Of a stretch of 64,000 nt of DNA, positions 1 through 64,000 are shown in pieces; the first letter of the stretch is position 1; every line of letters begins with the position of its first letter. Location of the stretch: positions 62,001 to 126,000 of the forward strand of contig JAERSW010000012.1 of the NCBI GenBank assembly GCA_016845305.1, given 5' to 3'. Both the position numbers and the translations under genes were made by a program. A model generated the notes under the pieces. The model made no database searches. It had not been told where the DNA came from and saw only the letters and a list, made by a program, of their open reading frames with translations. The DNA comes from Acidimicrobiales bacterium (lineage in GTDB: Bacteria > Actinomycetota > Acidimicrobiia > Acidimicrobiales > MedAcidi-G1).

Positions 1-1470
1 GATCCGGACCCCCGCCGGAATCGCATCCTCGGGCGCTTCGTCGTCGGGAACCGTGGCCACCACCTCGACCTGGACGGCGCTGGCGTCCGGCCGCACGACC
101 GACACCATGGCGGCCGCCGGAGCCTCGACGACCACGCCGTCGCCGATCCCGCCGTCCCCCGACCCGTCCGACGGCGGTTCGGCCTCGGTCGCGGTGGGAA
201 CGACGGGCATGACCTCGGCGTCGACCACGAGGTCGCCGACGTCGGGGGGCAGGAGCACCGTCACGCCCTGGCCGGGTCCGTCGCGGTGGACCTGGACCAT
301 CGCTCCCTCGATGCCGACGTCGATCCCGCCGGCCGCCACCTCGACCACGTCACCGTCGGCATCGGCGACGGCCAGGCGGATGGCACTCCCGCGGACCGGC
401 AGCATGGTCACCCGGATGGGCGCCGAACCCCGCACCACCTCACCGCCGCAGCTGTCGCAGGTGAGCGCACCCTCACGCGACGACATGGGCGTCAGGTCGA
501 TGGTGCCGGCCCCCCCGGACCACTCCTCGGCCTCCACGTCCGCGCTGGTCGCCGCGTGGGCGTAGCGCCACTGGTCGGCGTCCTCGTCGATCTCCAGGAT
601 CCGCAGCTTCCCGACGACGTTGCCGTCGTAGACGTGGACCTCGTGGATGCCGTCGTCCCGGAGGGTGACGGCCACGGGCAGGAGGGCGTGGCCCGACGTC
701 CCCGAGTAGATGCCGAGGGTCGACGTGGCACCCGACGGCAGGTCGGCCACCAGGCGTCGGAGCAGGGCAGCCGGCCCGAGGTCGCGGGAGGCGGCGGTGG
801 CCGAGATGGTGGCCTCGCTGAACTGGGTGGCCCACCAGTGGTGGATGACCCCGATGAGCTGGGGTGCGGTGGGTGGGAGTTGGGCGGTGATGGTGGCGTC
901 GGCCCGGAACAACGTGCGGTCGGCCAGGCCGGCGTGGAACCGGGCCCCGAGGACGGCCATGCCCTCGCAGCGGCCACCCTGGACGAGGGCGTCCAACTCG
1001 GCCAGTCGCTGGGCGGCGCCGCCGTTCAGCACGCACTGCTCGCCGTCGTACTCGGCGCACACCTGCTCGGCGCCGTAGAGGCTGACCAGCTCGTCGGCGC
1101 CGAAGCCGTCACCCTCGTACACGCTGCCCGCCCAGTTGGGGAAGGCGAAGCCGTCCAGCAGCCGGAAGCCCGAATCGGCGCACAGCATCCCGGCGCCGAG
1201 GTCGTCCGGTGCGGGCTCCGCGCAGGGCCCGAGGTCGGCCGGCACCTCGACAGGAGCCTCGACGGGCGCCACCGTCGTGGTGGGCCGGGCGGCGCCCGGC
1301 TGGTCCGTCGTTGACGGGGGCGACGCCCCCTCGACGCTCGCGGTCGACGGGGCGACCTCCCCGACGGTCGTCGAGGTCGCACCCTCCCCACCACCCCCGC
1401 AGGCCGAGGCGACGAGCGCCGCGACCAGCAGCGACACGAGGGCCGGGCTCAGGCGGTGGACGGCGGACAC
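1..1470 (-). CDS. Putative secreted lipoprotein, 3' end cut by window edge
   Basis: This open frame runs from a GTG at 1470 to the window edge (490 codons without a stop), so the C-terminus is missing. The N-terminus is a lipoprotein signal peptide: a hydrophobic stretch ending in V-A-S-A-C, with the lipidated Cys at about residue 24. A Gly/Ser/Thr/Pro-rich spacer follows. The rest is an extracellular-type sequence with scattered Cys (a C-D-S-C-G-G-E motif near residue 343) and an acidic, low-complexity end near the edge. I recognise no family. It is the last visible gene of the minus-strand cluster of exported proteins and starts 34 bases after the hydrolase lipoprotein stop. A TACCCT hexamer 8 bases upstream suggests it also has its own, nearly leaderless promoter. 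Confidence 0.7.
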   Translation of the reverse strand, partial: MSAVHRLSPALVSLLVAALVASACGGGGEGATSTTVGEVAPSTASVEGASPPSTTDQPGAARPTTTVAPVEAPVEVPADLGPCAEPAPDDLGAGMLCADSGFRLLDGFAFPNWAGSVYEGDGFGADELVSLYGAEQVCAEYDGEQCVLNGGAAQRLAELDALVQGGRCEGMAVLGARFHAGLADRTLFRADATITAQLPPTAPQLIGVIHHWWATQFSEATISATAASRDLGPAALLRRLVADLPSGATSTLGIYSGTSGHALLPVAVTLRDDGIHEVHVYDGNVVGKLRILEIDEDADQWRYAHAATSADVEAEEWSGGAGTIDLTPMSSREGALTCDSCGGEVVRGSAPIRVTMLPVRGSAIRLAVADADGDVVEVAAGGIDVGIEGAMVQVHRDGPGQGVTVLLPPDVGDLVVDAEVMPVVPTATEAEPPSDGSGDGGIGDGVVVEAPAAAMVSVVRPDASAVQVEVVATVPDDEAPEDAIPAGVRI

Positions 1471-1478
1471 GACGGAAA

Positions 1479-1484
1479 AGGGTA
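1479..1484 (-). promoter_or_regulatory. Candidate -10 element of the terminal lipoprotein gene
   Basis: The minus strand reads TACCCT, followed by 8 bases and then the GTG at 1470. There is no Shine-Dalgarno sequence in between, so a near-leaderless transcript is likely. No convincing -35 was seen. Confidence 0.35.
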
Positions 1485-1504
1485 GCCAGACGCCCGGACG
1501 GGCC

Positions 1505-2833
1505 TCAGCGATCGGACCGAGCCTCGAACGCACGGACGAACAGGTCGACGGCCGCCGCGGTGGCGCCGGGGTCCGAGCCGACCGACGTGTGGCGGCCGCC
1601 GTCGACCACGTGGATCGTCCAGCCCGCATCTGCAGCGAGGCGTTCGACGAGGTCGATCGGGCTGGCCGGATCGCCGACGGCACCGACCACCAGGCCGGGC
1701 ACCCGGTCGCCGGGCGGCTCGGCGAACCAGTCCACCGACAAGAGCGGGCGGGTCGAACCGCCCAGCGACGGGCACAGCGCCTCGACCGCGGTACCGATCC
1801 CGGACGACCGGTCGTCGGGCCGGAGGTCGAGGACGCGTCCGGCCTCGGCCACGGTCAGGTCGCTGCACCGCACGGCGACCTGGGCCTCCATGCCGCCGTC
1901 GTCGTGGCCACCCTTCTGGCGACCGAGGCGTTGGTTGGCCAGGACGAGCACGGCGTCTCGGTCCCGGTGGTCGACGGCGGCGCGCAACGCAGGCCACCGG
2001 GCCGGGTCGTAGAGCGACACCTCGACGGCGGCATCCAGGATCGCCGGCTCGACCCATGCCGAGGCCCCACCGTCGGTCGAGGACGGTGCACGGTCGCCGA
2101 GCGCCTCGACGTAGCGCTCGTGCATGGTGCGGAACCGGGCGGCCATCTGCTCGGCCCACGGCATGCCGGGATGCGCGGGTGCGTCGGCGACGACGGCGAC
2201 CACCCGCCCCGGATGACGATCGGCGTAGGCGGCCGCCACGGTCCCCCCGTACGACCACCCGAGCAGGCCGATCCGGTCCTCGCCGAGGGCACGCCGCAGG
2301 AGCTCGACGTCGTCGACGGTGGCCAGCGTCGAGAAGTCGCCGGCTTGGTCCACGCCACCGTCGGGCCCGTCGCACCGGGTCAGGCCCTCGAGCAGGCGGG
2401 CCACGTCGGACAGGCAGTCGAACGGTGCGGTCCCGGCGGCCGGACCCCACGAGGCCTGCGTGCCCCGCGAGTCGAGGCCGACCACGTCGAACCGGTCGGC
2501 GGCCTCGCCGAGCAGGACCTCGGCGTGCTCCACGGCCGGTCGGGCCGTGGCGCCGGGCCCGCCCACGTGCAGCACCAGCACCCCGAGCCGGTCGACGGTC
2601 GCCGCTCGCCGCCGGACCACGAGGTCGAAGCTCGGACCGTCGGGGTCGGCGTGGTCGACGGGCACCGGCAGCAGGGCGCACTCGACCGGGCCGCACGCCT
2701 CCCAGGCCAACGGTGCCACCTCGACCGCCGGTTCGTCCGACCCACAGGACGTGGCCAACGACGCCGCCGCGAGCAGGCCGAGGAGGCCCCCACCGAGTAC
2801 GCCCCGCCGGACCATCGACGGCCTGCGCATCAC
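1505..2833 (-). CDS. Alpha/beta-hydrolase lipoprotein (tripeptidyl-aminopeptidase-like)
   Basis: This is a predicted membrane-anchored serine hydrolase outside the cytoplasmic membrane. The signal peptide ends in L-A-T-S-C, with the lipid Cys at about residue 30. The oxyanion-side motif GGPG is at residues 91-94, the nucleophile elbow G-W-S-Y-G-G places Ser at about 194, a G-D-P-A-S-P acid-loop motif lies near residue 385, and G-G-R-H-T-S carries the likely catalytic His near 414. This order matches the alpha/beta hydrolases with a TAP-like C-terminal domain that are common in actinobacteria; substrates are often peptides or esters. The GTG at 2833 is followed immediately by an ATG at 2830, and either may be used. 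It begins 13 bases after the stop of the giant gene, which implies co-transcription. The real substrate is unknown. Confidence 0.85.
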   Translation of the reverse strand: MMRRPSMVRRGVLGGGLLGLLAAASLATSCGSDEPAVEVAPLAWEACGPVECALLPVPVDHADPDGPSFDLVVRRRAATVDRLGVLVLHVGGPGATARPAVEHAEVLLGEAADRFDVVGLDSRGTQASWGPAAGTAPFDCLSDVARLLEGLTRCDGPDGGVDQAGDFSTLATVDDVELLRRALGEDRIGLLGWSYGGTVAAAYADRHPGRVVAVVADAPAHPGMPWAEQMAARFRTMHERYVEALGDRAPSSTDGGASAWVEPAILDAAVEVSLYDPARWPALRAAVDHRDRDAVLVLANQRLGRQKGGHDDGGMEAQVAVRCSDLTVAEAGRVLDLRPDDRSSGIGTAVEALCPSLGGSTRPLLSVDWFAEPPGDRVPGLVVGAVGDPASPIDLVERLAADAGWTIHVVDGGRHTSVGSDPGATAAAVDLFVRAFEARSDR

Positions 2834-2846
2834 CGACGCCTGCGGC

Positions 2847-5800
2847 CTACAACCGGATGTCGATGGAGATCGGGATGTCGGCGACCCGGAAGGTGGCCCG
2901 CAGGCGCGTCGGGTTGAAGGTGGCCGAGGCCGAGATCCCGAGGTCGATCCGGATGGAGCACCAGCCGGCGGCCACGTCGCCGGCGCCGCTGAGCGTCACG
3001 TTCGGGCTCGCACTCTGGATGGTCAGGCTGGCATCGAAGCGGATGTCCCACCAGGCGTCGCAGAAGGGCGCCCAGGTCGAACCGCGGATGATGTGGCGAC
3101 CACCGCCGGCCGGCGTCCGCGCCGTGATCCGGAAGCCGCTGCCGTCCACGAACCCGTCGAGGCCGAAGCTCAGGCCCAGCAGCGACGCCGACGCGGCGAA
3201 GTCGACCCGGGTGGAGCCCAGCTGGCAGAACGTCGTCACCCCGATGGTCCGCTCGGTGCACGCCGCGGTGCTGATCCGGGAATAGGCCGTCCGGTCCCGC
3301 AGGTTGCCGATCTCCAGCCAGCCGGAGGCGTCGACCACCAGCGTGTCGAGGCTGCCGGACAGGCGTCCGTACCACCACGATCCGCTGATGGCGATGGTGC
3401 CGTTGGCGGTGATCCTCGCCACGTTCTCCGGACCGGCCGTCAACGCCACGGTGGCCATGAGACCGGCCCGACCGGGCACGTTCGACAGCGAGAAGTTGGC
3501 GTTGGCCGTCGCCCCGGGCACCGACAGGCCCGCCGCGCCGGTCAGGTCGTAGCGGAAGCCCTGGCCGCGGTCGTAGAAGTCGCCGGTGAACTGCACGGTG
3601 GCCAGCGACAGCACCTGGCCGCTGAACGACACCCCCATCGACCACGTGTCGTCGCTGTTGATGGTGACCGAGCCGGAGATGCTGGCCGAGGCCAACGGGT
3701 CGATGGCCACCGAGCCGCTGGCCGACAGGGCGAAGTTGCCCGTCGAGTCGAACGAGCCGCTCACCGTCATCGAACCCTGGAGCGGCCCGAGGTCGAGCGC
3801 GCCAGTCACGTGCAGCTTGCCGAACACGACCTGCGGGAGGGCGCCGGCGTACTGGGTGCCGGTCGACACCGAGCCGATCGGGTCCTGCACCATCACGATG
3901 CGGCGCAGGTCGGGAGTGCCGAAGCCCCGCGACAGGGTGAGCAGGAGCTCCCGCTCCGTGCCGATGAAGGGCTGGAGGTCGAGGCGGACGGTGCCCGAGT
4001 CCAGCTCGGTGACGGTCGCCCAGTCCGGGTTGGCCTGGAAGCCTCCGGTGTCGAGCGCGCCCCACACCGTCCAGGTGGCGTCCGACTCCCCGACGGCGCG
4101 GGGCGTGGCCAGGGTGAACACCGGTGCCGGGGTGAACTTGTCGATCCGGGGTCGGCTGCAGGCCAGGCCACCGACCAGCACCACGCCGGCGTGGTCGAGC
4201 GTCTCGCAGGTGACGCCACCGACGGTGGCCGCCGTCAACGCCGTCCGCTGGACGACGGGCACCTGCGGGAGATCGGTCACGGTGCCGTCGGCCGCGGTGG
4301 CCCGCACGTGGAAGCGGGCCGCACGGTCGCCGTGGCCGGTGTACGGCGTGAGGGCCAGGGTGATGTCGTTGCCGGAGATGGTCGGCACCAGCCAGGCCGA
4401 GGTGCTGACGACGCTGATCGTCTGGCCGCTGAACGACGTCGGCGGCCGGAGGGTCACCGTGGCGGTGGTGGCGGCCCGGTCGACGACGAGGCCACCGCAG
4501 TCGGCGCCGCCCAGCTGGTAGTGGGCCACGAAGGCGAAGCGGTCGTCGACGCCCGGGGCACCGCAGGCCACGCCGTCGGCGGCGGCCCGCACCCGGCCGG
4601 CCCAGTCGGGCACGCTCTCCGGCGGCGGGGGCGGAGGCGCACAGGTCCGGGCCTCGCGGCTCTGGTACCCCTGCATGATGAACCGGATCCCGGCCAGGGT
4701 CGGCGTGTCGACCTGGTCCAGGTCCCACCAACGACGCAGCTCGAAGGTGCGCACGGCCGGACCGCAGTCGGCGTTGGTGGGCAGGTTGATCCGGACCTCG
4801 CGCTCGGCGATCCGCAGGTCGCGGGTGGGGAAGTGGACGTCGCTCCACGTGTTGGGCCGGGGATCCAGGGTCACCGCGGGGGCGATGCCGACAACGATGC
4901 CGCGGCGGAGTGCGTCGGGCACGGCCACCACCGAGCACGGCGTCCCGTTCAGGGTGAAGCCGAGGTCGGTCGGGTCCAGGCAGGTCAGCGTGGTCGGGAT
5001 GGCCTCGGTGGAGCCGACGTCCATCCACGACGGTGCCGTGGCCAGCACGGCCACCGGGCTGATCGTGGTGGTGGTCGGCGCCACCGTGGTGGTCGTCGTC
5101 GTGGTCGTGGGTGGTCCGAGGGCCACGGCCTGACGGTGTTCGGCCGCCAGCGGTCCCGACCCGTCGGGGTCGACCCACAGGCCGAACTCCAGCGGACCGG
5201 TCAGCGACCGGACGACGTCGATGACGACGGTGCGGTCGGCCCGGACGCCACCGCGGATCGAGGTGTCGTGCGAGCGGATGGACAGCACGGCGTCGGCGGC
5301 CAGGCCCGTGGCGAACGCCGGGTCGAGCGACATCTCGAAGCGACCCGTCGCCCGGGCGGGCACGGCGACCTCGACGCACTGGTTGCCGTTCAGGCGCAGG
5401 TTTCGGGTGCCCTCGCCGGTGTCCCCGCAGGTGGCGACGATGGGCGGCGGTGACGGACCGAGGACGATGCTCCCGTAGTCCTCCCAGGCGCCCTCCCCGA
5501 GGAGGTCGACCTGGAGCAGCAGGGCCTTGGTGTCGGTGAGGGCACGGGTGACGTCGACGCGCACCCGGCCGCCCGACCCGAGGACGGCGACCACGCTGTC
5601 GTCGAGCGACCGCACCCGCCACGTCGGGGCGATGCCCCGGCCGGCGGCCTCGGCCGTCACGCCGGCGAGGAAGCGTTGCGACACGACGAGGTCGAACGTC
5701 CCCGTCCCACCGGTCGGCGTCTCGATGGCCTGACAGGCGGCGCCGACGAGGAGGAACTGGTCGCCACCGGGCACCGCGCAACGCACGGCCAACGGCGGGT

Positions 5801-8800
5801 TCACCGCCCGCGGTTCGACGACGATCGCCCCCACCGGAACCCAGGCCGTCTCCGGGCCACCCATCTCCATGGTGAGGGTGACCGGCACCGTGAGGGCGCG
5901 CACCACGTTGACGGTGACCGTCCCGTCCGACGCCAGGCCGACGGCGACGTCCTCGTCGGCGCCGGACACGACCCGGACGAACCGACCGCTGGTGGTGGCC
6001 GAGGCCAGTACCTGTCGGTGTGCGTTCAGCGGGAAGGTCCCGATCCGACCGGCCGGCACCCGGACCCGGCCGCAGACCGTCTCGCCCAGCAGGAACGACC
6101 GGTCCTCCTCGGGGTGCTCGCCCGGCTGGTCGCAGTCCACCGACAACGTCGCCCCGACCGCCGCCAGGGTGGTGGTCGCGCCCTGGGCCCGCGCCCGGGC
6201 CTGGGCCGCCTCCTCCTCCTGGCTCCCGGGCTCCGGGGCTTCCCGCTGGGCCTCGGTTCCCTCATCGGCCTGGAAGGGGAGGATCAGCGAGGCGCCGGCC
6301 GCCGTGGTGGTCGTCGAGCTGGCGCCGGGAATGGTCGAGAAGACGGCGTCGAGGGTGGCCTCGACCTCGTCGGACCGGGGCTGGATGGGCGTGAAGGTCG
6401 GGCAGGTGGGCAGCGTCGGCGTGGCCGTGCTGAGCGTGGAGCGGCCGATCTCGATGAGGCCCGAGGCGCTGACCGGACCCACGTCCAGGTTGGCGGTGGC
6501 CCGGAAGTGGAAGTCGCCGGCCTGGGCCAGAACCTCGACGCCGTCCCGGTTGGCGACGTGGATGTCGCCCGGGTTGCAGAACACGATTCGACCGGCCATG
6601 TCGCCGTTGAACACGTCGCCCAGATCGAGGCGTCCCGTCACCTGGAGCTGGTACTGGTCGAGCGATCCCTGGACGGTGGCCAGCTGGTGGTCGCCGACGG
6701 CCGCCAAGCCGGAGAACGCCATGGTCGGGAAGCCGCCGCGCAGGTAGGTGAAGTCGAAGTTGCCCTGCAGGTCGATGGCGCCCAGCTCCCAGGCGCCGGC
6801 CAGGCTCGCCGAGGCCTCGTGCAGGCCGTCCCGGTCGACGTCGAGGCGGATCCGGGCGTCGATCTCCGCGCCGAGGATCGTCGCGTCGCCCTCGATGTCG
6901 AGGAACACCCGCAACGACAACGGTTCCACCAGCGCCCGGATCGACGCCGTCCGGATGTCGATCAGGCCCGGGATGATGGGCAGGTTCGTGATGCTCGCGT
7001 CGAGCACGAACCGGGGCCCGTTGGGTCCGTTGGCCTCGACGACGAGGCGCGCCTGGATCTCGGCCGGTCCAGACGGCATGTGGATGGTCAGGTTCCCGGT
7101 GAAGTAGATGTGGCTGTCCAGTGGCCTCGTGGCACTGATGAGGACGTCCAGGTACGTGCGTTGGAACACCAGCGGCCCGAGGGTGAACGCCCCGATGTCC
7201 AATCGGGCGCGGAGCTCCACCGCCAACAGGTCGATGTCGAGCAGCACGATGATCTGATTGCCGAGCAGCGTTCCGGCGAACCCGATGGTGATCCCCGGGT
7301 CGATGGTCAGCGTGTCGATCTGGCACCCGTAGGGCGCGATCGTCAGCTCGGCGTAGTTGCCGATGAGCGCGCTGGAGAAGAGGTCGACCGCCTTGGGGAG
7401 GTCCGCCGGCGTCTCGTGCTGTTCGGGTTGTCGCCCGATCTGGACGGACAGACAGGTCCCGCTGACGCCGAACCGGAACGCGCCGGAGATGTTGACGCCC
7501 TCGTCCATCCCGATCAGGTTCCGGATCGCCGTCGGCAACTGGATCGAGATGGCGATGCCGAATTCCGGTGTGGGGATCGGCGTCGAGGTGAAATTGATGG
7601 CGATCTCGCCGGCCACGTGGTTGATGACGAAGCCGGGGATGCCGAAGGCGTCGTTCCACGGGACCGAATTGCCGTTCTCGTCCAGGCCGAGGCTCATGGC
7701 CACCGTCAGGCTGCCGGTGGTGTCGAAGCCGACCGAGAGCCGCATGGGCACGTCGTCGACCTGGTTCGGGATGGCGAAGCGGGCCTGCCCGTAGGCGCCG
7801 ATGGTCAGATCCGCCCAGTTCCGCACGCTGATCTGGACGCCGAGGGACTGGATGCGCAGGCCGAACCCGTTGACGTTGAACAGCCAGGCGTCGTCGGGAA
7901 GGCGGATGCCGAGCCGCAGCGTGAAGTTGCCGGTGATGAGGCCGCGCAGGGAGATGACGAACGGCTCGAGGCGGACGTCGCCGATGACCTCGGTGAGCCC
8001 GGCCGGCATGGCCATGGCCCCGGCCAGCGTCGGGTCGAGACGGTTGACCCGGATGGTGTCGCCGCTGCCGGGCATGGTGACGGTCGTGTCGTAGGTCGAG
8101 AACGCCACCAGCAGGTCGGACATGACGGGTCCGCCGCTGAACAGCTGCCAGTTGACGGCACCGGCCGTGAGCAGCAGGCCCTGGTTGCTGAGCTGGACGT
8201 TGGCCCGGATCTCGACGCCGAGGACGCTGACCCGCCCCTCGAGGCCGACGGCGATGGTCGACGTGGTGGTGTCGTAGCTCAGGGCAAAGGCGGCACCCAG
8301 CAGGTCGAAGCCGCTGGCGATGTTGACGGCGCCCATGGCCACCGAGATCGACCAGACGCCGTTGGCGTAGCCGCCGGCCAGGCGGAACTGCGGCAGGGAC
8401 GTCCCGCCGATGGTGATGTCGAGGTTGCCGCCGATGGAGAAGTTCGGACGGCACGAGGTCGTGCTCGTCGACGACGCTCCGCTCGCGGGTGGCTGCGTCG
8501 TGGTGGTGGTCGTGGTGGTCGTGGTGGTCGTCGACACGACGGCGTCCAGCGCGGCGCTGACGGCCAGGGTGCCGGTGGTGGGTGGCGGTCCGCAGGCGAT
8601 GCCGAGCTCCACGTAGGCCTGGCTGATCCGGATGCCGGTCACCGGCGTCCAGTCCGACGTCATGGCCATCCGCAGGTTGGCGCTCGTCGTGCCGTTGGCC
8701 CGGGCGATGGTGCCGGTGATCTGGCCGGCGGGCAGGACCAACCCGGGGATCGGGGTCCACGTGGCCGTGCTGTCGGTGTCGGACAGGGCGGCCGACACCG

Positions 8801-11800
8801 TGACCGTCCAGTCGCTGCTGTTGGCGAACGCCACCCGGGCCCCGAAGTTCACCGTGGTGCCCAGCAGGTCGACCCGCAGCCCGGCGTCGAGGTCGACGCG
8901 GAGGTCGCCCGTCGGCGTACCGGCCTGGTCGAGGTTCGTGAGCCGCAACGACAGCTGCGTCAGGGTGAGCTGCGAGATGATCGAGATCTCGCCGGGGACC
9001 CCGAGGGTGAGGTCCCAACCCCAGGCGGCGGTGCTCGACGCCCGGCTGAGGGTGCCCGACGCCGCGAACGTGGAGCTGCCGAGCGTGGTGCCGGTAAGGG
9101 TGACGGCACCGGTGGTGAGGTTGATGCCGCCGCCGATGGCGATCTCGGTGGGCAGGCTGATCCGACCCCCGGTGAGGCTGCGGACCCGGTTGACGGCGTC
9201 GGGCAGGTCGACCACGGCGGCCATGCGGACCTCGCCGGCCGACAGCGTGCCCGCCACGACGGGCAGGGTGCGCAGCACGTCGTCGTCGGGCACCCAGGTG
9301 ATGTCGGAGCCCCGCAGGACCACGATCATCTCGCCGACCCGGAGGCTCGGTCCGGCCGTGCCGAACGGCGACAGGCCGCTGAGGCCGGCGGTGAGGATGG
9401 CCTCGTCGTTGGTGAACTCGATGCCGGCCGTGACCGTGGTGTCGAAGATGTTGAGGTTGCCGCCGGCGCTGACCGAGAAGGAGCCCGAGGCGATCTCGAT
9501 CTGCAGTTCGGCGTCGGTGATGCTCACGCCGCCGCCGAAGTCCAGGGTCCGGAGCACGGCACGGAACGAAGCCGTCCCGGCGACGGTGTCGATGCGACCG
9601 CTGAGGCTGCCGCCGGCCGAGACGGTGCCGATGTTGAGCGAGGCCCGCGTCGAGAACGTGACGACCAGGCCGCAGGTGCGCGGCGAGGCACCACCGTCGG
9701 ACTGGGCCACCTCGGACTGGGCCACCTCGGACTGGGCGAACTCGTGGGGCGCCGGCGGGTCGGCGCCGGCGGTCTGGCGGGCGTCGTAGGCGACGGGCAG
9801 GCCCTGGCCGGCGGCCACGCCGCCACCGGAGCCGACGGCCGGCATCACGACCTCGTCGAGGGCCGCCGCGCTGCCCCCCACGGTGGTGGTCGGCGCCTGG
9901 GTGGTGGTGGTCGCCGCTCCGCCCGAGCACTCCCAGGCCACGCCGAGGCTGGGCGCGGCCAGGGTGAGGGCGCCTCCGGCGAAGGTCAGGGCATCGGCGG
10001 TCAGCGACACGCTGCCGGTGAAGCCGTCGGCGTCGCGGGTCACGGTGCCGGCCAGCGTCAGGTTGGTGAGGTCGAGGCCGGTGATCGGGCTGATCGACGG
10101 CAGGGTGCCGGCCACGGTCAACGACTGGACGGTCGGCGTGTAGCTCAGGCTGACGGTCCCGCGGATGTCGACCGGGAACATCTCGAGGTCGATCTGCCCG
10201 TTGGCGGTCAGCGTGTCGACTGCACCGTCGCTGAACGTGACGCTGCCGTCCACGGTCAACCAGATGTCGGGGACGAACTCGAGGTCGTCGAGGTCGACGG
10301 CCACCGTCACCGAGCCGTCGCCGAAGGTTCCCGACGCGGCGAACAGCGGGCTCTTGTCGGGATCGTCGGTGGTCCCGGTGCCGGAGATCCCGAGGCCCAC
10401 CAGCGTGCTGTTGGCGAACGACACCGAACCGGAGACCGACCAGTCGTCGAGGCCCAGCATGTCCAGGACCCGCTGGCGGACGTCGCCCACGAACGTGGCG
10501 TCGGCACCGCCCAACTCGGTGTCGGACACGAACGGCAGGAACATGCTCAGGTCGTCGACGTCCGGGCTGGTGATGGGCATCCAGTCGGGCAGGACGAGCA
10601 CGGCCCGGTGCACCGTCACGCCGAACCGGTCGATGCTCATGACCACCTGGTCGAGCGACAGCCCGGCGAACTGGAAGGTCTTGTTGGCCACCCAGATGGT
10701 CGAGCCGTTGGTGCACGACGGGATGGCGGCCACGAGGTCGCCGGAGACGTCGAGGCCGACGAGGGCGTCCTCCAGGGTGCCGACGAGCGTGGGCGACAGG
10801 CTGTTGCACAGGGCGGTGAGCGGCGCCCGGTCGGTTACGACGACGGGCACCGAGAAGCCCTTGACGGCGCCGTTCGGCCCCGTGGCCTTGATGCCGAGCT
10901 TGTAGCGCCCGGGCGTGGCCGGCGCCTCGATCGTGGCCGCCTCGGGTCCGGTCCCGGTGAGGATCAGGTCGCTGCTGGCCGACCAGGCCACCGTCGAACC
11001 GGCGCTGCCCCGCGACGAGAAGGTGATGCGGGAGCCGGGGGCCATGACGATCGGCTTGCCGGGGTGCACGCCGTCGATCACCACGTCGGGGAGCAGGGCG
11101 GCCCCGGGCAGGTTCCCGTCGGGGGCGACGGTGACCGTGGCCGTGGACGACGCCGACACGTTCCCACCGGCAGTGGGATAGGTGGCGGTGACCTTGATCC
11201 GGACGACGCCGGTCACCGACGGCGCCGTCACCGAGAACTCGGCCGAGGTGTTGGCGGCCACCGCCGCGGTGAACGCCGCGTTGCCGGTCAGCAGCGGCGA
11301 GCCGCCGGCGACCGTCCAGGCCCAGGTCACGGCGCCGTCGCCGGCGGCCGAGGCCAGGAACTCGATGGGCGACCCGTGGGTGACGCGGATCGCGGACGGC
11401 CCCGTGGTCGAGACGCGCACCGACGGCGCGGCCTGGGCCCGCACCCACTTGCGCATGGCCGGCGCGCCGCCGAGGCCGTGGGTCTGGCGTCGGGGCGAGA
11501 GCCCGTCGGAGGTCGACACGGCGGGAACGTCGGTGGGGGCGGCGGGCACCGTGGTCACGGTCGTGGTGGTGGCCACCGTGGCCACGTCGACGGTCAGGAC
11601 CGGAGCCAGCAGGTTGGTGCCGTCGGTGAAGACGACCTCGACCTGGAACTGGTGGCTACCGACCGTCGAACGGGTCGCCGTGTACGAGGTGTCGGTGGCG
11701 CCGAGGGTGGTCAGCGGCATCCAGACGCCGTCGGGTCCGGCGGCGCCGACCACGAACGAGGACGGGGTCCGGGCGTCGTTGACCGTCCAGTTGAGGGTGA

Positions 11801-14800
11801 CGTCGCCGTCGGTCACCACCGCCGAGACGGCGAACGGCGGCAGCGTCGTCGTGGTCGTCGTCGTGGTGGTCGTGGTCGTGGTGGTCGTCGTGGTCGCGCC
11901 CGGCAGGGTCGTCGTGGTGGACGCGCCCGGCAGGGTCGTCGTGGTTCCGTCGGCCACCGTCGTCGTCGTCGACGGGGCGAGCACCACCACCGATGACAGG
12001 ACCGAGGAGCCGTCGTCGTAGGCGACCTCGAGCTGGAACCGGTCGGTCCCGTCCGCGAGGCCGGTCAGGGTGTGCGCGAGCGTTCCCGGCGGCAGCTTGG
12101 CGGCCTCGCCCCACACCTCGTCGGAAGCCGCCGACGCGATCCGGATCACCGACACGGCACGCGAGGCGTCGAGGGTCCACGACAGCGCGACGCCGCCGTC
12201 GACCGGGGTCGCCGTCAGGGTCGGAGCCTCGAGGGGGGCCAGCGTCGTGGTGGTGGTCGTCTCCACGATCGTCTCGACGCCCTCCTCCTCCGGCGTCTTG
12301 GGCGCCAGCGTGGTGGTCGGGACCTCGGCCTTCGGGGCCAGGGTCGTCGTCGTGGTCGGACCGTCGTCCTTCGGAGCCACGGTGGTGGCGGCCGGCGTCG
12401 ACGGTGGGACGAGCGCCAGGGTCCCGTACTCCACGTAGGTGCCCGAACCGTCCCGGTCCCACTCAACCACCAGGACGACCTTGGCCGGAAGGCCGTCGGT
12501 CGGGACGACGGTGATCCGCACCTCGTCGGCGTCGGTCACCTCTGCCGTCACGTCGGTGGTCGGTGACGTGACCCGCACCACCCCATCCGGGGCCTTGGCC
12601 ACGTCGGCCTGAAGGTCGGAGCCGTAAGTCGCGGTGAAGGAACCGGCCCCGGACCCCACCCCGACCGCGGCACAAAGGTCCTTGCCGACCACCAGGACGC
12701 CGGACCCGTCCTCGGAACACGCGACGTCCAGCTCGGCGGCAGGCGCCAATGTCGTCGTGGTCGTCCCGGGCTTCGGCGCCACCGTGGTGGTGGTCGGCGT
12801 GCCGTCCTTGCCGCCGTCGCCCCCGTCCTTGCCCTGACCGGGAGGAAGCGTCGTCGTGGTCGTCGTCGTCGTGGTCGTCGTCGTGGTCGTGGTCGTCGTG
12901 GTGGTCGTGGTGGTCGTCGTCCCACCCTTGCCGTCGCCCTCCTCGCCGTCCTCGTCCTTGCCGTCGTTCTGGAGCGGCAGGTTCCGGAACGGCAGGAGGA
13001 GTGCCTGGCCGGCGGCCGGCCACATCTGCTCGTCGTCCGACGGCGCCTGGATGACCGGGCGGGGCTTGACGAGCACCGACACCTCGTCGGTCACCGTCGC
13101 GTCACCGTCGGCGGCCGTGGCCTCGAACCGCAGCACCGTCGGCTCGTCGACCCGGGGGGCACGGAAGCTGGCCGCCCCGTTGGGCAGCATGTCGATCACG
13201 ACCTGCGGGGCGGTCACCGTGCACCGCGCCTCGTCGGGCAGCACGCACAGCTGGCGCCACGTCACCGTCGCGCCCGCGGTGGCATCCGCGGTGAGGTGAA
13301 CCTGCGACGGTCCGGGCTCGCCGCCCCCGGGCGGGATCGAGATGTCGAACACGGCCTCGACCACGTCGCCCGACAGCGTCAGCGGCGGCTTCTCGTCGAG
13401 CACCGCGGTGGTCACCGCCGCCAGGCCCAGGTCGGTCCCGCCGCGGAGGGTCACCGCCGTGAGGCGCCCCGGCCCCCGCCAGTCGACCGACGTGGTCACG
13501 TCGAACGAGCCGATGCCCGTCGAGTCGTCCGGGCCCAGCGAGCCGGCCGCGCACAACGTGGCGCCGGGGCTGAGGACCGCGGCCACGCCCAGACAGGTCC
13601 AGCCAGCGGGCTCGACCATGGCGCCCACCGACACGTGGGCCTCGGCGGTGAGCACCACGATCGGATGCTCGACCACGTCGGTGCCGGAGTTGAACGACTC
13701 CATGCGGGCGATCAGGCGGCCCCCAGGTCGTACCGCGCCGCCCACCAGGGCGCTGCGCACGGCCCGCCGACTCTGTTCGACGACGACGGCGCCGTGCGAC
13801 GTCGACGGCACCACGGCCTCCGGTTCGACCAGGGTCGCCGTCCACACCGCGCCGCCCGGCTCGGCACCGTTCGACGACGCCACGACGAGGAGGGGGGCGC
13901 CGGCCTCACCCGGGGCGATCCCGACGTCCGTGGTCCACGTGCACCGCACGGCCGGCACCGGTCCGGTCGCCTGGGGGATGGGCGGCGTGTCGGCCCGCGC
14001 CATCAGCTGCTGGACCAGCTGTTCCTCGACGGCGGACATCTCGGCGTTCAGGTCCAGCGACGCCATCTCGGCCGCCGCGGCCAACGCCGCCGACGACCGC
14101 AACCGCTCGTCCACGACGGGCGCCTCGACGGTCTCGCCGGCACAGGCCCAGGCGCCGCTCGAGAAGAGGTCGATGCCCACCGAGGCCGAGACGAGGGCCT
14201 CGAACCGGGTTCCGGCGGCGAATGGCGCCGCGCCCCGGTTGACCACCCGGTGGGCCCACGTGGCCGATCCGGCGGCCGGCACCCGGACGATGGCCCCGTC
14301 GAAGTCCTCCCATGCGCCGTCAGGCCCCTGTTCGACGGGGGTCAGCAGGCCGACCGGCTGGTTGGCCGGCTGGACGACGATCGGCAGCACCGACGTGTTG
14401 TCGACCCGGGCCTCAGCGGTCTCGCCGACGGTGGTCGCCGTCGCCTCCACGGTGGCCTCGCCGGCCTCGACGCCGACGGCGGCGAGGGTGACGCTGCCGG
14501 TCGTCTCCCGACCGGCGTGGACGGCGTCGACCGTGCACCGCACCGGTCCGAGGTCGACGTCCTGGACGCAGGACGACGGGCCGTCGTGGGCGACGAGGGC
14601 GGCGCCGTCCATGGTGACGAGCAGGTCGACCGGGGCAGTGGTCGACCCGCCGTTGGTGGCGATCGAGTAGCCGACCTCGAGCTCGCCACCGGCGACCACG
14701 ACCGGCATCACCGACGAGACGGTCACCACCAGGTCCGGGGGGACCGGGTCACTGGGATCGAACGACATGGACGAGGTGACGGGCAGCGGGAGCCCGGCCA

Positions 14801-15797
14801 CGACCGGCGTCCACTCGAAGCGTCCGTCGACCGGATCGGCGGCGACGACGCCGGTCACGGTGACGGCGGGCGACACGCCGCCGGCCGGCACCGTCCCGTC
14901 GAAGGTGCACCCCTCGACGGCACCGCCGACCACGGCACAGTCCCATCCCTCGCCGTCCACGCGCACGTCGACGAGGCCGACCTCGGCGGGCACCAGGTCG
15001 ACGATGGTCGGATCGACCACGTCGGCGCCCCCGATCGACACGACGGTGAACGCCCAGGTCAGCGCCGAGTGGAGCGCGGCGCCGGGGTCGCCGGTGCGGC
15101 GGACCGTGGCCCGAGCCCGACCCGGCTCGTCGGTGACGGCCAGCATGGCGTCGGTGTGCTCGACGGTCGCCCGCGGGTCGCCCCCGGCGGAGACGACCAC
15201 GGCGATGCGGTCCACCACCCCGGCCTCGTCGATGGCGGTCGTCAGGTCCTCGTAGCTCTCGACGGAGGCCGACAGGGCCAGGAACTCGGCCACGGCGGCG
15301 TCGCCCATGACGGCGACGTCCACGTCGGGGGCCAGGTCGAGGACCAGGCGGCCCTCGGCGGCCTCGAACGGCTGGACGGGCGCGGGGCCCAACGCCCCGG
15401 CGCCGAGGTCGACGCCCCACTCGCAGCGGGTCCCGGCGCACCGCCAACCCGGCGTCGCAGCCGTCGGCGTCGGCGAGGCGTCCACGACGGTGACGCCGGC
15501 AGGGAGGCCGACCAGGTCGAGGGCGATGGGCTGCGGGTTCTCGGTGGCCGTGCCGCCGAAGTTGACGACGGTCAGGTCGGCCATCGCCGTCCCGCCGGGC
15601 TCCATGGGGAGCATCGGGGCGACCATGCCGTAGAGCACCGGCCCCTCGGAGCCGCCTCCGGCCTGCTGCTGTGCCTCGACCTCCTGGGCGACGGCGGGCT
15701 GCTCGGCCAGCACCAGCAGGGTGGCGACCTGGAGCACGGTGAGTGCGACGACGAGGACCCGACGCAGCCGGGACCGCAACTGGCACCAGCGGGTCAC
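2847..15797 (-). CDS. Giant secreted multidomain beta-repeat protein (about 4316 aa)
   Basis: A single open frame of 12.95 kb. I chose the GTG at 15797 because it overlaps the upstream stop as GTGA and has a GGGGTG site 8 bases ahead; a GTG at 15821 is also possible. The order is: signal peptide ending near A-V-A-Q (residues 1-38); CARDB/DUF11-like beta domains to about 930; Lys/Asp/Glu spacer and poly-Thr tract (about 960-985); a two-Cys beta module; FnIII-like and PKD-like domains alternating with Thr tracts (to about 1620); a very long region of alternating hydrophobic strands (about 1620-3150); six more two-Cys modules (about 3210-3980); and a final beta region ending in I-S-I-D-I-R-L. 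There is no LPXTG motif, terminal membrane helix or enzyme motif. A surface or matrix role is inference. Confidence 0.85.
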   Translation of the reverse strand: MTRWCQLRSRLRRVLVVALTVLQVATLLVLAEQPAVAQEVEAQQQAGGGSEGPVLYGMVAPMLPMEPGGTAMADLTVVNFGGTATENPQPIALDLVGLPAGVTVVDASPTPTAATPGWRCAGTRCEWGVDLGAGALGPAPVQPFEAAEGRLVLDLAPDVDVAVMGDAAVAEFLALSASVESYEDLTTAIDEAGVVDRIAVVVSAGGDPRATVEHTDAMLAVTDEPGRARATVRRTGDPGAALHSALTWAFTVVSIGGADVVDPTIVDLVPAEVGLVDVRVDGEGWDCAVVGGAVEGCTFDGTVPAGGVSPAVTVTGVVAADPVDGRFEWTPVVAGLPLPVTSSMSFDPSDPVPPDLVVTVSSVMPVVVAGGELEVGYSIATNGGSTTAPVDLLVTMDGAALVAHDGPSSCVQDVDLGPVRCTVDAVHAGRETTGSVTLAAVGVEAGEATVEATATTVGETAEARVDNTSVLPIVVQPANQPVGLLTPVEQGPDGAWEDFDGAIVRVPAAGSATWAHRVVNRGAAPFAAGTRFEALVSASVGIDLFSSGAWACAGETVEAPVVDERLRSSAALAAAAEMASLDLNAEMSAVEEQLVQQLMARADTPPIPQATGPVPAVRCTWTTDVGIAPGEAGAPLLVVASSNGAEPGGAVWTATLVEPEAVVPSTSHGAVVVEQSRRAVRSALVGGAVRPGGRLIARMESFNSGTDVVEHPIVVLTAEAHVSVGAMVEPAGWTCLGVAAVLSPGATLCAAGSLGPDDSTGIGSFDVTTSVDWRGPGRLTAVTLRGGTDLGLAAVTTAVLDEKPPLTLSGDVVEAVFDISIPPGGGEPGPSQVHLTADATAGATVTWRQLCVLPDEARCTVTAPQVVIDMLPNGAASFRAPRVDEPTVLRFEATAADGDATVTDEVSVLVKPRPVIQAPSDDEQMWPAAGQALLLPFRNLPLQNDGKDEDGEEGDGKGGTTTTTTTTTTTTTTTTTTTTTTTTLPPGQGKDGGDGGKDGTPTTTTVAPKPGTTTTTLAPAAELDVACSEDGSGVLVVGKDLCAAVGVGSGAGSFTATYGSDLQADVAKAPDGVVRVTSPTTDVTAEVTDADEVRITVVPTDGLPAKVVLVVEWDRDGSGTYVEYGTLALVPPSTPAATTVAPKDDGPTTTTTLAPKAEVPTTTLAPKTPEEEGVETIVETTTTTTLAPLEAPTLTATPVDGGVALSWTLDASRAVSVIRIASAASDEVWGEAAKLPPGTLAHTLTGLADGTDRFQLEVAYDDGSSVLSSVVVLAPSTTTTVADGTTTTLPGASTTTTLPGATTTTTTTTTTTTTTTTTLPPFAVSAVVTDGDVTLNWTVNDARTPSSFVVGAAGPDGVWMPLTTLGATDTSYTATRSTVGSHQFQVEVVFTDGTNLLAPVLTVDVATVATTTTVTTVPAAPTDVPAVSTSDGLSPRRQTHGLGGAPAMRKWVRAQAAPSVRVSTTGPSAIRVTHGSPIEFLASAAGDGAVTWAWTVAGGSPLLTGNAAFTAAVAANTSAEFSVTAPSVTGVVRIKVTATYPTAGGNVSASSTATVTVAPDGNLPGAALLPDVVIDGVHPGKPIVMAPGSRITFSSRGSAGSTVAWSASSDLILTGTGPEAATIEAPATPGRYKLGIKATGPNGAVKGFSVPVVVTDRAPLTALCNSLSPTLVGTLEDALVGLDVSGDLVAAIPSCTNGSTIWVANKTFQFAGLSLDQVVMSIDRFGVTVHRAVLVLPDWMPITSPDVDDLSMFLPFVSDTELGGADATFVGDVRQRVLDMLGLDDWSVSGSVSFANSTLVGLGISGTGTTDDPDKSPLFAASGTFGDGSVTVAVDLDDLEFVPDIWLTVDGSVTFSDGAVDTLTANGQIDLEMFPVDIRGTVSLSYTPTVQSLTVAGTLPSISPITGLDLTNLTLAGTVTRDADGFTGSVSLTADALTFAGGALTLAAPSLGVAWECSGGAATTTTQAPTTTVGGSAAALDEVVMPAVGSGGGVAAGQGLPVAYDARQTAGADPPAPHEFAQSEVAQSEVAQSDGGASPRTCGLVVTFSTRASLNIGTVSAGGSLSGRIDTVAGTASFRAVLRTLDFGGGVSITDAELQIEIASGSFSVSAGGNLNIFDTTVTAGIEFTNDEAILTAGLSGLSPFGTAGPSLRVGEMIVVLRGSDITWVPDDDVLRTLPVVAGTLSAGEVRMAAVVDLPDAVNRVRSLTGGRISLPTEIAIGGGINLTTGAVTLTGTTLGSSTFAASGTLSRASSTAAWGWDLTLGVPGEISIISQLTLTQLSLRLTNLDQAGTPTGDLRVDLDAGLRVDLLGTTVNFGARVAFANSSDWTVTVSAALSDTDSTATWTPIPGLVLPAGQITGTIARANGTTSANLRMAMTSDWTPVTGIRISQAYVELGIACGPPPTTGTLAVSAALDAVVSTTTTTTTTTTTTQPPASGASSTSTTSCRPNFSIGGNLDITIGGTSLPQFRLAGGYANGVWSISVAMGAVNIASGFDLLGAAFALSYDTTTSTIAVGLEGRVSVLGVEIRANVQLSNQGLLLTAGAVNWQLFSGGPVMSDLLVAFSTYDTTVTMPGSGDTIRVNRLDPTLAGAMAMPAGLTEVIGDVRLEPFVISLRGLITGNFTLRLGIRLPDDAWLFNVNGFGLRIQSLGVQISVRNWADLTIGAYGQARFAIPNQVDDVPMRLSVGFDTTGSLTVAMSLGLDENGNSVPWNDAFGIPGFVINHVAGEIAINFTSTPIPTPEFGIAISIQLPTAIRNLIGMDEGVNISGAFRFGVSGTCLSVQIGRQPEQHETPADLPKAVDLFSSALIGNYAELTIAPYGCQIDTLTIDPGITIGFAGTLLGNQIIVLLDIDLLAVELRARLDIGAFTLGPLVFQRTYLDVLISATRPLDSHIYFTGNLTIHMPSGPAEIQARLVVEANGPNGPRFVLDASITNLPIIPGLIDIRTASIRALVEPLSLRVFLDIEGDATILGAEIDARIRLDVDRDGLHEASASLAGAWELGAIDLQGNFDFTYLRGGFPTMAFSGLAAVGDHQLATVQGSLDQYQLQVTGRLDLGDVFNGDMAGRIVFCNPGDIHVANRDGVEVLAQAGDFHFRATANLDVGPVSASGLIEIGRSTLSTATPTLPTCPTFTPIQPRSDEVEATLDAVFSTIPGASSTTTTAAGASLILPFQADEGTEAQREAPEPGSQEEEAAQARARAQGATTTLAAVGATLSVDCDQPGEHPEEDRSFLLGETVCGRVRVPAGRIGTFPLNAHRQVLASATTSGRFVRVVSGADEDVAVGLASDGTVTVNVVRALTVPVTLTMEMGGPETAWVPVGAIVVEPRAVNPPLAVRCAVPGGDQFLLVGAACQAIETPTGGTGTFDLVVSQRFLAGVTAEAAGRGIAPTWRVRSLDDSVVAVLGSGGRVRVDVTRALTDTKALLLQVDLLGEGAWEDYGSIVLGPSPPPIVATCGDTGEGTRNLRLNGNQCVEVAVPARATGRFEMSLDPAFATGLAADAVLSIRSHDTSIRGGVRADRTVVIDVVRSLTGPLEFGLWVDPDGSGPLAAEHRQAVALGPPTTTTTTTTVAPTTTTISPVAVLATAPSWMDVGSTEAIPTTLTCLDPTDLGFTLNGTPCSVVAVPDALRRGIVVGIAPAVTLDPRPNTWSDVHFPTRDLRIAEREVRINLPTNADCGPAVRTFELRRWWDLDQVDTPTLAGIRFIMQGYQSREARTCAPPPPPPESVPDWAGRVRAAADGVACGAPGVDDRFAFVAHYQLGGADCGGLVVDRAATTATVTLRPPTSFSGQTISVVSTSAWLVPTISGNDITLALTPYTGHGDRAARFHVRATAADGTVTDLPQVPVVQRTALTAATVGGVTCETLDHAGVVLVGGLACSRPRIDKFTPAPVFTLATPRAVGESDATWTVWGALDTGGFQANPDWATVTELDSGTVRLDLQPFIGTERELLLTLSRGFGTPDLRRIVMVQDPIGSVSTGTQYAGALPQVVFGKLHVTGALDLGPLQGSMTVSGSFDSTGNFALSASGSVAIDPLASASISGSVTINSDDTWSMGVSFSGQVLSLATVQFTGDFYDRGQGFRYDLTGAAGLSVPGATANANFSLSNVPGRAGLMATVALTAGPENVARITANGTIAISGSWWYGRLSGSLDTLVVDASGWLEIGNLRDRTAYSRISTAACTERTIGVTTFCQLGSTRVDFAASASLLGLSFGLDGFVDGSGFRITARTPAGGGRHIIRGSTWAPFCDAWWDIRFDASLTIQSASPNVTLSGAGDVAAGWCSIRIDLGISASATFNPTRLRATFRVADIPISIDIRL
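5061..5110 (-). repeat. Fourth Thr-rich triplet tract
   Basis: Two runs of Thr codons separated by V-A-P, between the fourth and fifth two-Cys modules of the giant protein. Confidence 0.8.
8496..8533 (-). repeat. Third poly-Thr triplet tract
   Basis: About 12 Thr codons that split the long beta-repeat region of the giant protein. A Q-P-P-A-S-G linker rich in Ser and Thr follows. Confidence 0.85.
9697..9741 (-). repeat. Three tandem 15-bp units in the giant gene
   Basis: The unit tcggactgggccacc occurs at 9697, 9712 and (with two changes near its end) 9727. In the minus-strand frame it encodes repeats of E-V-A-Q-S in a linker before a Thr/Pro-rich tract. It is in frame, so copy-number change would not disrupt the protein. 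Confidence 0.85.
11844..11895 (-). repeat. Second poly-Thr triplet tract
   Basis: About 17 Thr codons (ACC/ACG) between two FnIII-like domains of the giant protein. It is flanked by T-L-P-G-A type linkers. Confidence 0.9.
12849..12920 (-). repeat. ACC/ACG triplet tract encoding poly-Thr
   Basis: About 24 consecutive Thr codons, a mix of ACC and ACG, inside the giant gene between an acidic/Lys spacer and a Pro-Gly stretch. It is a flexible linker and a candidate slippage site that would keep the reading frame. Confidence 0.9.
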
Positions 15798-16648
15798 TGG
15801 TCGCACCCCGTGGACTGCCACGACGACATGAACAGGGCGCCGTTGCGGTCCTCGAACACCGGCCGGTACGCCGGCGACGCCACGATCACCCGATCGATCC
15901 CCGCGTCACGATCCCCCGCCGCGCTGGTCCCCGCCACATACCCCGGATACAGCACCAACGGTGCGACGGTCGCCATGTCCTGCCCACAGCCCGCCGACGA
16001 CCACAGGCGGTTGTTCCACACCACGTCCGAGACCCGCAACGTGTGCGCCGTGCACGTCCCGTCGGGGCACCCCATCAACCACGTCACCAGCCCCTGCGCG
16101 GCGTTGCCACCATCCGCGTCGGACCCGAACACGAACTCGACCTGCCAGGCGTTCCCGGCATAGTCGCCGGGCTGGGTCCGCGCCGGTTCCCACCCGATGA
16201 CGTCGTCGAGGTGGTCGGCGACGGTCATGCCCAGCACCTCGGAGACGACGCCCTGCAGGCGGGGCGGCAGGTAGAAGCAGTTCTGGCACGTCCACGAGCC
16301 GCCGTCGCCGTCGGTGATCGTCCACTCCAGGACCTTCGGCCCGTCACCGTCGACGAACCGCCACGACGCCAACGACAAGCCCCCCGTCAGGAAGTTGGCC
16401 CGCGACGAGGCCCGCACCACCCCCGCATCGGCGTGACCCGGATCGGCCTCGGCGATCAACTCCGGCACCGGCGAACCCGCCGGATCCGACAACGGGATCG
16501 TCACCACCGGCACCGGGACCGGCACCGGGACGGCCACCGGCGGCGACGTCGTCGCCGTCGACCGCACGATCTCGCCACCCCCGGACCCGCACCCCGCCGC
16601 CACGACCAGGACGGCAACCAGCACCCAGGCCACACGACGAGCGGTCAC
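15794..16648 (-). CDS. Putative lipoprotein of unknown function (284 aa)
   Basis: The start is the GTG at 16648, one base after the stop of the upstream membrane-protein gene. A longer reading upstream would run through that gene. The signal peptide ends in V-A-A-G-C, with Cys20 as the likely lipid site, and is followed by a G/S/T spacer and a Pro-Val repeat (V-P-V-P-V-P-V). The mature part has two close Cys pairs, C-Q-N-C near residue 105 and C-P-D-G-T-C near 190, plus two further Cys near the end, so disulfides outside the membrane are likely. I know no matching family. Its stop overlaps the giant gene start (GTGA), so the two are probably translationally coupled and may work on the same surface structure. 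Confidence 0.8.
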   Translation of the reverse strand: MTARRVAWVLVAVLVVAAGCGSGGGEIVRSTATTSPPVAVPVPVPVPVVTIPLSDPAGSPVPELIAEADPGHADAGVVRASSRANFLTGGLSLASWRFVDGDGPKVLEWTITDGDGGSWTCQNCFYLPPRLQGVVSEVLGMTVADHLDDVIGWEPARTQPGDYAGNAWQVEFVFGSDADGGNAAQGLVTWLMGCPDGTCTAHTLRVSDVVWNNRLWSSAGCGQDMATVAPLVLYPGYVAGTSAAGDRDAGIDRVIVASPAYRPVFEDRNGALFMSSWQSTGCDQ

Positions 16649-16649
16649 G

Positions 16650-17063
16650 TCACCGGCACCGCTCCGTGACCGCCTCGTCCAACGCCGCCTGGCCCGCCGC
16701 GAACCCCGCGTCCTCGGCCAACGCCACCACCAACGCCTCGACCGCAGCCCCCGACGGATCCGACACCGACAGGTCGGCCACCTCGTCGAGCACGTCGGCC
16801 GACCGCTCCAACGCCGCATCGACCACCACACCGTTGTCGCCCACCGCACCCCGCAACAGGCCCGCACGCTCCCGCAGGCCCGCCACCACCTCGTCCAACG
16901 ACGCATCGCCACCCGAGGTGGCCAACGCCGGCGCATCCACCGACAACAGGTCGCACAACGCCCCATCGAACTCGCCGTCATCAGACGCGATCGACGACAC
17001 CAACCACACGAAACCACCCACCAACAGACCGAGGACCACCAACACGCCCAACAGACGCGCCAC
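16650..17063 (-). CDS. Small membrane-anchored protein (137 aa), unknown function
   Basis: The N-terminus is one hydrophobic segment (about residues 4-24, rich in Leu/Val/Gly), followed by an extracytoplasmic helical domain of about 110 residues. That domain is rich in Ala, Val, Asp and Glu and has two Cys, one near residue 37 and one at the second-last position. The start is a GTG with a G-rich site (GGGGGG) about 9 bases upstream. It is the first gene of the minus-strand cluster that leads into the lipoprotein and the giant protein. A TAGGGT hexamer at 17095-17100 could be its -10. No family is recognised; the helical part could be a small periplasmic bundle. Confidence 0.75.
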   Translation of the reverse strand: MARLLGVLVVLGLLVGGFVWLVSSIASDDGEFDGALCDLLSVDAPALATSGGDASLDEVVAGLRERAGLLRGAVGDNGVVVDAALERSADVLDEVADLSVSDPSGAAVEALVVALAEDAGFAAGQAALDEAVTERCR

Positions 17064-17145
17064 GATCAGAAACCCCCCAACGACACGAGGCGAAACCCTA
17101 GGGCATGGCGATCAACGGTCGGCACGCCGGAAACCAATCAAACCT

Positions 17146-17174
17146 TTGACGACTGCCCGAGGCACCCGTAGCCT
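17146..17174 (+). promoter_or_regulatory. Promoter of the CoA-ligase gene (leaderless)
   Basis: TTGACG (17146-17151), a 17-base spacer and TAGCCT (17169-17174) match the housekeeping sigma consensus spacing. The ATG at 17181 is 6 bases after the -10, so transcription should start at the start codon. There is no Shine-Dalgarno site. Confidence 0.65.
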
Positions 17175-17180
17175 GTCCCG

Positions 17181-18530
17181 ATGCCCGCACCCTTCGACCC
17201 CGTCGACACCACCGGCCTGCCGACCGACGCCAAGCGCTCCCTGCAGGGCGAACGCCTCGCCGCGCTCGTCGACCGGCTCGCCACCTGCGGCAACCCGTTC
17301 TGGACCGACCGCCTGGCCGACGTCGACCCCGCCACGGTCACCTCGGTCGACGACCTGCCACGACTGCCCTTCACCGTCAAGCAGGACCTGCGCGACCAGT
17401 ACCCGCTGGGCATGGTCACCACCCCCATGGAGGCCACCACCCGACTCCACGCCAGCTCCGGCACCAGCGGCAAGCCGACCATCGTCGTCTACACCCCCGA
17501 CGATCTGGCCGTCTGGGCCGAGGTCAACGCCCGGGCCCTGGCACTGGCCGGCACCCGCCCCGACGACGTCCTCCACAACGGGTACGGGTACGGCCTGTTC
17601 ACCGGCGGCCTCGGCCTCCACTACGGCGGCGAACGCCTCGGCTGCACCGTCGTCCCCGTCTCCGGCGGCAACACGGCACTCCAGCTGCAGCTGCTGGAGG
17701 ACCTCGGCAGCCGCGTCCTGTCGGCCACCCCGTCGTTCTGCCTGGTGCTGGCCGAGCGGGCCCACGCCCTCGGCATCCGCGACCGTCTCGACGTGGAGGT
17801 GGGCATCCTCGGCGCCGAACCGTGGACCGAGGGCATGCGCGACCGCATCCAGGAGGCGTGGGGCGGCGGCTTCACGGCGCTCGACATCTACGGCCTGTCC
17901 GAGGTCATCGGCCCCGGCGTGGCCATGGAGGCCCCCGACGACCTCGGCGCCCTCAACGTCTTCGACGACCACTTCCTCCCCGAGGTGGTCGACCCGGAGA
18001 CCGGCGAACCGGTGCCCGACGGCGAGTTCGGCGAGTTGGTCGTCACCACCCTCACCAAGCAGGCCATGCCGGTCCTGCGCTACCGCACCGGCGACATCAC
18101 CCGGATCCTCCCGGATTCGCCTTCCAGGGGGGGAGATGACACGGCCGGGCCCGGCACCCGGAACTGGACCCGCATCGCCCGCCTGACCGGCCGGGCCGAC
18201 GACATGCTCGTCATCCGGGGCGTCAACGTGTACCCGCGCGAGATCGAGGACGTCCTCATGGACGACCCGGACGTGGGCGCCAAGTACGCCATCGTGGTCG
18301 ACCGGCGCGGCGCCATGGCCGAGCTGCGCATCCGGGCCGAGGCCACCAGCGAGGCGACCGCTGGCGAGACCCTCACCCACGGCGCCGAGCGCATCGCCCG
18401 GGCCGTCGCCGACCGGATTCGCATCCGGGCCGACGTGGAGTTGGTGCCGGAGGGTTCCATGCCCCGGACCGAGGTGGGCAAGGTCAAGCGGGTCTTCGAA
18501 CAGGTCGACGACGCCGACCCTCTGGCCTGA
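17181..18530 (+). CDS. Phenylacetate-CoA ligase family protein
   Basis: An adenylate-forming enzyme predicted to activate a carboxylic acid with ATP and join it to CoA in the cytoplasm. The P-loop-like A3 motif S-S-G-T-S-G-K-P-T is at residues 92-100. It is followed by Y-G-L-S-E (A5 region), Y-R-T-G-D and the hinge R-A-D-D-M-L-V-I-R-G-V-N-V-Y-P, which is typical of PaaK rather than of long-chain acyl-CoA synthetases. The length (449 aa) is close to the family's usual 430-440. A short polar insert after I-L-P (18110-18165) makes the difference. The next gene is an acyl-CoA dehydrogenase, so an aromatic- or fatty-acid breakdown role is plausible. Phenylacetate itself as the substrate is not proven, because no other paa gene is present. 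Confidence 0.88.
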   Translation: MPAPFDPVDTTGLPTDAKRSLQGERLAALVDRLATCGNPFWTDRLADVDPATVTSVDDLPRLPFTVKQDLRDQYPLGMVTTPMEATTRLHASSGTSGKPTIVVYTPDDLAVWAEVNARALALAGTRPDDVLHNGYGYGLFTGGLGLHYGGERLGCTVVPVSGGNTALQLQLLEDLGSRVLSATPSFCLVLAERAHALGIRDRLDVEVGILGAEPWTEGMRDRIQEAWGGGFTALDIYGLSEVIGPGVAMEAPDDLGALNVFDDHFLPEVVDPETGEPVPDGEFGELVVTTLTKQAMPVLRYRTGDITRILPDSPSRGGDDTAGPGTRNWTRIARLTGRADDMLVIRGVNVYPREIEDVLMDDPDVGAKYAIVVDRRGAMAELRIRAEATSEATAGETLTHGAERIARAVADRIRIRADVELVPEGSMPRTEVGKVKRVFEQVDDADPLA

Positions 18531-18580
18531 CCGGCGCCCGGAGCGGACCTCACACCGGTCCCGGCGCCGCGCGAAAAGCA

Positions 18581-18605
18581 CGTTTCTGATGGTCCGTCAG
18601 AAACG
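18581..18605. promoter_or_regulatory. 25-bp near-perfect palindrome, likely TetR-family operator
   Basis: The left arm is CGTTTCTGATGG, a central T follows, and the right arm is CCGTCAGAAACG. Eleven of 12 positions pair. It ends 9 bases before a TAGCGT hexamer (18615-18620), itself 8 bases before the GTG at 18629. It therefore covers the expected -35 region of the acyl-CoA dehydrogenase gene. A repressor bound here would block RNA polymerase; acyl-CoA-responsive TetR regulators commonly control such genes. No regulator gene is adjacent. Confidence 0.6.
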
Positions 18606-18628
18606 GGAGCCCACTAGCGTTCCCTGAC

Positions 18629-19861
18629 GTGTCCGACCGCCCCGCCGACACGCCCGAGCAGGCCGAGCTACGTGCCGCGGCGCGCGCCTTCCTCACCGAG
18701 CACGCCGAGCCGCGGGCCGAGCTCAACCCGTGGCAGGTCTCCGGGTTCCCCGACGATGACGAGGCCCGGGCCTACTTCGAGCACGGCCGCGCCTGGCAGC
18801 GCACCCTGGCCGAGCACGGCTGGGCGGCCCCCACCTGGCCCGCCGAGTTCGGTGGCGGCGGCCAGCCGACCTGGGCCGACCGGATCCTCCGCGAGGAATC
18901 GGCCGACTACGGCTCCCACCCCGGCTTCATCGGGGCCACCATCGCCATGCTCGGTCCCACACTCCTCGCCCATGCCACCGACGACCTGAAGGCCCGCTTC
19001 CTCCCCAGCCTGGTCAGCGGCGAGGTGGCCTGGTGCCAGCTGTTCAGCGAACCCGGCTCCGGCTCGGACCTGGCCTCGCTGGCCACCCGGGCCGTCCTCG
19101 ACGGCGACGAGTGGGTGGTCGACGGCCAGAAGGTCTGGAACTCGTGCGCCCAGTTCGCCGACTGGGGCTTCCTGTTGGCCCGTACCGACCCCGATGCCCC
19201 CAAGCACCAGGGCATCACCTTCCTGCTCGTCGACATGTCGTCGCCGGGCATCGAGGTCCGCCCGCTGGTCCAGGCCAACGGGTCGTCGCACTTCAACGAG
19301 GTCTTCCTGTCCGGCGTCCGCATCCCCGCCGACCAGGTCGTCGGCGAGGTCCACGGCGGCTGGGCCGCAGCCCGCACCGTGTTGGCCAACGAGGCGGCCT
19401 TCATCGGCCGGGGTGGTGGTGCGCCCGCTTCGGACCGCCTCCGCGACCTGGCGGCCCGCCACGGAGGCCTCGACGACCCGACGGTCCGCCAGCGCCTGGC
19501 CGCCATCGTCAGCCGGGAACGCCTCCAGGACCTCATGGGCCAGCGCATCCAGGCCGCGGTCCGCAACGGCCAGCGCCCGCCCTTCGACCCTGCGCTGACC
19601 AAGGTCATGGTCGCCGGCACCAAGGTCCTGACCGGGAACCTCGCCGCCGAACTGGCCGGACCGGCCGCCGTGGCCGGACCCGCAGACGGCGACGCCCGGG
19701 GAACCTGGGTGCGTGCCGAGGTCCTGAACCGGTTCGCCATCTCCATCGGGGGTGGCACCACCGAGGTCCAGAAGAACAACCTCGCCGAACGTTCCCTGGG
19801 CCTGCCCAGGGAGCCCGGCCATGACCGCGACACCGCGTGGAAGGATGTCCCCCGCAACTGA
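18629..19861 (+). CDS. Acyl-CoA dehydrogenase family protein
   Basis: An FAD-dependent enzyme expected to introduce a double bond into an acyl-CoA. The N-terminal helical domain includes the W-A-A-P-T-W-P-A-E-F-G-G motif near residue 70. The middle beta domain carries Q-L-F-S-E-P-G-S-G-S-D-L-A-S, the flavin/substrate-loop signature of this family. The C-terminal helical domain ends with G-G-T-T-E-V-Q-K-N, typical of the FAD-binding tail. At 410 aa it is slightly longer than the usual 380-400, as in actinobacterial FadE paralogues used for steroid or branched substrates. The GTG start lies 8 bases after a -10-like hexamer and has no Shine-Dalgarno site. A palindromic operator lies just upstream. 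The transporter genes follow on the same strand after 25 bases. Confidence 0.9.
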   Translation: MSDRPADTPEQAELRAAARAFLTEHAEPRAELNPWQVSGFPDDDEARAYFEHGRAWQRTLAEHGWAAPTWPAEFGGGGQPTWADRILREESADYGSHPGFIGATIAMLGPTLLAHATDDLKARFLPSLVSGEVAWCQLFSEPGSGSDLASLATRAVLDGDEWVVDGQKVWNSCAQFADWGFLLARTDPDAPKHQGITFLLVDMSSPGIEVRPLVQANGSSHFNEVFLSGVRIPADQVVGEVHGGWAAARTVLANEAAFIGRGGGAPASDRLRDLAARHGGLDDPTVRQRLAAIVSRERLQDLMGQRIQAAVRNGQRPPFDPALTKVMVAGTKVLTGNLAAELAGPAAVAGPADGDARGTWVRAEVLNRFAISIGGGTTEVQKNNLAERSLGLPREPGHDRDTAWKDVPRN

Positions 19862-19886
19862 GCGGGGGCCGGGGGAGACACCGACC

Positions 19887-22145
19887 GTGACCGACGAGAA
19901 CGAACCGAGCGACGCCGACGACGACGGCGTGGTTGCCGACGGCGGCACCGACGCGGGCAGCGGCATGGCCTCGCTGGCCGCCAGCGTGCTCGACGAGGAA
20001 GCGGCCCGTCACGCCGAACAGGAGGCCTCGGAGGTCATGTTCGCCGACGACCTCCTCCCCGGCGTCAAGAGCGAGGGCCTCTCGCTGAAGAAGGGGCTGG
20101 CCATGGGCGGCGGCGCCGCCACCTTCGTGGTCCTCGCCCTGCTCAACTCGCTCGACGAGCTCCAGCACGCCGCCATCGCCGTGCTGGCCCCGGAGATCCG
20201 CGACACGTTCGGCGTGGGTGACGGCACCATCACCTTCATCGCCAGCGCCTCTGGCGCCTTCGTGGTGCTGGGCGCCGTGCCCATGGGCTGGGCCGCCGAC
20301 CGCTTCCGCCGGATCCCCATCATCGGCTGGTCCAGCGTCATCTTCGCCGGCATGGTCGCCCTCTCGGGCCTGGCGGTGAACGCCTTCGCCTTCTTCTGGG
20401 CCCGGTTCGGCGTCGGCATCGCCAAGGCCAACACCATCCCCGTCCACTCGTCGGTCATCGCCGACACCTACCCGATCGGCATCCGCGGCCGCATCGGCGC
20501 CATCGAGAAGGGCTCGGGCCGCGTCCTGGCCGTCCTCAGCCCGGTCATCGTGGGCGGCATCGCCGCCTGGGCCAACGGCCCCGGCGAGGTCGACGGCTGG
20601 CGGTGGGCCTACTACGTGCTCGGCGTCCCGGTGGCCGTCGTCGCCGTCTGGGCCTTCTTCCTGAAGGAGCCCATGCGCGGCCGCTGGGAGAAGGAGGACG
20701 TCCTCGAGGAGTCGTTCACCGAGGAAGACCCCCTCCCGGTCTCCATGGACGCCGCCTTCTCGCGCCTCATGCAGATCAAGACCATGAAGGCGGTCGTCGT
20801 CGGCTTCAGCGCCCTGGGCTTCGGCCTGTTCACCGCCCCGGTACTCGAGAACCTGTGGCTGGAGGACGAGTTCGGCCTCGAGTCGTTCGAACGCGGCGCC
20901 TGGGGCACGTTGTCGGGCCTGGCCACCGTCGTCGCCCTCGTCTACGTCGGCCCCCGCTTCGACCGGATGTGGCGGGAGAACCCCACCCACACCCTCCACC
21001 TGGTCGGCGGCCTGATCGGATTCTCGGCCGTCTTCAAGCCCATCCAGTGGGCCATGCCGAACGTCCCGCTGTTCATCGCCTTCTCCATCCCCACCCTGGT
21101 GATGCTGAGCACGGCGTTCGCCATGGTCGGCCCGCTCATCCAGGCCATCGTCCCCTACCGACTCCGGGGCAGCGGCACGGCGCTCATCACCCTCTACATC
21201 TTCTTCATCGGCGGCACGGGCGGCGGCCTGATCTCGTTCATGTTCGCCGACGCCTGGGGGCCGAGGATCACCACGCTGGTCCTGACCGTGCCGTCGGCCA
21301 TCGTCGGCGGCTGGATCATGTTCCGGGGCGCCCGCCACGTCCGCGGCGACCTGTCACTCAACGTCCAGGAACTCCTCGACGAGCAGGACGAGCAGCGACG
21401 GGCCTCGTCGGACGGCGCGGTCCCCGCCCTGCAGGTCAACAACGTCGACTTCTCCTACGGCTCGGTCCAGGTGCTGTTCGACGTGGCCTTCGAGGTCCAC
21501 AGGGGCGAGACGCTGGCCCTGCTGGGCACCAACGGGGCGGGCAAGTCGACCATCCTGCGGGTCATCAGCGGCCTGGGAATCCCCCAGCGCGGCGTGGTCC
21601 GCCTCCACGGCCGGACCGTCACCTACACCTCGCCGCAGGTCCGATCGAAGCTCGGCATCCAGCAGCTCCCGGGCGGCAAGGGCGTGTTCGGCGACATGAC
21701 CGTCCGCCAGAACCTGGTCATGGGTGCCTACGTCCACCGGGCCGACAAGGACGACGTGGAGCGCCGCATCGACGAGGTCCTCGATCTGTTCCCCGACCTG
21801 GCCCGTCGTCAGGACCAGCGGGCCGGCTCCATGTCGGGCGGCCAGCAGCAGATGCTGGCCCTGGCCCGCGTCCTGCTCCACGACCCCGAGGTCCTGCTCA
21901 TCGACGAGCTCTCCCTCGGCCTCGCCCCCACCGTGGTCCAGGACCTGCTGGTCCTCATCGAGCGGCTCAAGGAGAAGGGCCAGACCATCATCGTGGTGGA
22001 GCAGTCGCTGAACGTGGCCCTGTCCATCGCCGACCGGGCCATCTTCCTCGAGAAGGGCCAGGTGCGCTTCGAGGGTCCAGCCTCCGAGCTGGCCGAACGG
22101 GACGACCTCGCCCGGGCGGTCTTCCTCGGGAAGGACGGTGGCTGA
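19887..22145 (+). CDS. MFS transporter fused to LivF-type ABC ATPase (752 aa)
   Basis: I chose the GTG at 19887 because a GGGGGAGA site lies 8 bases ahead; an earlier in-frame start would extend into the previous gene. The N-terminus is acidic and cytoplasmic (residues 1-65). Residues about 70-495 are a major-facilitator domain with roughly 12 hydrophobic segments and the loop motif G-W-A-A-D-R-F-R-R. Residues about 510-745 are an ABC ATPase of the LivF class: Walker A G-T-N-G-A-G-K-S-T at 547-555, signature S-G-G-Q-Q-Q at 650-655, Walker B L-L-I-D-E-L-S, and V-E-Q at the switch position, as is usual for LivF. It overlaps the LivHMG fusion by 8 bases. The two together supply both ATPases and both permeases of a Liv-type importer. 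No LivJ-type binding protein is in the window. Confidence 0.88.
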   Translation: MTDENEPSDADDDGVVADGGTDAGSGMASLAASVLDEEAARHAEQEASEVMFADDLLPGVKSEGLSLKKGLAMGGGAATFVVLALLNSLDELQHAAIAVLAPEIRDTFGVGDGTITFIASASGAFVVLGAVPMGWAADRFRRIPIIGWSSVIFAGMVALSGLAVNAFAFFWARFGVGIAKANTIPVHSSVIADTYPIGIRGRIGAIEKGSGRVLAVLSPVIVGGIAAWANGPGEVDGWRWAYYVLGVPVAVVAVWAFFLKEPMRGRWEKEDVLEESFTEEDPLPVSMDAAFSRLMQIKTMKAVVVGFSALGFGLFTAPVLENLWLEDEFGLESFERGAWGTLSGLATVVALVYVGPRFDRMWRENPTHTLHLVGGLIGFSAVFKPIQWAMPNVPLFIAFSIPTLVMLSTAFAMVGPLIQAIVPYRLRGSGTALITLYIFFIGGTGGGLISFMFADAWGPRITTLVLTVPSAIVGGWIMFRGARHVRGDLSLNVQELLDEQDEQRRASSDGAVPALQVNNVDFSYGSVQVLFDVAFEVHRGETLALLGTNGAGKSTILRVISGLGIPQRGVVRLHGRTVTYTSPQVRSKLGIQQLPGGKGVFGDMTVRQNLVMGAYVHRADKDDVERRIDEVLDLFPDLARRQDQRAGSMSGGQQQMLALARVLLHDPEVLLIDELSLGLAPTVVQDLLVLIERLKEKGQTIIVVEQSLNVALSIADRAIFLEKGQVRFEGPASELAERDDLARAVFLGKDGG

Positions 22146-24990
22146 CGTGGACGCCAATCCGGTGGTCCTCGCCATCTGGACGACCCGCCAGCTCTGGTTC
22201 GACGGGCTGGTCAACGGCATGGTCTTCGGCCTGCTGGCCCTCGGCGTGGTCCTCGTCTACCGGTCCACCCGGGTCATCAACCTGGCCGTGGGCAACATGG
22301 GTCTTCCGGCCTCGGGGCTCATGAGCCTCATGGTCATCAACCACGGCTTCCCCTACTGGGCCGCCCTGGCCGTCGCCCTGCTCACCGGCACGGTCATCGG
22401 CGCCGCCGTGGAGCGGGCGGTCATCCGCCGCCTGTTCGACGCCCCCCGGGTCATCGTGCTGGTGGCCACCATCGGCCTGGCCCAGCTCATGCAGGCCGTC
22501 CTGGCCTCCCTCCCCGACATCGACGTGGCCAAGGGCAACCGGTTCCCCGTGCCCCTGGGGTTCACCTGGGACGACGTGTTCGGCCTCCGGATCACCGGAC
22601 CCAAGCTGACCATCCTCATCGTCGTCCCCCTGCTGGCCTTCGGGCTGGCGTGGTTCCTGAACCGGACCGTGTTCGGCCAGACCGTCCAGGCCTCGGCGTC
22701 CAACGCGGACCTGGCCCGCATGTCGGGCATCGACCCCAAGATGGTCCAGCTCTTCGTCTGGACGGTGGCCGGCCTGCTGTCCAGCGTCTCGCTCCTCCTC
22801 CTGTCCGGGAACCGGGGCGCACTGACCGGCATGGCCAACCTCGGCCCCAACACCATGACCCGGGCCCTGGCCGCCGCGGTTATCGCCGGCATGGTGTCGT
22901 TCCCCCGGGCGCTGGTGGCCGGCCTGGTGATCGGCGTGGTCCAGGCCCACGTGCAGTTCAACTTCCTCGGCCAGAGCGGACTCATCGACTTCCTGCTCTT
23001 CATCGTGGTGGCCATCGCCGTGGCCTTCCAGAGCCGGGGCGTGGCCGACGACGAGGGCTCGTTCTCGTTCTCGGCCCGACGCCGCCCCATCCCGGAACGG
23101 CTCCGGGAGGTCTGGTGGGTCCGCCACCTGTCGACCATGGCGTGTGGCCTGCTGCTGGTGATCGCCATCGTGCTGCCGCTGGTCGTGACGCTCCCGTCGC
23201 GGCACCTTCTGTACGCCAGCATCCTCGGCTTCGCCGTCTGCGCGCTGTCGATGACCATCGTGACCGGCTGGGCCGGGCAGCTGTCCCTCAGCCAGATGGC
23301 CTTCGCCGGGGTGGGCGCCCTCATCGCCGCCGGCTTCAACCGGGGCCTCGAGGTGGGCCTCGGCTTCGGCGAGTGGCACCTGGCCACCCTGTCGGTCCCC
23401 CGGGTCCCCTACGTGGTGTCGATGCTCCTGGCGTCGGTCGTCGCCGGGGGGGTGGCCGCGCTGATCGGCCTCGGCGCGCTCCGGGTCAAGGGCCTGCTCC
23501 TGGCCATCACCACCTTCGCCTTCGCCCTGGCCGCCCAGCAGTACCTGTTCAAGCGGCCGGCCTTCAACGGCGGCTTCCGCCAGAGCATCCCGTTCCGTCG
23601 GGGCAGCGTCGGCCCCCTCGACCTGTCCAGCCAGCGCTCCTACTACTACTTCTGCCTGGCCGTCCTGATCGTCCTGCTCCTGGTGGTCCGGCGACTGCGG
23701 TCCAGCGGCATCGGCCGGACGATCATCGGCGTGCGGGAGAACGAGTACACGGCAGCCGCCTACACCGTCGGCCCGTCGCGGACCAAGCTGATGGCCTTCG
23801 CACTCGCCGGGGCCGTGGCCGGCATGGGCGGGGCGCTGCTCGGCGGCCTCGTCCAGAACATCCCCTACTCGGACCGCCTGTTCCAGATCGGCGACTCGCT
23901 CCGCCTGGTGTCGATGGTCGTCATCGGCGGCCTGGGCACCATCATGGGCCCGGTCATCGGCGCCCTCTGGGTGGTCGGCCTCCCCGCCTTCTGGCCCGAG
24001 AACGACCTGGTCCCGCTGTTCACCTCGAGCATCGGCCTGCTTATCCTGCTGCTGTACTTCCCCGGCGGCCTGATCCAGATCGCCTACTCAGCCCGCGACG
24101 CCCTGCTTCGCATCGCCGATGCCCGGCTCGGCCCGGCCGACACCTCGCGGGTCACCGCGCCCCCGGCGGTGGCCATCGGCGGTGGCGACCGGCCGGCCAT
24201 CGAGGGCCCGGCCATCGCGGTGTCCGGCGTGTCGGTCACCTTCGGGGGCCTGCGCGCTGTCGACGACGTGACCCTGGAGGCCCGGGCCGGCGAGGTGGTG
24301 GGCCTGATCGGCACCAACGGCGCCGGCAAGTCCACCCTGATGAACGCCATCGGCGGGTTCGCCCCGTCCGAGGGCACCGTCGAGATCCTCGGCCACGACG
24401 CCTCGACCATGGGCTCGGCCAACCGGGCCCGGCTCGGCCTGGGTCGGACCTTCCAGGCCGCCCGCCTCTTCCCCGAACTGACGGTGCGCGAGACGGTGCA
24501 GGTGGCCCTCGAGGCCCGGGGGCGGACCGGCCTGCTGTCCACCGCCCTCTTCCTGCCCACGGCCTCGCGGGCCGAACGGGCCAAGCGCTCCGAGGCCGAC
24601 GACCTGATCGGCTTCCTCGGCCTCGGTCGCTACGGCGACGCCTTCGTGGCCGACCTGTCGACCGGCACCCGCCGCATCGTGGAGCTGGCCGGCCTGCTGG
24701 CGCTCGACGCCCGCGTCCTGTGCCTGGACGAGCCGACGGCCGGCATCGCCCAGCGGGAGACCGAGGCCTTCGGACCGCTGCTCAAGCAGATCCAGCAGGA
24801 ACTGGGCGCCACCATGGTCGTGATCGAGCACGACATGCCGATGATCATGGCCCTCTCCGACCGGGTGTACTGCCTGGAGGCCGGCCAGGTCATCGCCGAG
24901 GGCACCCCCGACGAAGTCCGCAACGACCCGAAGGTGGTGGCCAGCTACCTGGGCACCGACGAGCGGGCCATCGCCCGGAGCGACTCCTGA
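22138..24990 (+). CDS. LivH-LivM-LivG fusion, branched-chain amino-acid-type ABC transporter
   Basis: Three normally separate subunits lie in one 950-residue chain. Residues about 12-310 are a LivH permease (early motif G-L-L-A-L-G-V-V-L-V-Y). Residues about 335-645 are a LivM permease, including G-W-A-G-Q-L-S-L-S-Q and a late G-G-L-G-T-I-M-G-P. Residues about 695-940 are a LivG ATPase: Walker A G-T-N-G-A-G-K-S-T at 725-733, Walker B V-L-C-L-D-E-P-T-A-G and switch His in V-I-E-H-D. The ATPase signature is L-S-T-G-T-R-R (840-846) rather than the usual L-S-x-G-Q. A GTG at 22147 is an alternative start. The natural substrate could be amino acids, but Liv-type systems also carry amides, urea and aromatic acids; the neighbouring acyl-CoA genes leave this open. 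Confidence 0.9.
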   Translation: MADVDANPVVLAIWTTRQLWFDGLVNGMVFGLLALGVVLVYRSTRVINLAVGNMGLPASGLMSLMVINHGFPYWAALAVALLTGTVIGAAVERAVIRRLFDAPRVIVLVATIGLAQLMQAVLASLPDIDVAKGNRFPVPLGFTWDDVFGLRITGPKLTILIVVPLLAFGLAWFLNRTVFGQTVQASASNADLARMSGIDPKMVQLFVWTVAGLLSSVSLLLLSGNRGALTGMANLGPNTMTRALAAAVIAGMVSFPRALVAGLVIGVVQAHVQFNFLGQSGLIDFLLFIVVAIAVAFQSRGVADDEGSFSFSARRRPIPERLREVWWVRHLSTMACGLLLVIAIVLPLVVTLPSRHLLYASILGFAVCALSMTIVTGWAGQLSLSQMAFAGVGALIAAGFNRGLEVGLGFGEWHLATLSVPRVPYVVSMLLASVVAGGVAALIGLGALRVKGLLLAITTFAFALAAQQYLFKRPAFNGGFRQSIPFRRGSVGPLDLSSQRSYYYFCLAVLIVLLLVVRRLRSSGIGRTIIGVRENEYTAAAYTVGPSRTKLMAFALAGAVAGMGGALLGGLVQNIPYSDRLFQIGDSLRLVSMVVIGGLGTIMGPVIGALWVVGLPAFWPENDLVPLFTSSIGLLILLLYFPGGLIQIAYSARDALLRIADARLGPADTSRVTAPPAVAIGGGDRPAIEGPAIAVSGVSVTFGGLRAVDDVTLEARAGEVVGLIGTNGAGKSTLMNAIGGFAPSEGTVEILGHDASTMGSANRARLGLGRTFQAARLFPELTVRETVQVALEARGRTGLLSTALFLPTASRAERAKRSEADDLIGFLGLGRYGDAFVADLSTGTRRIVELAGLLALDARVLCLDEPTAGIAQRETEAFGPLLKQIQQELGATMVVIEHDMPMIMALSDRVYCLEAGQVIAEGTPDEVRNDPKVVASYLGTDERAIARSDS

Positions 24991-25026
24991 CGCCCCAGCC
25001 CCGGGTCCCCGCCGTCGACGGACCGA

Positions 25027-26124
25027 CTACTCGTCGCCGTCGCTCCCCGACCGGCGTTCCAGCAGGTCGTCGCGGATCTCGGTGCCCGCCGGGGCGGCGT
25101 CGGTCCGCTCGGCCACCTGGTTGACCCAGACCGTCCGCTGCGGGAACGGGATCTCGATGCCGTTCACGTCGAACGCCTTCTTGAGACGGGCCCGGATGAG
25201 GCGGCCGGTGGCCCACTGCTCACCCGGCTCGGTCTTGACGGCGAGGCGGATCGAGATGGCGTCGGCACCGAAGTTCTGGACGCCCCAGATCTCCGGCTCC
25301 TCGATGATGGTCGCCGACTCGACCTCCTCGCGCCACACTGCGTCGGCCACCTCCTTGATGACCGAGGCCGCCAGGTCGATGTCGGTGTCGTAGGCCACGT
25401 CGACGTCGAGGACCGTCCGGGCCCACAGCTGCGACGAGTTGCCGACCCGCCGGATCTCGCCGTTGGGCACCACCCACAGGGCCCCGTTGACGTCACGGAG
25501 CACCGTGGTTCGCAGGGTCACCTTCTCGACGGTGCCCGAGGCCGCTCCGACGTCCACGTAGTCGCCGACCCCGTACTGGTCCTCGATGATGATGAAGATG
25601 CCGGCGATGAAGTCGGCCACCAGGGACTGGGCACCGAACCCGACGGCCAGGCCGACGATGCCGGCGCCGGCGATGAGCGGCCCCAGGTCGAGGCCCAGCT
25701 CGCCGAGGGCGATCATGAAGGCCAGGGCGTAGACGGCGAACCCGGCCAGGCTTCGGAGCACGGCGCCGAGGGTCATGGCCCGCTGACGGGCCCGCTCGGC
25801 CTGGTCGTGGATGCGCTGGATCCGGTTGCGGGCCCGCCGACCCAGGCGGGACAGGGTGGCGCTGGACGCCTCCTCGGCCTCGCCCTCCTCCCGGGTCCGG
25901 GTCTCGACCAGGCGGGACACCATCCGGTCGATGGCCCTCTTGACCAGCCGGTTCACCACCAGGGCGCCGATCAGGATGACCACCACCTTGAGCGGTCGCT
26001 CGATCACCCAGTCCAGCAACGAGGCCAGGGCCTCGTTTCCGGTCGCGTCCCAGATCCACTCGCAGGTCAGCCCCGGTTCGAGGCCGCAGGCATCGACCAG
26101 TCCGGGATCCGTCGTGTCAGCCAT
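25027..26124 (-). CDS. Small-conductance mechanosensitive channel (MscS family)
   Basis: A membrane channel predicted to open under hypo-osmotic stress. The start is the ATG at 26124, with GGAGGTG 5-6 bases upstream; a GTG at 26133 also exists. There is one hydrophobic segment near residue 45, then a charged Arg/Glu-rich cytoplasmic loop. Two more follow: one near residue 130, and the pore-lining helix with Gly/Ala spacing (A-G-I-V-G-L-A-V-G-F-G-A-Q) near 160. After it come the MscS beta-domain motifs, including V-P-N-G-E-I-R-R-V-G-N, and a C-terminal alpha/beta domain ending in a charged tail. The length (365 aa) is slightly above that of E. coli MscS (286) because of the loop and tail. It follows the small membrane protein downstream of dnaB by 36 bases. 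Confidence 0.92.
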   Translation of the reverse strand: MADTTDPGLVDACGLEPGLTCEWIWDATGNEALASLLDWVIERPLKVVVILIGALVVNRLVKRAIDRMVSRLVETRTREEGEAEEASSATLSRLGRRARNRIQRIHDQAERARQRAMTLGAVLRSLAGFAVYALAFMIALGELGLDLGPLIAGAGIVGLAVGFGAQSLVADFIAGIFIIIEDQYGVGDYVDVGAASGTVEKVTLRTTVLRDVNGALWVVPNGEIRRVGNSSQLWARTVLDVDVAYDTDIDLAASVIKEVADAVWREEVESATIIEEPEIWGVQNFGADAISIRLAVKTEPGEQWATGRLIRARLKKAFDVNGIEIPFPQRTVWVNQVAERTDAAPAGTEIRDDLLERRSGSDGDE

Positions 26125-26160
26125 CGCCGTCACCTCCGGCCCGGACGGTAGTGGACCGGA

Positions 26161-26364
26161 TCAGCCGACGAGGGTGGCCAGCGCCCACAGGGCCGCCAAC
26201 GACCCGAGGACGATGTAGAGGACGCTGCGCCACATCGGCGGACGCTCGAGGTCCTCGTCGTCCCGGACGGCCGGTGGGCGGACGAGGGCCAGGGCGTTGC
26301 CGACGGCCATGGCGCCGCCGAGGGCCAGCAGCAGCCAGCCCAGGAGGTTCTCGCCCAGGAACAC
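26161..26364 (-). CDS. Small two-helix membrane protein (67 aa)
   Basis: The start is the GTG at 26364, 11 bases after the dnaB stop, with GGAG 5 bases upstream. The protein has two hydrophobic segments (about residues 8-27 and 46-65) joined by a charged loop (R-D-D-E-D-L-E-R-P-P-M-W). Both ends are short, so it is a hairpin membrane protein. I recognise no family. Its position between dnaB and mscS suggests co-transcription with them rather than a shared function. Confidence 0.65.
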   Translation of the reverse strand: MFLGENLLGWLLLALGGAMAVGNALALVRPPAVRDDEDLERPPMWRSVLYIVLGSLAALWALATLVG

Positions 26365-26375
26365 GTCCGCTCCGG

Positions 26376-27926
26376 TCAGCCGGCCCGGGCCATGTTGGCG
26401 AACCGGGTGTAGCGGGGAATCCACGCCAGCTTCACGGTGCCGGTGGGTCCGTTGCGGTGCTTGGCGATGATCACCTCGGCCATGCCACCGTCCACGGAGT
26501 CCTGGTTGTAGACCTCGTCCCGGTACAGGAAGAGCACCACGTCGGCGTCCTGCTCGATCGAGCCCGACTCGCGCAGGTCGGCCAGCATGGGCCGCTTGTC
26601 CTGGCGGGACTCGAGGCCGCGGGAGAGCTGCGACAAGCCGATCACCGGGCACTGCAGCTCGCGGGCCAGGATCTTGAGCCCCCGGCTGATCTCCGAGACC
26701 TCGACCTGTCGGCTCTCCGCGGTGCTGCGGCCGGTCATGAGCTGGATGTAGTCCACGATGACCACGCCCAGCTTGCCCACCCGGCTCTTGAGGCGACGGG
26801 CCTTGGCCCGGATCTCCATGACCGACGTGTTGGGGTTGTCGTCGATCCAGATGTGGGCCTCGCCCAGCTTGCCCACCCCCCGGTTGATCTTCGTCCAGTC
26901 GTCGGAGGTCAGCTGGCCGTTGCGGATGGTGGTGGCGTCCACCCGGGCCTCCGAGCAGAGGATCCGCTGGCAGAGCTCCAGCTGGCTCATCTCCAGCGAG
27001 AAGACCACGGTGGGGAGTTCCTCGCGGATGCCGACGTGGGCGGCGATGCCGAGGGCGAACGACGTCTTGCCCATGGCCGGGCGGGCACCCACGATGACCA
27101 GCGACTCGTCCTGGAGGCCGGACAGCATCTGGTCGAGGTCTCCGTAGCCCGACGGCGTCCCGGTGATCTCCTGGCCCCGCTCGTAGAGGTCCTCGAGGCG
27201 GTCGAGGTTGGCGCTCAGCAGGTCGCGCATCTGGGCCATCGAGTCGGTGACCCGGCCCTGCCCCACCTGGAAGACGAGGTTCTCGGCCTCGTCGACCGCC
27301 TTGACCACGTCGTCGGGATGGCCGTAGCCGATCTCCGAGATCTCGTTGGCGGCACCGATCAGGCTGCGGAGCGTGGCGTGCTCCTGGACGATGGTGGCGT
27401 ACTTGGTGGCGCTCGACGTGGCCGGCGTGGAGGCCTGGAGCTCCAGGAGGAGTCCCGGGCCGCCGATCTGGTCGAGCAGCCCGGCACGGGTGAGCGCCTC
27501 GGCCACGGTGACCGGGTCGGCCGGTTCGCCGGCCGAGTAGAGCCCGCAGATGGCCTCGAACACGTGGCCGTGGGACGGCTTGTAGAAGTGCTCGGCGGCC
27601 ACCACCTCCAGCGCGTCGGCGATGGCGTCGCGGGACAGGAGCATGGCCCCCAGGAGGGAAGCCTCGGCGTCCAGGTTGTGGGGCGGGACCCGCAGCGAGG
27701 AACCGCCGGTGGCGCGGCCCCCTCGGTCGGCGTCCCGACCACGACCGGGGGTCGGCTCCCAGCGCGGTGGCTCGTCCAGGGCCGGCGGCTCCTCCAGCGG
27801 AGGTGGTTCGTCCATCGGCGGCGGACCGGGATCCACCCCGTCCCCGGGACCGGCGGCCGGTCCGTGACCCTGACCCTCGGACGGCCCCTGGTCCTCGGTC
27901 AACTGGTCGTCGGATGACGCGTTCAT
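26376..27926 (-). CDS. dnaB: Replicative DNA helicase DnaB
   Basis: The hexameric helicase that unwinds DNA ahead of the replication fork. An unusual Pro/Glu/Gly-rich N-terminal tail (about residues 1-75, with repeats of D-E-P-P) precedes the normal start of the family at P-P-H-N-L-D-A-E. The N-terminal domain covers about 80-180. The RecA-like domain has Walker A G-A-R-P-A-M-G-K-T, Walker B V-V-I-V-D-Y-I-Q-L-M, and the arginine-finger region near S-R-G-L-E-S-R. There is no intein at the Walker A site, unlike in many mycobacteria. The ATG has GGAGG about 7 bases upstream. It lies downstream of rpsF-ssb-rpsR-rplI, as in many bacteria, but a strong hairpin separates it from rplI, so it may have its own promoter. 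Confidence 0.97.
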   Translation of the reverse strand: MNASSDDQLTEDQGPSEGQGHGPAAGPGDGVDPGPPPMDEPPPLEEPPALDEPPRWEPTPGRGRDADRGGRATGGSSLRVPPHNLDAEASLLGAMLLSRDAIADALEVVAAEHFYKPSHGHVFEAICGLYSAGEPADPVTVAEALTRAGLLDQIGGPGLLLELQASTPATSSATKYATIVQEHATLRSLIGAANEISEIGYGHPDDVVKAVDEAENLVFQVGQGRVTDSMAQMRDLLSANLDRLEDLYERGQEITGTPSGYGDLDQMLSGLQDESLVIVGARPAMGKTSFALGIAAHVGIREELPTVVFSLEMSQLELCQRILCSEARVDATTIRNGQLTSDDWTKINRGVGKLGEAHIWIDDNPNTSVMEIRAKARRLKSRVGKLGVVIVDYIQLMTGRSTAESRQVEVSEISRGLKILARELQCPVIGLSQLSRGLESRQDKRPMLADLRESGSIEQDADVVLFLYRDEVYNQDSVDGGMAEVIIAKHRNGPTGTVKLAWIPRYTRFANMARAG

Positions 27927-28002
27927 GCCGAACCTCCGGTCGCCGCCCCAGCCATGGGGGGAATCATGCCGGTGGAACGCTGTGGGGAACCAGAAGGAAA
28001 AG

Positions 28003-28052
28003 CCCCCGACTTCTCCCCATCGGCCGGTCGGTCGGCGGGGAAAACCCGGGGG
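28003..28052. other. Imperfect GC-rich inverted repeat upstream of dnaB
   Basis: Arms at 28003-28018 and 28037-28052 pair at 13 of 16 positions around an 18-base loop. It lies between the rplI hairpin and dnaB and would form a hairpin in a dnaB leader transcript. Its role is unknown. Confidence 0.4.
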
Positions 28053-28062
28053 TGGCTGTGGA

Positions 28063-28114
28063 CGTACGTCCCGCCGGTCCGGTGCCGTGGACCGGACCGG
28101 CGGACGACCGTACG
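28063..28114 (-). terminator. Strong hairpin after rplI
   Basis: Perfect 13-base arms (28071-28083 and 28091-28103) enclose a 7-base loop, with outer CGTACG copies at 28063-28068 and 28109-28114. It lies 11 bases after the rplI stop. There is no T-tract, so it is either a GC-hairpin terminator or an mRNA 3'-end stabiliser. Confidence 0.55.
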
Positions 28115-28124
28115 CACGGGAGGA

Positions 28125-28571
28125 TCAGGCCTCGGCCTGCACCTCGACGGTGACCGGCACGGCCACCTCGGCGTGGAGCTCCACGGTGAACTCGTGGGAA
28201 CCCACGTCCTTCACCACGTCGCCCACCACCTGTCGGCGGTCGACCTCGAGGCCGACCTGGGCCACCAGGGCGTCGGCCACCTCGGCGGCGCCGACCGAGC
28301 CGAACAGCCGACCCTCGTCGGAGGCCTTGGCCGTGACGTGCACGACCACCCCGGCGATCTGGGCGGCGGCCGTCTCGGCCTCGCTGCGGTCGGAGGCGGC
28401 CTTCAGGGCCCGCTTGCGCTGCATGGCCTCGGCCTGGGCGGCGACGCCCGGCACGGCCTCGATGGCCAGGCCCTGGGGCACGAGGTAGTTCCGGGCGTAG
28501 CCACGGGCCACCTCGACGATGTCGCCAGTCCGGCCCACGCCCTCGACGTCGGAACGCAGGAGGACCTTCAC
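28125..28571 (-). CDS. rplI: 50S ribosomal protein bL9
   Basis: It binds 23S rRNA at the base of the L1 stalk. The N-terminal domain starts M-K-V-L-L-R-S-D-V and contains [11 protein letters not shown], the family signature. A charged connecting helix (about residues 45-75) leads to the C-terminal domain. Its length of 148 aa is normal. Its ATG overlaps the rpsR stop (ATGA), so it is translationally coupled to rpsR. Confidence 0.97.
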
Positions 28572-29029
28572 GACTCCACCGCCTCGGTCTCCACCGCCTC
28601 GGTCTCCACGGCATCGGCCTCCACCGCGGCGGCCACGTCGGCGTCCTCGAGGACCTCCTCGCCGCCGGCCTCGGCCTCGGACCCGGGCGGCGGACCGCTG
28701 GGACGGGGCGGCGGACCATCGCTCCGCGGGCCACGATCGTCGTTGCGCCGCTCGCGCCGCTGGGTGGTGACCCGGTTGGTGTACGGAATCAGCGCCATCT
28801 CCCGGGCGTTCTTGACCGCCCGGGCCACCTCGCGCTGCTGCTGCTCGGAGTTGCCGGTGACCCGACGGGCCTTCAGCTTCGCCCGCTCGGAGACGAACTT
28901 CCGGAGCATCTCGGTGTCCTTGTAGTCGACGTAGTCGACCTTGGCGATGGTCAGCGCGCTGACCTTCTTCTTACCGCGACGGCCGGCGTCACGGCCCTTC
29001 GCGCGTCGGGGAGGGGTACGTCGTGCCAT
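28568..29029 (-). CDS. rpsR: 30S ribosomal protein bS18 with long acidic C-terminal tail
   Basis: It pairs with bS6 on the 30S platform. Residues about 1-88 are a normal bS18 (core K-V-D-Y-V-D-Y-K-D, later [10 protein letters not shown]). There are no Cys, so this is the zinc-independent type. Residues 89-153 are an extra tail: first Arg/Pro/Gly-rich, then acidic with near-repeats of V-E-T-E-A. The family is usually 75-90 aa long, so the tail nearly doubles it. The tail is encoded partly by 15-bp tandem units near 28575-28610. The start overlaps the ssb stop by one base (TGATG). The tail's function is unknown. Confidence 0.95.
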
Positions 29030-29469
29030 CAGAAGGGCTCCTCATCGGGGAAGTTGGGGGCAGCAGCGGCCTGGCCACCACCACCGGACGGCGCGGCGGA
29101 CCCACCGCCGTCGCCACCTCGGAACTCGTTGCGGGTGACCTCGGCCGTGGCCCACTTGAGGCTCGGCGCGACGTCGTCGGCGACGATCTCCACCTTGGAG
29201 CGCCGCTCGCCCTCCTGGTTCTCCCAGGAGCGCTGGTCGAGCCGGCCGTAGACGATGACCCGGGAGCCCTTGGTGATGGACTCGGCCACGTTCTCGGCGA
29301 GGTTCCGCCAGCAGGTGATGTCGAAGAAGGAGACGATCTCCTCGTCGTTCTGTCCCTTGCGGTTCCACGCCAGGCCGAAGTTGGCCACGGCGGCACCACC
29401 CGGGGTGAAGCGCAGTTCGGGGTCGCGGGTCACGTTGCCCACGACGGTCACGGTGTTGTCGAATGCCAT
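29029..29469 (-). CDS. ssb: Single-stranded DNA-binding protein
   Basis: It coats single-stranded DNA during replication and repair. The OB fold covers residues about 1-108 (motifs [15 protein letters not shown] and [10 protein letters not shown]). A Gly/Ala/Pro-rich linker leads to the acidic tip D-E-E-P-F, the docking peptide for partner proteins. Its length of 146 aa is normal. It sits between rpsF and rpsR, the common bacterial arrangement. Confidence 0.97.
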
Positions 29470-29486
29470 GTCTGTCTCTCCGGTGG

Positions 29487-29843
29487 TCAGCCGGCCTCGG
29501 CCGGCACCGCCTCGCCGGTGAGGCCGCGGCGCTCGGCCTCGGCATCCGGGAGGCGGATGATCTTGTGGCGGACCACCTCACTGCGGTCCGCGAGTCGGAG
29601 GATGCGGTCGGTGGAGTCGAGGTTGCCCGCATCGGTCACCACGTCGAAGACGACGTAGACGCCCTCCCACTTGTGGTTGATCCGGTAGGCGAAGCGACGC
29701 CGACCCCACGGCTCGGAGTCCTGGACGGACGCGATGCGCCCACCCTCGGACTCGATGTTGGCGGTGACCTTGCCGAGGCTGGCCTTCACGGCCTCCTCGT
29801 CGAGGTCGCCGTCGAAGATGATCATGAGTTCGTAGGCCCGCAT
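29487..29843 (-). CDS. rpsF: 30S ribosomal protein bS6
   Basis: The partner of bS18 on the 30S platform. I chose the ATG at 29843 because GGAGGTGAG lies 9-10 bases upstream; the GTG at 29852 falls inside that site. The sequence starts [11 protein letters not shown] and includes [10 protein letters not shown], both typical. Its length of 118 aa is slightly above the usual because of a short Ala/Glu tail. It is the first gene of rpsF-ssb-rpsR-rplI. Confidence 0.96.
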
Positions 29844-29939
29844 GGCAGGCACTCACCTCCTCTGGACTCGGACGTCACCCACGGTGCGCCCGGGGCCCCA
29901 CGGTGGGGCAGGGGGAACGGGTTGTCAGTGCTCCCGGCG

Positions 29940-29957
29940 ACGTCGGTCGACCGACGT
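29940..29957. promoter_or_regulatory. 18-bp perfect palindrome in the rpsF leader
   Basis: The sequence ACGTCGGTCGACCGACGT is a perfect palindrome. It lies about 97 bases upstream of the rpsF start, just after the candidate -10 TAGCCT (minus strand, 29974-29979), so it is in the 5' leader. It could be a DNA operator or the stem of an autoregulatory RNA structure. The S6:S18 complex is known to bind rpsF leaders in many bacteria. Confidence 0.45.
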
Positions 29958-29973
29958 TCCGGAAGGCACGTGC

Positions 29974-29979
29974 AGGCTA
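29974..29979 (-). promoter_or_regulatory. Candidate -10 of the rpsF operon
   Basis: TAGCCT on the minus strand gives a leader of about 125 bases. The -35 (TGTGGA at 17-base spacing) is weak. Confidence 0.35.
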
Positions 29980-30055
29980 CTGGCCAGATCGTCTCGTCCA
30001 CATCCACGACCCGATCATGGCGACCGGGTGTGACAGGCACCCCCGGAAGGTGTCC

Positions 30056-30907
30056 TCAGGCGGCGCCGTAGAGCCCCAGGGCCTCCTGCTGGCGGTCGTC
30101 CATGGCGTAGCACTCGTCGGTCGACGGAAAGGCCCCCGACCGGACGTCGGCGGCGAAGGCCGACAGCGCGTCGACCCCATCGGCGTGCAGGTCGGCGTAC
30201 CGCCGCACGAACTTCGGCAGCACCCGGTGCTCGATGCCCAGCACGTCGTGCAGGACCAGCACCTGTCCGTCGCAGTCCGGACCGGCCCCGATCCCGATGG
30301 TCGGCACGTCCACGGCCTCGGTGACCATGGCGGCCACCGCGGCGGGCACGCCCTCCAGCACGATGGCGAAGCACCCGGCGTGGGCCAGGGCCTTGGCGGC
30401 GTCGACCAGCTCCAGGGCGGCCTGGGCGTCCTTCCCCTGCACCTTGAACCCGCCCATGGCGTTGACCGACTGCGGGGTGAGCCCCACGTGGCCCATGACC
30501 GGGATCTCGGCGGCCACCAGGGCCTCCACCATGGGAAGGCGGCGACGGCCCCCCTCGAGCTTGACGGCCTGGGCGCCGGCCCGGACGAGGTCGGCCGCGT
30601 TCCGGACGGTCTCCTCGACCGAGACGTGGTAGCTCATCCAGGGCATGTCGGCGACGACCAGTGCCGACGGCCGGGTCCGGGCCACCGCGGCGGTGTGGTG
30701 GGCGATGTCGTCCACCGTGACCTGCAGGGTGTCCTCGTAGCCGAGGACCACCATGGCCACCGAGTCCCCGACGAGGATCACGTCGGCCCCCGCCTGGTCG
30801 ACCATCCGGGCACCCGGCGCGTCGTAGGCGGTGAGCATCACCAGGGGGTCGGCCCCGTGGGCGACCTTGCGTGCCCGAACGGCGGGCACCGTGCACTGCT
30901 GAGCCAT
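30056..30907 (-). CDS. panB: 3-methyl-2-oxobutanoate hydroxymethyltransferase
   Basis: The first step of pantothenate synthesis: it transfers a hydroxymethyl group from 5,10-methylene-THF to 2-oxoisovalerate to give ketopantoate. The ATG at 30907 has GGAGGG 6-7 bases upstream; upstream in-frame codons are not protein-like. A (beta/alpha)8 barrel: M-L-T-A-Y-D-A near the N-terminus, V-G-D-S-V-A-M (metal and substrate residues), V-K-L-E-G-G, M-G-H-V-G-L-T-P-Q-S and I-G-I-G-A-G-P-D-C-D-G-Q are all present. Its length of 283 aa is normal. No other pan gene is nearby. A TACCTT hexamer at 30959-30964 may be its -10. Confidence 0.97.
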   Translation of the reverse strand: MAQQCTVPAVRARKVAHGADPLVMLTAYDAPGARMVDQAGADVILVGDSVAMVVLGYEDTLQVTVDDIAHHTAAVARTRPSALVVADMPWMSYHVSVEETVRNAADLVRAGAQAVKLEGGRRRLPMVEALVAAEIPVMGHVGLTPQSVNAMGGFKVQGKDAQAALELVDAAKALAHAGCFAIVLEGVPAAVAAMVTEAVDVPTIGIGAGPDCDGQVLVLHDVLGIEHRVLPKFVRRYADLHADGVDALSAFAADVRSGAFPSTDECYAMDDRQQEALGLYGAA

Positions 30908-31076
30908 GTCGGCCCTCCTTCCCCGTCCAGCGCGCTGCGGCTGCCGGCGGTCACCGAAAAGGTAGCAACGACCGTCCGCCGTGGGAAGGGTCGCGTGACG
31001 AACGCCACGCACGCCCGCGTGGCTTCAGGAACGACGCGGCTACAGGAACGGCGTGGCTGCAGGAGAGGGAGGTCCG

Positions 31077-31490
31077 TCAGCCGCGACCGAGCGAGGTCAC
31101 CCGGACCAGGTGGTTCCACCCGCAGGCCGCGCACACCTCGACCACGTACCCGGTCAGACGGGCCTGCCGGGCGTCGAGCCGACCCAGTTCGCCGGGCGTC
31201 GAGATGCACCGCCCGTGGGCGGGCAGCCGTGGTCCGAACACGTAGGTCACGTGGGCCACCTCGTGGTCCTCGCACACCGGGCAGGTCTCCGAGGTGGGCG
31301 TCCCGCACTCCACCGCGTTGCGACGAAGCATGGGCTGGGCGTCGCACAGGACGTCCCGACCGATCGACCCGCGCCGCCACCCGTCGAGCGTGGTCTGGCG
31401 GGCCAGCCGATAGTCGACGTCGGCGGGGCGCCGGGCGGGCAGCAGGCCGGTGTCCACCTGCCTCGCCTCGCCGGTTCGCCGACCTGACAC
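31077..31490 (-). CDS. DUF5318 family protein, likely zinc-binding
   Basis: A small cytoplasmic protein of a conserved actinobacterial family with unknown function. Cys pairs C-P-V-C (near residue 70) and C-A-A-C (near 119), plus nearby His residues, look like one zinc site. Other family features are the early Tyr/Arg-rich stretch (V-D-Y-R-L-A-R) and the end W-N-H-L-V-R. In mycobacteria this family lies near the rpsF/ssb cluster, as here. The GTG start is exactly 6 bases after a TAGGGT hexamer, which implies a leaderless mRNA. The family assignment is from memory of its sequence pattern. Confidence 0.75.
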   Translation of the reverse strand: MSGRRTGEARQVDTGLLPARRPADVDYRLARQTTLDGWRRGSIGRDVLCDAQPMLRRNAVECGTPTSETCPVCEDHEVAHVTYVFGPRLPAHGRCISTPGELGRLDARQARLTGYVVEVCAACGWNHLVRVTSLGRG

Positions 31491-31546
31491 GCCGACACCC
31501 TAGGCCACCGGGCGACGGGCACCCGCCGGGCGACTCCCCGGGACGG

Positions 31547-32833
31547 TCAGCGGCCCCACCGGTCGACCAGCCGACGCTCCACCTCGTCGACGGGTAGTCG
31601 ACCCTCGGCGATCCGCAGCTCGACCAGCCAGGCCAGCACCTCGCCGACCTCGGGCCCCGGGCCCAGGCCCAGGCGCTCCATCACCGTGGCCCCGTCCAGG
31701 GCCGGTCCCAGGTCGTCCAGCTCGCCGTCGGCACGCAGCCGATCGATGGCCTCGACCAGGGCGGCCGATGCCTCTCCGGAGAGGTCGCCGACCAGGCCGG
31801 CGACGGCCACCGCGACCTCGAGCCGGTCGCCGCAGGTCGCGGCCAGCCGACGCACCGTGGCGTCGTCTGGCGGGCCGGTCAGGCCCGAGAGTCGTTCGCC
31901 GGCCTCGACCAGTTGCCGGATCCCGGCGGCGTCCCGCCCCGAGAGTCGAAGCGAACCCGCGAGGGCGGACACCGTCCCGGCGCCATCGGTCGCCCGGGCC
32001 AGGACGGCCAGGCGGACCACCGGGTCGGCCGGCGCGGCGGCCACCCGGGCCACGGCCCGGCTCCGGTCGTCGTCGGCCAGGGCGGCCACCTCGGGCAGGA
32101 CCACCGGCAGCACGCCCATGGCCTCCAGGAGCTCGAACCCCCGGGACGGATCCTCCACGTCCAGCAGGCGGAACAGCTCGTCGCGGATCCGCTCCACCGA
32201 CACGATCTCCATGCGGTCGACCAGGGACCTCGCCGCGTCGACCAGCCCGTCGGCGGCCGTCAGGTCGTAGCGGGCCAGGAACCGGGCGGCACGCAGCATG
32301 CGGAGGGGGTCGTCGGAGAAGGACTCGACCGGATCCAGGGGCGTCCGCAGGATCCGATCGGCCAGGTCGGACCGACCACCGAACGGATCGTGGAGGGCCT
32401 CGTCGGCCACGTCCACCGCCATGGCGTTCACCGTGAAATCCCGCCGCGCCAGGTCCTCGTCGAGCACCGTGGTGTAGCGCACCACCGGCTTGCGGGACTC
32501 GCTGGTGTAGGCCTCGGCCCGGTGGGTGGTGACCTCCATGGTGGTGTCACCGACCCGCACGCCGATGGTGCCGAACCGCTCGCCCTGCAGCCACACGGCG
32601 TCGGCCACGTCGGCCACCAGTTCCCGGATCCGGTCGGGGGTGGCATCGGTGGTCAGGTCGTGGTCGGGCGTCCGGTCATCACCCAGGAGCCGGTCGCGGA
32701 CCAGCCCGCCCACCAGGTACAGGCGATGGCCGGCGGCGGTGAAGCGTTCGGCGACCGGGCCGACGGCCGCCACCAGGTCGTGGAACGTGCCCGGCGGAAC
32801 TCGCCCCGTCGCGGGGTCGGCCGGGTCCGCCAC
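31547..32833 (-). CDS. cca: CCA tRNA nucleotidyltransferase
   Basis: It adds or repairs the 3' CCA of tRNAs. I place the start at the GTG at 32833: GAGGTCGA lies 7 bases upstream and the previous gene stops 8 bases before it. The nucleotidyltransferase head has L-V-G-G-L-V-R-D and D-H-D-L-T-T-D-A (catalytic Asp pair), then T-H-R-A-E and the R-R-D-F-T-V-N-A-M-A signature; D-P-F-G-G and D-D-P-L-R-M-L-R-A-A-R-F close the core. The C-terminal half is helical, and no HD-phosphohydrolase motif was seen. The tRNA in this window does not encode CCA, so the enzyme is needed. In mycobacteria the orthologue is also beside the DUF6049 gene. Confidence 0.93.
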   Translation of the reverse strand: MADPADPATGRVPPGTFHDLVAAVGPVAERFTAAGHRLYLVGGLVRDRLLGDDRTPDHDLTTDATPDRIRELVADVADAVWLQGERFGTIGVRVGDTTMEVTTHRAEAYTSESRKPVVRYTTVLDEDLARRDFTVNAMAVDVADEALHDPFGGRSDLADRILRTPLDPVESFSDDPLRMLRAARFLARYDLTAADGLVDAARSLVDRMEIVSVERIRDELFRLLDVEDPSRGFELLEAMGVLPVVLPEVAALADDDRSRAVARVAAAPADPVVRLAVLARATDGAGTVSALAGSLRLSGRDAAGIRQLVEAGERLSGLTGPPDDATVRRLAATCGDRLEVAVAVAGLVGDLSGEASAALVEAIDRLRADGELDDLGPALDGATVMERLGLGPGPEVGEVLAWLVELRIAEGRLPVDEVERRLVDRWGR

Positions 32834-32841
32834 CGTCGACC

Positions 32842-33852
32842 TCAGGCCACGCCGTGGCGTCGGGCCAGGTCGTCGACGAGGCGACCGGGCTCGGTGCCCG
32901 CCGAGCCGGAGGCCCCCTCCGGCCGGTGGTCCACGCCGAGCAGGGCGGCCACCGAGGCCCCTGCCGAGTCGGACAGGGCATCCAGGTCGTAGCCGCCCTC
33001 CAGGAACACCACGAGACGACCGCCCGGCACCAGGCCGGCCAGGGTGGCCATCAGGTCGGCGTAGTCGCCCGACGTCAGGCCGAGGTCGGTCAGGGGATCC
33101 GACCGGTGGGCGTCGAAGCCGGCCGAGACCAGCAACCAGTCGGGAGCGAAGCGTTCCAGCACGGGGACGACCAGTGCGTCCATGGCGTACCGGTAGTCGT
33201 CGCCGGCGGTGCCGGGAGGCACCGGCACGTTGACCGTCGTCCCGGCACCGGCACCCGTGCCGACCTCGTCGGCGGCGCCGGTGCCCGGGTAGAGGGGCCA
33301 CTGGTGGCACGACACGAACAGCACCCGGTCGTCGTCGTAGAAGACGTCCTGGGTGCCGTTGCCGTGATGGGCGTCCACGTCCACGATGGCCACCCGCTGG
33401 CCGGCGCCGGCCAGCGCCGTGGCCGTCACCGCCACGTTGTTCAACAGGCAGAAGCCCATCGACTCGGTCCGGGTGGCGTGGTGGCCGGGCGGGCGCACCG
33501 CGCAGAAGGCCGCGTCGGCCACACCGGCCCGGAGCGCCTCGACGGCCACCAGGCCGGCGCCGGCGGCCAGGCGGGCCGCCGTCCACGACGCGTCGTTCAT
33601 CACCGTGTCCGCGTCGATGCGGCCTCCGCCCGCCGCGTCGACCTCCTCGAGGCGGTCCAGGTGGGTCGCCGGGTGGACGGCCAGCAACTCGTCGACCCCG
33701 GCCATCCGGGGCTCGACCCGGACCAGGGCGTCGTGCACGCCGGCCGATTCCAGTCCGTCCCACACGGCGTTCAGGCGGGCCGGCTGCTCGGGGTGCCGGG
33801 ACCCGGCCCGGTGGCCCAGGAACCTCTCGTCGGTCACCAGGAGCATGGACAC
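32842..33852 (-). CDS. Histone deacetylase / acetylpolyamine amidohydrolase family protein
   Basis: A zinc-dependent deacetylase fold. R-P-P-G-H-H at residues 120-125 holds the catalytic His pair, D-V-D-A-H-H-G-N-G-T-Q at 158-168 supplies zinc ligands, and S-A-G-F-D-A-H gives the third ligand. Gly-rich loops and E-G-G-Y follow. It is 336 aa, as in class II bacterial members. These act on acetylated polyamines, acetoin-related compounds or proteins; the substrate here cannot be told. The GTG at 33852 or the ATG at 33846 is the start. The cca gene begins 8 bases after its stop, so the two are co-transcribed. Confidence 0.92.
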   Translation of the reverse strand: MSMLLVTDERFLGHRAGSRHPEQPARLNAVWDGLESAGVHDALVRVEPRMAGVDELLAVHPATHLDRLEEVDAAGGGRIDADTVMNDASWTAARLAAGAGLVAVEALRAGVADAAFCAVRPPGHHATRTESMGFCLLNNVAVTATALAGAGQRVAIVDVDAHHGNGTQDVFYDDDRVLFVSCHQWPLYPGTGAADEVGTGAGAGTTVNVPVPPGTAGDDYRYAMDALVVPVLERFAPDWLLVSAGFDAHRSDPLTDLGLTSGDYADLMATLAGLVPGGRLVVFLEGGYDLDALSDSAGASVAALLGVDHRPEGASGSAGTEPGRLVDDLARRHGVA

Positions 33853-33908
33853 CCGCTGAGCGTAACCCCGCCTCCCCGACCGCTCCCGGGAGGGGCGGGG
33901 ACGAGTCG

Positions 33909-33914
33909 TACCCT
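33909..33914 (+). promoter_or_regulatory. Candidate -10 upstream of the GNAT gene
   Basis: TACCCT, then 6 bases, then ATC at 33921 in frame with the GNAT gene. This is the same spacing seen at leaderless genes with standard start codons in this window. Confidence 0.35.
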
Positions 33915-33944
33915 GTCGGCATCGACGTCCTCACCGATCCCGTC

Positions 33945-34712
33945 GTGGCCCGTGGCCACCATGGCGCCGTCCTCCGGATCACCCCGTGGCACGGAGAGCC
34001 GCACGCCGTCCAGGTGGTCGCCGTGGCCGGACCGGGACCGACGGTCGACGAGCTGGTCGACCTCGCCGCCGACCTCGGCCGACGGGGGATCCGCTCCGCG
34101 GTCACCTCGGCGCTGGCCGCCGTGGACCAGGAGGCCTTCCGTTCGGCCGGCTTCGTCGACCACGAACGCCTCCTGCTCCTCCACCGCGCGCTGCGGACCG
34201 CGGGCGAAGCCGGCCGGTCCACCGGACGCCGCAGCCTCCTCCGGTCGGCCGTTCCGGCGACCCGCCCCGTCCGGGCCGGTGACCACGACGCCGTGCTGGC
34301 CATGGACCAGCGGGCCTTCGCCCACGCCTCGCCCGTCTGGCAGGTCGACCTCACCACGATGATCGACGCGGCACGGGCCACCGACGACCACCGCTGGCGC
34401 CTCACCCGCCGCTCGCCGGCGACCACCGGCCCCGCCGGACACGCCCTGACCGGCCGGACCGGCAGGTCGGGGTTCCTCCAGCGCCTCGCCGTCCACCCGG
34501 CGGCCGAGGGACGTGGCGTGGGCTCGCTCCTGGTGGCCGACGCCCTGCGCTGGCTGGTCCGGACCGGGGCCCGTCACGCCTTCGTCAACACCCAGCCCGG
34601 GAACCATCGGGCCAGGTCGCTCTACGAACGCCACGGCTTCACCCTCCTGCCCGACGGCCTGGACGTCCTTCGCCTGGATCTCCAGAACAGGGACCCGGGA
34701 GTCACCCCGTGA
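33945..34712 (+). CDS. GNAT-family N-acetyltransferase
   Basis: An acetyl-CoA-dependent transferase. The C-terminal half (about residues 105-240) is the GNAT domain, with motif A L-A-V-H-P-A-A-E-G-R-G-V-G-S-L-L-V near residue 185 and N-H-R-A-R-S-L-Y-E-R-H-G-F near 225. The N-terminal 100 residues are a weaker, perhaps degenerate, related fold, as in the two-domain mycothiol synthase type. GTG 33945 is the first standard start. The protein-like frame extends upstream to an ATC at 33921, placed exactly where a leaderless start would be. Its stop overlaps the next start (GTGA). In mycobacteria a MutT protein occupies this position. The substrate is unknown. Confidence 0.82.
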   Translation: MARGHHGAVLRITPWHGEPHAVQVVAVAGPGPTVDELVDLAADLGRRGIRSAVTSALAAVDQEAFRSAGFVDHERLLLLHRALRTAGEAGRSTGRRSLLRSAVPATRPVRAGDHDAVLAMDQRAFAHASPVWQVDLTTMIDAARATDDHRWRLTRRSPATTGPAGHALTGRTGRSGFLQRLAVHPAAEGRGVGSLLVADALRWLVRTGARHAFVNTQPGNHRARSLYERHGFTLLPDGLDVLRLDLQNRDPGVTP

Positions 34713-36784
34713 GGTCCCACCCGGGGTTCCGACGGTGGCTCGCCCTCGGCGTCCCGACGGTGCTCCTGACCGCCCTGGCCACGCCGATGGCCGCCCTGGC
34801 CCACACCGGGCACGACGGATCGGCAGGCTCGGCCGGCATCGGCCTGATCGCCCAGTCACCGTGGATCGCCGACGACGGCGACCTGGCCCTCGAGTTGCGA
34901 ATCACCGGGGCCGCCGCCGGGGCCGTCCTACGGGTGGGCCTCCACGAGGCCGTCGACCGGCGGGGCCTGGCCGGCCTCCACGGCACCGTCCCCTCCCGTC
35001 CCCTGGGCGAGCCGGTCGAGATCGACCTCGACGGCGCCCGGAACTCGGCCGGCGTCGCCTCGCTGGTCCTGACCGTGGGTCCCGACGGCCAACTCCGCTC
35101 CCGCCCCGGAGGCGTCTACCCGCTCGTCGTCGAGCTGGTCGACGACCACGGCCTCCTCCTCGACCGGCTCACCACCCCGCTCGTCCACCTGCCCGTCGTC
35201 CCGGCCGGCGAGGCCGCCTCCCATCGACCCCTCCTGGTCGGCCTGGCGGTCGAGGTGGTCGGCCCTCCGACGCTCCGCCCCGACGGACGGACCGACGTGG
35301 ACGGCTCGACGGTCCGCCAACTCGAGGGCCTGGTCCGGGCGGTGCTGGAGCATCCGACCATCCCGATCGACATCGGCCTCCCGCCGTCCACGATCGACGG
35401 CCTGGCCCGATCCGACGACCTGGCCCACGCCCGCCTCCTGGCCGACCTGGTCCGGGTGGCCGGTGCGGAGCGGGTCCACCTGCGGTCCACCCCCTACGTG
35501 ACCGCCGACCCGACGGCATGGCTCCGAGCCGACCGGGCCGACGTCCACCGCGACCTCCTCGACCACGGCGACCGCACCCTGTCCGAGCTCCTCGGGACCA
35601 CCCCCGACCGCAGCGTCGCCCTCCTCGGCCCCACCGCCGTACCCGAGACCCTGGACCTGCTGGGCCGCCTCGGCGCCGACCACCTGGTCGTCTCGGCCGA
35701 CCAGCTGGATCCCCAGCCGGTCACCGCCTCGCACGGGTCCACCCATCCGGCCCGCCTCATCGGCGGGGACGGCGGGGCCCGGGCCGCCCTGGTGGCCGAC
35801 CCCGACCTGGCCCGACACCTGGTCGACCCGCAGGGCGCGGTGTCAGCCGCCCAATTCCTGCTGGCCGACCTCGCGCTGCTGGCCTGGGCGGATCCGACGG
35901 TGGCCCGATCGGCCATCGTCACCACGCCACCGGGGCTCCCGGTCGACGGGGAGTCGCTGCACCTGGTGATGGGCGCCCTCCGGGATGCCCCGTTCCTCCG
36001 GGTCCGGTCGCTGCCCCGGTTGTTCGAGGCCATGCAGGCCTTCGACGCCGCGGCGGCCGTCACCTACGAGCTCTGGCCCGAACCCGTCGTCCCGGTGGAC
36101 CGTCGGGCCACCGACCGGAGCCTGGCCGAGACGGCGGTGGCCGCCTACACGGCGATGCTGGGCGGACCCCATCCCGAGGCCGCGGCCCTCCACGACCTCC
36201 TGGAGGTCACGGCGGCGGCCGAGCTCGACGCGGACGCCCTCGGCTCCTACCTGCAGGCGGTCTACACACGGGTCTCCGCCGTCCTCGAGGCCTTCACCAC
36301 CCCCACCGACCAGGACGTCCGGCTGACCGGACGACGAGCGGACGTCCCGTTCACCGTCCACAACGGCCTGGACACCGCGGCCCGCGTCGTGGTGGTCCTC
36401 CAGAGCGACGGTCGGCTCGAGTTCCCCGAGGGCGAGGCGCTCAAGGTGGTCCTCGACCCGGGACGGAACCGCCTGGCCCTCCCGGTCCGGGCCCGGACCT
36501 CGGGGGCGGCCCGCCTGCAGGTGACGATCCGCTCCCCCGACGAGGCCCGACTCCTGCAGTTGGGGTCCACCGACCTGATCGTCCGGACCACCAGCCTCCC
36601 GGGGGTCGGGGTGGCCCTCTTCGTCGGCGCCCTCCTCGTCCTGGCCATCTGGTGGATCCGGGCCACGCGGCTACGATCCGCCGGACCTGCCCCGGAGGCC
36701 CCGCCCTCCCGGGAGGCCTTGCCCACTCAGGAGGCCCAGCCCGCCCAGGCGGAACCCCGCGAGGAACCCCAGGAGGAAGAATGA
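34709..36784 (+). CDS. DUF6049 family membrane-anchored exported protein
   Basis: An actinobacterial envelope protein of unknown function, equivalent by position to Rv3909 of M. tuberculosis. The signal peptide covers residues 1-32 (ending A-L-A-H). A large extracytoplasmic part follows, with a beta domain first and then an alpha/beta region near residues 180-440. One transmembrane helix near the C-terminus (about 632-650, V-A-L-F-V-G-A-L-L-V-L-A) is followed by a cytoplasmic tail of about 40 residues rich in Pro, Glu and Gln. Its neighbours in mycobacteria are MurJ and cell-wall regulators, so a role in envelope assembly is plausible. It is coupled to genes on both sides by 4-base overlaps. 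Confidence 0.85.
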   Translation: MRSHPGFRRWLALGVPTVLLTALATPMAALAHTGHDGSAGSAGIGLIAQSPWIADDGDLALELRITGAAAGAVLRVGLHEAVDRRGLAGLHGTVPSRPLGEPVEIDLDGARNSAGVASLVLTVGPDGQLRSRPGGVYPLVVELVDDHGLLLDRLTTPLVHLPVVPAGEAASHRPLLVGLAVEVVGPPTLRPDGRTDVDGSTVRQLEGLVRAVLEHPTIPIDIGLPPSTIDGLARSDDLAHARLLADLVRVAGAERVHLRSTPYVTADPTAWLRADRADVHRDLLDHGDRTLSELLGTTPDRSVALLGPTAVPETLDLLGRLGADHLVVSADQLDPQPVTASHGSTHPARLIGGDGGARAALVADPDLARHLVDPQGAVSAAQFLLADLALLAWADPTVARSAIVTTPPGLPVDGESLHLVMGALRDAPFLRVRSLPRLFEAMQAFDAAAAVTYELWPEPVVPVDRRATDRSLAETAVAAYTAMLGGPHPEAAALHDLLEVTAAAELDADALGSYLQAVYTRVSAVLEAFTTPTDQDVRLTGRRADVPFTVHNGLDTAARVVVVLQSDGRLEFPEGEALKVVLDPGRNRLALPVRARTSGAARLQVTIRSPDEARLLQLGSTDLIVRTTSLPGVGVALFVGALLVLAIWWIRATRLRSAGPAPEAPPSREALPTQEAQPAQAEPREEPQEEE

Positions 36785-37617
36785 CCGTCCGGATCGTGAC
36801 CGACAGCGCCTGCGACCTGACCGCCGAGGAGTGTGCGTCCCGGGGGATCGACGTGGTCCCCCTGAGCATCCGGTTCGGCGACCAGGTCTTCCTGGACCGC
36901 GACGAACTGGGCGTGGACGACTTCTACCGCCGCATGGCCTCCAGCGAGGACCTGCCCCAGACCGCCGCGCCGGCCCCGGGCGCCTTCGCCGAGGTGTTCC
37001 GACGCCGCCTCGACGAGGGTGCCGACGCCGTGGTGTGCATCAACCTGTCGAGCGGGGTCTCCGCGACCATGGAGTCCTCCGAACTGGCCCGCCGCGAGGT
37101 CGACGGCGACGTCCGGATCGTGGACAGCCGTTCGGTGACCGGTGGCCTGGGCACCATGGTGCTGGCCGCTGCCGAGGCGGCCGCCGGCGGGGCGTCGGCC
37201 GACGAGGTGGTGGCCCTCGTCGAGGACCTCCGTGGCCGCACCCGGGTCTACGGCGCCATCGACACGCTGGAGAACCTCAAGAAGGGCGGCCGGATCGGCA
37301 ACGCCCAGGCCCTGGTGGGCTCCGTGCTGTCCATCAAGCCGTTGATCGACATCAGCAGCGGCGTGGTGGAGGAGGCCGGTCGCCAGCGGACCCGCCGCAA
37401 GTCGCTGGGGTGGCTCCGCGACAAGGTGGCCGAGCACGCCGAGGAGATCGAGAACCTGTCGGTGATGCACGCCCAGGCCGACGACATCGACGACCTGGTG
37501 GCCATGCTCGGCGACCTGGTCGACCCGTCGTCCATCCGGGTCGGGGTGATCGGTCCGGTGGTGGCCAGCCACGGTGGCCCGGGCGTCATCGGCCTCTGCT
37601 TCACCCTCTCCGGCTGA
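36781..37617 (+). CDS. DegV family fatty-acid-binding protein
   Basis: DegV/FakB-type proteins bind a fatty acid and present it to a kinase. The N-terminus M-T-V-R-I-V-T-D-S-A-C-D-L is the family hallmark. The fatty-acid pocket motifs N-L-S-S-G-V-S-A-T (near residue 84) and D-S-R-S-V-T-G-G-L-G (near 115) follow, and later T-L-E-N-L-K-K-G-G-R-I and H-G-G-P-G-V-I-G. Its length of 278 aa is normal. The ATG overlaps the DUF6049 stop (ATGA). In mycobacteria MurJ holds this position. No FakA-type kinase is in the window. Confidence 0.93.
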   Translation: MTVRIVTDSACDLTAEECASRGIDVVPLSIRFGDQVFLDRDELGVDDFYRRMASSEDLPQTAAPAPGAFAEVFRRRLDEGADAVVCINLSSGVSATMESSELARREVDGDVRIVDSRSVTGGLGTMVLAAAEAAAGGASADEVVALVEDLRGRTRVYGAIDTLENLKKGGRIGNAQALVGSVLSIKPLIDISSGVVEEAGRQRTRRKSLGWLRDKVAEHAEEIENLSVMHAQADDIDDLVAMLGDLVDPSSIRVGVIGPVVASHGGPGVIGLCFTLSG

Positions 37618-37675
37618 GCCCGTCCCACTCGCCGGCGTCGCTCCGACCGCCGGACGGGCACCGGAGGCCGATCGG

Positions 37676-37681
37676 TAGGCT
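37676..37681 (+). promoter_or_regulatory. Candidate -10 of the small membrane protein gene
   Basis: TAGGCT, then 7 bases, then ATG 37689, with no Shine-Dalgarno site. This implies a leaderless transcript that probably also covers trxB. Confidence 0.4.
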
Positions 37682-37688
37682 CGCCGCC

Positions 37689-38006
37689 ATGGACTCCAGT
37701 GGTGGGGCCTCCGACGGCGGGTCCGCCCCGACCGGCGACTGGGCCTCGGGCCTCGTCGGCCGCTTCGTCGACGGCGTCGACTCGATCCGTCGGGCCACGA
37801 CCCGACCCGTCCTGACCGCGGCCCGGGCCCTCGTCTACGGCGTGGTGGTCCTGGCCTGCGTGGTGGCCGCCCTCGTCCTGGCCGGCGTCGGACTGTTCCG
37901 CCTCCTCGACGTCGTCCTCCCCGGCTCGAGTTGGTCGGCCCACCTCGTCCTCGGCTCCGTCTGCTGTGCCCTCGGTGGCCTCCTGTGGTCCCGCCGGAGC
38001 GGCTGA
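37689..38006 (+). CDS. Small membrane protein (105 aa), unknown function
   Basis: A soluble, Gly/Ser/Asp-rich N-terminus of about 45 residues is followed by two hydrophobic segments (about 46-70 and 80-98) and a basic tail S-R-R-S-G. I recognise no family. It lies between degV and trxB on the same strand. The ATG is 7 bases after TAGGCT. Confidence 0.65.
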
Positions 38007-38049
38007 GCCGAACCCTGATCGACCCCACTCGAGTTCCCCGGGAGGAACC

Positions 38050-39009
38050 GTGTCCCACCACGAAGTCGTCATCATCGGATCCGGTCCGGCCGGTCTGACG
38101 GCCGCCATCTACACCGCCCGTGCCGACCTGGCCCCGCTGGTGATCGAGGGCGAGCCGTCCTCGACCAGCGACCAGCCGGGTGGCCAGCTCATGCTGACCA
38201 CCGAGGTGGAGAACTTCCCCGGCTTCCCCGAGGGGATCATGGGCCCCCAACTCATGATCGACATGCGCGCCCAGGCCGCCCGCTTCGGAGCCGACATCGT
38301 CACCGCCAAGGTGTCCCGGGTGGACCTCGGCGAGCGTCCGTTCCGCATCTGGGTCGGCGACCCGGAGGCCCCGGAGCCGACGCACACCGCAGACGCGGTC
38401 ATCGTCTCCACCGGTGCCCGGTCGGTCATGCTGGGCCTGGAAGCCGAGCAGCGCCTGATCGGACACGGCCTGTCGACGTGCGCCACCTGCGACGGGTTCT
38501 TCTTCAGGGACCAGGAGATCGCCGTGGTGGGCGGCGGCGACTCGGCGCTCGAGGAGGCGGGCTTCCTGACCAAGTTCGCCTCCAAGGTGACCATCGTGCA
38601 CCGGCGTGACGAGCTCCGGGCGTCGAAGATCATGCAGCAGCGGGCCTTCGACAATCCGAAGGTCGAGTTCGCCTGGAACACGGTGGTCGACGACGTGCTG
38701 GGCGAGTCGAAGGTGGAGGGCCTGGCGGTCCGGGACACCGTGACCGGGGAGGCTCGCACGCTGCCGGTGACCGGCGTGTTCATCGCCATCGGGCACCGAC
38801 CCAACACCGACCTGTTCGCCGGCCAGCTGGACATGGACGAGGCGGGCTACCTGGTCACCGGGGCCGACCGCTCGACCACGAACGTGGAGGGGGTCTTCGC
38901 CTGCGGCGACGTCCAGGACCACACCTACCGGCAGGCCATCACCGCGGCGGCGTCGGGTTGCATGGCCGCCATCGACGCCGAGCGCTGGCTGGAGAGTCGC
39001 GGCGACTGA
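38050..39009 (+). CDS. trxB: Thioredoxin reductase
   Basis: A flavoenzyme that reduces thioredoxin with NADPH. The GTG at 38050 has GGAGGAA a few bases upstream. The FAD motif [10 protein letters not shown] is near residue 12, the redox pair C-A-T-C is at 144-147, the NADPH motif [10 protein letters not shown] is near 165, H-R-R-D-E-L near 189, and the second FAD motif G-D-V-Q-D near 285. Its length of 319 aa is normal. trxA follows 112 bases later. The pair is also adjacent near the origin in mycobacteria and streptomycetes. Confidence 0.97.
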
Positions 39010-39121
39010 CGGCGCCTACGATCAGGGAGACGCGTCCTCCGGTCGCGGGCCGAGGCCCCGGATCCGGCGGTCGCCGGCACGAACGATCGTCCCCACGGGG
39101 ACCCGAGAGAAGCGAGATCCC

Positions 39122-39448
39122 ATGGCCGGTGCCATCAGCAACCTGTCCGAGACCACCTTCGACGAGGAGGTCGGCTCGGCATCCGAGCCCGTGCTCGTCG
39201 ACTTCTGGGCCGAGTGGTGCGGGCCCTGCAAGATGATCGCCCCCATCCTCGAGGAGATCGCCTCCGAGCAGGAGGGCACGCTGCGGGTGGCCAAGGTGAA
39301 CGTCGACGAGGCTCCCGAACTGGCGCGTCGCTTCGAGGTGATGAGCATCCCCACGCTGATCCTGTTCAGCGACGGACAGCCGGCCACCCGGATCGTCGGG
39401 GCCAAGGGCAAGCCCCAGCTGCTCCAGGAACTGGCCGCCCACCTCTAG
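39122..39448 (+). CDS. trxA: Thioredoxin
   Basis: A small disulfide reductant. The active site W-C-G-P-C-K is at residues 32-37, and the cis-Pro loop S-I-P-T-L lies near residue 75. Its length of 108 aa is normal. It is expected to be reduced by the TrxB just upstream. Confidence 0.98.
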   Translation: MAGAISNLSETTFDEEVGSASEPVLVDFWAEWCGPCKMIAPILEEIASEQEGTLRVAKVNVDEAPELARRFEVMSIPTLILFSDGQPATRIVGAKGKPQLLQELAAHL

Positions 39449-39523
39449 GTCCGGTTCCGGTCACGGTCGACGGCGGACCACCGGCGCCCACCGTCCGGAC
39501 CCTCGACGATCGACTCCGTCGTC

Positions 39524-40618
39524 GTGGATCCAGCCATGTACGACCTCCGACCGGGTGACCGCGGCACGTCCGTCCGGGACCTCCATCGCCGACTCGACGA
39601 AGCCGGCCACCCCGTCGATCCATCGGAGGTGACGGCAACCGAGTTCGGCGCCGACACCACCCGGGCGTTGCTGGCCTTCCAGGCCGAACGGGGGATCGAC
39701 GAGCACGGTCTGGTCGATGCCGGGACCCATGCCGCCCTGGTGGAGGCCGGCCTCCGGCTCGGCGACCGCAGCCTCTACCTCCACTCCCCCATGTTCCGGG
39801 GCGACGACGTCGCCGACCTGCAACTCCGCCTGGGAAGCCTCGGCTTCGATGCGGGCCGGATCGACGGCATCTTCGGGCCGGACACCTCGACGGCGGTGGT
39901 GGACTTCCAACGGAACGTCGGCCTGGCCACCGACGGCATCGCCGGCCCGGGCACGGTCCGCGGCCTCCGTCTCCTCCTCGGACGGGCACAGGGGCGCCGT
40001 CCGGTCGCCCAGGTTCGGGAACTTGACCGCCTCCGTCGCAGCAGCGCCGGCCTGGTCGACCAGCGCGTCGCGCTCGGCCACTTCGGGGGTGCGGCAGCAC
40101 TCACCTCGGCGGTGGGACGAATGCTGCGGGCCACCGGTGCCCACGTGGTCGAGTTGGACCATCCCGACGAGAACGCCCAGGCGGCCACGGCCAACGAGTT
40201 CGAGGCCGGGCTGTACCTCGGGCTCCGTATTGAGAACCATTCCTATTGTCGAGCCACCTACTTCGCCACCGAGGGCTTCCACAGCGAAGGGGGCCTCCGA
40301 CTGGCACACCGGTGTGCCGATGCCCTGGACGAGGTCCTCGAGCACCACCGAGCCGACGGGCCCGACGTCGATCAGGAGGCGGCGGGAACTCCGGCGACGA
40401 CCGGACGGGCCACGACACGGGCCACGACACGGGCCACGACACGAGAGGGCCGGCGGACGACCGTGCTCCGCCGGACCCGCATGCCCGCCGTGCTGTGCAC
40501 CCTGGCCCCCCCGGCCACCATCGTGATGGCCACCGCGGAAATCGCCAGTGCCCTCGTCCAGGCCATCGTCGGCTGGACGGCTGACCCCGCCGCCGATCCC
40601 CCCGGCGAGACGACCTGA
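39524..40618 (+). CDS. CwlM-like protein: two peptidoglycan-binding domains and a degenerate amidase domain
   Basis: Residues about 8-75 and 86-150 are peptidoglycan-binding-1 repeats (second: L-G-S-L-G-F-D-A-G-R-I-D-G-I-F-G-P-D-T). Residues about 180-350 align by pattern with amidase-3 but have lost the zinc and catalytic motifs: the D-P-G-H-G-G region reads A-L-G-H-F-G-G, the S-I-H-A-N region reads L-G-L-R-I-E, and the final catalytic Glu region is V-L-C-T-L. The R-T-R-M-P-A-V stretch matches mycobacterial CwlM, a non-enzymatic activator of MurA regulated by PknB. There is no signal peptide, which fits a cytoplasmic regulator. A T-T-R-A repeat insert sits near residue 295. The GTG at 39524 or the ATG at 39536 is the start. 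It converges on parB, as in mycobacteria. Confidence 0.85.
   Translation: MDPAMYDLRPGDRGTSVRDLHRRLDEAGHPVDPSEVTATEFGADTTRALLAFQAERGIDEHGLVDAGTHAALVEAGLRLGDRSLYLHSPMFRGDDVADLQLRLGSLGFDAGRIDGIFGPDTSTAVVDFQRNVGLATDGIAGPGTVRGLRLLLGRAQGRRPVAQVRELDRLRRSSAGLVDQRVALGHFGGAAALTSAVGRMLRATGAHVVELDHPDENAQAATANEFEAGLYLGLRIENHSYCRATYFATEGFHSEGGLRLAHRCADALDEVLEHHRADGPDVDQEAAGTPATTGRATTRATTRATTREGRRTTVLRRTRMPAVLCTLAPPATIVMATAEIASALVQAIVGWTADPAADPPGETT
40405..40440 (+). repeat. Three perfect 12-bp tandem units in the CwlM-like gene
   Basis: The unit acgggccacgac occurs three times and encodes R-A-T-T repeats in a loop of the degenerate amidase domain. Copy-number change stays in frame. Confidence 0.9.
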
Positions 40619-40649
40619 ACCGAAGGGTTCCGGTCGAAATCAGCCCCGA

Positions 40650-41570
40650 TCAGCCGCCGAGCAGTTCGAAGAGCCTCTGCAGGTCGTCGCGATCGGCGAA
40701 CTCGACGACGATCCGGCCCTTCTTCCCCCGCGACTGGACCTTGACCGTGGTGTCGAACCGGTCACCAAGGATCCGTTCGACCTCCAGGAGGCCGGCATCG
40801 CGGGTGCTCTCGGGTGGCTTCGGCGAATCCTCGTCCGGAGCCACCTCCACCTCGTCGATCGACCGAACCAGGTCCTCGACCTGACGGACCGAGAGTCCCT
40901 CATCGGCCACACGGCGGGCCAGGCGCTCGACCAGCTGGCGATCGCCCAGGCCGGCCAGGGCACGGGCGTGCCCGGCACCGAGGCTCCCGTCCATGATCCT
41001 TTCCTGGACCGAGTCCGGAAGGTGGAGGAGACGGAGGCTGTTGGCGACCGCCGGCCGGCTCCGTCCGACCCGCACGGCGACCTGGTGCTGGGTGAGGCCG
41101 AACTCGTCCATCAGGCGATGGAAGGCGGCGGCCTCCTCCAACGGGTTGAGGTCGTCCCGATGGAGGTTCTCCACGATGGCCTGCTCGAGGGAGTCACGGT
41201 CCTCGCTCTCCCGGACCAGGGCCGGGATCGCGGTCAGGCCGGCCCGCTTGGCGGCACGCCACCGACGTTCGCCGGCCACCAACTCGTAGCCACCATCCGT
41301 CTGCCGGACCAGGATCGGCTGGAGGACACCGACCTCCTGGATCGACAGGGTCAGCTCGGCCATCTTCTCATCATCGAAGACCCGCCGAGGCTGGTACTGG
41401 TTGGGGGAGACGTCGGACACCGCGATGGTGGCCAACCGGGCCTCTCCGACGACCGTGCCTCCGGCCGACGGATCGGCGGCTGCGTCCGACGACGGGGCCT
41501 CGGCAACGGCCGCTCCGCCGCTCTCCGGAATGAGCGCGGACAGGCCCTTTCCCAAGCCTCCCTTCTTCAT
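40650..41570 (-). CDS. parB: Chromosome-partitioning protein ParB
   Basis: It binds parS sites, spreads as a CTP-dependent clamp and is moved by ParA. The start M-K-K-G-G-L-G-K-G-L-S-A-L-I-P is typical. The ParB/Srx CTPase domain contains Q-Y-Q-P-R-R and the box G-E-R-R-W-R-A-A near residue 105, then E-N-L-H-R-D-D-L-N-P-L-E-E-A. The helix-turn-helix is near T-Q-H-Q-V-A-V-R-V-G-R-S-R. The C-terminal dimerisation domain ends F-E-L-L-G-G. It is 306 aa long. Two perfect parS sites lie upstream of parA. Confidence 0.97.
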   Translation of the reverse strand: MKKGGLGKGLSALIPESGGAAVAEAPSSDAAADPSAGGTVVGEARLATIAVSDVSPNQYQPRRVFDDEKMAELTLSIQEVGVLQPILVRQTDGGYELVAGERRWRAAKRAGLTAIPALVRESEDRDSLEQAIVENLHRDDLNPLEEAAAFHRLMDEFGLTQHQVAVRVGRSRPAVANSLRLLHLPDSVQERIMDGSLGAGHARALAGLGDRQLVERLARRVADEGLSVRQVEDLVRSIDEVEVAPDEDSPKPPESTRDAGLLEVERILGDRFDTTVKVQSRGKKGRIVVEFADRDDLQRLFELLGG

Positions 41571-41605
41571 GACGCGATCTCCCTCAGAAGAATGCCCATC
41601 TTCAT
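41567..41605 (-). CDS. 12-codon ORF chained between parA and parB
   Basis: Its ATG overlaps the parA stop (ATGA at 41602-41605) and its stop overlaps the parB ATG (41567-41570). It reads M-K-M-G-I-L-L-R-E-I-A-S, and it has GGAGGT upstream at the parA end. Its DNA looks like a tandem copy of the parA-end/parB-start junction. It may be a translational coupling peptide or a by-product of duplication. Confidence 0.4.
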   Translation of the reverse strand: MKMGILLREIAS

Positions 41606-42429
41606 GATGCGACCTCCTCGGTCGTCTCCGGAGCGGCCCCGCCCCGCTCGAGTACCTCACGAGCCAACTCTCGATAGGCCACCGCGCCCCGACAGGTGGG
41701 GTCGTAGACGGTGATCGGCTGCCCGAACGACGGAGCCTCCGAGAGGCGCACCGACCGGGGGATCACCTGCCGACACACCCGGTCCCCGAAGTACGAACGG
41801 ACTTCATCGGCCACCTGTTCGGACAACTTCGTCCGGGCGTCGTACATCACCAGCGCAATCGTGGAGATCTCCAGCCCCGGATTCAAGTTGGCCTTCACGA
41901 GGTCGACATTGCCGACCAACTGCCCGAGTCCCTCCAGGGCGTAGTACTCGCACTGGATCGGAACGAGGACCTCTTCGGCCACCACCAGGGCATTCACGGT
42001 CAGCAGCCCCAGCGCCGGCGGACAGTCGATCAGGATGATGTCGTAGTCGTCGGCCACCTCGGCCAGGGCCTTCTCCAGACGATGCTCCCGACTGAAGGCA
42101 GTGACCAACTCGATTTCCGCTCCGGCCAACGAGAGGCTGGACGGCACCACCTCAAGGTTCGGAACCTCTGTGGTACAGACGACCTCGGCGACGGTCGCCC
42201 GCTGCAGGACCACCTCGTACACCGAGGCGGAGAGATCGCGGCTCGCGATCCCCAGTCCCGTGGTGGCATTGGCCTGAGGGTCCAGATCGACGATCAGGAC
42301 CCGCTGCCCCTGCTCGGCGATCGAGGCTCCCAGGTTGATCGTCGTCGTCGTCTTGCCGACGCCGCCCTTTTGATTGGCGACAGCGATGACGCGGGCACGG
42401 TGGTTCTGCAGGACCATTCGGAGGATCAT
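41602..42429 (-). CDS. parA: Chromosome-partitioning ATPase ParA
   Basis: A Walker-type ATPase that moves ParB-parS complexes. The deviant Walker A is K-G-G-V-G-K-T-T-T (near residue 22), with D-L-D-P-Q-A-N-A-T-T-G-L and Walker B L-I-D-C-P-P-A-L-G-L-L-T as expected, and Q-C-E-Y-Y-A-L-E-G-L later. The frame stays open upstream to 42519, but that stretch only translates a parS site and spacer, so the start is ATG 42429 or 42417. It is 275 aa long from 42429. The parA-parB pair reads away from rsmG on the minus strand. Confidence 0.95.
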   Translation of the reverse strand: MILRMVLQNHRARVIAVANQKGGVGKTTTTINLGASIAEQGQRVLIVDLDPQANATTGLGIASRDLSASVYEVVLQRATVAEVVCTTEVPNLEVVPSSLSLAGAEIELVTAFSREHRLEKALAEVADDYDIILIDCPPALGLLTVNALVVAEEVLVPIQCEYYALEGLGQLVGNVDLVKANLNPGLEISTIALVMYDARTKLSEQVADEVRSYFGDRVCRQVIPRSVRLSEAPSFGQPITVYDPTCRGAVAYRELAREVLERGGAAPETTEEVAS

Positions 42430-42502
42430 GGCGGGATTACCCACAGAACACAAGCACCCCTGTGGAAAAACCCGCCATGAATCCAGAAATGGGGCCCACA
42501 AA

Positions 42503-42518
42503 TGTTCCACGTGGAACA
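42503..42518. promoter_or_regulatory. parS site 1
   Basis: TGTTCCACGTGGAACA is a perfect 16-bp palindrome matching the ParB-binding consensus of actinobacteria. It lies 74 bases upstream of parA. Confidence 0.93.
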
Positions 42519-42540
42519 CTCCCGTGAGTTGTCACCCTGA

Positions 42541-42556
42541 TGTTCCACGTGGAACA
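42541..42556. promoter_or_regulatory. parS site 2
   Basis: An identical 16-bp palindrome, 38 bp from site 1 centre to centre, ends 18 bases from the rsmG stop. Confidence 0.93.
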
Positions 42557-42573
42557 CCGCAGACGATCCCGAG

Positions 42574-43230
42574 TTAGCCGGCCTCTCCGTCGGTCGTCCA
42601 GAGGGGATCGTCGACCTGACGCACGAACCGGCGGGGATACCGGTCCGAACACCCGTCTACCCGGCACAAGGACCGGTAGGTTGCGTCTCCCGCCCGCCAG
42701 TTCCCGACATCCCGGAGGCCGAGGCCTGCGAGTCGGTCGACCGGCCATCTCGACGGCGAGACGGCGCCCTCCTCCTGCTGCGCTGGCGGCTCGCTGACCA
42801 GCAGGTATCCACCAATTCCGAGCAGGGGAGCAGCGCATTCCGCGGTGGGTGCCGGCGGCGCGAACCCCCTCGCCGTCACCACGTCGACCCGGCCACGGAG
42901 GGGTCCCCGTGCCACCTCGACGGCGTCTGCCAGATGGACCTCCACCCGGTCCTCCAGCCCGAGCTTCCGAACCGCCCAACGAAGGAAGGTCGTCCTTCGC
43001 TCCCCTCGGTCCACCAACGACCACCTCCACGCCGTGCGGGTGGCCAGGACCAGGCCCGGTACCCCGCCCCCCGTTCCCAGGTCGACGGCGACGACCTGTG
43101 GATTCTCCACATCGGGAAGGGCCGGGAACGCGAGGAAGCCCGCGCTGTGCGCGGGCCCCTCCATCGCAGCCGTCGAGGTCAGGTACCCCTCGGCCCTCGC
43201 CGCATCGAGGATCTCCTCGATGGACGTCAT
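42574..43230 (-). CDS. rsmG: 16S rRNA (guanine-N7) methyltransferase RsmG
   Basis: It methylates G527 of 16S rRNA; loss gives low-level streptomycin resistance in other bacteria. The SAM-binding motif V-D-L-G-T-G-G-G-V-P-G-L-V-L-A is near residue 49. L-V-D-R-G-E-R-R and V-T-A-R-G-F-A-P follow, and the end R-R-F-V-R-Q matches the family. The length of 218 aa is normal. It sits between parA and jag as in other actinobacteria. Confidence 0.94.
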   Translation of the reverse strand: MTSIEEILDAARAEGYLTSTAAMEGPAHSAGFLAFPALPDVENPQVVAVDLGTGGGVPGLVLATRTAWRWSLVDRGERRTTFLRWAVRKLGLEDRVEVHLADAVEVARGPLRGRVDVVTARGFAPPAPTAECAAPLLGIGGYLLVSEPPAQQEEGAVSPSRWPVDRLAGLGLRDVGNWRAGDATYRSLCRVDGCSDRYPRRFVRQVDDPLWTTDGEAG

Positions 43231-43246
43231 GACACCGGTCGCCTCG

Positions 43247-44326
43247 TCAGTTGGAGCTCACGGAGATGACGACACGGCGGTCAGCATCGCTGCCCTCCGA
43301 CGTCGTCGAGAGGCCGTCGATCTCGGCGATGGTGTCGTGGACGACCTTCCTGTCGGCAGCCCCCATCGGCTCGAGCGCACGCGGGTGACCATCCTCGAGG
43401 ACCGCCTCGGCCTGCGTCCGGGCGAAGTCGGCCAGGAAGGTCCGACGGCGCTCCCGGTAGCCACCGATGTCGACGGTCAACGAGCCGTCGGCCTGACCAT
43501 CGGAGCTCCGCTGGACGAGCGTCCGCGACAGCTCGGTGATGGCACGCACCGTCTCGCCCCGCTGGCCGATGGCCAGGCCCAGGTTCAGACCCTGTGCCTC
43601 GACCGTCAGGCGGTCCTCCTCGATGGTGCTGGCGACCCGAGCCTCCAGCCCCATCTTGTCCAGGAGGCCCTGGACGAACTCTTCGGTGATCCGTGCCTGC
43701 GTCTGCAGATCCATGGCCTCCACCTCAGCCCTCTCCCGGCCGCTCCCACGACCGTTCTCCCGGACCGGCTCGGTCGCCGATCCCTTCTCCCGGCCACCTC
43801 GACCGGACGTCTCGTTCGCTTCCGCCTTCTGGGCCGCCATCTCGTCGGCCTGTCGGCCGCCGGCGGCGTTCCCACTGGTGTTCCCATCGGAGCTGCGACC
43901 ACCCCGGCCACGACCACCGCGACGGGATCGGCCCTCCGACCGCTCCTCTGCCGGCTTCCTGTCACCATTCTGGCCACCATCTCGGCCACCAGCCTGGCTA
44001 CCGGACTGCTTGCCGCCCTGGCCGCCGGACTGCCGACCAGACTGCTGGCCGTCGTTGCGGCCTCGGCCCTTCTGCCCGTTGCGGCCCTGGCCCTTCTGCC
44101 CGTTCCGACGGTTCCGATCCCGGCGCTCCACCTTCGGACGGGGGCTGGTCGGTCGGACCCGGGCCCGCAGCCGGGCCTCGGTCTTCCGGAGGCCGAACAT
44201 CGAGCGGGAGCCCTCGACGAGGACCTCCACCTCCATCTCGTCCTCGGCCACGCCCAGGCGGTCCAGGGCGCGTTCCTTCGCTTCGTCGAGCGTGGTTCCC
44301 GTGGTCTCGATCCACTCCATGCTCAC
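43247..44326 (-). CDS. jag: Jag/KhpB RNA-binding protein with long disordered linker
   Basis: The Jag-N domain covers residues about 1-55, with G-L-R-K-T-E-A-R. A low-complexity linker of about 145 residues (60-205), rich in Gly, Arg, Asn and Gln, separates it from the KH domain, whose G-x-x-G loop is G-Q-R-G near residue 250. The R3H domain follows (R-R-T-F-L-A-D-F-A, P-M-G-A-A-D-R-K-V-V-H). Many KhpB proteins are about 200 aa, so the linker makes this one (359 aa) long. The GTG at 44326 overlaps the yidC stop (GTGA); an ATG lies two codons later. KhpB acts with KhpA as a broad RNA-binding partner affecting cell elongation in Gram-positives. Confidence 0.92.
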   Translation of the reverse strand: MSMEWIETTGTTLDEAKERALDRLGVAEDEMEVEVLVEGSRSMFGLRKTEARLRARVRPTSPRPKVERRDRNRRNGQKGQGRNGQKGRGRNDGQQSGRQSGGQGGKQSGSQAGGRDGGQNGDRKPAEERSEGRSRRGGRGRGGRSSDGNTSGNAAGGRQADEMAAQKAEANETSGRGGREKGSATEPVRENGRGSGRERAEVEAMDLQTQARITEEFVQGLLDKMGLEARVASTIEEDRLTVEAQGLNLGLAIGQRGETVRAITELSRTLVQRSSDGQADGSLTVDIGGYRERRRTFLADFARTQAEAVLEDGHPRALEPMGAADRKVVHDTIAEIDGLSTTSEGSDADRRVVISVSSN

Positions 44327-45627
44327 TTCCTCCTCTTCTTCTTGGCGCTGCGCGCACCGGCCGTTCCCGGGGGCGTCGTCCGCCCACCGCTCGAACGTCC
44401 GGCCGGCGGCCGCTTGTCACTGGCTGCGGGCTCGTCGGACGCCTTCCTGCGTCCACGACGACCCGCCTTCTTCTTCGCCGGGGAGGCAGGCTTCGTTGCC
44501 TTCCGGTTCCTCGAGCCCTTCGAGCCTCGGGTCCCGGATCCACCCTGGTCGGGTGCCTCCTCGTCGATCTTTTGAGAACGATTACTATTTGCGCCCGCCG
44601 TGGTCCGACCGGCCCTGGTCGATCCACTCGAGCTCCGGCCGTCCGACTGGCCCGACGTCCCCCCCGACGGCGTCCCCCCGGACCCACCCTTGGCTTTATT
44701 CCTGGAGGACGGGTTCCCGGAGGACGCGTTCCCGCCCCCCTTGTTCTTCCCGCTTCCCTTGTTCTTCCCGTCCTTGGCGACCTCGGCCCGCTCGGGGATG
44801 ACCACGGCCGGCTGATCGCGACCCGGGCCGTACAGGGTGCGGGTGATGTAGGCCTGCTGGCCGATCCGGTACAGGTTCGACACCACGAAGTACAGGACGA
44901 GGGCGGCATCCAGGCTGAAGGAGATGACCGGCAGGAAGAACGGCATCACCTTCATGATCATCTGCTGCTGCGGATTGATCGTCGCGTCGGGGTTCCGGCC
45001 CCGGATCTGGCGCTGCTGGTACCAGGAGCTGACGAACACCACCAGCAGCAGGAACAGGTAGGGGAGGGCCTCGGCGATGCTCGCCGACAGGGCCCGACTG
45101 GCCGTCCGCGACAGGTCGAAGCCGAGGAACAGCATCTCGGTCTCCGAGGCCAGGTCCCGGAAGAGCGCCGTCCCCTCGTCCACGTAGGCCGGGTAGAAGA
45201 CCTGTGGCGCATCGCCGGCACCGGTGAGCACGCCCTCCTCGCCACCACCGAGGCGACCGGCCACCCAACCGGCACCATCGCCGAGGTCCGACAGCCGCCG
45301 GGTCATGCCCCGCAGCACGTTGTAGAGGACCATGAACACCGGGGCCTGGATCAGCAACGGCAGGCATCCGCCCATCGGGTTGATGTTGTTGGCCTGGTAG
45401 AAGGCCATCATCTCCCGGTTCATGGTCTCCCGGTCGCCCTTGTGCCGGTTCTGGATCTTCTTCATCTCCGGCTGGAGGTGCTGCATCTTGATCATCGACC
45501 GCGTCCCCTTGAGGGTCAGTGGCGTGACGATCACCATCACCACGAGGGTGAGCATGATGATGGCCACGCCGAAGCTGGGAACCAGGTCGTAGAACCAGGA
45601 CAGAACGGAGGCGATCAGGTCGAACAT
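44323..45627 (-). CDS. yidC: Membrane protein insertase YidC
   Basis: It inserts proteins into the cytoplasmic membrane, alone or with SecYEG. It starts M-F-D-L-I-A with a hydrophobic segment, then K-G-T-R-S-M-I-K-M-Q and N-P-M-G-G-C-L-P-L-L-I-Q, both family hallmarks. About five membrane segments end near residue 270. The final 160 residues are a Lys/Arg/Ser/Gly-rich cytoplasmic tail, probably ribosome-binding. It lies between yidD and jag, with overlapping or very close reading frames. Confidence 0.95.
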   Translation of the reverse strand: MFDLIASVLSWFYDLVPSFGVAIIMLTLVVMVIVTPLTLKGTRSMIKMQHLQPEMKKIQNRHKGDRETMNREMMAFYQANNINPMGGCLPLLIQAPVFMVLYNVLRGMTRRLSDLGDGAGWVAGRLGGGEEGVLTGAGDAPQVFYPAYVDEGTALFRDLASETEMLFLGFDLSRTASRALSASIAEALPYLFLLLVVFVSSWYQQRQIRGRNPDATINPQQQMIMKVMPFFLPVISFSLDAALVLYFVVSNLYRIGQQAYITRTLYGPGRDQPAVVIPERAEVAKDGKNKGSGKNKGGGNASSGNPSSRNKAKGGSGGTPSGGTSGQSDGRSSSGSTRAGRTTAGANSNRSQKIDEEAPDQGGSGTRGSKGSRNRKATKPASPAKKKAGRRGRRKASDEPAASDKRPPAGRSSGGRTTPPGTAGARSAKKKRRK

Positions 45628-45633
45628 GGGTTC

Positions 45634-45927
45634 CTACTCGTGGACGGCGTCGGCGTTCAGGACGGGTCGGGGACGGGCGGACGGGGTTCGGTGGGGAACC
45701 GGGTCCCACCCCTGGCCACCCCACGGATGGCAGCGGGCCAGGCGACGGACGACGAGCACCGCTCCCCGGACCGCGCCATGTCCCTCGACGGCGTCGAGGG
45801 CGTAGTTCGAACACGTCGGCACGTACCGGCACGGCGTGGGCCGACCATCGGCGACGCGCTGGTAGCCACGCACGCACCGGAGCAGGATGCGGGCGAGAAG
45901 ACCGAGGTCAGAGGGGGTTTTCGTCAT
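45634..45927 (-). CDS. yidD: Membrane protein insertion efficiency factor YidD
   Basis: A small membrane-associated protein that assists YidC. The motif [15 protein letters not shown], then [18 protein letters not shown], is the family signature. It is 97 aa from the ATG at 45927, which overlaps the rnpA stop (ATGA). Confidence 0.95.
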
Positions 45928-46286
45928 GACAGGGGAGGATCGACGGGTCGGTCCGACGTCCGATCGGCGAGAGCGTCCAACGCCTCGCCGACCAGGGACT
46001 CCAACTCCGCATACGACGATGTCGCCGCTCCCGGCGAGACCCGGACGAGGTAGTCCCCCGTGGGTACTCCACCGTGCCGGCGATCCCTCTCGACGAGGAT
46101 CGACCGGAGTCGGCGACGGATCCGGTTGCGGACCACCGCCGGGCCGACCGTTCGGGGGATCGCGTAGGCGACCCTCGTCCCGGAGCCGGTCGCACGATGG
46201 ACCAGGCGGAGTGGGCCCCTTCGGACCGTCCGTCCCTCCCGACGCAGGCGCCGGAAGTCGTCGCGGAGTCGAAGTCGGCCGATCAA
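45924..46286 (-). CDS. rnpA: Ribonuclease P protein component
   Basis: It assists the RNase P RNA in trimming tRNA 5' ends. The RNR motif reads [11 protein letters not shown], near residue 51. Its length of 120 aa is normal. It starts with TTG, which overlaps the rpmH stop as TTGA, so translation is coupled. Confidence 0.94.
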
Positions 46287-46417
46287 GCCGACAGGCGGGC
46301 CCGGCCCTTCTGCCGACGGGCGGAGATGATGGCCCGGCCGGCACGGGTCTGCATCCGCTTGCGGAAGCCGTGCTTGCGGGCCCGCTTCCTGGTGTTCGGC
46401 TGGTACGTACGCTTCAT
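46283..46417 (-). CDS. rpmH: 50S ribosomal protein bL34
   Basis: A 44-residue basic protein starting [12 protein letters not shown] and ending L-S-A, with G-F-R-K-R-M and R-R-Q-K-G-R in between, the standard bL34 pattern. The ATG has AGGAG about 8 bases upstream. It is divergent from dnaA and first in the rpmH-rnpA-yidD-yidC-jag chain. Confidence 0.97.
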
Positions 46418-46997
46418 CGAAGGACTCCTCTCGACCACCCTGGCGTCATCAGGAAGGGGAGCGCCCGGGGTGTCGTCGATTTCGTGGGTTCACGCCGACC
46501 CGTTCGCTCGTCGCGATGCTCGCCGGCCACCGTCCTCTGCGACGGTGGGATCGACGTCACCGCCGACCCGGAGGCTCCCTCCGTCCTCGCCCCTGGAGGG
46601 CGTCGACGGACGGAAACCCGGCCCTCAGGCTACGGCCACCACGGGAGCCGCGCCAACCGTCGGAGACGACCGACCGACCAGCCACCAGGCCATCCGAGCT
46701 CCCGACCTCCGGTCGTCCACAGTTTCCACAGGCTCTCCACCGCCTCCAGGAACGTTCCACCTCGTCCCGACGTCGATCCGGACGCCGCGGTCGACGTGCG
46801 CGCGGACCGCGCGAATGAGAGGGTGAGCAGGCGCGACGCGACCCCCTTTTCGGCCTTGCGCGCCGTCATCCACAGGCTGCTACGTTGCCCCGCCCACCGA
46901 GAGGGCGGAGTGGGCCTCCAACGGCCGTTTTCCGCGTTCCGGCGATCGCTCCACAGGTGATTCCACACCTGTGGAAAACCCGAACGGAGGTAGGACG
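46418..46997. other. rpmH-dnaA divergent spacer (580 bp) with DnaA-box-like sites
   Basis: No gene is seen here. A perfect 8-base hairpin is at 46527-46548. DnaA-box-like nonamers are TCGTCCACA (46713-46721), GTTTCCACA (46722-46730), TCATCCACA (46866-46874) and, on the minus strand, TTTTCCACA (46970-46978). A 9-base inverted repeat CCACAGGTG / CACCTGTGG (46951-46959 / 46966-46974) ends 23 bases before dnaA. It probably holds the dnaA and rpmH promoters and may be part of the origin. Confidence 0.6.
46856..46886 (+). promoter_or_regulatory. Candidate dnaA promoter with internal DnaA box
   Basis: TTGCGC (46856-46861) and TACGTT (46881-46886) with a 19-base spacer. The box TCATCCACA lies in the spacer, which would allow autorepression by DnaA. 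Confidence 0.35.
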
Positions 46998-48488
46998 ATG
47001 GCGGATGCGACGGTGTTGTGGGACGCCTGTGCCGCGGCGATCCAGGAGAAGGTCTCGGACGTCATCTGGCAGATGACGTTCAGCTCGGCGGAGCCGGTGT
47101 CGGCCGACGAGGAGACCCTGACCATCTCGGTTCCGAGCGTGGTCACCCTGGACCGCATCGAGGGCCGCTACCACGACGTGGTCCACCACGCCATCGCCGA
47201 GGTCAGCGACGACCAGCTCACCCTCAACATCGTGGTCCGCCAGGACCCGGACCCGGTCGACGACGACGTGGCCTCCCTGTCCGTCCTCCACGGGGCGACC
47301 GCCCCCGTGGGAACGACCCTTCCCACCTCGGGGTCGGTGGCCGAGACGATGCCCGTCGAACCGGCGACCCCGTCTCCGGGGACGGGAGTCCTGGGAGCAG
47401 AGCCATTGGGAGCAGGACCACTGGGCACGGCAGCCCGGCCCGTTCCGGCCAGCGACATCCCCCTGGCCGGCCGCCTCACCTTCGACGACTTCGTCATCGG
47501 CCAGTCCAACCGCTTCGCCCACGCCGCCTCGCTCGCCGTGGCCGAGACGCCCGGCCGGGTGTACAACCCGCTGTTCATCTACGGCGACGCCGGCCTGGGC
47601 AAGACCCACCTCCTCCAGGCCGTCGGGAACTACGTCACCAACCACTACCCGACCCAGCAGGTCCGCTACGTCTCCAGCGAGACGTTCATGAACCGCTTCG
47701 TCGAGGCCATCAAGAACAAGCAGCTCCACGAGTTCAAGGATCGGTACCGTCGCAACGACCTCCTCCTCGTGGACGACATCCAGTTCATGGAAGGCAAGGA
47801 GGGCCTCCAGGAGGAGTTCTTCCACACGTTCAACTCCATCCAGGAGGATGGTGGCCAGATCGTCCTGACCAGCGACCGCTCCCCGGACTCCATCCCGACC
47901 CTGGAGGACCGCCTCCGGAGCCGGTTCAAGATGGGCCTGGTCACCCACATCCAGCCTCCGGACGTCGAGACCCGCCTGGCCATCCTCCGCATGAAGGTCG
48001 AGCGGGCCAAGCCCAGCGCACCCATCCCCGACGACGTCCTGCTCTTCATCGCCGAGAACATCGCCGAGAACATCCGCGAGCTGGAGGGTGCCCTCACCCG
48101 GGTGATCGCCTTCTCCAGCCTGAACCAGGTGCCGTGCACCCTCGACCTGGCCGTCACCGTGCTCGATGACCTGATCACCAACGCGGCACCACTGGTCATC
48201 ACCCCGGACCTGATCCTCGACCGGACCTCGCAGTTCTACGGCTTCACCCGGGACGACCTCGTGGGTGCCAGCCGCCGGCGCCCGCTGGTCACCGCCCGCC
48301 AGGTGTCGATGTACGTCTTCCGGGAGCTCACCGACCTGAGCTATCCCGCCATCGGCCGGGAGTTCGGAGGACGGGACCACACCACGGTCATCCACGCCGT
48401 CGACAAGATCACCAAGCTCATGCCGGAACGGCGGGAGATCTACGACCAGGTCTCGAGCCTCGTCTCCTCCATCCGGTCCGGCGACTGA
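46998..48488 (+). CDS. dnaA: Chromosomal replication initiator DnaA
   Basis: It binds DnaA boxes and opens the origin. The ATG at 46998 has GGAGGTAGG a few bases upstream. Domain I covers residues about 1-85, and a Pro/Thr/Gly-rich domain II about 85-155. The AAA+ domain III has N-P-L-F-I-Y-G-D-A-G-L-G-K-T-H (Walker A at 196) and L-L-L-V-D-D-I-Q-F (Walker B). Domain IV has the DNA-binding signature G-G-R-D-H-T-T-V-I-H-A near residue 456. The length of 496 aa is close to other actinobacterial forms. Confidence 0.98.
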   Translation: MADATVLWDACAAAIQEKVSDVIWQMTFSSAEPVSADEETLTISVPSVVTLDRIEGRYHDVVHHAIAEVSDDQLTLNIVVRQDPDPVDDDVASLSVLHGATAPVGTTLPTSGSVAETMPVEPATPSPGTGVLGAEPLGAGPLGTAARPVPASDIPLAGRLTFDDFVIGQSNRFAHAASLAVAETPGRVYNPLFIYGDAGLGKTHLLQAVGNYVTNHYPTQQVRYVSSETFMNRFVEAIKNKQLHEFKDRYRRNDLLLVDDIQFMEGKEGLQEEFFHTFNSIQEDGGQIVLTSDRSPDSIPTLEDRLRSRFKMGLVTHIQPPDVETRLAILRMKVERAKPSAPIPDDVLLFIAENIAENIRELEGALTRVIAFSSLNQVPCTLDLAVTVLDDLITNAAPLVITPDLILDRTSQFYGFTRDDLVGASRRRPLVTARQVSMYVFRELTDLSYPAIGREFGGRDHTTVIHAVDKITKLMPERREIYDQVSSLVSSIRSGD

Positions 48489-48759
48489 CCGACGGCACCC
48501 TGGATCCCGAACGGGCTGTGGACGCGACGGTGGACCACGTTCCCGAACCACGGGACCGTCCTGTGGACCACTCGGGGACGACCGCTCGACCATCCCCACC
48601 CCGCCGTCTCCCCCTCCGCCTCCCTGTGGACGCGCGGGGACGACGATGGGACGGGCATCGTCACCCTGACCTGCGAGGATGGGCGATACTCCACAATCCA
48701 CAGCACCTATTGCTGCTACGACCTGATGAGAAGAACGACATGTCGAAAGTGACCGCCCT
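48489..48759. other. Putative oriC: dnaA-dnaN spacer with DnaA-box-like sites
   Basis: In 271 bp there are DnaA-box-like nonamers on the minus strand at 48518-48526 and 48625-48633 (both GCGTCCACA) and 48562-48570 (TGGTCCACA), and on the plus strand at 48687-48695 (TACTCCACA) and 48694-48702 (CAATCCACA). A lower-GC stretch (about 48704-48750) follows them. This location is the origin in most actinobacteria. The boxes differ from consensus by one to three bases. Confidence 0.55.
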
Positions 48760-49854
48760 GTGAAGTTCCGTTGCGAGCGAGATGTCCTCGACCACGCCTT
48801 CTCCATCGCCCGTCGGGCCGTGGCCGGTCGGGGCGGAACCCTCCAGGTCCTCTCGGGGCTCCACCTCACGGTCGAGGGGAACCGCCTGACCGTGGTGGGC
48901 AGTGACATGGACCTCACCGTGCGGGTCACCGCCGAGGTCGGCGGTGACGTGGACGGGTCCGTCGTCCTGTCCGCCCAGCTGGCCGCCGAGATCGTGCGAG
49001 CCCTGGACAGCGGCCAGGTAGAGGTCTCGGTGACCGACGACGGGGCCAACCTCGTCTCCGGTCGGTCCGACTTCAGCCTGCGGGTCATGTCGGCCGAGGA
49101 CTACCCGAAGTTCGAGGTGCCCGGCGGGGAATCGGTCACCCTCGACGCCGGCTCGGTGGCCGACGCGCTCGAACAGGTGACCCTGGCGGCCAGCATGGAC
49201 GACGCCCGTCAGGTCCTGACCGGCGTGCTCATGGCCGCCGAGGCCGACGGGCTCCGCCTGGTGGCCACCGATTCGTACCGGCTGGCCGTCCGCGACCTGC
49301 CGGGGACCTCGGTCCTCGGTCGGGACCAGACCGTCCTCGTGCCCTCCCGGGCTCTCCAGATGGTCGGAAAGATCCTCGGTGACGCCGACGAGCTCACCAT
49401 CCGGCTCGGCGAGCGGGACGCCGTGTTCGAGGTGGGCGACGTCCAGGTGGAGACCCGGCTCATCGAGGGCGAGTTCCCGAACTACGGCGGTCTGATCCCC
49501 GACGACCACCCCAACGCGCTGGTCGTGGACCGCGTCGCCCTCCAGGAGGCGGTCCGCCGGGTGAGGATCCTCGCCCAGGAGGCGACGCCGGTGCGTCTGG
49601 CCATGTCGTCCGACGGCCTCGAGTTGGTGGCCATCACCCAGGACGTGGGACAGGCCCGGGAGACCGTGGACGCCGAGTACACCGGCGAGGACCTGACCGT
49701 GGCCTTCAACCCCCAGTTCCTGCTCGACGGCCTGGAGGTCAGCCCGGGCGACGAGGTCCGCCTGGAGACCAGCGAGGCCAGTCGGCCGGCCGTGCTCCGT
49801 TCCATCGGCGACGAGCAGTTCCTGTACCTGCTGATGCCGGTCCGGGTGTCCTGA
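48760..49854 (+). CDS. dnaN: DNA polymerase III sliding clamp (beta subunit)
   Basis: A ring-shaped processivity factor. It starts at a GTG with M-K-F-R-C-E-R-D and has the three-part clamp fold, e.g. T-D-S-Y-R-L-A near residue 170 and E-G-E-F-P-N-Y in the second domain. It ends L-Y-L-L-M-P-V-R-V-S, the normal C-terminal clamp sequence. It is 364 aa long. Confidence 0.97.
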   Translation: MKFRCERDVLDHAFSIARRAVAGRGGTLQVLSGLHLTVEGNRLTVVGSDMDLTVRVTAEVGGDVDGSVVLSAQLAAEIVRALDSGQVEVSVTDDGANLVSGRSDFSLRVMSAEDYPKFEVPGGESVTLDAGSVADALEQVTLAASMDDARQVLTGVLMAAEADGLRLVATDSYRLAVRDLPGTSVLGRDQTVLVPSRALQMVGKILGDADELTIRLGERDAVFEVGDVQVETRLIEGEFPNYGGLIPDDHPNALVVDRVALQEAVRRVRILAQEATPVRLAMSSDGLELVAITQDVGQARETVDAEYTGEDLTVAFNPQFLLDGLEVSPGDEVRLETSEASRPAVLRSIGDEQFLYLLMPVRVS

Positions 49855-49903
49855 TCCGGCGACCGACGGGAGCCTCTCCGGAGGTCGACCACCGGGACCG
49901 ACC

Positions 49904-51010
49904 GTGACCATCACCCGCCTCTGGCTGACCGACTACCGCAACCACCGCGAGGTCGACCTGGCCCTCGACCCGGGAGTGACCCTCCTGCTGGGGCCCAACG
50001 GCTGGGGGAAGACCAACCTGTTGGAGGCCGTGGCCTGGTTGTCCCGCGGGTCGTCATTCCGGGGAGCACCGACCGAGGCCCTGGTCCGCCAGGGCGCCGA
50101 GCGGGCCGTGGTCCGGGCCGAGGTGGACGACGGTGGAAGGCCGATCCTCCTCGAGGCCGAGCTCTCACCCACCGGCCGGAATCGGATCCAGGTGAACCGC
50201 CAGCGGGTGACCCGGCTCCGGGACCTCCTCGGCCACTTCCGGACCACGGTGTTCGCCCCCGACGACCTCGCCCTGGTCAAGGGATCGCCGGGGGAACGAA
50301 GGACGTGGATCGACGACCTCCTGGTCGACCTCCACCCACGGAACCACGGGCTGCGGGCCGAGGTCGAGCGGGTCCTCCGCCAGCGCAACGCCCTCCTCAA
50401 GCAGGCCCGGGGACGGCTGACCGACGACGTGGCGGCGACCCTCGACGTGTGGGACGCCAAGTTGGTGGAAGCCGGCGAGGCCCTGGCCGCGGCCCGAACG
50501 GAGGCCCTGGCCGCCCTCGAGCCCCTTGCCGCGGCGGTCTCCGACCGGCTCACCGACGGACGGAGCACGCTGACCGCAACCCTGGTGGCCGAATGGGCCA
50601 CCGAGGGCCTCGCCGCGGCCCTGCACCGCGTCCGGGACGACGACCTGCGTCGGGGGATGACCACCGTCGGGCCCCAACGCGACGACGTGCGCCTCACCCT
50701 GGACGGCCTGCCGGCACGGACGCACGCCTCGCAGGGCGAGCAGCGGTCATCGGCCCTGGCCCTCCGGTTGGCCGGGCACCGCCTGGTGGCCGAACGGACG
50801 GGGAGCACCCCGGTGGTCCTCCTCGACGACGTGTTCTCCGAACTGGACCGGGAACGCACCCGGGCACTGGTCTCGCTGGTTCCGGATGCCCAGGTGGTGG
50901 TGACCGCCGCGTCGGTCCTCCCGGACGAGGTGCGGTTCGACGCCGTGATGGACCTCGCCGGCCTCGGGGCAGGCCCCGGAACCGGCGTCGGAGCGGGAGC
51001 CGGCACGTGA
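49904..51010 (+). CDS. recF: DNA replication/repair protein RecF
   Basis: An SMC-like ATPase that loads RecA at gaps. Walker A G-P-N-G-W-G-K-T is at residues 30-37, the signature S-Q-G-E-Q-R-S near 270, and Walker B V-V-L-L-D-D-V-F-S-E-L-D near 305. The C-terminus has an added Gly/Ala/Thr tail. It starts at GTG 49904. The stop overlaps the DUF721 start (GTGA). Confidence 0.95.
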   Translation: MTITRLWLTDYRNHREVDLALDPGVTLLLGPNGWGKTNLLEAVAWLSRGSSFRGAPTEALVRQGAERAVVRAEVDDGGRPILLEAELSPTGRNRIQVNRQRVTRLRDLLGHFRTTVFAPDDLALVKGSPGERRTWIDDLLVDLHPRNHGLRAEVERVLRQRNALLKQARGRLTDDVAATLDVWDAKLVEAGEALAAARTEALAALEPLAAAVSDRLTDGRSTLTATLVAEWATEGLAAALHRVRDDDLRRGMTTVGPQRDDVRLTLDGLPARTHASQGEQRSSALALRLAGHRLVAERTGSTPVVLLDDVFSELDRERTRALVSLVPDAQVVVTAASVLPDEVRFDAVMDLAGLGAGPGTGVGAGAGT

Positions 51011-51321
51011 ACCGGCCGACGGGGCCGGTGCCCCTCCGGCGGACCCTCGAGCGGCTGCTGGCCGGCCTCGGAGCGCCGGACATCGACAGCACGACCCTGG
51101 TTGTCGAACGGTGGCCGGAGGTGGTGGGCGAGGAGCTGGCCGCCCACGTCCGGGCCGTGGCGGTCCGTGGTTCGGAGCTGGTGGTCGGGGTCGACGACCC
51201 GGCCTGGGCCAGCCAGGTGGCCTGGCTCGAGGCCCGTCTCCTGGAGCGGCTCGACGCCCTCGTCGGACCGGGCACGATCACCGCGGTCAAGGTGCGGGTG
51301 GAGCCCCGGAACCGGCCCTGA
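51007..51321 (+). CDS. DUF721 / DciA-like protein
   Basis: A small protein of the DciA family, thought to help load the replicative helicase DnaB in bacteria without DnaC/DnaI. It starts at the GTG overlapping the recF stop. The core V-V-E-R-W-P-E-V-V-G-E-E-L-A-A-H and the later W-A-S-Q-V-A-W-L-E match the family. At 104 aa it is nearly only the DUF721 domain; the N-terminal helical extension found in mycobacteria is short. Its position between recF and gyrB matches Rv0004. Confidence 0.88.
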   Translation: MNRPTGPVPLRRTLERLLAGLGAPDIDSTTLVVERWPEVVGEELAAHVRAVAVRGSELVVGVDDPAWASQVAWLEARLLERLDALVGPGTITAVKVRVEPRNRP

Positions 51322-51349
51322 CATCCGTGGTCACGGCACCCTCCGCTGG

Positions 51350-53387
<2,038 letters not shown>

Positions 53388-53388
<1 letters not shown>

Positions 53389-55898
53389 TGGCCGGGGGAA
53401 CGGACGTCCCGCAGGACGACGGGGCCGGCATCCTCGGCTCGATCCAGCCCATCGAGATCCAGGAGGAGATGGAGCAGTCCTTCCTGGACTACGCCATGTC
53501 CGTCATCGTGTCCCGCGCCCTGCCGGACGCCCGCGACGGCCTCAAGCCGGTGCACCGGCGGATCCTGTGGGGCATGTTCGACCTCGGGGCCCGTCCGGAC
53601 CGGCCGACCATGAAGTGCGCCCGGGTGACCGGCGAGGTCATGGGCAAGTACCACCCCCACGGCGACCAGGCCATCTACGACGCCCTGGTGCGCATGGGCC
53701 AGGACTTCAGCCTGCGGAACCCGCTCGTGCACCCCAAGGGCAACTTCGGGTACTCGCCCGACGACGCTCCGGCCGCCGCCCGCTACACCGAGTGCCGCCT
53801 CGACCCGCTGGCCCTCGAGCTGCTGGACGGCATCGACGAGGACACCGTCGACTTCGTCGACAACTACTCCGGTGAGTTCAGCGAACCCGAGGTGCTGCCG
53901 GCCCGGTTCCCGAACCTGCTGGTCAACGGCAGCCAGGGCATCGCCGTCGGCATGGCCACCAACATCCCCACCCACAACCTGGGTGAGGTGGTCGACGCCA
54001 CCATCCACCTGATCGACCACCCGGACGCCACCCCGGACGACCTGATGGTCCACCTGCCGGCGCCCGACTTCCCGACCGGCGCCCTGATCCTCGGCCGGGC
54101 GGGGATCCACGAGGCGTACCGGACGGGTCGCGGCCAGGTCCGGATGCGGGCCCGGACCGACATCGAGGAGGGGCCGCGTTCCAGCCGGATCGTGGTCACC
54201 GAGCTGCCGTACCAGGCCAGCCCCAACCTGATCATGTCCAAGATCCGCGACCTGGTCGACGCCCGCGAGATCGACGGCATCGCCGACGTCAACGACGAGT
54301 CGGCCCAGGGACAGACCCGGATCGTCATCACGCTGAAGCGGGACGCACCGGCGCTGGTCATCCTGAACAACCTGTTCAAGCGCACCCCGTTGCAGACCAC
54401 CTTCTCGGTCAACACCGTCGCCCTGGTCGACGGCGTCCCCCGGACGCTGAACCTGCGCGACCTGCTGGTGGCCTACGTGGACCACCAGGTCGAGGTGGTC
54501 CGGCGTCGCAGCGAGTACCGGCTGGCCAAGGCCCGCGACGAGGCCCACATCACCGAGGGCCTGCTCAAGGCGCTCGACCGGATCGACGACATCATCGCCC
54601 TCATCCGGGGCTCCGAGGACCGGGCCACCGCCCGGGAGGGCCTCATGGCCGACGACTTCGGGTTCTCCGAGGTCCAGGCCAACCACATCCTCGACATGCA
54701 GCTGGCCCGCCTGACCCGCCTGGGCCGGGCCAACCTCGAGGAGCGGATGGTGGAGCTGCGAACCACCATCGCCGAGCTGGAGGCCATCCTGGCCGACGAG
54801 GGTCGCCTGCGGGCCGTCATCAAGGACGAGCTGGCCGCGGTGCGCGAGAAGTACGCCACGCCTCGCCGCAGCGAGCTGGTCCACGACCCCGGCGAGCTCG
54901 ACATCGAGGACCTCATCGACGACGAGGAGCTCGTGTTCGCCATGAGCACCTCGGGCTACGTCAAGACGATGTCCACCGGCGAGTTCCGGACCCAGGGGCG
55001 GGGCGGCAAGGGGGTGACCGGCGCCAAGCTCAAGGACGAGGACGCCGTGGCCCACCTGATCCACACCACGGCGCACGCCTACCTGCTGTTCTTCTCGAAC
55101 CGGGGGAAGGTGTACCGGCTCAAGGCCCACGAGGTCCCGACGGCGTCGCGTACCGCACGGGGCACGTCGATCGTGAACCTGTTGCCCCTGCAGCCCGAGG
55201 AGCGCATCCAGGCGGTCATCGACACCCGCGACTACGAGTCCAACCGGTTCCTGTTCTTCGCCACCCGGAGCGGTCGGGTCAAGAAGACGCTGTTCACGGC
55301 CTACGACTCGTCGCTGAAGGCCGGCCTGATCGCTGTGGGGCTCAACGACGGCGACGAGCTGGTGGCCGTGGTGGCCACCAACGGCTCCGACGACCTGTTC
55401 CTGGTGTCGCGGACCGGCCAGACCCTGCGGATCTCCGAGGACGACGTGCGGCCGATGGGTCGCAACGCCGCCGGGGTTCGGGGCATGCGGTTCCGCGCCG
55501 GTGACGAGCTGGTGTCCTGTTGCGTGGCCCGCGACGACGCCATGATCCTGCACCTCACCACCGAGGGCTTCGGCAAGCGGACGGCGCTGGACGAGTTCAC
55601 CACCAAGGGCCGGGCCGGGCTCGGCGTCCGCGGCATCCGGACGACCGACGACCGCGGCCGGGTGGCCGGAGCTCTGGTGGTCTCCGAGGACGACGACCTG
55701 TTCGCGGTGACGACGGCCGGGATGATCATCCGGATGCCGGCGTCGGACATCTCCGTCCAGGGACGGGACGCCACCGGGGTTCGGGTGATGTCGCCCGGCG
55801 ACGACCGGGAGGTGGTGGCCGTCTCCCCGGCACCCCGCGACGAGCTCGACGACGGCGACGAGGTCGAGCAGGTCGAGGACGCCACCGTCGACGGCTGA
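53388..55898 (+). CDS. gyrA: DNA gyrase subunit A
   Basis: The DNA-cutting subunit of gyrase. The ATG at 53388 overlaps the gyrB stop by one base. The winged-helix domain has the catalytic Tyr133 in A-A-R-Y-T-E-C-R-L. The quinolone-binding helix reads H-P-H-G-D-Q-A-I-Y-D: Gln94 stands at the position of E. coli Ser83, and Asp98 matches Asp87. The C-terminal beta-pinwheel holds the GyrA box as Q-G-R-G-G-K-G-V near residue 535. The tail is acidic. It is 836 aa, with no intein. Confidence 0.98.
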
Positions 55899-55999
55899 TC
55901 GACGGGGAGCTCGTCCCCGCCTGCTTCTCCGACACCTCCCCCGATTCGGGCCCACGGCCCCGTGACGAACCGTCCGCGGACGGATGACGGCGAGGGGCG

Positions 56000-56371
56000 A
56001 TGGTGGAGACGGGTCGACGTGGTGGTCTCCGGGACGACCGGGGGCAGGTCCTGCCGCTGGTGGTCCTGCTGCTGGTGATCGCCGGGACATCGGCGTGGTT
56101 GGTGGGCGAGGTGGCCGAGGTGGTGGTGGACCGGGCCCGGGCCCGGACGGCGGCCGATGCGGCGGCCCTGGCCGCGGCGGTGCACCGGGTGGAGGGGCCT
56201 GACCGGTCCCGGCAGGTCGCCATCGACTTGGCACGGCGGAACGGCGGGGTCCTGATGGGCTTCCGGGACGTGGAGGGGGCGGTGGAGGTGACGGTCCGGG
56301 TCGGACGGGCCAGGGCCACCGCCCGTGCCACGGCGCTGGCGCGCCCGATCGGCGGGAAGGTGGACCCGTAG
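56000..56371 (+). CDS. TadE/TadG-like pilus-assembly-type membrane protein
   Basis: A short basic N-terminus ending D-R-G-Q is followed by one hydrophobic helix (residues about 17-40) and then A-R-T-A-A-D-A-A-A-L-A-A-A. This is the N-terminal signature of TadE/TadG-like pseudopilins. The rest is a small extracellular domain. At 123 aa it is short compared with TadG. No other tad gene is in view, so its function is uncertain. It lies 101 bases after gyrA. Confidence 0.65.
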   Translation: MVETGRRGGLRDDRGQVLPLVVLLLVIAGTSAWLVGEVAEVVVDRARARTAADAAALAAAVHRVEGPDRSRQVAIDLARRNGGVLMGFRDVEGAVEVTVRVGRARATARATALARPIGGKVDP

Positions 56372-56382
56372 ACTCCCGGCCC

Positions 56383-57233
56383 GTGGCCCCTGACGAGATC
56401 GACGACCCGCGTCCCGACGTCCCGGACGACGTCGAGCCGGATGCCGTCGAGTCGGACGATGCCGGGCCGGACGACGTGGGGCTGGTCGAGGAGTCGGAAC
56501 CGACGATGCTCTCGTCGGCGGACCTCCTGGCCCGGGCCACCGGCGAGCCGGAGGATCGTGGCGCCCGGGAGGGGGAGGCCGACGGGGACGGGGCCCCCGA
56601 CGAGGAGGCCGATGACCCGTGGGAGGACCCGTCGTCGGGCCTGGAGGCCATGCCGGTCTTCCGGGGCGATCGACGTCGGATCCCCCGTCCGCGACGGCCG
56701 GCCGGCCCTCGCGTCGCCGCACCCCGACCATCCGGGTCTCCCGCACCGGCGAGCGGCTACCGCGTCCGCCGGGTCCGTCGCCTGGTTCGCCACATCGAGC
56801 CGTGGTCGGTCCTGAAGGTCAGCCTGGTCTTCTACCTGTGCGTCTGGGGCCTGCTGGTCATCGCCACCCGGATGCTGTGGAGCGCGGCCGACGAGGCGGG
56901 GACCATCGGCAAGGTGGAGTCGTTCATCGAGGAGCTGTTCGCCCTCGAGACGTTCGAGTTCGACACCGCCCAGATCTTCCGGATCTTCGTCCTCGGTGGC
57001 CTGGTGCTGGTGGTGGGAGGCATCGGGGTCACCGTGGTCCTGGTCGTGCTGTTCAACCTGATCAGCGACCTGACCGGCGGCGTGCGCTTCACCATGGTCG
57101 AGGAGGAGACGGCGGTCCGCCAGCGGCGGCTCCGACGGGGAGACGTCGTCGTGTCGCCCGACGCTGGTCGGCCGACGGGCCCATCGACGAGTAGTGAGGC
57201 CTCTCCCGGCGCCGATACCGTTTCCGAGGCTCC

Positions 57234-57243
<10 letters not shown>
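56383..57243 (+). CDS. DUF3566 domain membrane protein
   Basis: Equivalent by position and domain to Rv0007 of M. tuberculosis (gyrA - DUF3566 - tRNA-Ile). The first 110 residues are acidic, Pro-rich and likely disordered; a basic stretch (about 95-140) follows. Two membrane segments lie at about 145-165 and 196-222 with a helical loop between them, and a cytoplasmic end follows. The GTG is 8 bases after TAGACT. The last codons and the TAG stop (57241-57243) lie inside the tRNA-Ile gene. The function is unknown. Confidence 0.85.
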
Positions 57244-57307
<64 letters not shown>

Positions 57308-57312
57308 CGTCC

Positions 57313-57450
57313 ATGCACGCCATCCGACGAGCCCTGGCCGCGGTGGGCGTGGCCGCCGCCGTGGCGGCCGCCCTGCGGATCCGCGGTGGCGAGGGCATTC
57401 CCCGCCGATCCGGTGGCTGGCGTCCGCTCGCCGGCCCGGAACGACGATGA
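57313..57450 (+). CDS. Possible 45-aa membrane peptide after tRNA-Ile
   Basis: An ATG 5 bases after the tRNA opens a 45-residue frame: a short basic start, an Ala/Val-rich hydrophobic segment (about residues 7-20), then an Arg/Gly-rich tail ending P-L-A-G-P-E-R-R. Small peptides of this shape occur near gyrA-tRNA-Ile in other actinobacteria. There is no clear ribosome site, so it could be chance. Confidence 0.3.
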   Translation: MHAIRRALAAVGVAAAVAAALRIRGGEGIPRRSGGWRPLAGPERR

Positions 57451-57469
57451 AGCCGGACGTGTTCGGCCC

Positions 57470-58492
57470 GTGACCTGCGTCGCCGTCCTCGGGGCGGGCG
57501 CCGTGGGCGCCCGCGTGGCCCGTCGGCTCCTGTCGTCGGACGCCGTCGACCGGATCGTGCTGCGCGACGTGGAGCCCGATCGCCTGGCCGGGGCGTCGCG
57601 GGCCCTGGGATCACGGGTGGTGGTCGAACACGCCCCGTTCCCCGGAGGCCTCGAGGCCGACCTGGTGGTGGTGGCGTCGCCCCGGGGGACCCAGGTCGAG
57701 GCCACCGCGGCCGCCATCGAGGCCGGTCGTCCCGCCGTGCTCGTCGGCGACGGCCTGGCCGAGACGGTCGCCGTCCTGCGCCTCGCCGACGACGCGGAAC
57801 GGGCTGGCGTCCCGGTCGCCGTGGGAGCCGGCTTCGGTCCGGGCCTCTCGTGCGTCCTGGCCGTGCACGCCGCGTCCTGGTTCGACGAGGTGGACGAGGT
57901 CCACGTGGCCAAGGCCGGGACCGGTGGGCCGGCCTGCGCCCTGGTCCACCACCGGGCCCTCAGCCGCCGCTCCTATGACTGGCGGGGCGGCGACTGGAAG
58001 GGTGGTGACGGTGGGAGCTGGGTCCGTCGTCCCGGGGGATCGGGACGGGATCTGTTCTGGTTCCCCGATCCCGTGGGGCCGCGGGACTGCTACCGGGCGG
58101 CCCTACCCGACCCGGTCCTGTTGCACCACGCCCTGCCCGAGGTGGAGCGGATCACGGCCCGGATGGCGGCGACCCGGCGCGACCGGCTCACCGCCCCCCT
58201 GCCCATGCTCTCGCCGCCCCACACCGAGGGCGGGACGGGTGCGATCCGGGTGGAGGTCCGGGGTCGACGGGGGGATGCCAGCGACGTCGCCGTGCTGGGG
58301 GCGACGGAACGGCCTGCGGTCGCCGCGGCGACCGTGGCGGCCACCACCGTCGAGTGGATCCTGTCCGGCCGCCACCTGGTGCGGGGCATGGCCGGGCTCG
58401 GCGAGATGGTCGAGCCGGTGGGCTTCCTGCACGACCTGGCCGGGCGGGGCCTCGAGGCGCAGGTGTTCGAAGGGGAGCGGGCCCTCAGCTGA
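57470..58492 (+). CDS. Rossmann-fold dehydrogenase-like protein (saccharopine-dehydrogenase type)
   Basis: The start is GTG 57470. Reading further upstream crosses the tRNA and is not protein-like. The NAD(P)-binding motif V-A-V-L-G-A-G-A-V-G-A-R-V-A is at residues 4-17, followed by an acidic residue after the second strand (L-R-D-V-E-P). The C-terminal part is mixed and includes a Gly/Trp-rich patch (D-W-R-G-G-D-W-K-G-G) and a metal-like H-H-A-L-P. It is 340 aa long. The fold resembles saccharopine dehydrogenase/homospermidine synthase relatives of unknown substrate. Confidence 0.7.
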   Translation: MTCVAVLGAGAVGARVARRLLSSDAVDRIVLRDVEPDRLAGASRALGSRVVVEHAPFPGGLEADLVVVASPRGTQVEATAAAIEAGRPAVLVGDGLAETVAVLRLADDAERAGVPVAVGAGFGPGLSCVLAVHAASWFDEVDEVHVAKAGTGGPACALVHHRALSRRSYDWRGGDWKGGDGGSWVRRPGGSGRDLFWFPDPVGPRDCYRAALPDPVLLHHALPEVERITARMAATRRDRLTAPLPMLSPPHTEGGTGAIRVEVRGRRGDASDVAVLGATERPAVAAATVAATTVEWILSGRHLVRGMAGLGEMVEPVGFLHDLAGRGLEAQVFEGERALS

Positions 58493-58542
58493 CGGTTGGC
58501 TCCCCGATGGGGCGGGTCCGATGGGGAGGGTGCTCCGACGGG

Positions 58543-59358
58543 TCAGCGACCGACGAGGTCCAGGACCTGGCCGGCCAGGGCGGCGTTGGTGGCCAGGGCA
58601 TCGCCACCCTCGGCGGTGACCCGGCCCGACAGGTCGGTGAACACGCCGCCCGCCTCGGGGAGGATGGTCAGCATCGGGGCCACGTCCCACCGGTTCACGA
58701 TCGGATCGACCATGGCATCGGCCCGACCCGTGGCCACCAGGACGTATCCGTAGGCGTCGCCCCACGTCCGGATCACGGCACCCCGTCCCACGAAGGCGTC
58801 GAGGCGGTCGGCGGACGGCCAGTAGTCGACCCCGCTGGTCACGATGCACGCGCCGTGGAGGTCGGTCCGGTCCGAGACGCGGGTCGGCTCGCCGTCCACG
58901 AAGCAGCCGAGGCCCCTCCCGGCCCACACGCACTCGTCGAGGCCGGGGACGTTGATGACCCCGACGGCGGGACCGTGCTCGTCCTCGAGGGCGACCAGGT
59001 TGGCGTAGAGCGGTACGCCGTGGACGAACGACTGGGTGCCGTCGATCGGATCGAGGATCCATGTCCGGCCCGTGGTGCCGTCGGTGTCGGCCTCCTCCTC
59101 GCCGATCACGGCGTCACCGGGGTGGGCGGCCGAGATCCGCTCCCGGAGGAGTCGCTCGGCGCCCCGGTCGGCTGCGGTGACCGGCGTCCCGTCGTCCTTT
59201 CCCTCCACGTGGAGGCCGGGGTTCCGGAAGAGCTCCAGGGTCAGCGCACCGGCCTCCCGGGCGATCTCCACGGCGAACGCCACGTCCGCCGGGTCGGCCG
59301 GGGGAGGACCGTCGGAACCCCCGGTCCGGGACGCCTCGGCTGCCGGGTCGGTGGACAT
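58543..59358 (-). CDS. Inositol-monophosphatase family enzyme, possibly histidinol-phosphatase (HisN type)
   Basis: A magnesium-dependent phosphatase. The metal-site motifs G-E-E-E (near residue 85), W-I-L-D-P-I-D-G-T (near 98) and W-D-V-A-P-M (near 222) are complete. Its length of 271 aa is normal. HisN-type histidinol phosphatases of actinobacteria share this family, but inositol-phosphate or PAP phosphatases look similar, so the substrate is open. The ATG is exactly 6 bases after TAGGCT, so a leaderless mRNA is likely. Confidence 0.87.
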   Translation of the reverse strand: MSTDPAAEASRTGGSDGPPPADPADVAFAVEIAREAGALTLELFRNPGLHVEGKDDGTPVTAADRGAERLLRERISAAHPGDAVIGEEEADTDGTTGRTWILDPIDGTQSFVHGVPLYANLVALEDEHGPAVGVINVPGLDECVWAGRGLGCFVDGEPTRVSDRTDLHGACIVTSGVDYWPSADRLDAFVGRGAVIRTWGDAYGYVLVATGRADAMVDPIVNRWDVAPMLTILPEAGGVFTDLSGRVTAEGGDALATNAALAGQVLDLVGR

Positions 59359-59364
59359 GGCCGG

Positions 59365-59374
59365 AGCCTAGGGT
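59365..59374. promoter_or_regulatory. Overlapping divergent -10 elements
   Basis: The 10 bases AGCCTAGGGT hold TAGGCT on the minus strand (for the phosphatase, 6 bases from its ATG) and TAGGGT on the plus strand (for the protease). The two share the central TA. Confidence 0.45.
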
Positions 59375-59408
59375 GGGTCTCGCCGGTGACGAGCAGACGG
59401 GAGGTCCG

Positions 59409-62400
59409 GTGCAGCCACCGACCCGCCTCTCCGTGAGGCCTCCCCGTGAGGGACGCCTCCCCGTGAGGGACGCGGCGCCGGCCGTCCGCCGACTCCGGTT
59501 CGCGCTACTGGTCCTCATGGCGGCGTCGGCCGTCCTCTTCGGTCTGGGCGTCGACCCGGCCCGGGCCGACGTCGTGGGGACCGGGTACGCCGAGGCCGAC
59601 CTGGTGGACCTGCAGTGGGCCACCGACCACCTCGGCTACGACACGCCGGCCGAGCTCCAGAAGGTCGGCGTCGGGGTCGTCGACTTCATCCTGCAGATCT
59701 CCGGACGGACCGAGCCCGAGTGCGACCTCGGCCTGGATGCCCAACTCGATCCCTACGGACCGCACCGCTTCGCCACCACGTGGGCGGGGACCGACCTCGC
59801 CGTGCTGGACCGGGTGGTCGACCACTACTGCGTCAGCCGCGAGCAGGCGCAGTCCTTCGGGGCGACGATCCTGGCCTTCTTCGCCGGCCTGGAGGCCGGT
59901 CGGAACGGGACGGAGGCCGAGCGCCTCCCGCTGGCCGACGTGGTTCCTCCGGCGGGGACGAACTCGCCGGAGGCGTCCGGAAACGGCGATCGGACGGTGC
60001 TCCTGGACGAGCCTCCGCCGGACGACCACCGCGTCGTCGCGTACTCCCACGCCGGAGCCGGGTCGTTCCGGGTGATGGCCCGGGACCTGTCCGGCGAGGA
60101 GGTGGAGGTCGTGGTGGACCGGACGGGCACCGCCTCCGGACGGGTCCTGGTGGACGATCCCGGCTCGATGGCCGCACTGGAGGTGGTGGCCGACGGCGAG
60201 TGGACGCTGTCGTTCGCGCCCATCGCGTCACGGCCCGACGTCGGTGTCGACGGCTTCACGTTGGCGACCGGCGACGACGTACTGCTCGTCCCGACGGACC
60301 TCCGGGGGCAGGCCCTGCGCTACCGGAACGTGGGACCGGGGACCATGGTGGCCCGGGTCCGCGGCTTCGACGGTGGCACCCCCGTGGAGGTGGCCGCGGC
60401 CGGGGGTGGCCGGGTGAGCCGACTCCGCCTTCCCACCGGCGCCCGGATCCTCGAGGTGGAAGCGACGGGCGAGTGGGGCCTGGTCGACGGGGACCTCCTG
60501 CCCCCCGGTCGTCCTCTCGACCTGGAGATCGAGGCCCGGGACGCCGCGGTGGACGTCTCGTGGACCGCCCCGGTCAGCGGCGGCTCGCCCATCACGGGCT
60601 TTCGGGTCGAGCACCTCGAGGTCTCGGCGGGGGGCGGGGATGCCGCGTGGACCCCGACCGAGGTGGCGGGCTCGGTCCGGGGGGTGACGGTCGACGGGCT
60701 GCGGAACGGCGTGGCCCACCGCTTCCGGGTCCGGGCGGTCAACGCGGTCGGCTCGGGCCTCTGGTCGACGGTCGCCTCGGCGGCGCCCATGGCCGCCGTC
60801 GAGGTGGTCGAGGCCGACGGCCTGGCCGCCACCGCCGGAGATCGGCTCGTCCACCTCTCCTGGAGCGGCACGGACGACGCGGCGTCGTACTCCCTCGTCT
60901 ACTTCGACGAGACCAGGGTGCTGTCGGGCACCGCGGTCATCCGGGGTGCCACGGCGGGGCGTCGTCCGATGTCCGTGCCCCCGTCGGTGTGGGCGCTGCG
61001 ATCGGCCCACCGGCTGGCGGGCGTCCGCCTGCCCACCATCGTGGGCGGCGACAAGGTCCCGGCCGGCGACCGGACCCACGTGGTCGCCCTGCTGGGGGTC
61101 GGCCAGCCCGACGCCTTCCAGGCCCACTACTGCGGGGGCACGCTGATCGCCCCCCGTTGGGTGCTGACCGCCGCCCACTGCATCGCCGACAAGGCGATCG
61201 ACGAGGTCGAGGTGGTGGCCGGCGTGGCCGACCTCGACGAGGTGGTGGCCGACGACCGGATGGGGGTGGTGGCCCTCCACGTCCACGAGGCGTACGACGC
61301 CGACCGGATCCTGCACGACGTCGGCCTGGTGGAGTTGGCCGCCGATGTCGAAGGCACCCCGATCCCCTGGCAGGAGGACGGCGACCTCCCGGTGGCCGGA
61401 ACCTCGGTCGAGGTGTCGGGCTGGGGCGCGGTGACGGCCGACAGCGAGCAGTACGAGACGACCCTGAAGGCGTCGACCGGACGGGTCCTGGGCGGGCCGG
61501 GCGAGGACTACTGCGGAAGCTGGCGGGGCTTCCGCTCCGGCGACGAACTCTGCGTCGGGGGACCGGCCGGCGTCGGGGCCTGCGGCGGGGACAGCGGCGG
61601 ACCGGTCACCGCGGACCTGGGGATGCTGCGGGTGGTCGGCGTGACGTCCTACGGGCTGTCCGGGGCCTGTGCCGATCCCACGTATCCGAACGTGGCCAGC
61701 CGGGTGAGCGGCCATGCGGACTGGATCGAGGCTCGGGTGGGCGACCCGTGGCGGACCGTGGAGGACCTCGCCGGGTCGAGCCACACGGTGGACGGGCTGG
61801 TGAACGGACGGACGTACACGTTCCACGTCACGCCGGTCGATGCCATGGGACGGAGCCTGGGGCCGATGCAGGTCACCGTGTCCCCGGTGGGGCCGCCGGC
61901 CGCCCCGACGAGCCTGCAGGGTCGGGGCGGCAACGGGGTGGCCGTCCTGTCGTGGGAGGCGGCGTACTCGGCGGCCGACGATCCGGTGGTCGACCACGTG
62001 GTCCAGTACTCGGCCGACGGGGTCACGTGGACGACCGTCGACGACGGGACGACCACCGGGGCCGGTCTGACGGTGACCGGCCTGGCCAACGAGTCGACCC
62101 TCGACTTTCGGGTGATGGCGGTCAACGGACGAGGAACGGGGCCGGCCTCGGCACCGGTCACGGTGGTGATCGGCCAGCCGGACGCGCCCACCGGCCTGGT
62201 GGTGGTCACCGGCGACGGCACGGTGCGGCTCTCCTGGGCGGCGCCGACCGACGACGGGGGATCCCCGGTCCTCGGCTACGTGGTGGAGCGTCGGGTGGAC
62301 GGCGGGTGGGTCGTCGTGGTCGACGAGACGTCGACGGACCCGGCGACGCTGGTCACCGGCCTTCCCAACGGCGCCAGCGAGGACTTCCGGGTCGCCGCGG

Positions 62401-63020
62401 TCACCGCCGTGGGCCGGGGCCCGACCGGGGAGGTGGTGACCGCGGTGGTCGGCCGCCCCGATCCGGTCACCGGCCTGACGGCCGTCGTCGGGGACGGGGA
62501 GGTGGCCCTCACGTGGACGCCGACGGCCCACGACGGCGGCTCGCCGGTGGTCGACCACCGGATCGAGTACTCGACCGAGGACGGGTCGACCTGGGATCGG
62601 GTCGAGGGAGAGGTCGGGACGGCTACCGGGACGACCGTGTACGGGCTCCGGAACGGGACGGCGTACCGCTTCCGGGTGGCGGTGGTGACGGCCATCGGCA
62701 CCAGCAGGGCCCGCTCGGTGGGGGCCACCCCGGCCACGGTGCCCGGACGGGCGACCGGTCTGATGGTGGTCGGGGAAGAGTCGAGCCTGGTGTTCAGTTG
62801 GCAGCGACCATCGGACGGCGGGTCGCCGATCACCCTGGTCCGGGTCGACCTGGCGCAGGCCGGGATCGACGGGTGGCAGTCGTTCGAGGCGGGGTCGGCG
62901 ACCACCACGGCCCGCATCGGAGGCCTGGTGTCGGGCGAGGAGTACCTGGTCCGGGTCACCTACGTGAACGCGCGCGGTGACGGCGAGCCGTCCGACGTGC
63001 TGCGGGTGCTGGTCCGATGA
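59409..63020 (+). CDS. Secreted chymotrypsin-like (S1) serine protease with fibronectin type III domains
   Basis: The GTG at 59409 has GGAGGT 4 bases upstream; GTG 59373 and GTG 59463 are alternatives. The signal peptide ends near A-R-A. An unrecognised N-terminal domain (residues about 45-360) leads to an FnIII domain (about 366-464). A second FnIII domain starts near 471 but is interrupted by an S1 protease domain (about 544-775) and resumes near 783. Four more FnIII domains follow, to the end at 1203. The protease has the I-V-G-G start at 544, His590 (T-A-A-H-C), Asp637 and Ser729 (C-G-G-D-S-G-G-P). The residue at the trypsin specificity position is Gly, not Asp, so cleavage after Lys/Arg is unlikely. 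Activation probably needs cutting before I-V-G-G. Confidence 0.9.
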   Translation: MQPPTRLSVRPPREGRLPVRDAAPAVRRLRFALLVLMAASAVLFGLGVDPARADVVGTGYAEADLVDLQWATDHLGYDTPAELQKVGVGVVDFILQISGRTEPECDLGLDAQLDPYGPHRFATTWAGTDLAVLDRVVDHYCVSREQAQSFGATILAFFAGLEAGRNGTEAERLPLADVVPPAGTNSPEASGNGDRTVLLDEPPPDDHRVVAYSHAGAGSFRVMARDLSGEEVEVVVDRTGTASGRVLVDDPGSMAALEVVADGEWTLSFAPIASRPDVGVDGFTLATGDDVLLVPTDLRGQALRYRNVGPGTMVARVRGFDGGTPVEVAAAGGGRVSRLRLPTGARILEVEATGEWGLVDGDLLPPGRPLDLEIEARDAAVDVSWTAPVSGGSPITGFRVEHLEVSAGGGDAAWTPTEVAGSVRGVTVDGLRNGVAHRFRVRAVNAVGSGLWSTVASAAPMAAVEVVEADGLAATAGDRLVHLSWSGTDDAASYSLVYFDETRVLSGTAVIRGATAGRRPMSVPPSVWALRSAHRLAGVRLPTIVGGDKVPAGDRTHVVALLGVGQPDAFQAHYCGGTLIAPRWVLTAAHCIADKAIDEVEVVAGVADLDEVVADDRMGVVALHVHEAYDADRILHDVGLVELAADVEGTPIPWQEDGDLPVAGTSVEVSGWGAVTADSEQYETTLKASTGRVLGGPGEDYCGSWRGFRSGDELCVGGPAGVGACGGDSGGPVTADLGMLRVVGVTSYGLSGACADPTYPNVASRVSGHADWIEARVGDPWRTVEDLAGSSHTVDGLVNGRTYTFHVTPVDAMGRSLGPMQVTVSPVGPPAAPTSLQGRGGNGVAVLSWEAAYSAADDPVVDHVVQYSADGVTWTTVDDGTTTGAGLTVTGLANESTLDFRVMAVNGRGTGPASAPVTVVIGQPDAPTGLVVVTGDGTVRLSWAAPTDDGGSPVLGYVVERRVDGGWVVVVDETSTDPATLVTGLPNGASEDFRVAAVTAVGRGPTGEVVTAVVGRPDPVTGLTAVVGDGEVALTWTPTAHDGGSPVVDHRIEYSTEDGSTWDRVEGEVGTATGTTVYGLRNGTAYRFRVAVVTAIGTSRARSVGATPATVPGRATGLMVVGEESSLVFSWQRPSDGGSPITLVRVDLAQAGIDGWQSFEAGSATTTARIGGLVSGEEYLVRVTYVNARGDGEPSDVLRVLVR

Positions 63021-63210
63021 GCGGGTCGATCCACCCCGGATCCGCGGAACGCCACCATGCTGGCCCCGATGGGGTGGTGGTGATGGTCCGAGGCGGCGCC
63101 AGAATGGCCGACCCGACGGTGGTGGACGCCGTCGGGACGCGCCGGCTCCGTCGAGCAGGCAGCATGGACCTCCCGACTCCTCCCGACGCGCCCCGAGGGG
63201 CGACCAGCTG

Positions 63211-64000
63211 ATGGCCAAGAACAACTACCTCCACATGAAGCTCCGCGAGAGCCGTGAGGAGATCGCGCGCCTGAAGGAGGAGCTCGAGGCCTCGGAGCAG
63301 GCGTCGCAGGAACGCGAGCGGGAGACCGCCGGCAAGGCGGCCGAGCAGATCGAACGCGAGCAGGAGACGGCCCGGGTCGAGCGGGCCCGGGTCCTCGAGC
63401 AGTTGGAGTCCGCCGAAGCCGACCGTGAGAAGGTGGCCACGCAGCTCCAGGAGGTCGAGGAGCGTCAGAAGCAGGAACGAGAGCGGCACCAGACGCGGAC
63501 CCGGGTGCTGGTGGCGGGGTCGGTGGTCCTGACCGGCGTCGTTCTCGCCCTGGTCTCCGGGGTGTTCGGAAGCGACCCCGAGGTGGTCGTAGTGCCGACC
63601 ACGGTTCCGGCGACCTCGGCACCGGACACCGCTCCGTCCACCACGGTGGACGCCGCGCCCTCCACGTCGACGGCGACCACGGTGGTGCCGTCCACCACCG
63701 AGCCGTCGGGGACCGTTCCCACGACGGTGCCGTCGACCACCACCGAGCCGGTGCGAACCACCACCTCGCTGGTGCCGAGCGTGACGACCACGACGACCTT
63801 GGAGCCGACCCTGCCCGTGGACCCGGATGCCGAGGAGCCGGCTCCGGAGATCGACGAGGAGGCGGTGCTGACCGACGACTACGCCTGGTGGGAGACCAGC
63901 GAGCGGGTCCAGGTCCTCCAGATCGTGCTGGGCATGGACGCCGACTGGACGTACGGCCCGTCGACCTACGACCGACACCTCCAAGCGTTGATCGACCGGC
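63211..64000 (+). CDS. Coiled-coil membrane protein with Thr-rich linker, cut by window edge
   Basis: An ATG at 63211 with GAGGGG about 10 bases upstream; 263 codons are visible and no stop. Residues about 8-95 are a heptad-like coiled coil rich in Glu, Arg and Gln. A transmembrane helix (about 97-117, L-V-A-G-S-V-V-L-T-G-V-V) is followed by an extracellular Thr/Pro/Ser linker (to about 200) and an acidic stretch. The visible end (R-V-Q-V-L-Q-I-V-L-G-M-D, then Y-G-P-S-T) resembles the start of a peptidoglycan-binding-1 repeat. That suggests a cytoplasmic coiled coil tied to the cell wall; this is inference. Confidence 0.75.
   Translation, partial: MAKNNYLHMKLRESREEIARLKEELEASEQASQERERETAGKAAEQIEREQETARVERARVLEQLESAEADREKVATQLQEVEERQKQERERHQTRTRVLVAGSVVLTGVVLALVSGVFGSDPEVVVVPTTVPATSAPDTAPSTTVDAAPSTSTATTVVPSTTEPSGTVPTTVPSTTTEPVRTTTSLVPSVTTTTTLEPTLPVDPDAEEPAPEIDEEAVLTDDYAWWETSERVQVLQIVLGMDADWTYGPSTYDRHLQALIDR

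Follow-up and report, generated by a model that had tools for sequence, protein, structure and literature searches.

The window, a 64,000-nucleotide stretch of an Acidimicrobiales genome (2.9 Mb in 136 contigs), contains an open reading frame at positions 59373 to 63020 (+) whose translation is a multidomain protein of 1,215 amino acids. The listed start is a GTG codon, and the true start may lie further in; orthologs are of comparable length. Across the region, the nearest relatives are an Acidimicrobiaceae bacterium (87% identical), a Candidatus Microthrix sp. (73%), and an Acidimicrobiales bacterium (58%). All features given here lie on the plus strand. A putative signal peptide was read by eye at residues 38 to 65 (VRRLRFALLVLMAASAVLFGLGVDPARA, 59484 to 59567). 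Residues 65 to 375 (59565 to 60500) are conserved and comprise a helical stretch with conserved cysteines followed by beta-rich repeats, and no Pfam match over the cutoff was found for them. An intact fibronectin type III (FnIII) domain follows at residues 379 to 472 (60507 to 60788; positions 1 to 94 of our own FnIII HMM, E = 1.2e−28, and Pfam fn3). Four more intact FnIII domains fill residues 841 to 1214 (61893 to 63014; four full-length matches to the same HMM), and the last of them forms the C terminus of the protein (...GEPSDVLRVLVR). Between these lies an S1 protease (IVGG...DWIE, residues 556 to 786, 61038 to 61730) with unusual flanks. A Pfam scan of the protein returned five fn3 stretches and a single Trypsin domain at residues 556 to 785, and our HMM returned five full matches plus an N-terminal and a C-terminal fragment on the two sides of the protease.

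These two fragments are complementary parts of one domain. The HMM has 95 positions and was built from 65 intact FnIII domains of the window protein and its orthologs, with the split domain excluded. The upstream flank (ADGLAATAGDRLVHLSW...YSLVYF, residues 481 to 516, 60813 to 60920) matches it from position 1 or 5 to about 44, weakly in the window protein (E = 0.03) and with E values down to 4e−9 in orthologs. The downstream flank (GDPWRTVEDLAGSSHTVDGLVNGRTYTFHVTPVD..., residues 790 to 838, 61740 to 61886) matches positions 43 to 94 (E = 4.7e−10 in the window protein, down to 4e−12 in orthologs), and the two flanks jointly cover one FnIII profile (Pfam family PF00041) once and with no overlap. 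Pfam fn3, which has 84 positions, gave the same picture in relatives: the flanks fall at 2 to 43 (E = 4.3e−6, which passes the cutoff) and 45 to 81 in L138 and at 3 to 40 and 37 to 76 in L248, the upstream flank of L074 covers 1 to 40, and the downstream flank of L073 covers 50 to 80. The break falls in the turn between C and C′ (the CD loop), which places strands A, B, and C in the first half and strands C′, E, F, and G in the second. The original prediction had located the protease between two parts of one FnIII domain that resemble the intact neighbors, and it named as one refuting outcome a pair of flanks that are each a full domain. The motifs it cited lie where it placed them, both flanks are recognized by an HMM made from intact domains alone (the upstream one weakly in the window protein), and each flank covers about half of the profile, which speaks against that outcome. 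Only its boundary for the second half needs correction: this half begins earlier than the quoted motif, at the C′ strand (PWRTVEDL).

The catalytic domain matches peptidase family S1 (Pfam PF00089) over profile positions 1 to 220 of 220 (E = 3.6e−37). The triad residues His602, Asp649, and Ser741 are invariant in the alignment, and pocket residue 189 is Gly. An AlphaFold model of a 375-residue segment was computed from 28 sequences, an alignment to which 25 trypsin-like sequences from viral contigs had been added and from which most orthologs were left out (mean pLDDT 74.7, pTM 0.77). The added rows cover the protease only, and therefore FnIII pairing was not fed into the model. The protease core is mostly at pLDDT 80 to 96 with weaker loops, and the predicted protease superposes on Saccharopolyspora erythraea trypsin with a Z score of 30.5 and a root mean square deviation of 2.1 over 218 residues. 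Strands B and C of the first half and C′, E, F, and G of the second are predicted with moderate confidence (pLDDT about 75 for C, 84 to 86 for C′ and E, about 80 for F, and about 62 for G); confidence is low for strand A and for the linker that precedes the protease. Trypsins took up the Foldseek and VIA-align lists, which are thus uninformative on the FnIII part.

A search of other genomes for the same insertion, which had been proposed as a check, found the nested module in 37 genomes from four families of a single order, the Acidimicrobiales. In the window's family it occurs in 20 of 48 genomes, with one nested protease in 13, two in 6, and one case known only from a cut contig. It was also found in 4 of 20 genomes of family f27, in 12 of 51 of f35, and in 1 of 39 of f59, the last assigned by its junction and position because its FnIII match is weak. 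The passage from the C-terminal helix of the protease to strand C′ is fixed, with a constant spacing of nine residues between Trp784 and Trp793. In draws of 395 genomes from the class and 396 from the phylum, full-length matches to a profile of this junction were confined to the order; the matches include some members of the profile itself, and most of those in f27 and f35 are not members. The readable partial matches outside the order (L260, L261, and L263) are not nested, and neither is L259, a protease encoded on a Rhizobium plasmid. An assembly artifact is ruled out, since the identical arrangement recurs in many independent genomes. The original observation is correct and belongs to a conserved module. 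As a separate observation, the L259 gene (Rhizobium sp. WSM1274, plasmid pWSM1274_2) encodes a trypsin-like protease and lies between genes for a caspase-family protein and a serpin, an unusual cluster of protease and inhibitor genes.

The module occurs in several architectures. The minimal form, L248 (616 amino acids), consists of a signal peptide, a split FnIII domain with its trypsin, and SLH-like repeats. It has no other FnIII domain, and therefore its flanks cannot be pieces of neighboring domains. Profile complementarity, conservation in four families, and this minimal relative together strongly support a protease inserted into an FnIII domain whose halves belong together. The chains of f27 and of most f35 proteins add a subtilase (S8), a P-domain, and FG-GAP or SLH repeats. 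Twelve proteins (L080 to L082, L245 to L247, L249, and L254 to L258) combine subtilase, P-domain, FnIII domains, nested trypsin, and FG-GAP or SLH repeats in one chain, so that a single secreted protein comprises two serine proteases of different clans. In three fully read genomes (L077 to L079), a PD40-type beta-propeller and a trypsin sit together inside one FnIII domain; in L077 (4081 to 7623, +), the halves around them lie at residues 178 to 212, a weak match, and 760 to 811. Because the propeller and trypsin share one loop, the FnIII C-C′ loop seems to have taken up whole domains repeatedly. The same three proteins house a second protease in a second FnIII domain. In this second copy, the catalytic Ser is replaced by Gly in 6 of 6 genomes of the genus that carry the gene, and also in L076. 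The second nested copies of L020 to L025 and L076 to L079 (seven genomes) read GDGGGP and keep the catalytic His and Asp, which makes them a conserved pseudoprotease nested in FnIII.

The history of the insertion was approached with a tree that combined 30 nested S1 domains with 60 others. In the free tree, the nested domains form two groups, which suggests two or three independent gains of nesting. An approximately unbiased (AU) test found a tree with all nested domains together to be better (log-likelihood +12.9, p-AU = 0.79), and this constrained tree and the shared junction fit one ancient insertion.

The protease is preceded by a linker (residues 517 to 555, 60921 to 61037) that is rich in indels, has low model confidence, and ends in the proposed activation site LPT/IVGG, with the cut before Ile. 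In S1 zymogens, an Ile-Val-Gly-Gly start and a GDxGG motif are the two sides of the Ile16-Asp194 switch, and an IVGG-type start and GDxGG are retained in all nested copies read. Window-type proteins, with a G189 pocket, mostly have Pro at P2 and have Thr, Asn, Ser, Met, Leu, or Ala at P1. Such Pro-small or Pro-Met sites are of the kind that an elastase-like enzyme would cut, and the best structural matches include proteinase 3 and neutrophil protease 4. The D189 (trypsin-type) proteins with a subtilase in cis (n = 12) have Asp, Glu, Gln, or His at P1, residues after which trypsin does not cut. The single D189 protein lacking a subtilase, L248, has Arg at P1; its genome also encodes the subtilase-bearing L247. 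L251 and L252 (Gln; L252 ends at a contig end) and L079 (His) depart from this pattern, as no self-cutter is evident for them. The P1 residue is otherwise in step with the likely cutter, and this match to the available protease, drawn from few independent lineages, is suggestive of real cleavage.

An S1 zymogen needs a free N terminus to become active, and therefore an internal zymogen should, once activated, leave its protein in two pieces. A split host domain that keeps its fold would be a way around this that needs no disulfide. We propose that cleavage occurs immediately N-terminal to Ile556 (Ile16 by chymotrypsin numbering) and that the freed N terminus would form the Ile16-Asp194 salt bridge and turn on the protease. 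In the window's lineage, the cutter is probably the protease itself or a sister copy; where relatives carry a subtilase within the chain, it is probably that subtilase. The cut, inside the FnIII loop, would yield two fragments, and these would be kept together because the A-B-C half and the C′-E-F-G half remain one folded beta-sandwich. The enzyme would thereby become active while staying attached to the modules on both sides of it, with the FnIII domain acting as a noncovalent stand-in for the propeptide disulfide of animal S1 zymogens. On balance, we favor this reading, in which the secreted 1,215-residue protein carries an S1 zymogen in the CD loop of an FnIII domain and would become an active, noncovalent two-chain product held by the split domain.

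The cysteine content of the modules bears on this proposal. The propeptide cysteine that marks disulfide-tethered two-chain S1 zymogens was found in none of the 37 modules; in all of them, the 75 residues that precede Ile16 are free of cysteine. The catalytic domains have exactly six cysteines each, at positions that correspond to the usual internal bonds. Without a cysteine before Ile16, the upstream part cannot be tethered by a disulfide. The original prediction had suggested that either the protease or FnIII pairing holds the halves; as a cut before Ile16 would detach the upstream half, the protease could not hold it, and FnIII pairing would be the only link left. Strand C of the FnIII fold has C′ and F as its pairing partners, and both of these lie in the opposite half of the split domain. 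When a monobody of the human fibronectin type is divided in its CD loop, the two peptides reassemble, and a split at this loop is reported as the most efficient for monobody complementation (Dutta et al. 2005, as cited in PMC11666773). The physics of such a clamp is thus established for an engineered human FnIII domain in the laboratory, and by analogy it may operate in the window protein.

A reading in which the flanks are FnIII-like by coincidence or are decaying remnants, and do not fold as a unit, is very improbable. The first half of the window protein is, on its own, a weak profile match (E = 0.03), which speaks for this reading, yet the break is identical in four families, and L248 has the flank pair with no other FnIII domain. 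The dN/dS ratios of the halves (0.12 to 0.32) are near those of intact FnIII domains (0.09 to 0.38), as rough values in which synonymous sites approach saturation and for which some comparisons gave no value. Across 12 orthologs, the second half has 0 gap columns and the first half at most 3. In the window's family, the linker from strand C to Ile16 is less constrained than the halves, with dN/dS of 0.29 to 0.50 and 7 to 13 gap columns in most orthologs. We reject flank decay on this conservation of the halves.

A rather unlikely reading, though one to be taken more seriously, is that the nesting is real and serves only to display the protease at the surface, on the FnIII tandem, or to position it. 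The enzyme would then either act as one chain or be freed by a cut, and pairing of the halves after a cut would be irrelevant. The fixed C-terminal junction is what positioning would require, and proteolysis at the linker is itself deduced from sequence. The catalytically dead Ser-to-Gly copies are nested alike, and so the nest cannot be about activation only. However, IVGG-type starts are kept and P1 follows the likely protease, features that would be needless in an enzyme that is never cut, and a discarded upstream half would need no constraint, yet it is constrained. It is still less probable that FnIII pairing provides quality or zymogen control, with the sandwich restraining the protease N terminus until a cut or binding event, as in the original suggestion that activity is tied to FnIII integrity. 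One small domain does hold both ends of the protease, and the C-terminal junction is rigidly conserved, but the N-side linker is long, variable, and modeled with low confidence, which speaks against a tight hold on the N terminus. For the window's genus and g5, its sister, linker length is about 40 to 56 residues, and in f27 and f35 it is 13 to 28.

The module is a new architectural variant of S1 zymogens and not a new kind of enzyme. No prior description of a protease nested in FnIII was found in the open-access papers searched, which is weak evidence of absence. In modular animal S1 zymogens, the protease is C terminal and a disulfide between propeptide and catalytic domain retains the upstream part. 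Plasma kallikrein, factor XI, TMPRSS2, and enteropeptidase share with the window protein the catalytic fold, the Ile16-type start, and a protease joined to other modules, but the window protease is nested in FnIII and lacks the tethering cysteine. In VesB and VesC of Vibrio, a whole beta-sandwich comes after the protease. These are likewise bacterial secreted S1 proteases beside a beta-sandwich and were among the solved relatives found (PDB 4lk4 and 6bqm); in the window protein, in contrast, one domain surrounds the protease. A GlyGly-CTERM tail (a Gly/Ser-rich motif, a hydrophobic stretch, and a basic end) was sought by eye in the window protein and is absent. Split monobodies are cut in the loop that carries the window protease, and their halves re-form a working domain noncovalently (PMC11666773), but they are laboratory-made and hold no inserted enzyme, whereas the window module is natural and holds a protease. 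If the clamp reading is true, the module would show in nature what laboratory split-FnIII complementation achieves, and it would offer a ready-made design for activatable enzymes that stay tethered. More tentatively, the FnIII CD loop may be a natural carrier site for zymogens, with the split domain as a noncovalent clamp that keeps the activated protein whole and, in relatives, an in-chain subtilase completing a self-contained two-protease cascade, still assembled at the cell surface once the cut is made. In those relatives, the pairing of activating protease and cleavage site is directly testable.

Secreted actinobacterial trypsins close in the protease tree (L163, L164, and L166) also have S1 and FnIII in one chain; unlike in the window module, their FnIII domains are whole, come after the protease, and are not nested around it. 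Many viral contigs that are apparently marine (L171, L172, and similar ones) encode secreted trypsin-like proteases with Pro-Met followed by an IVGG-type start, which resembles the activation site of the window's relatives.
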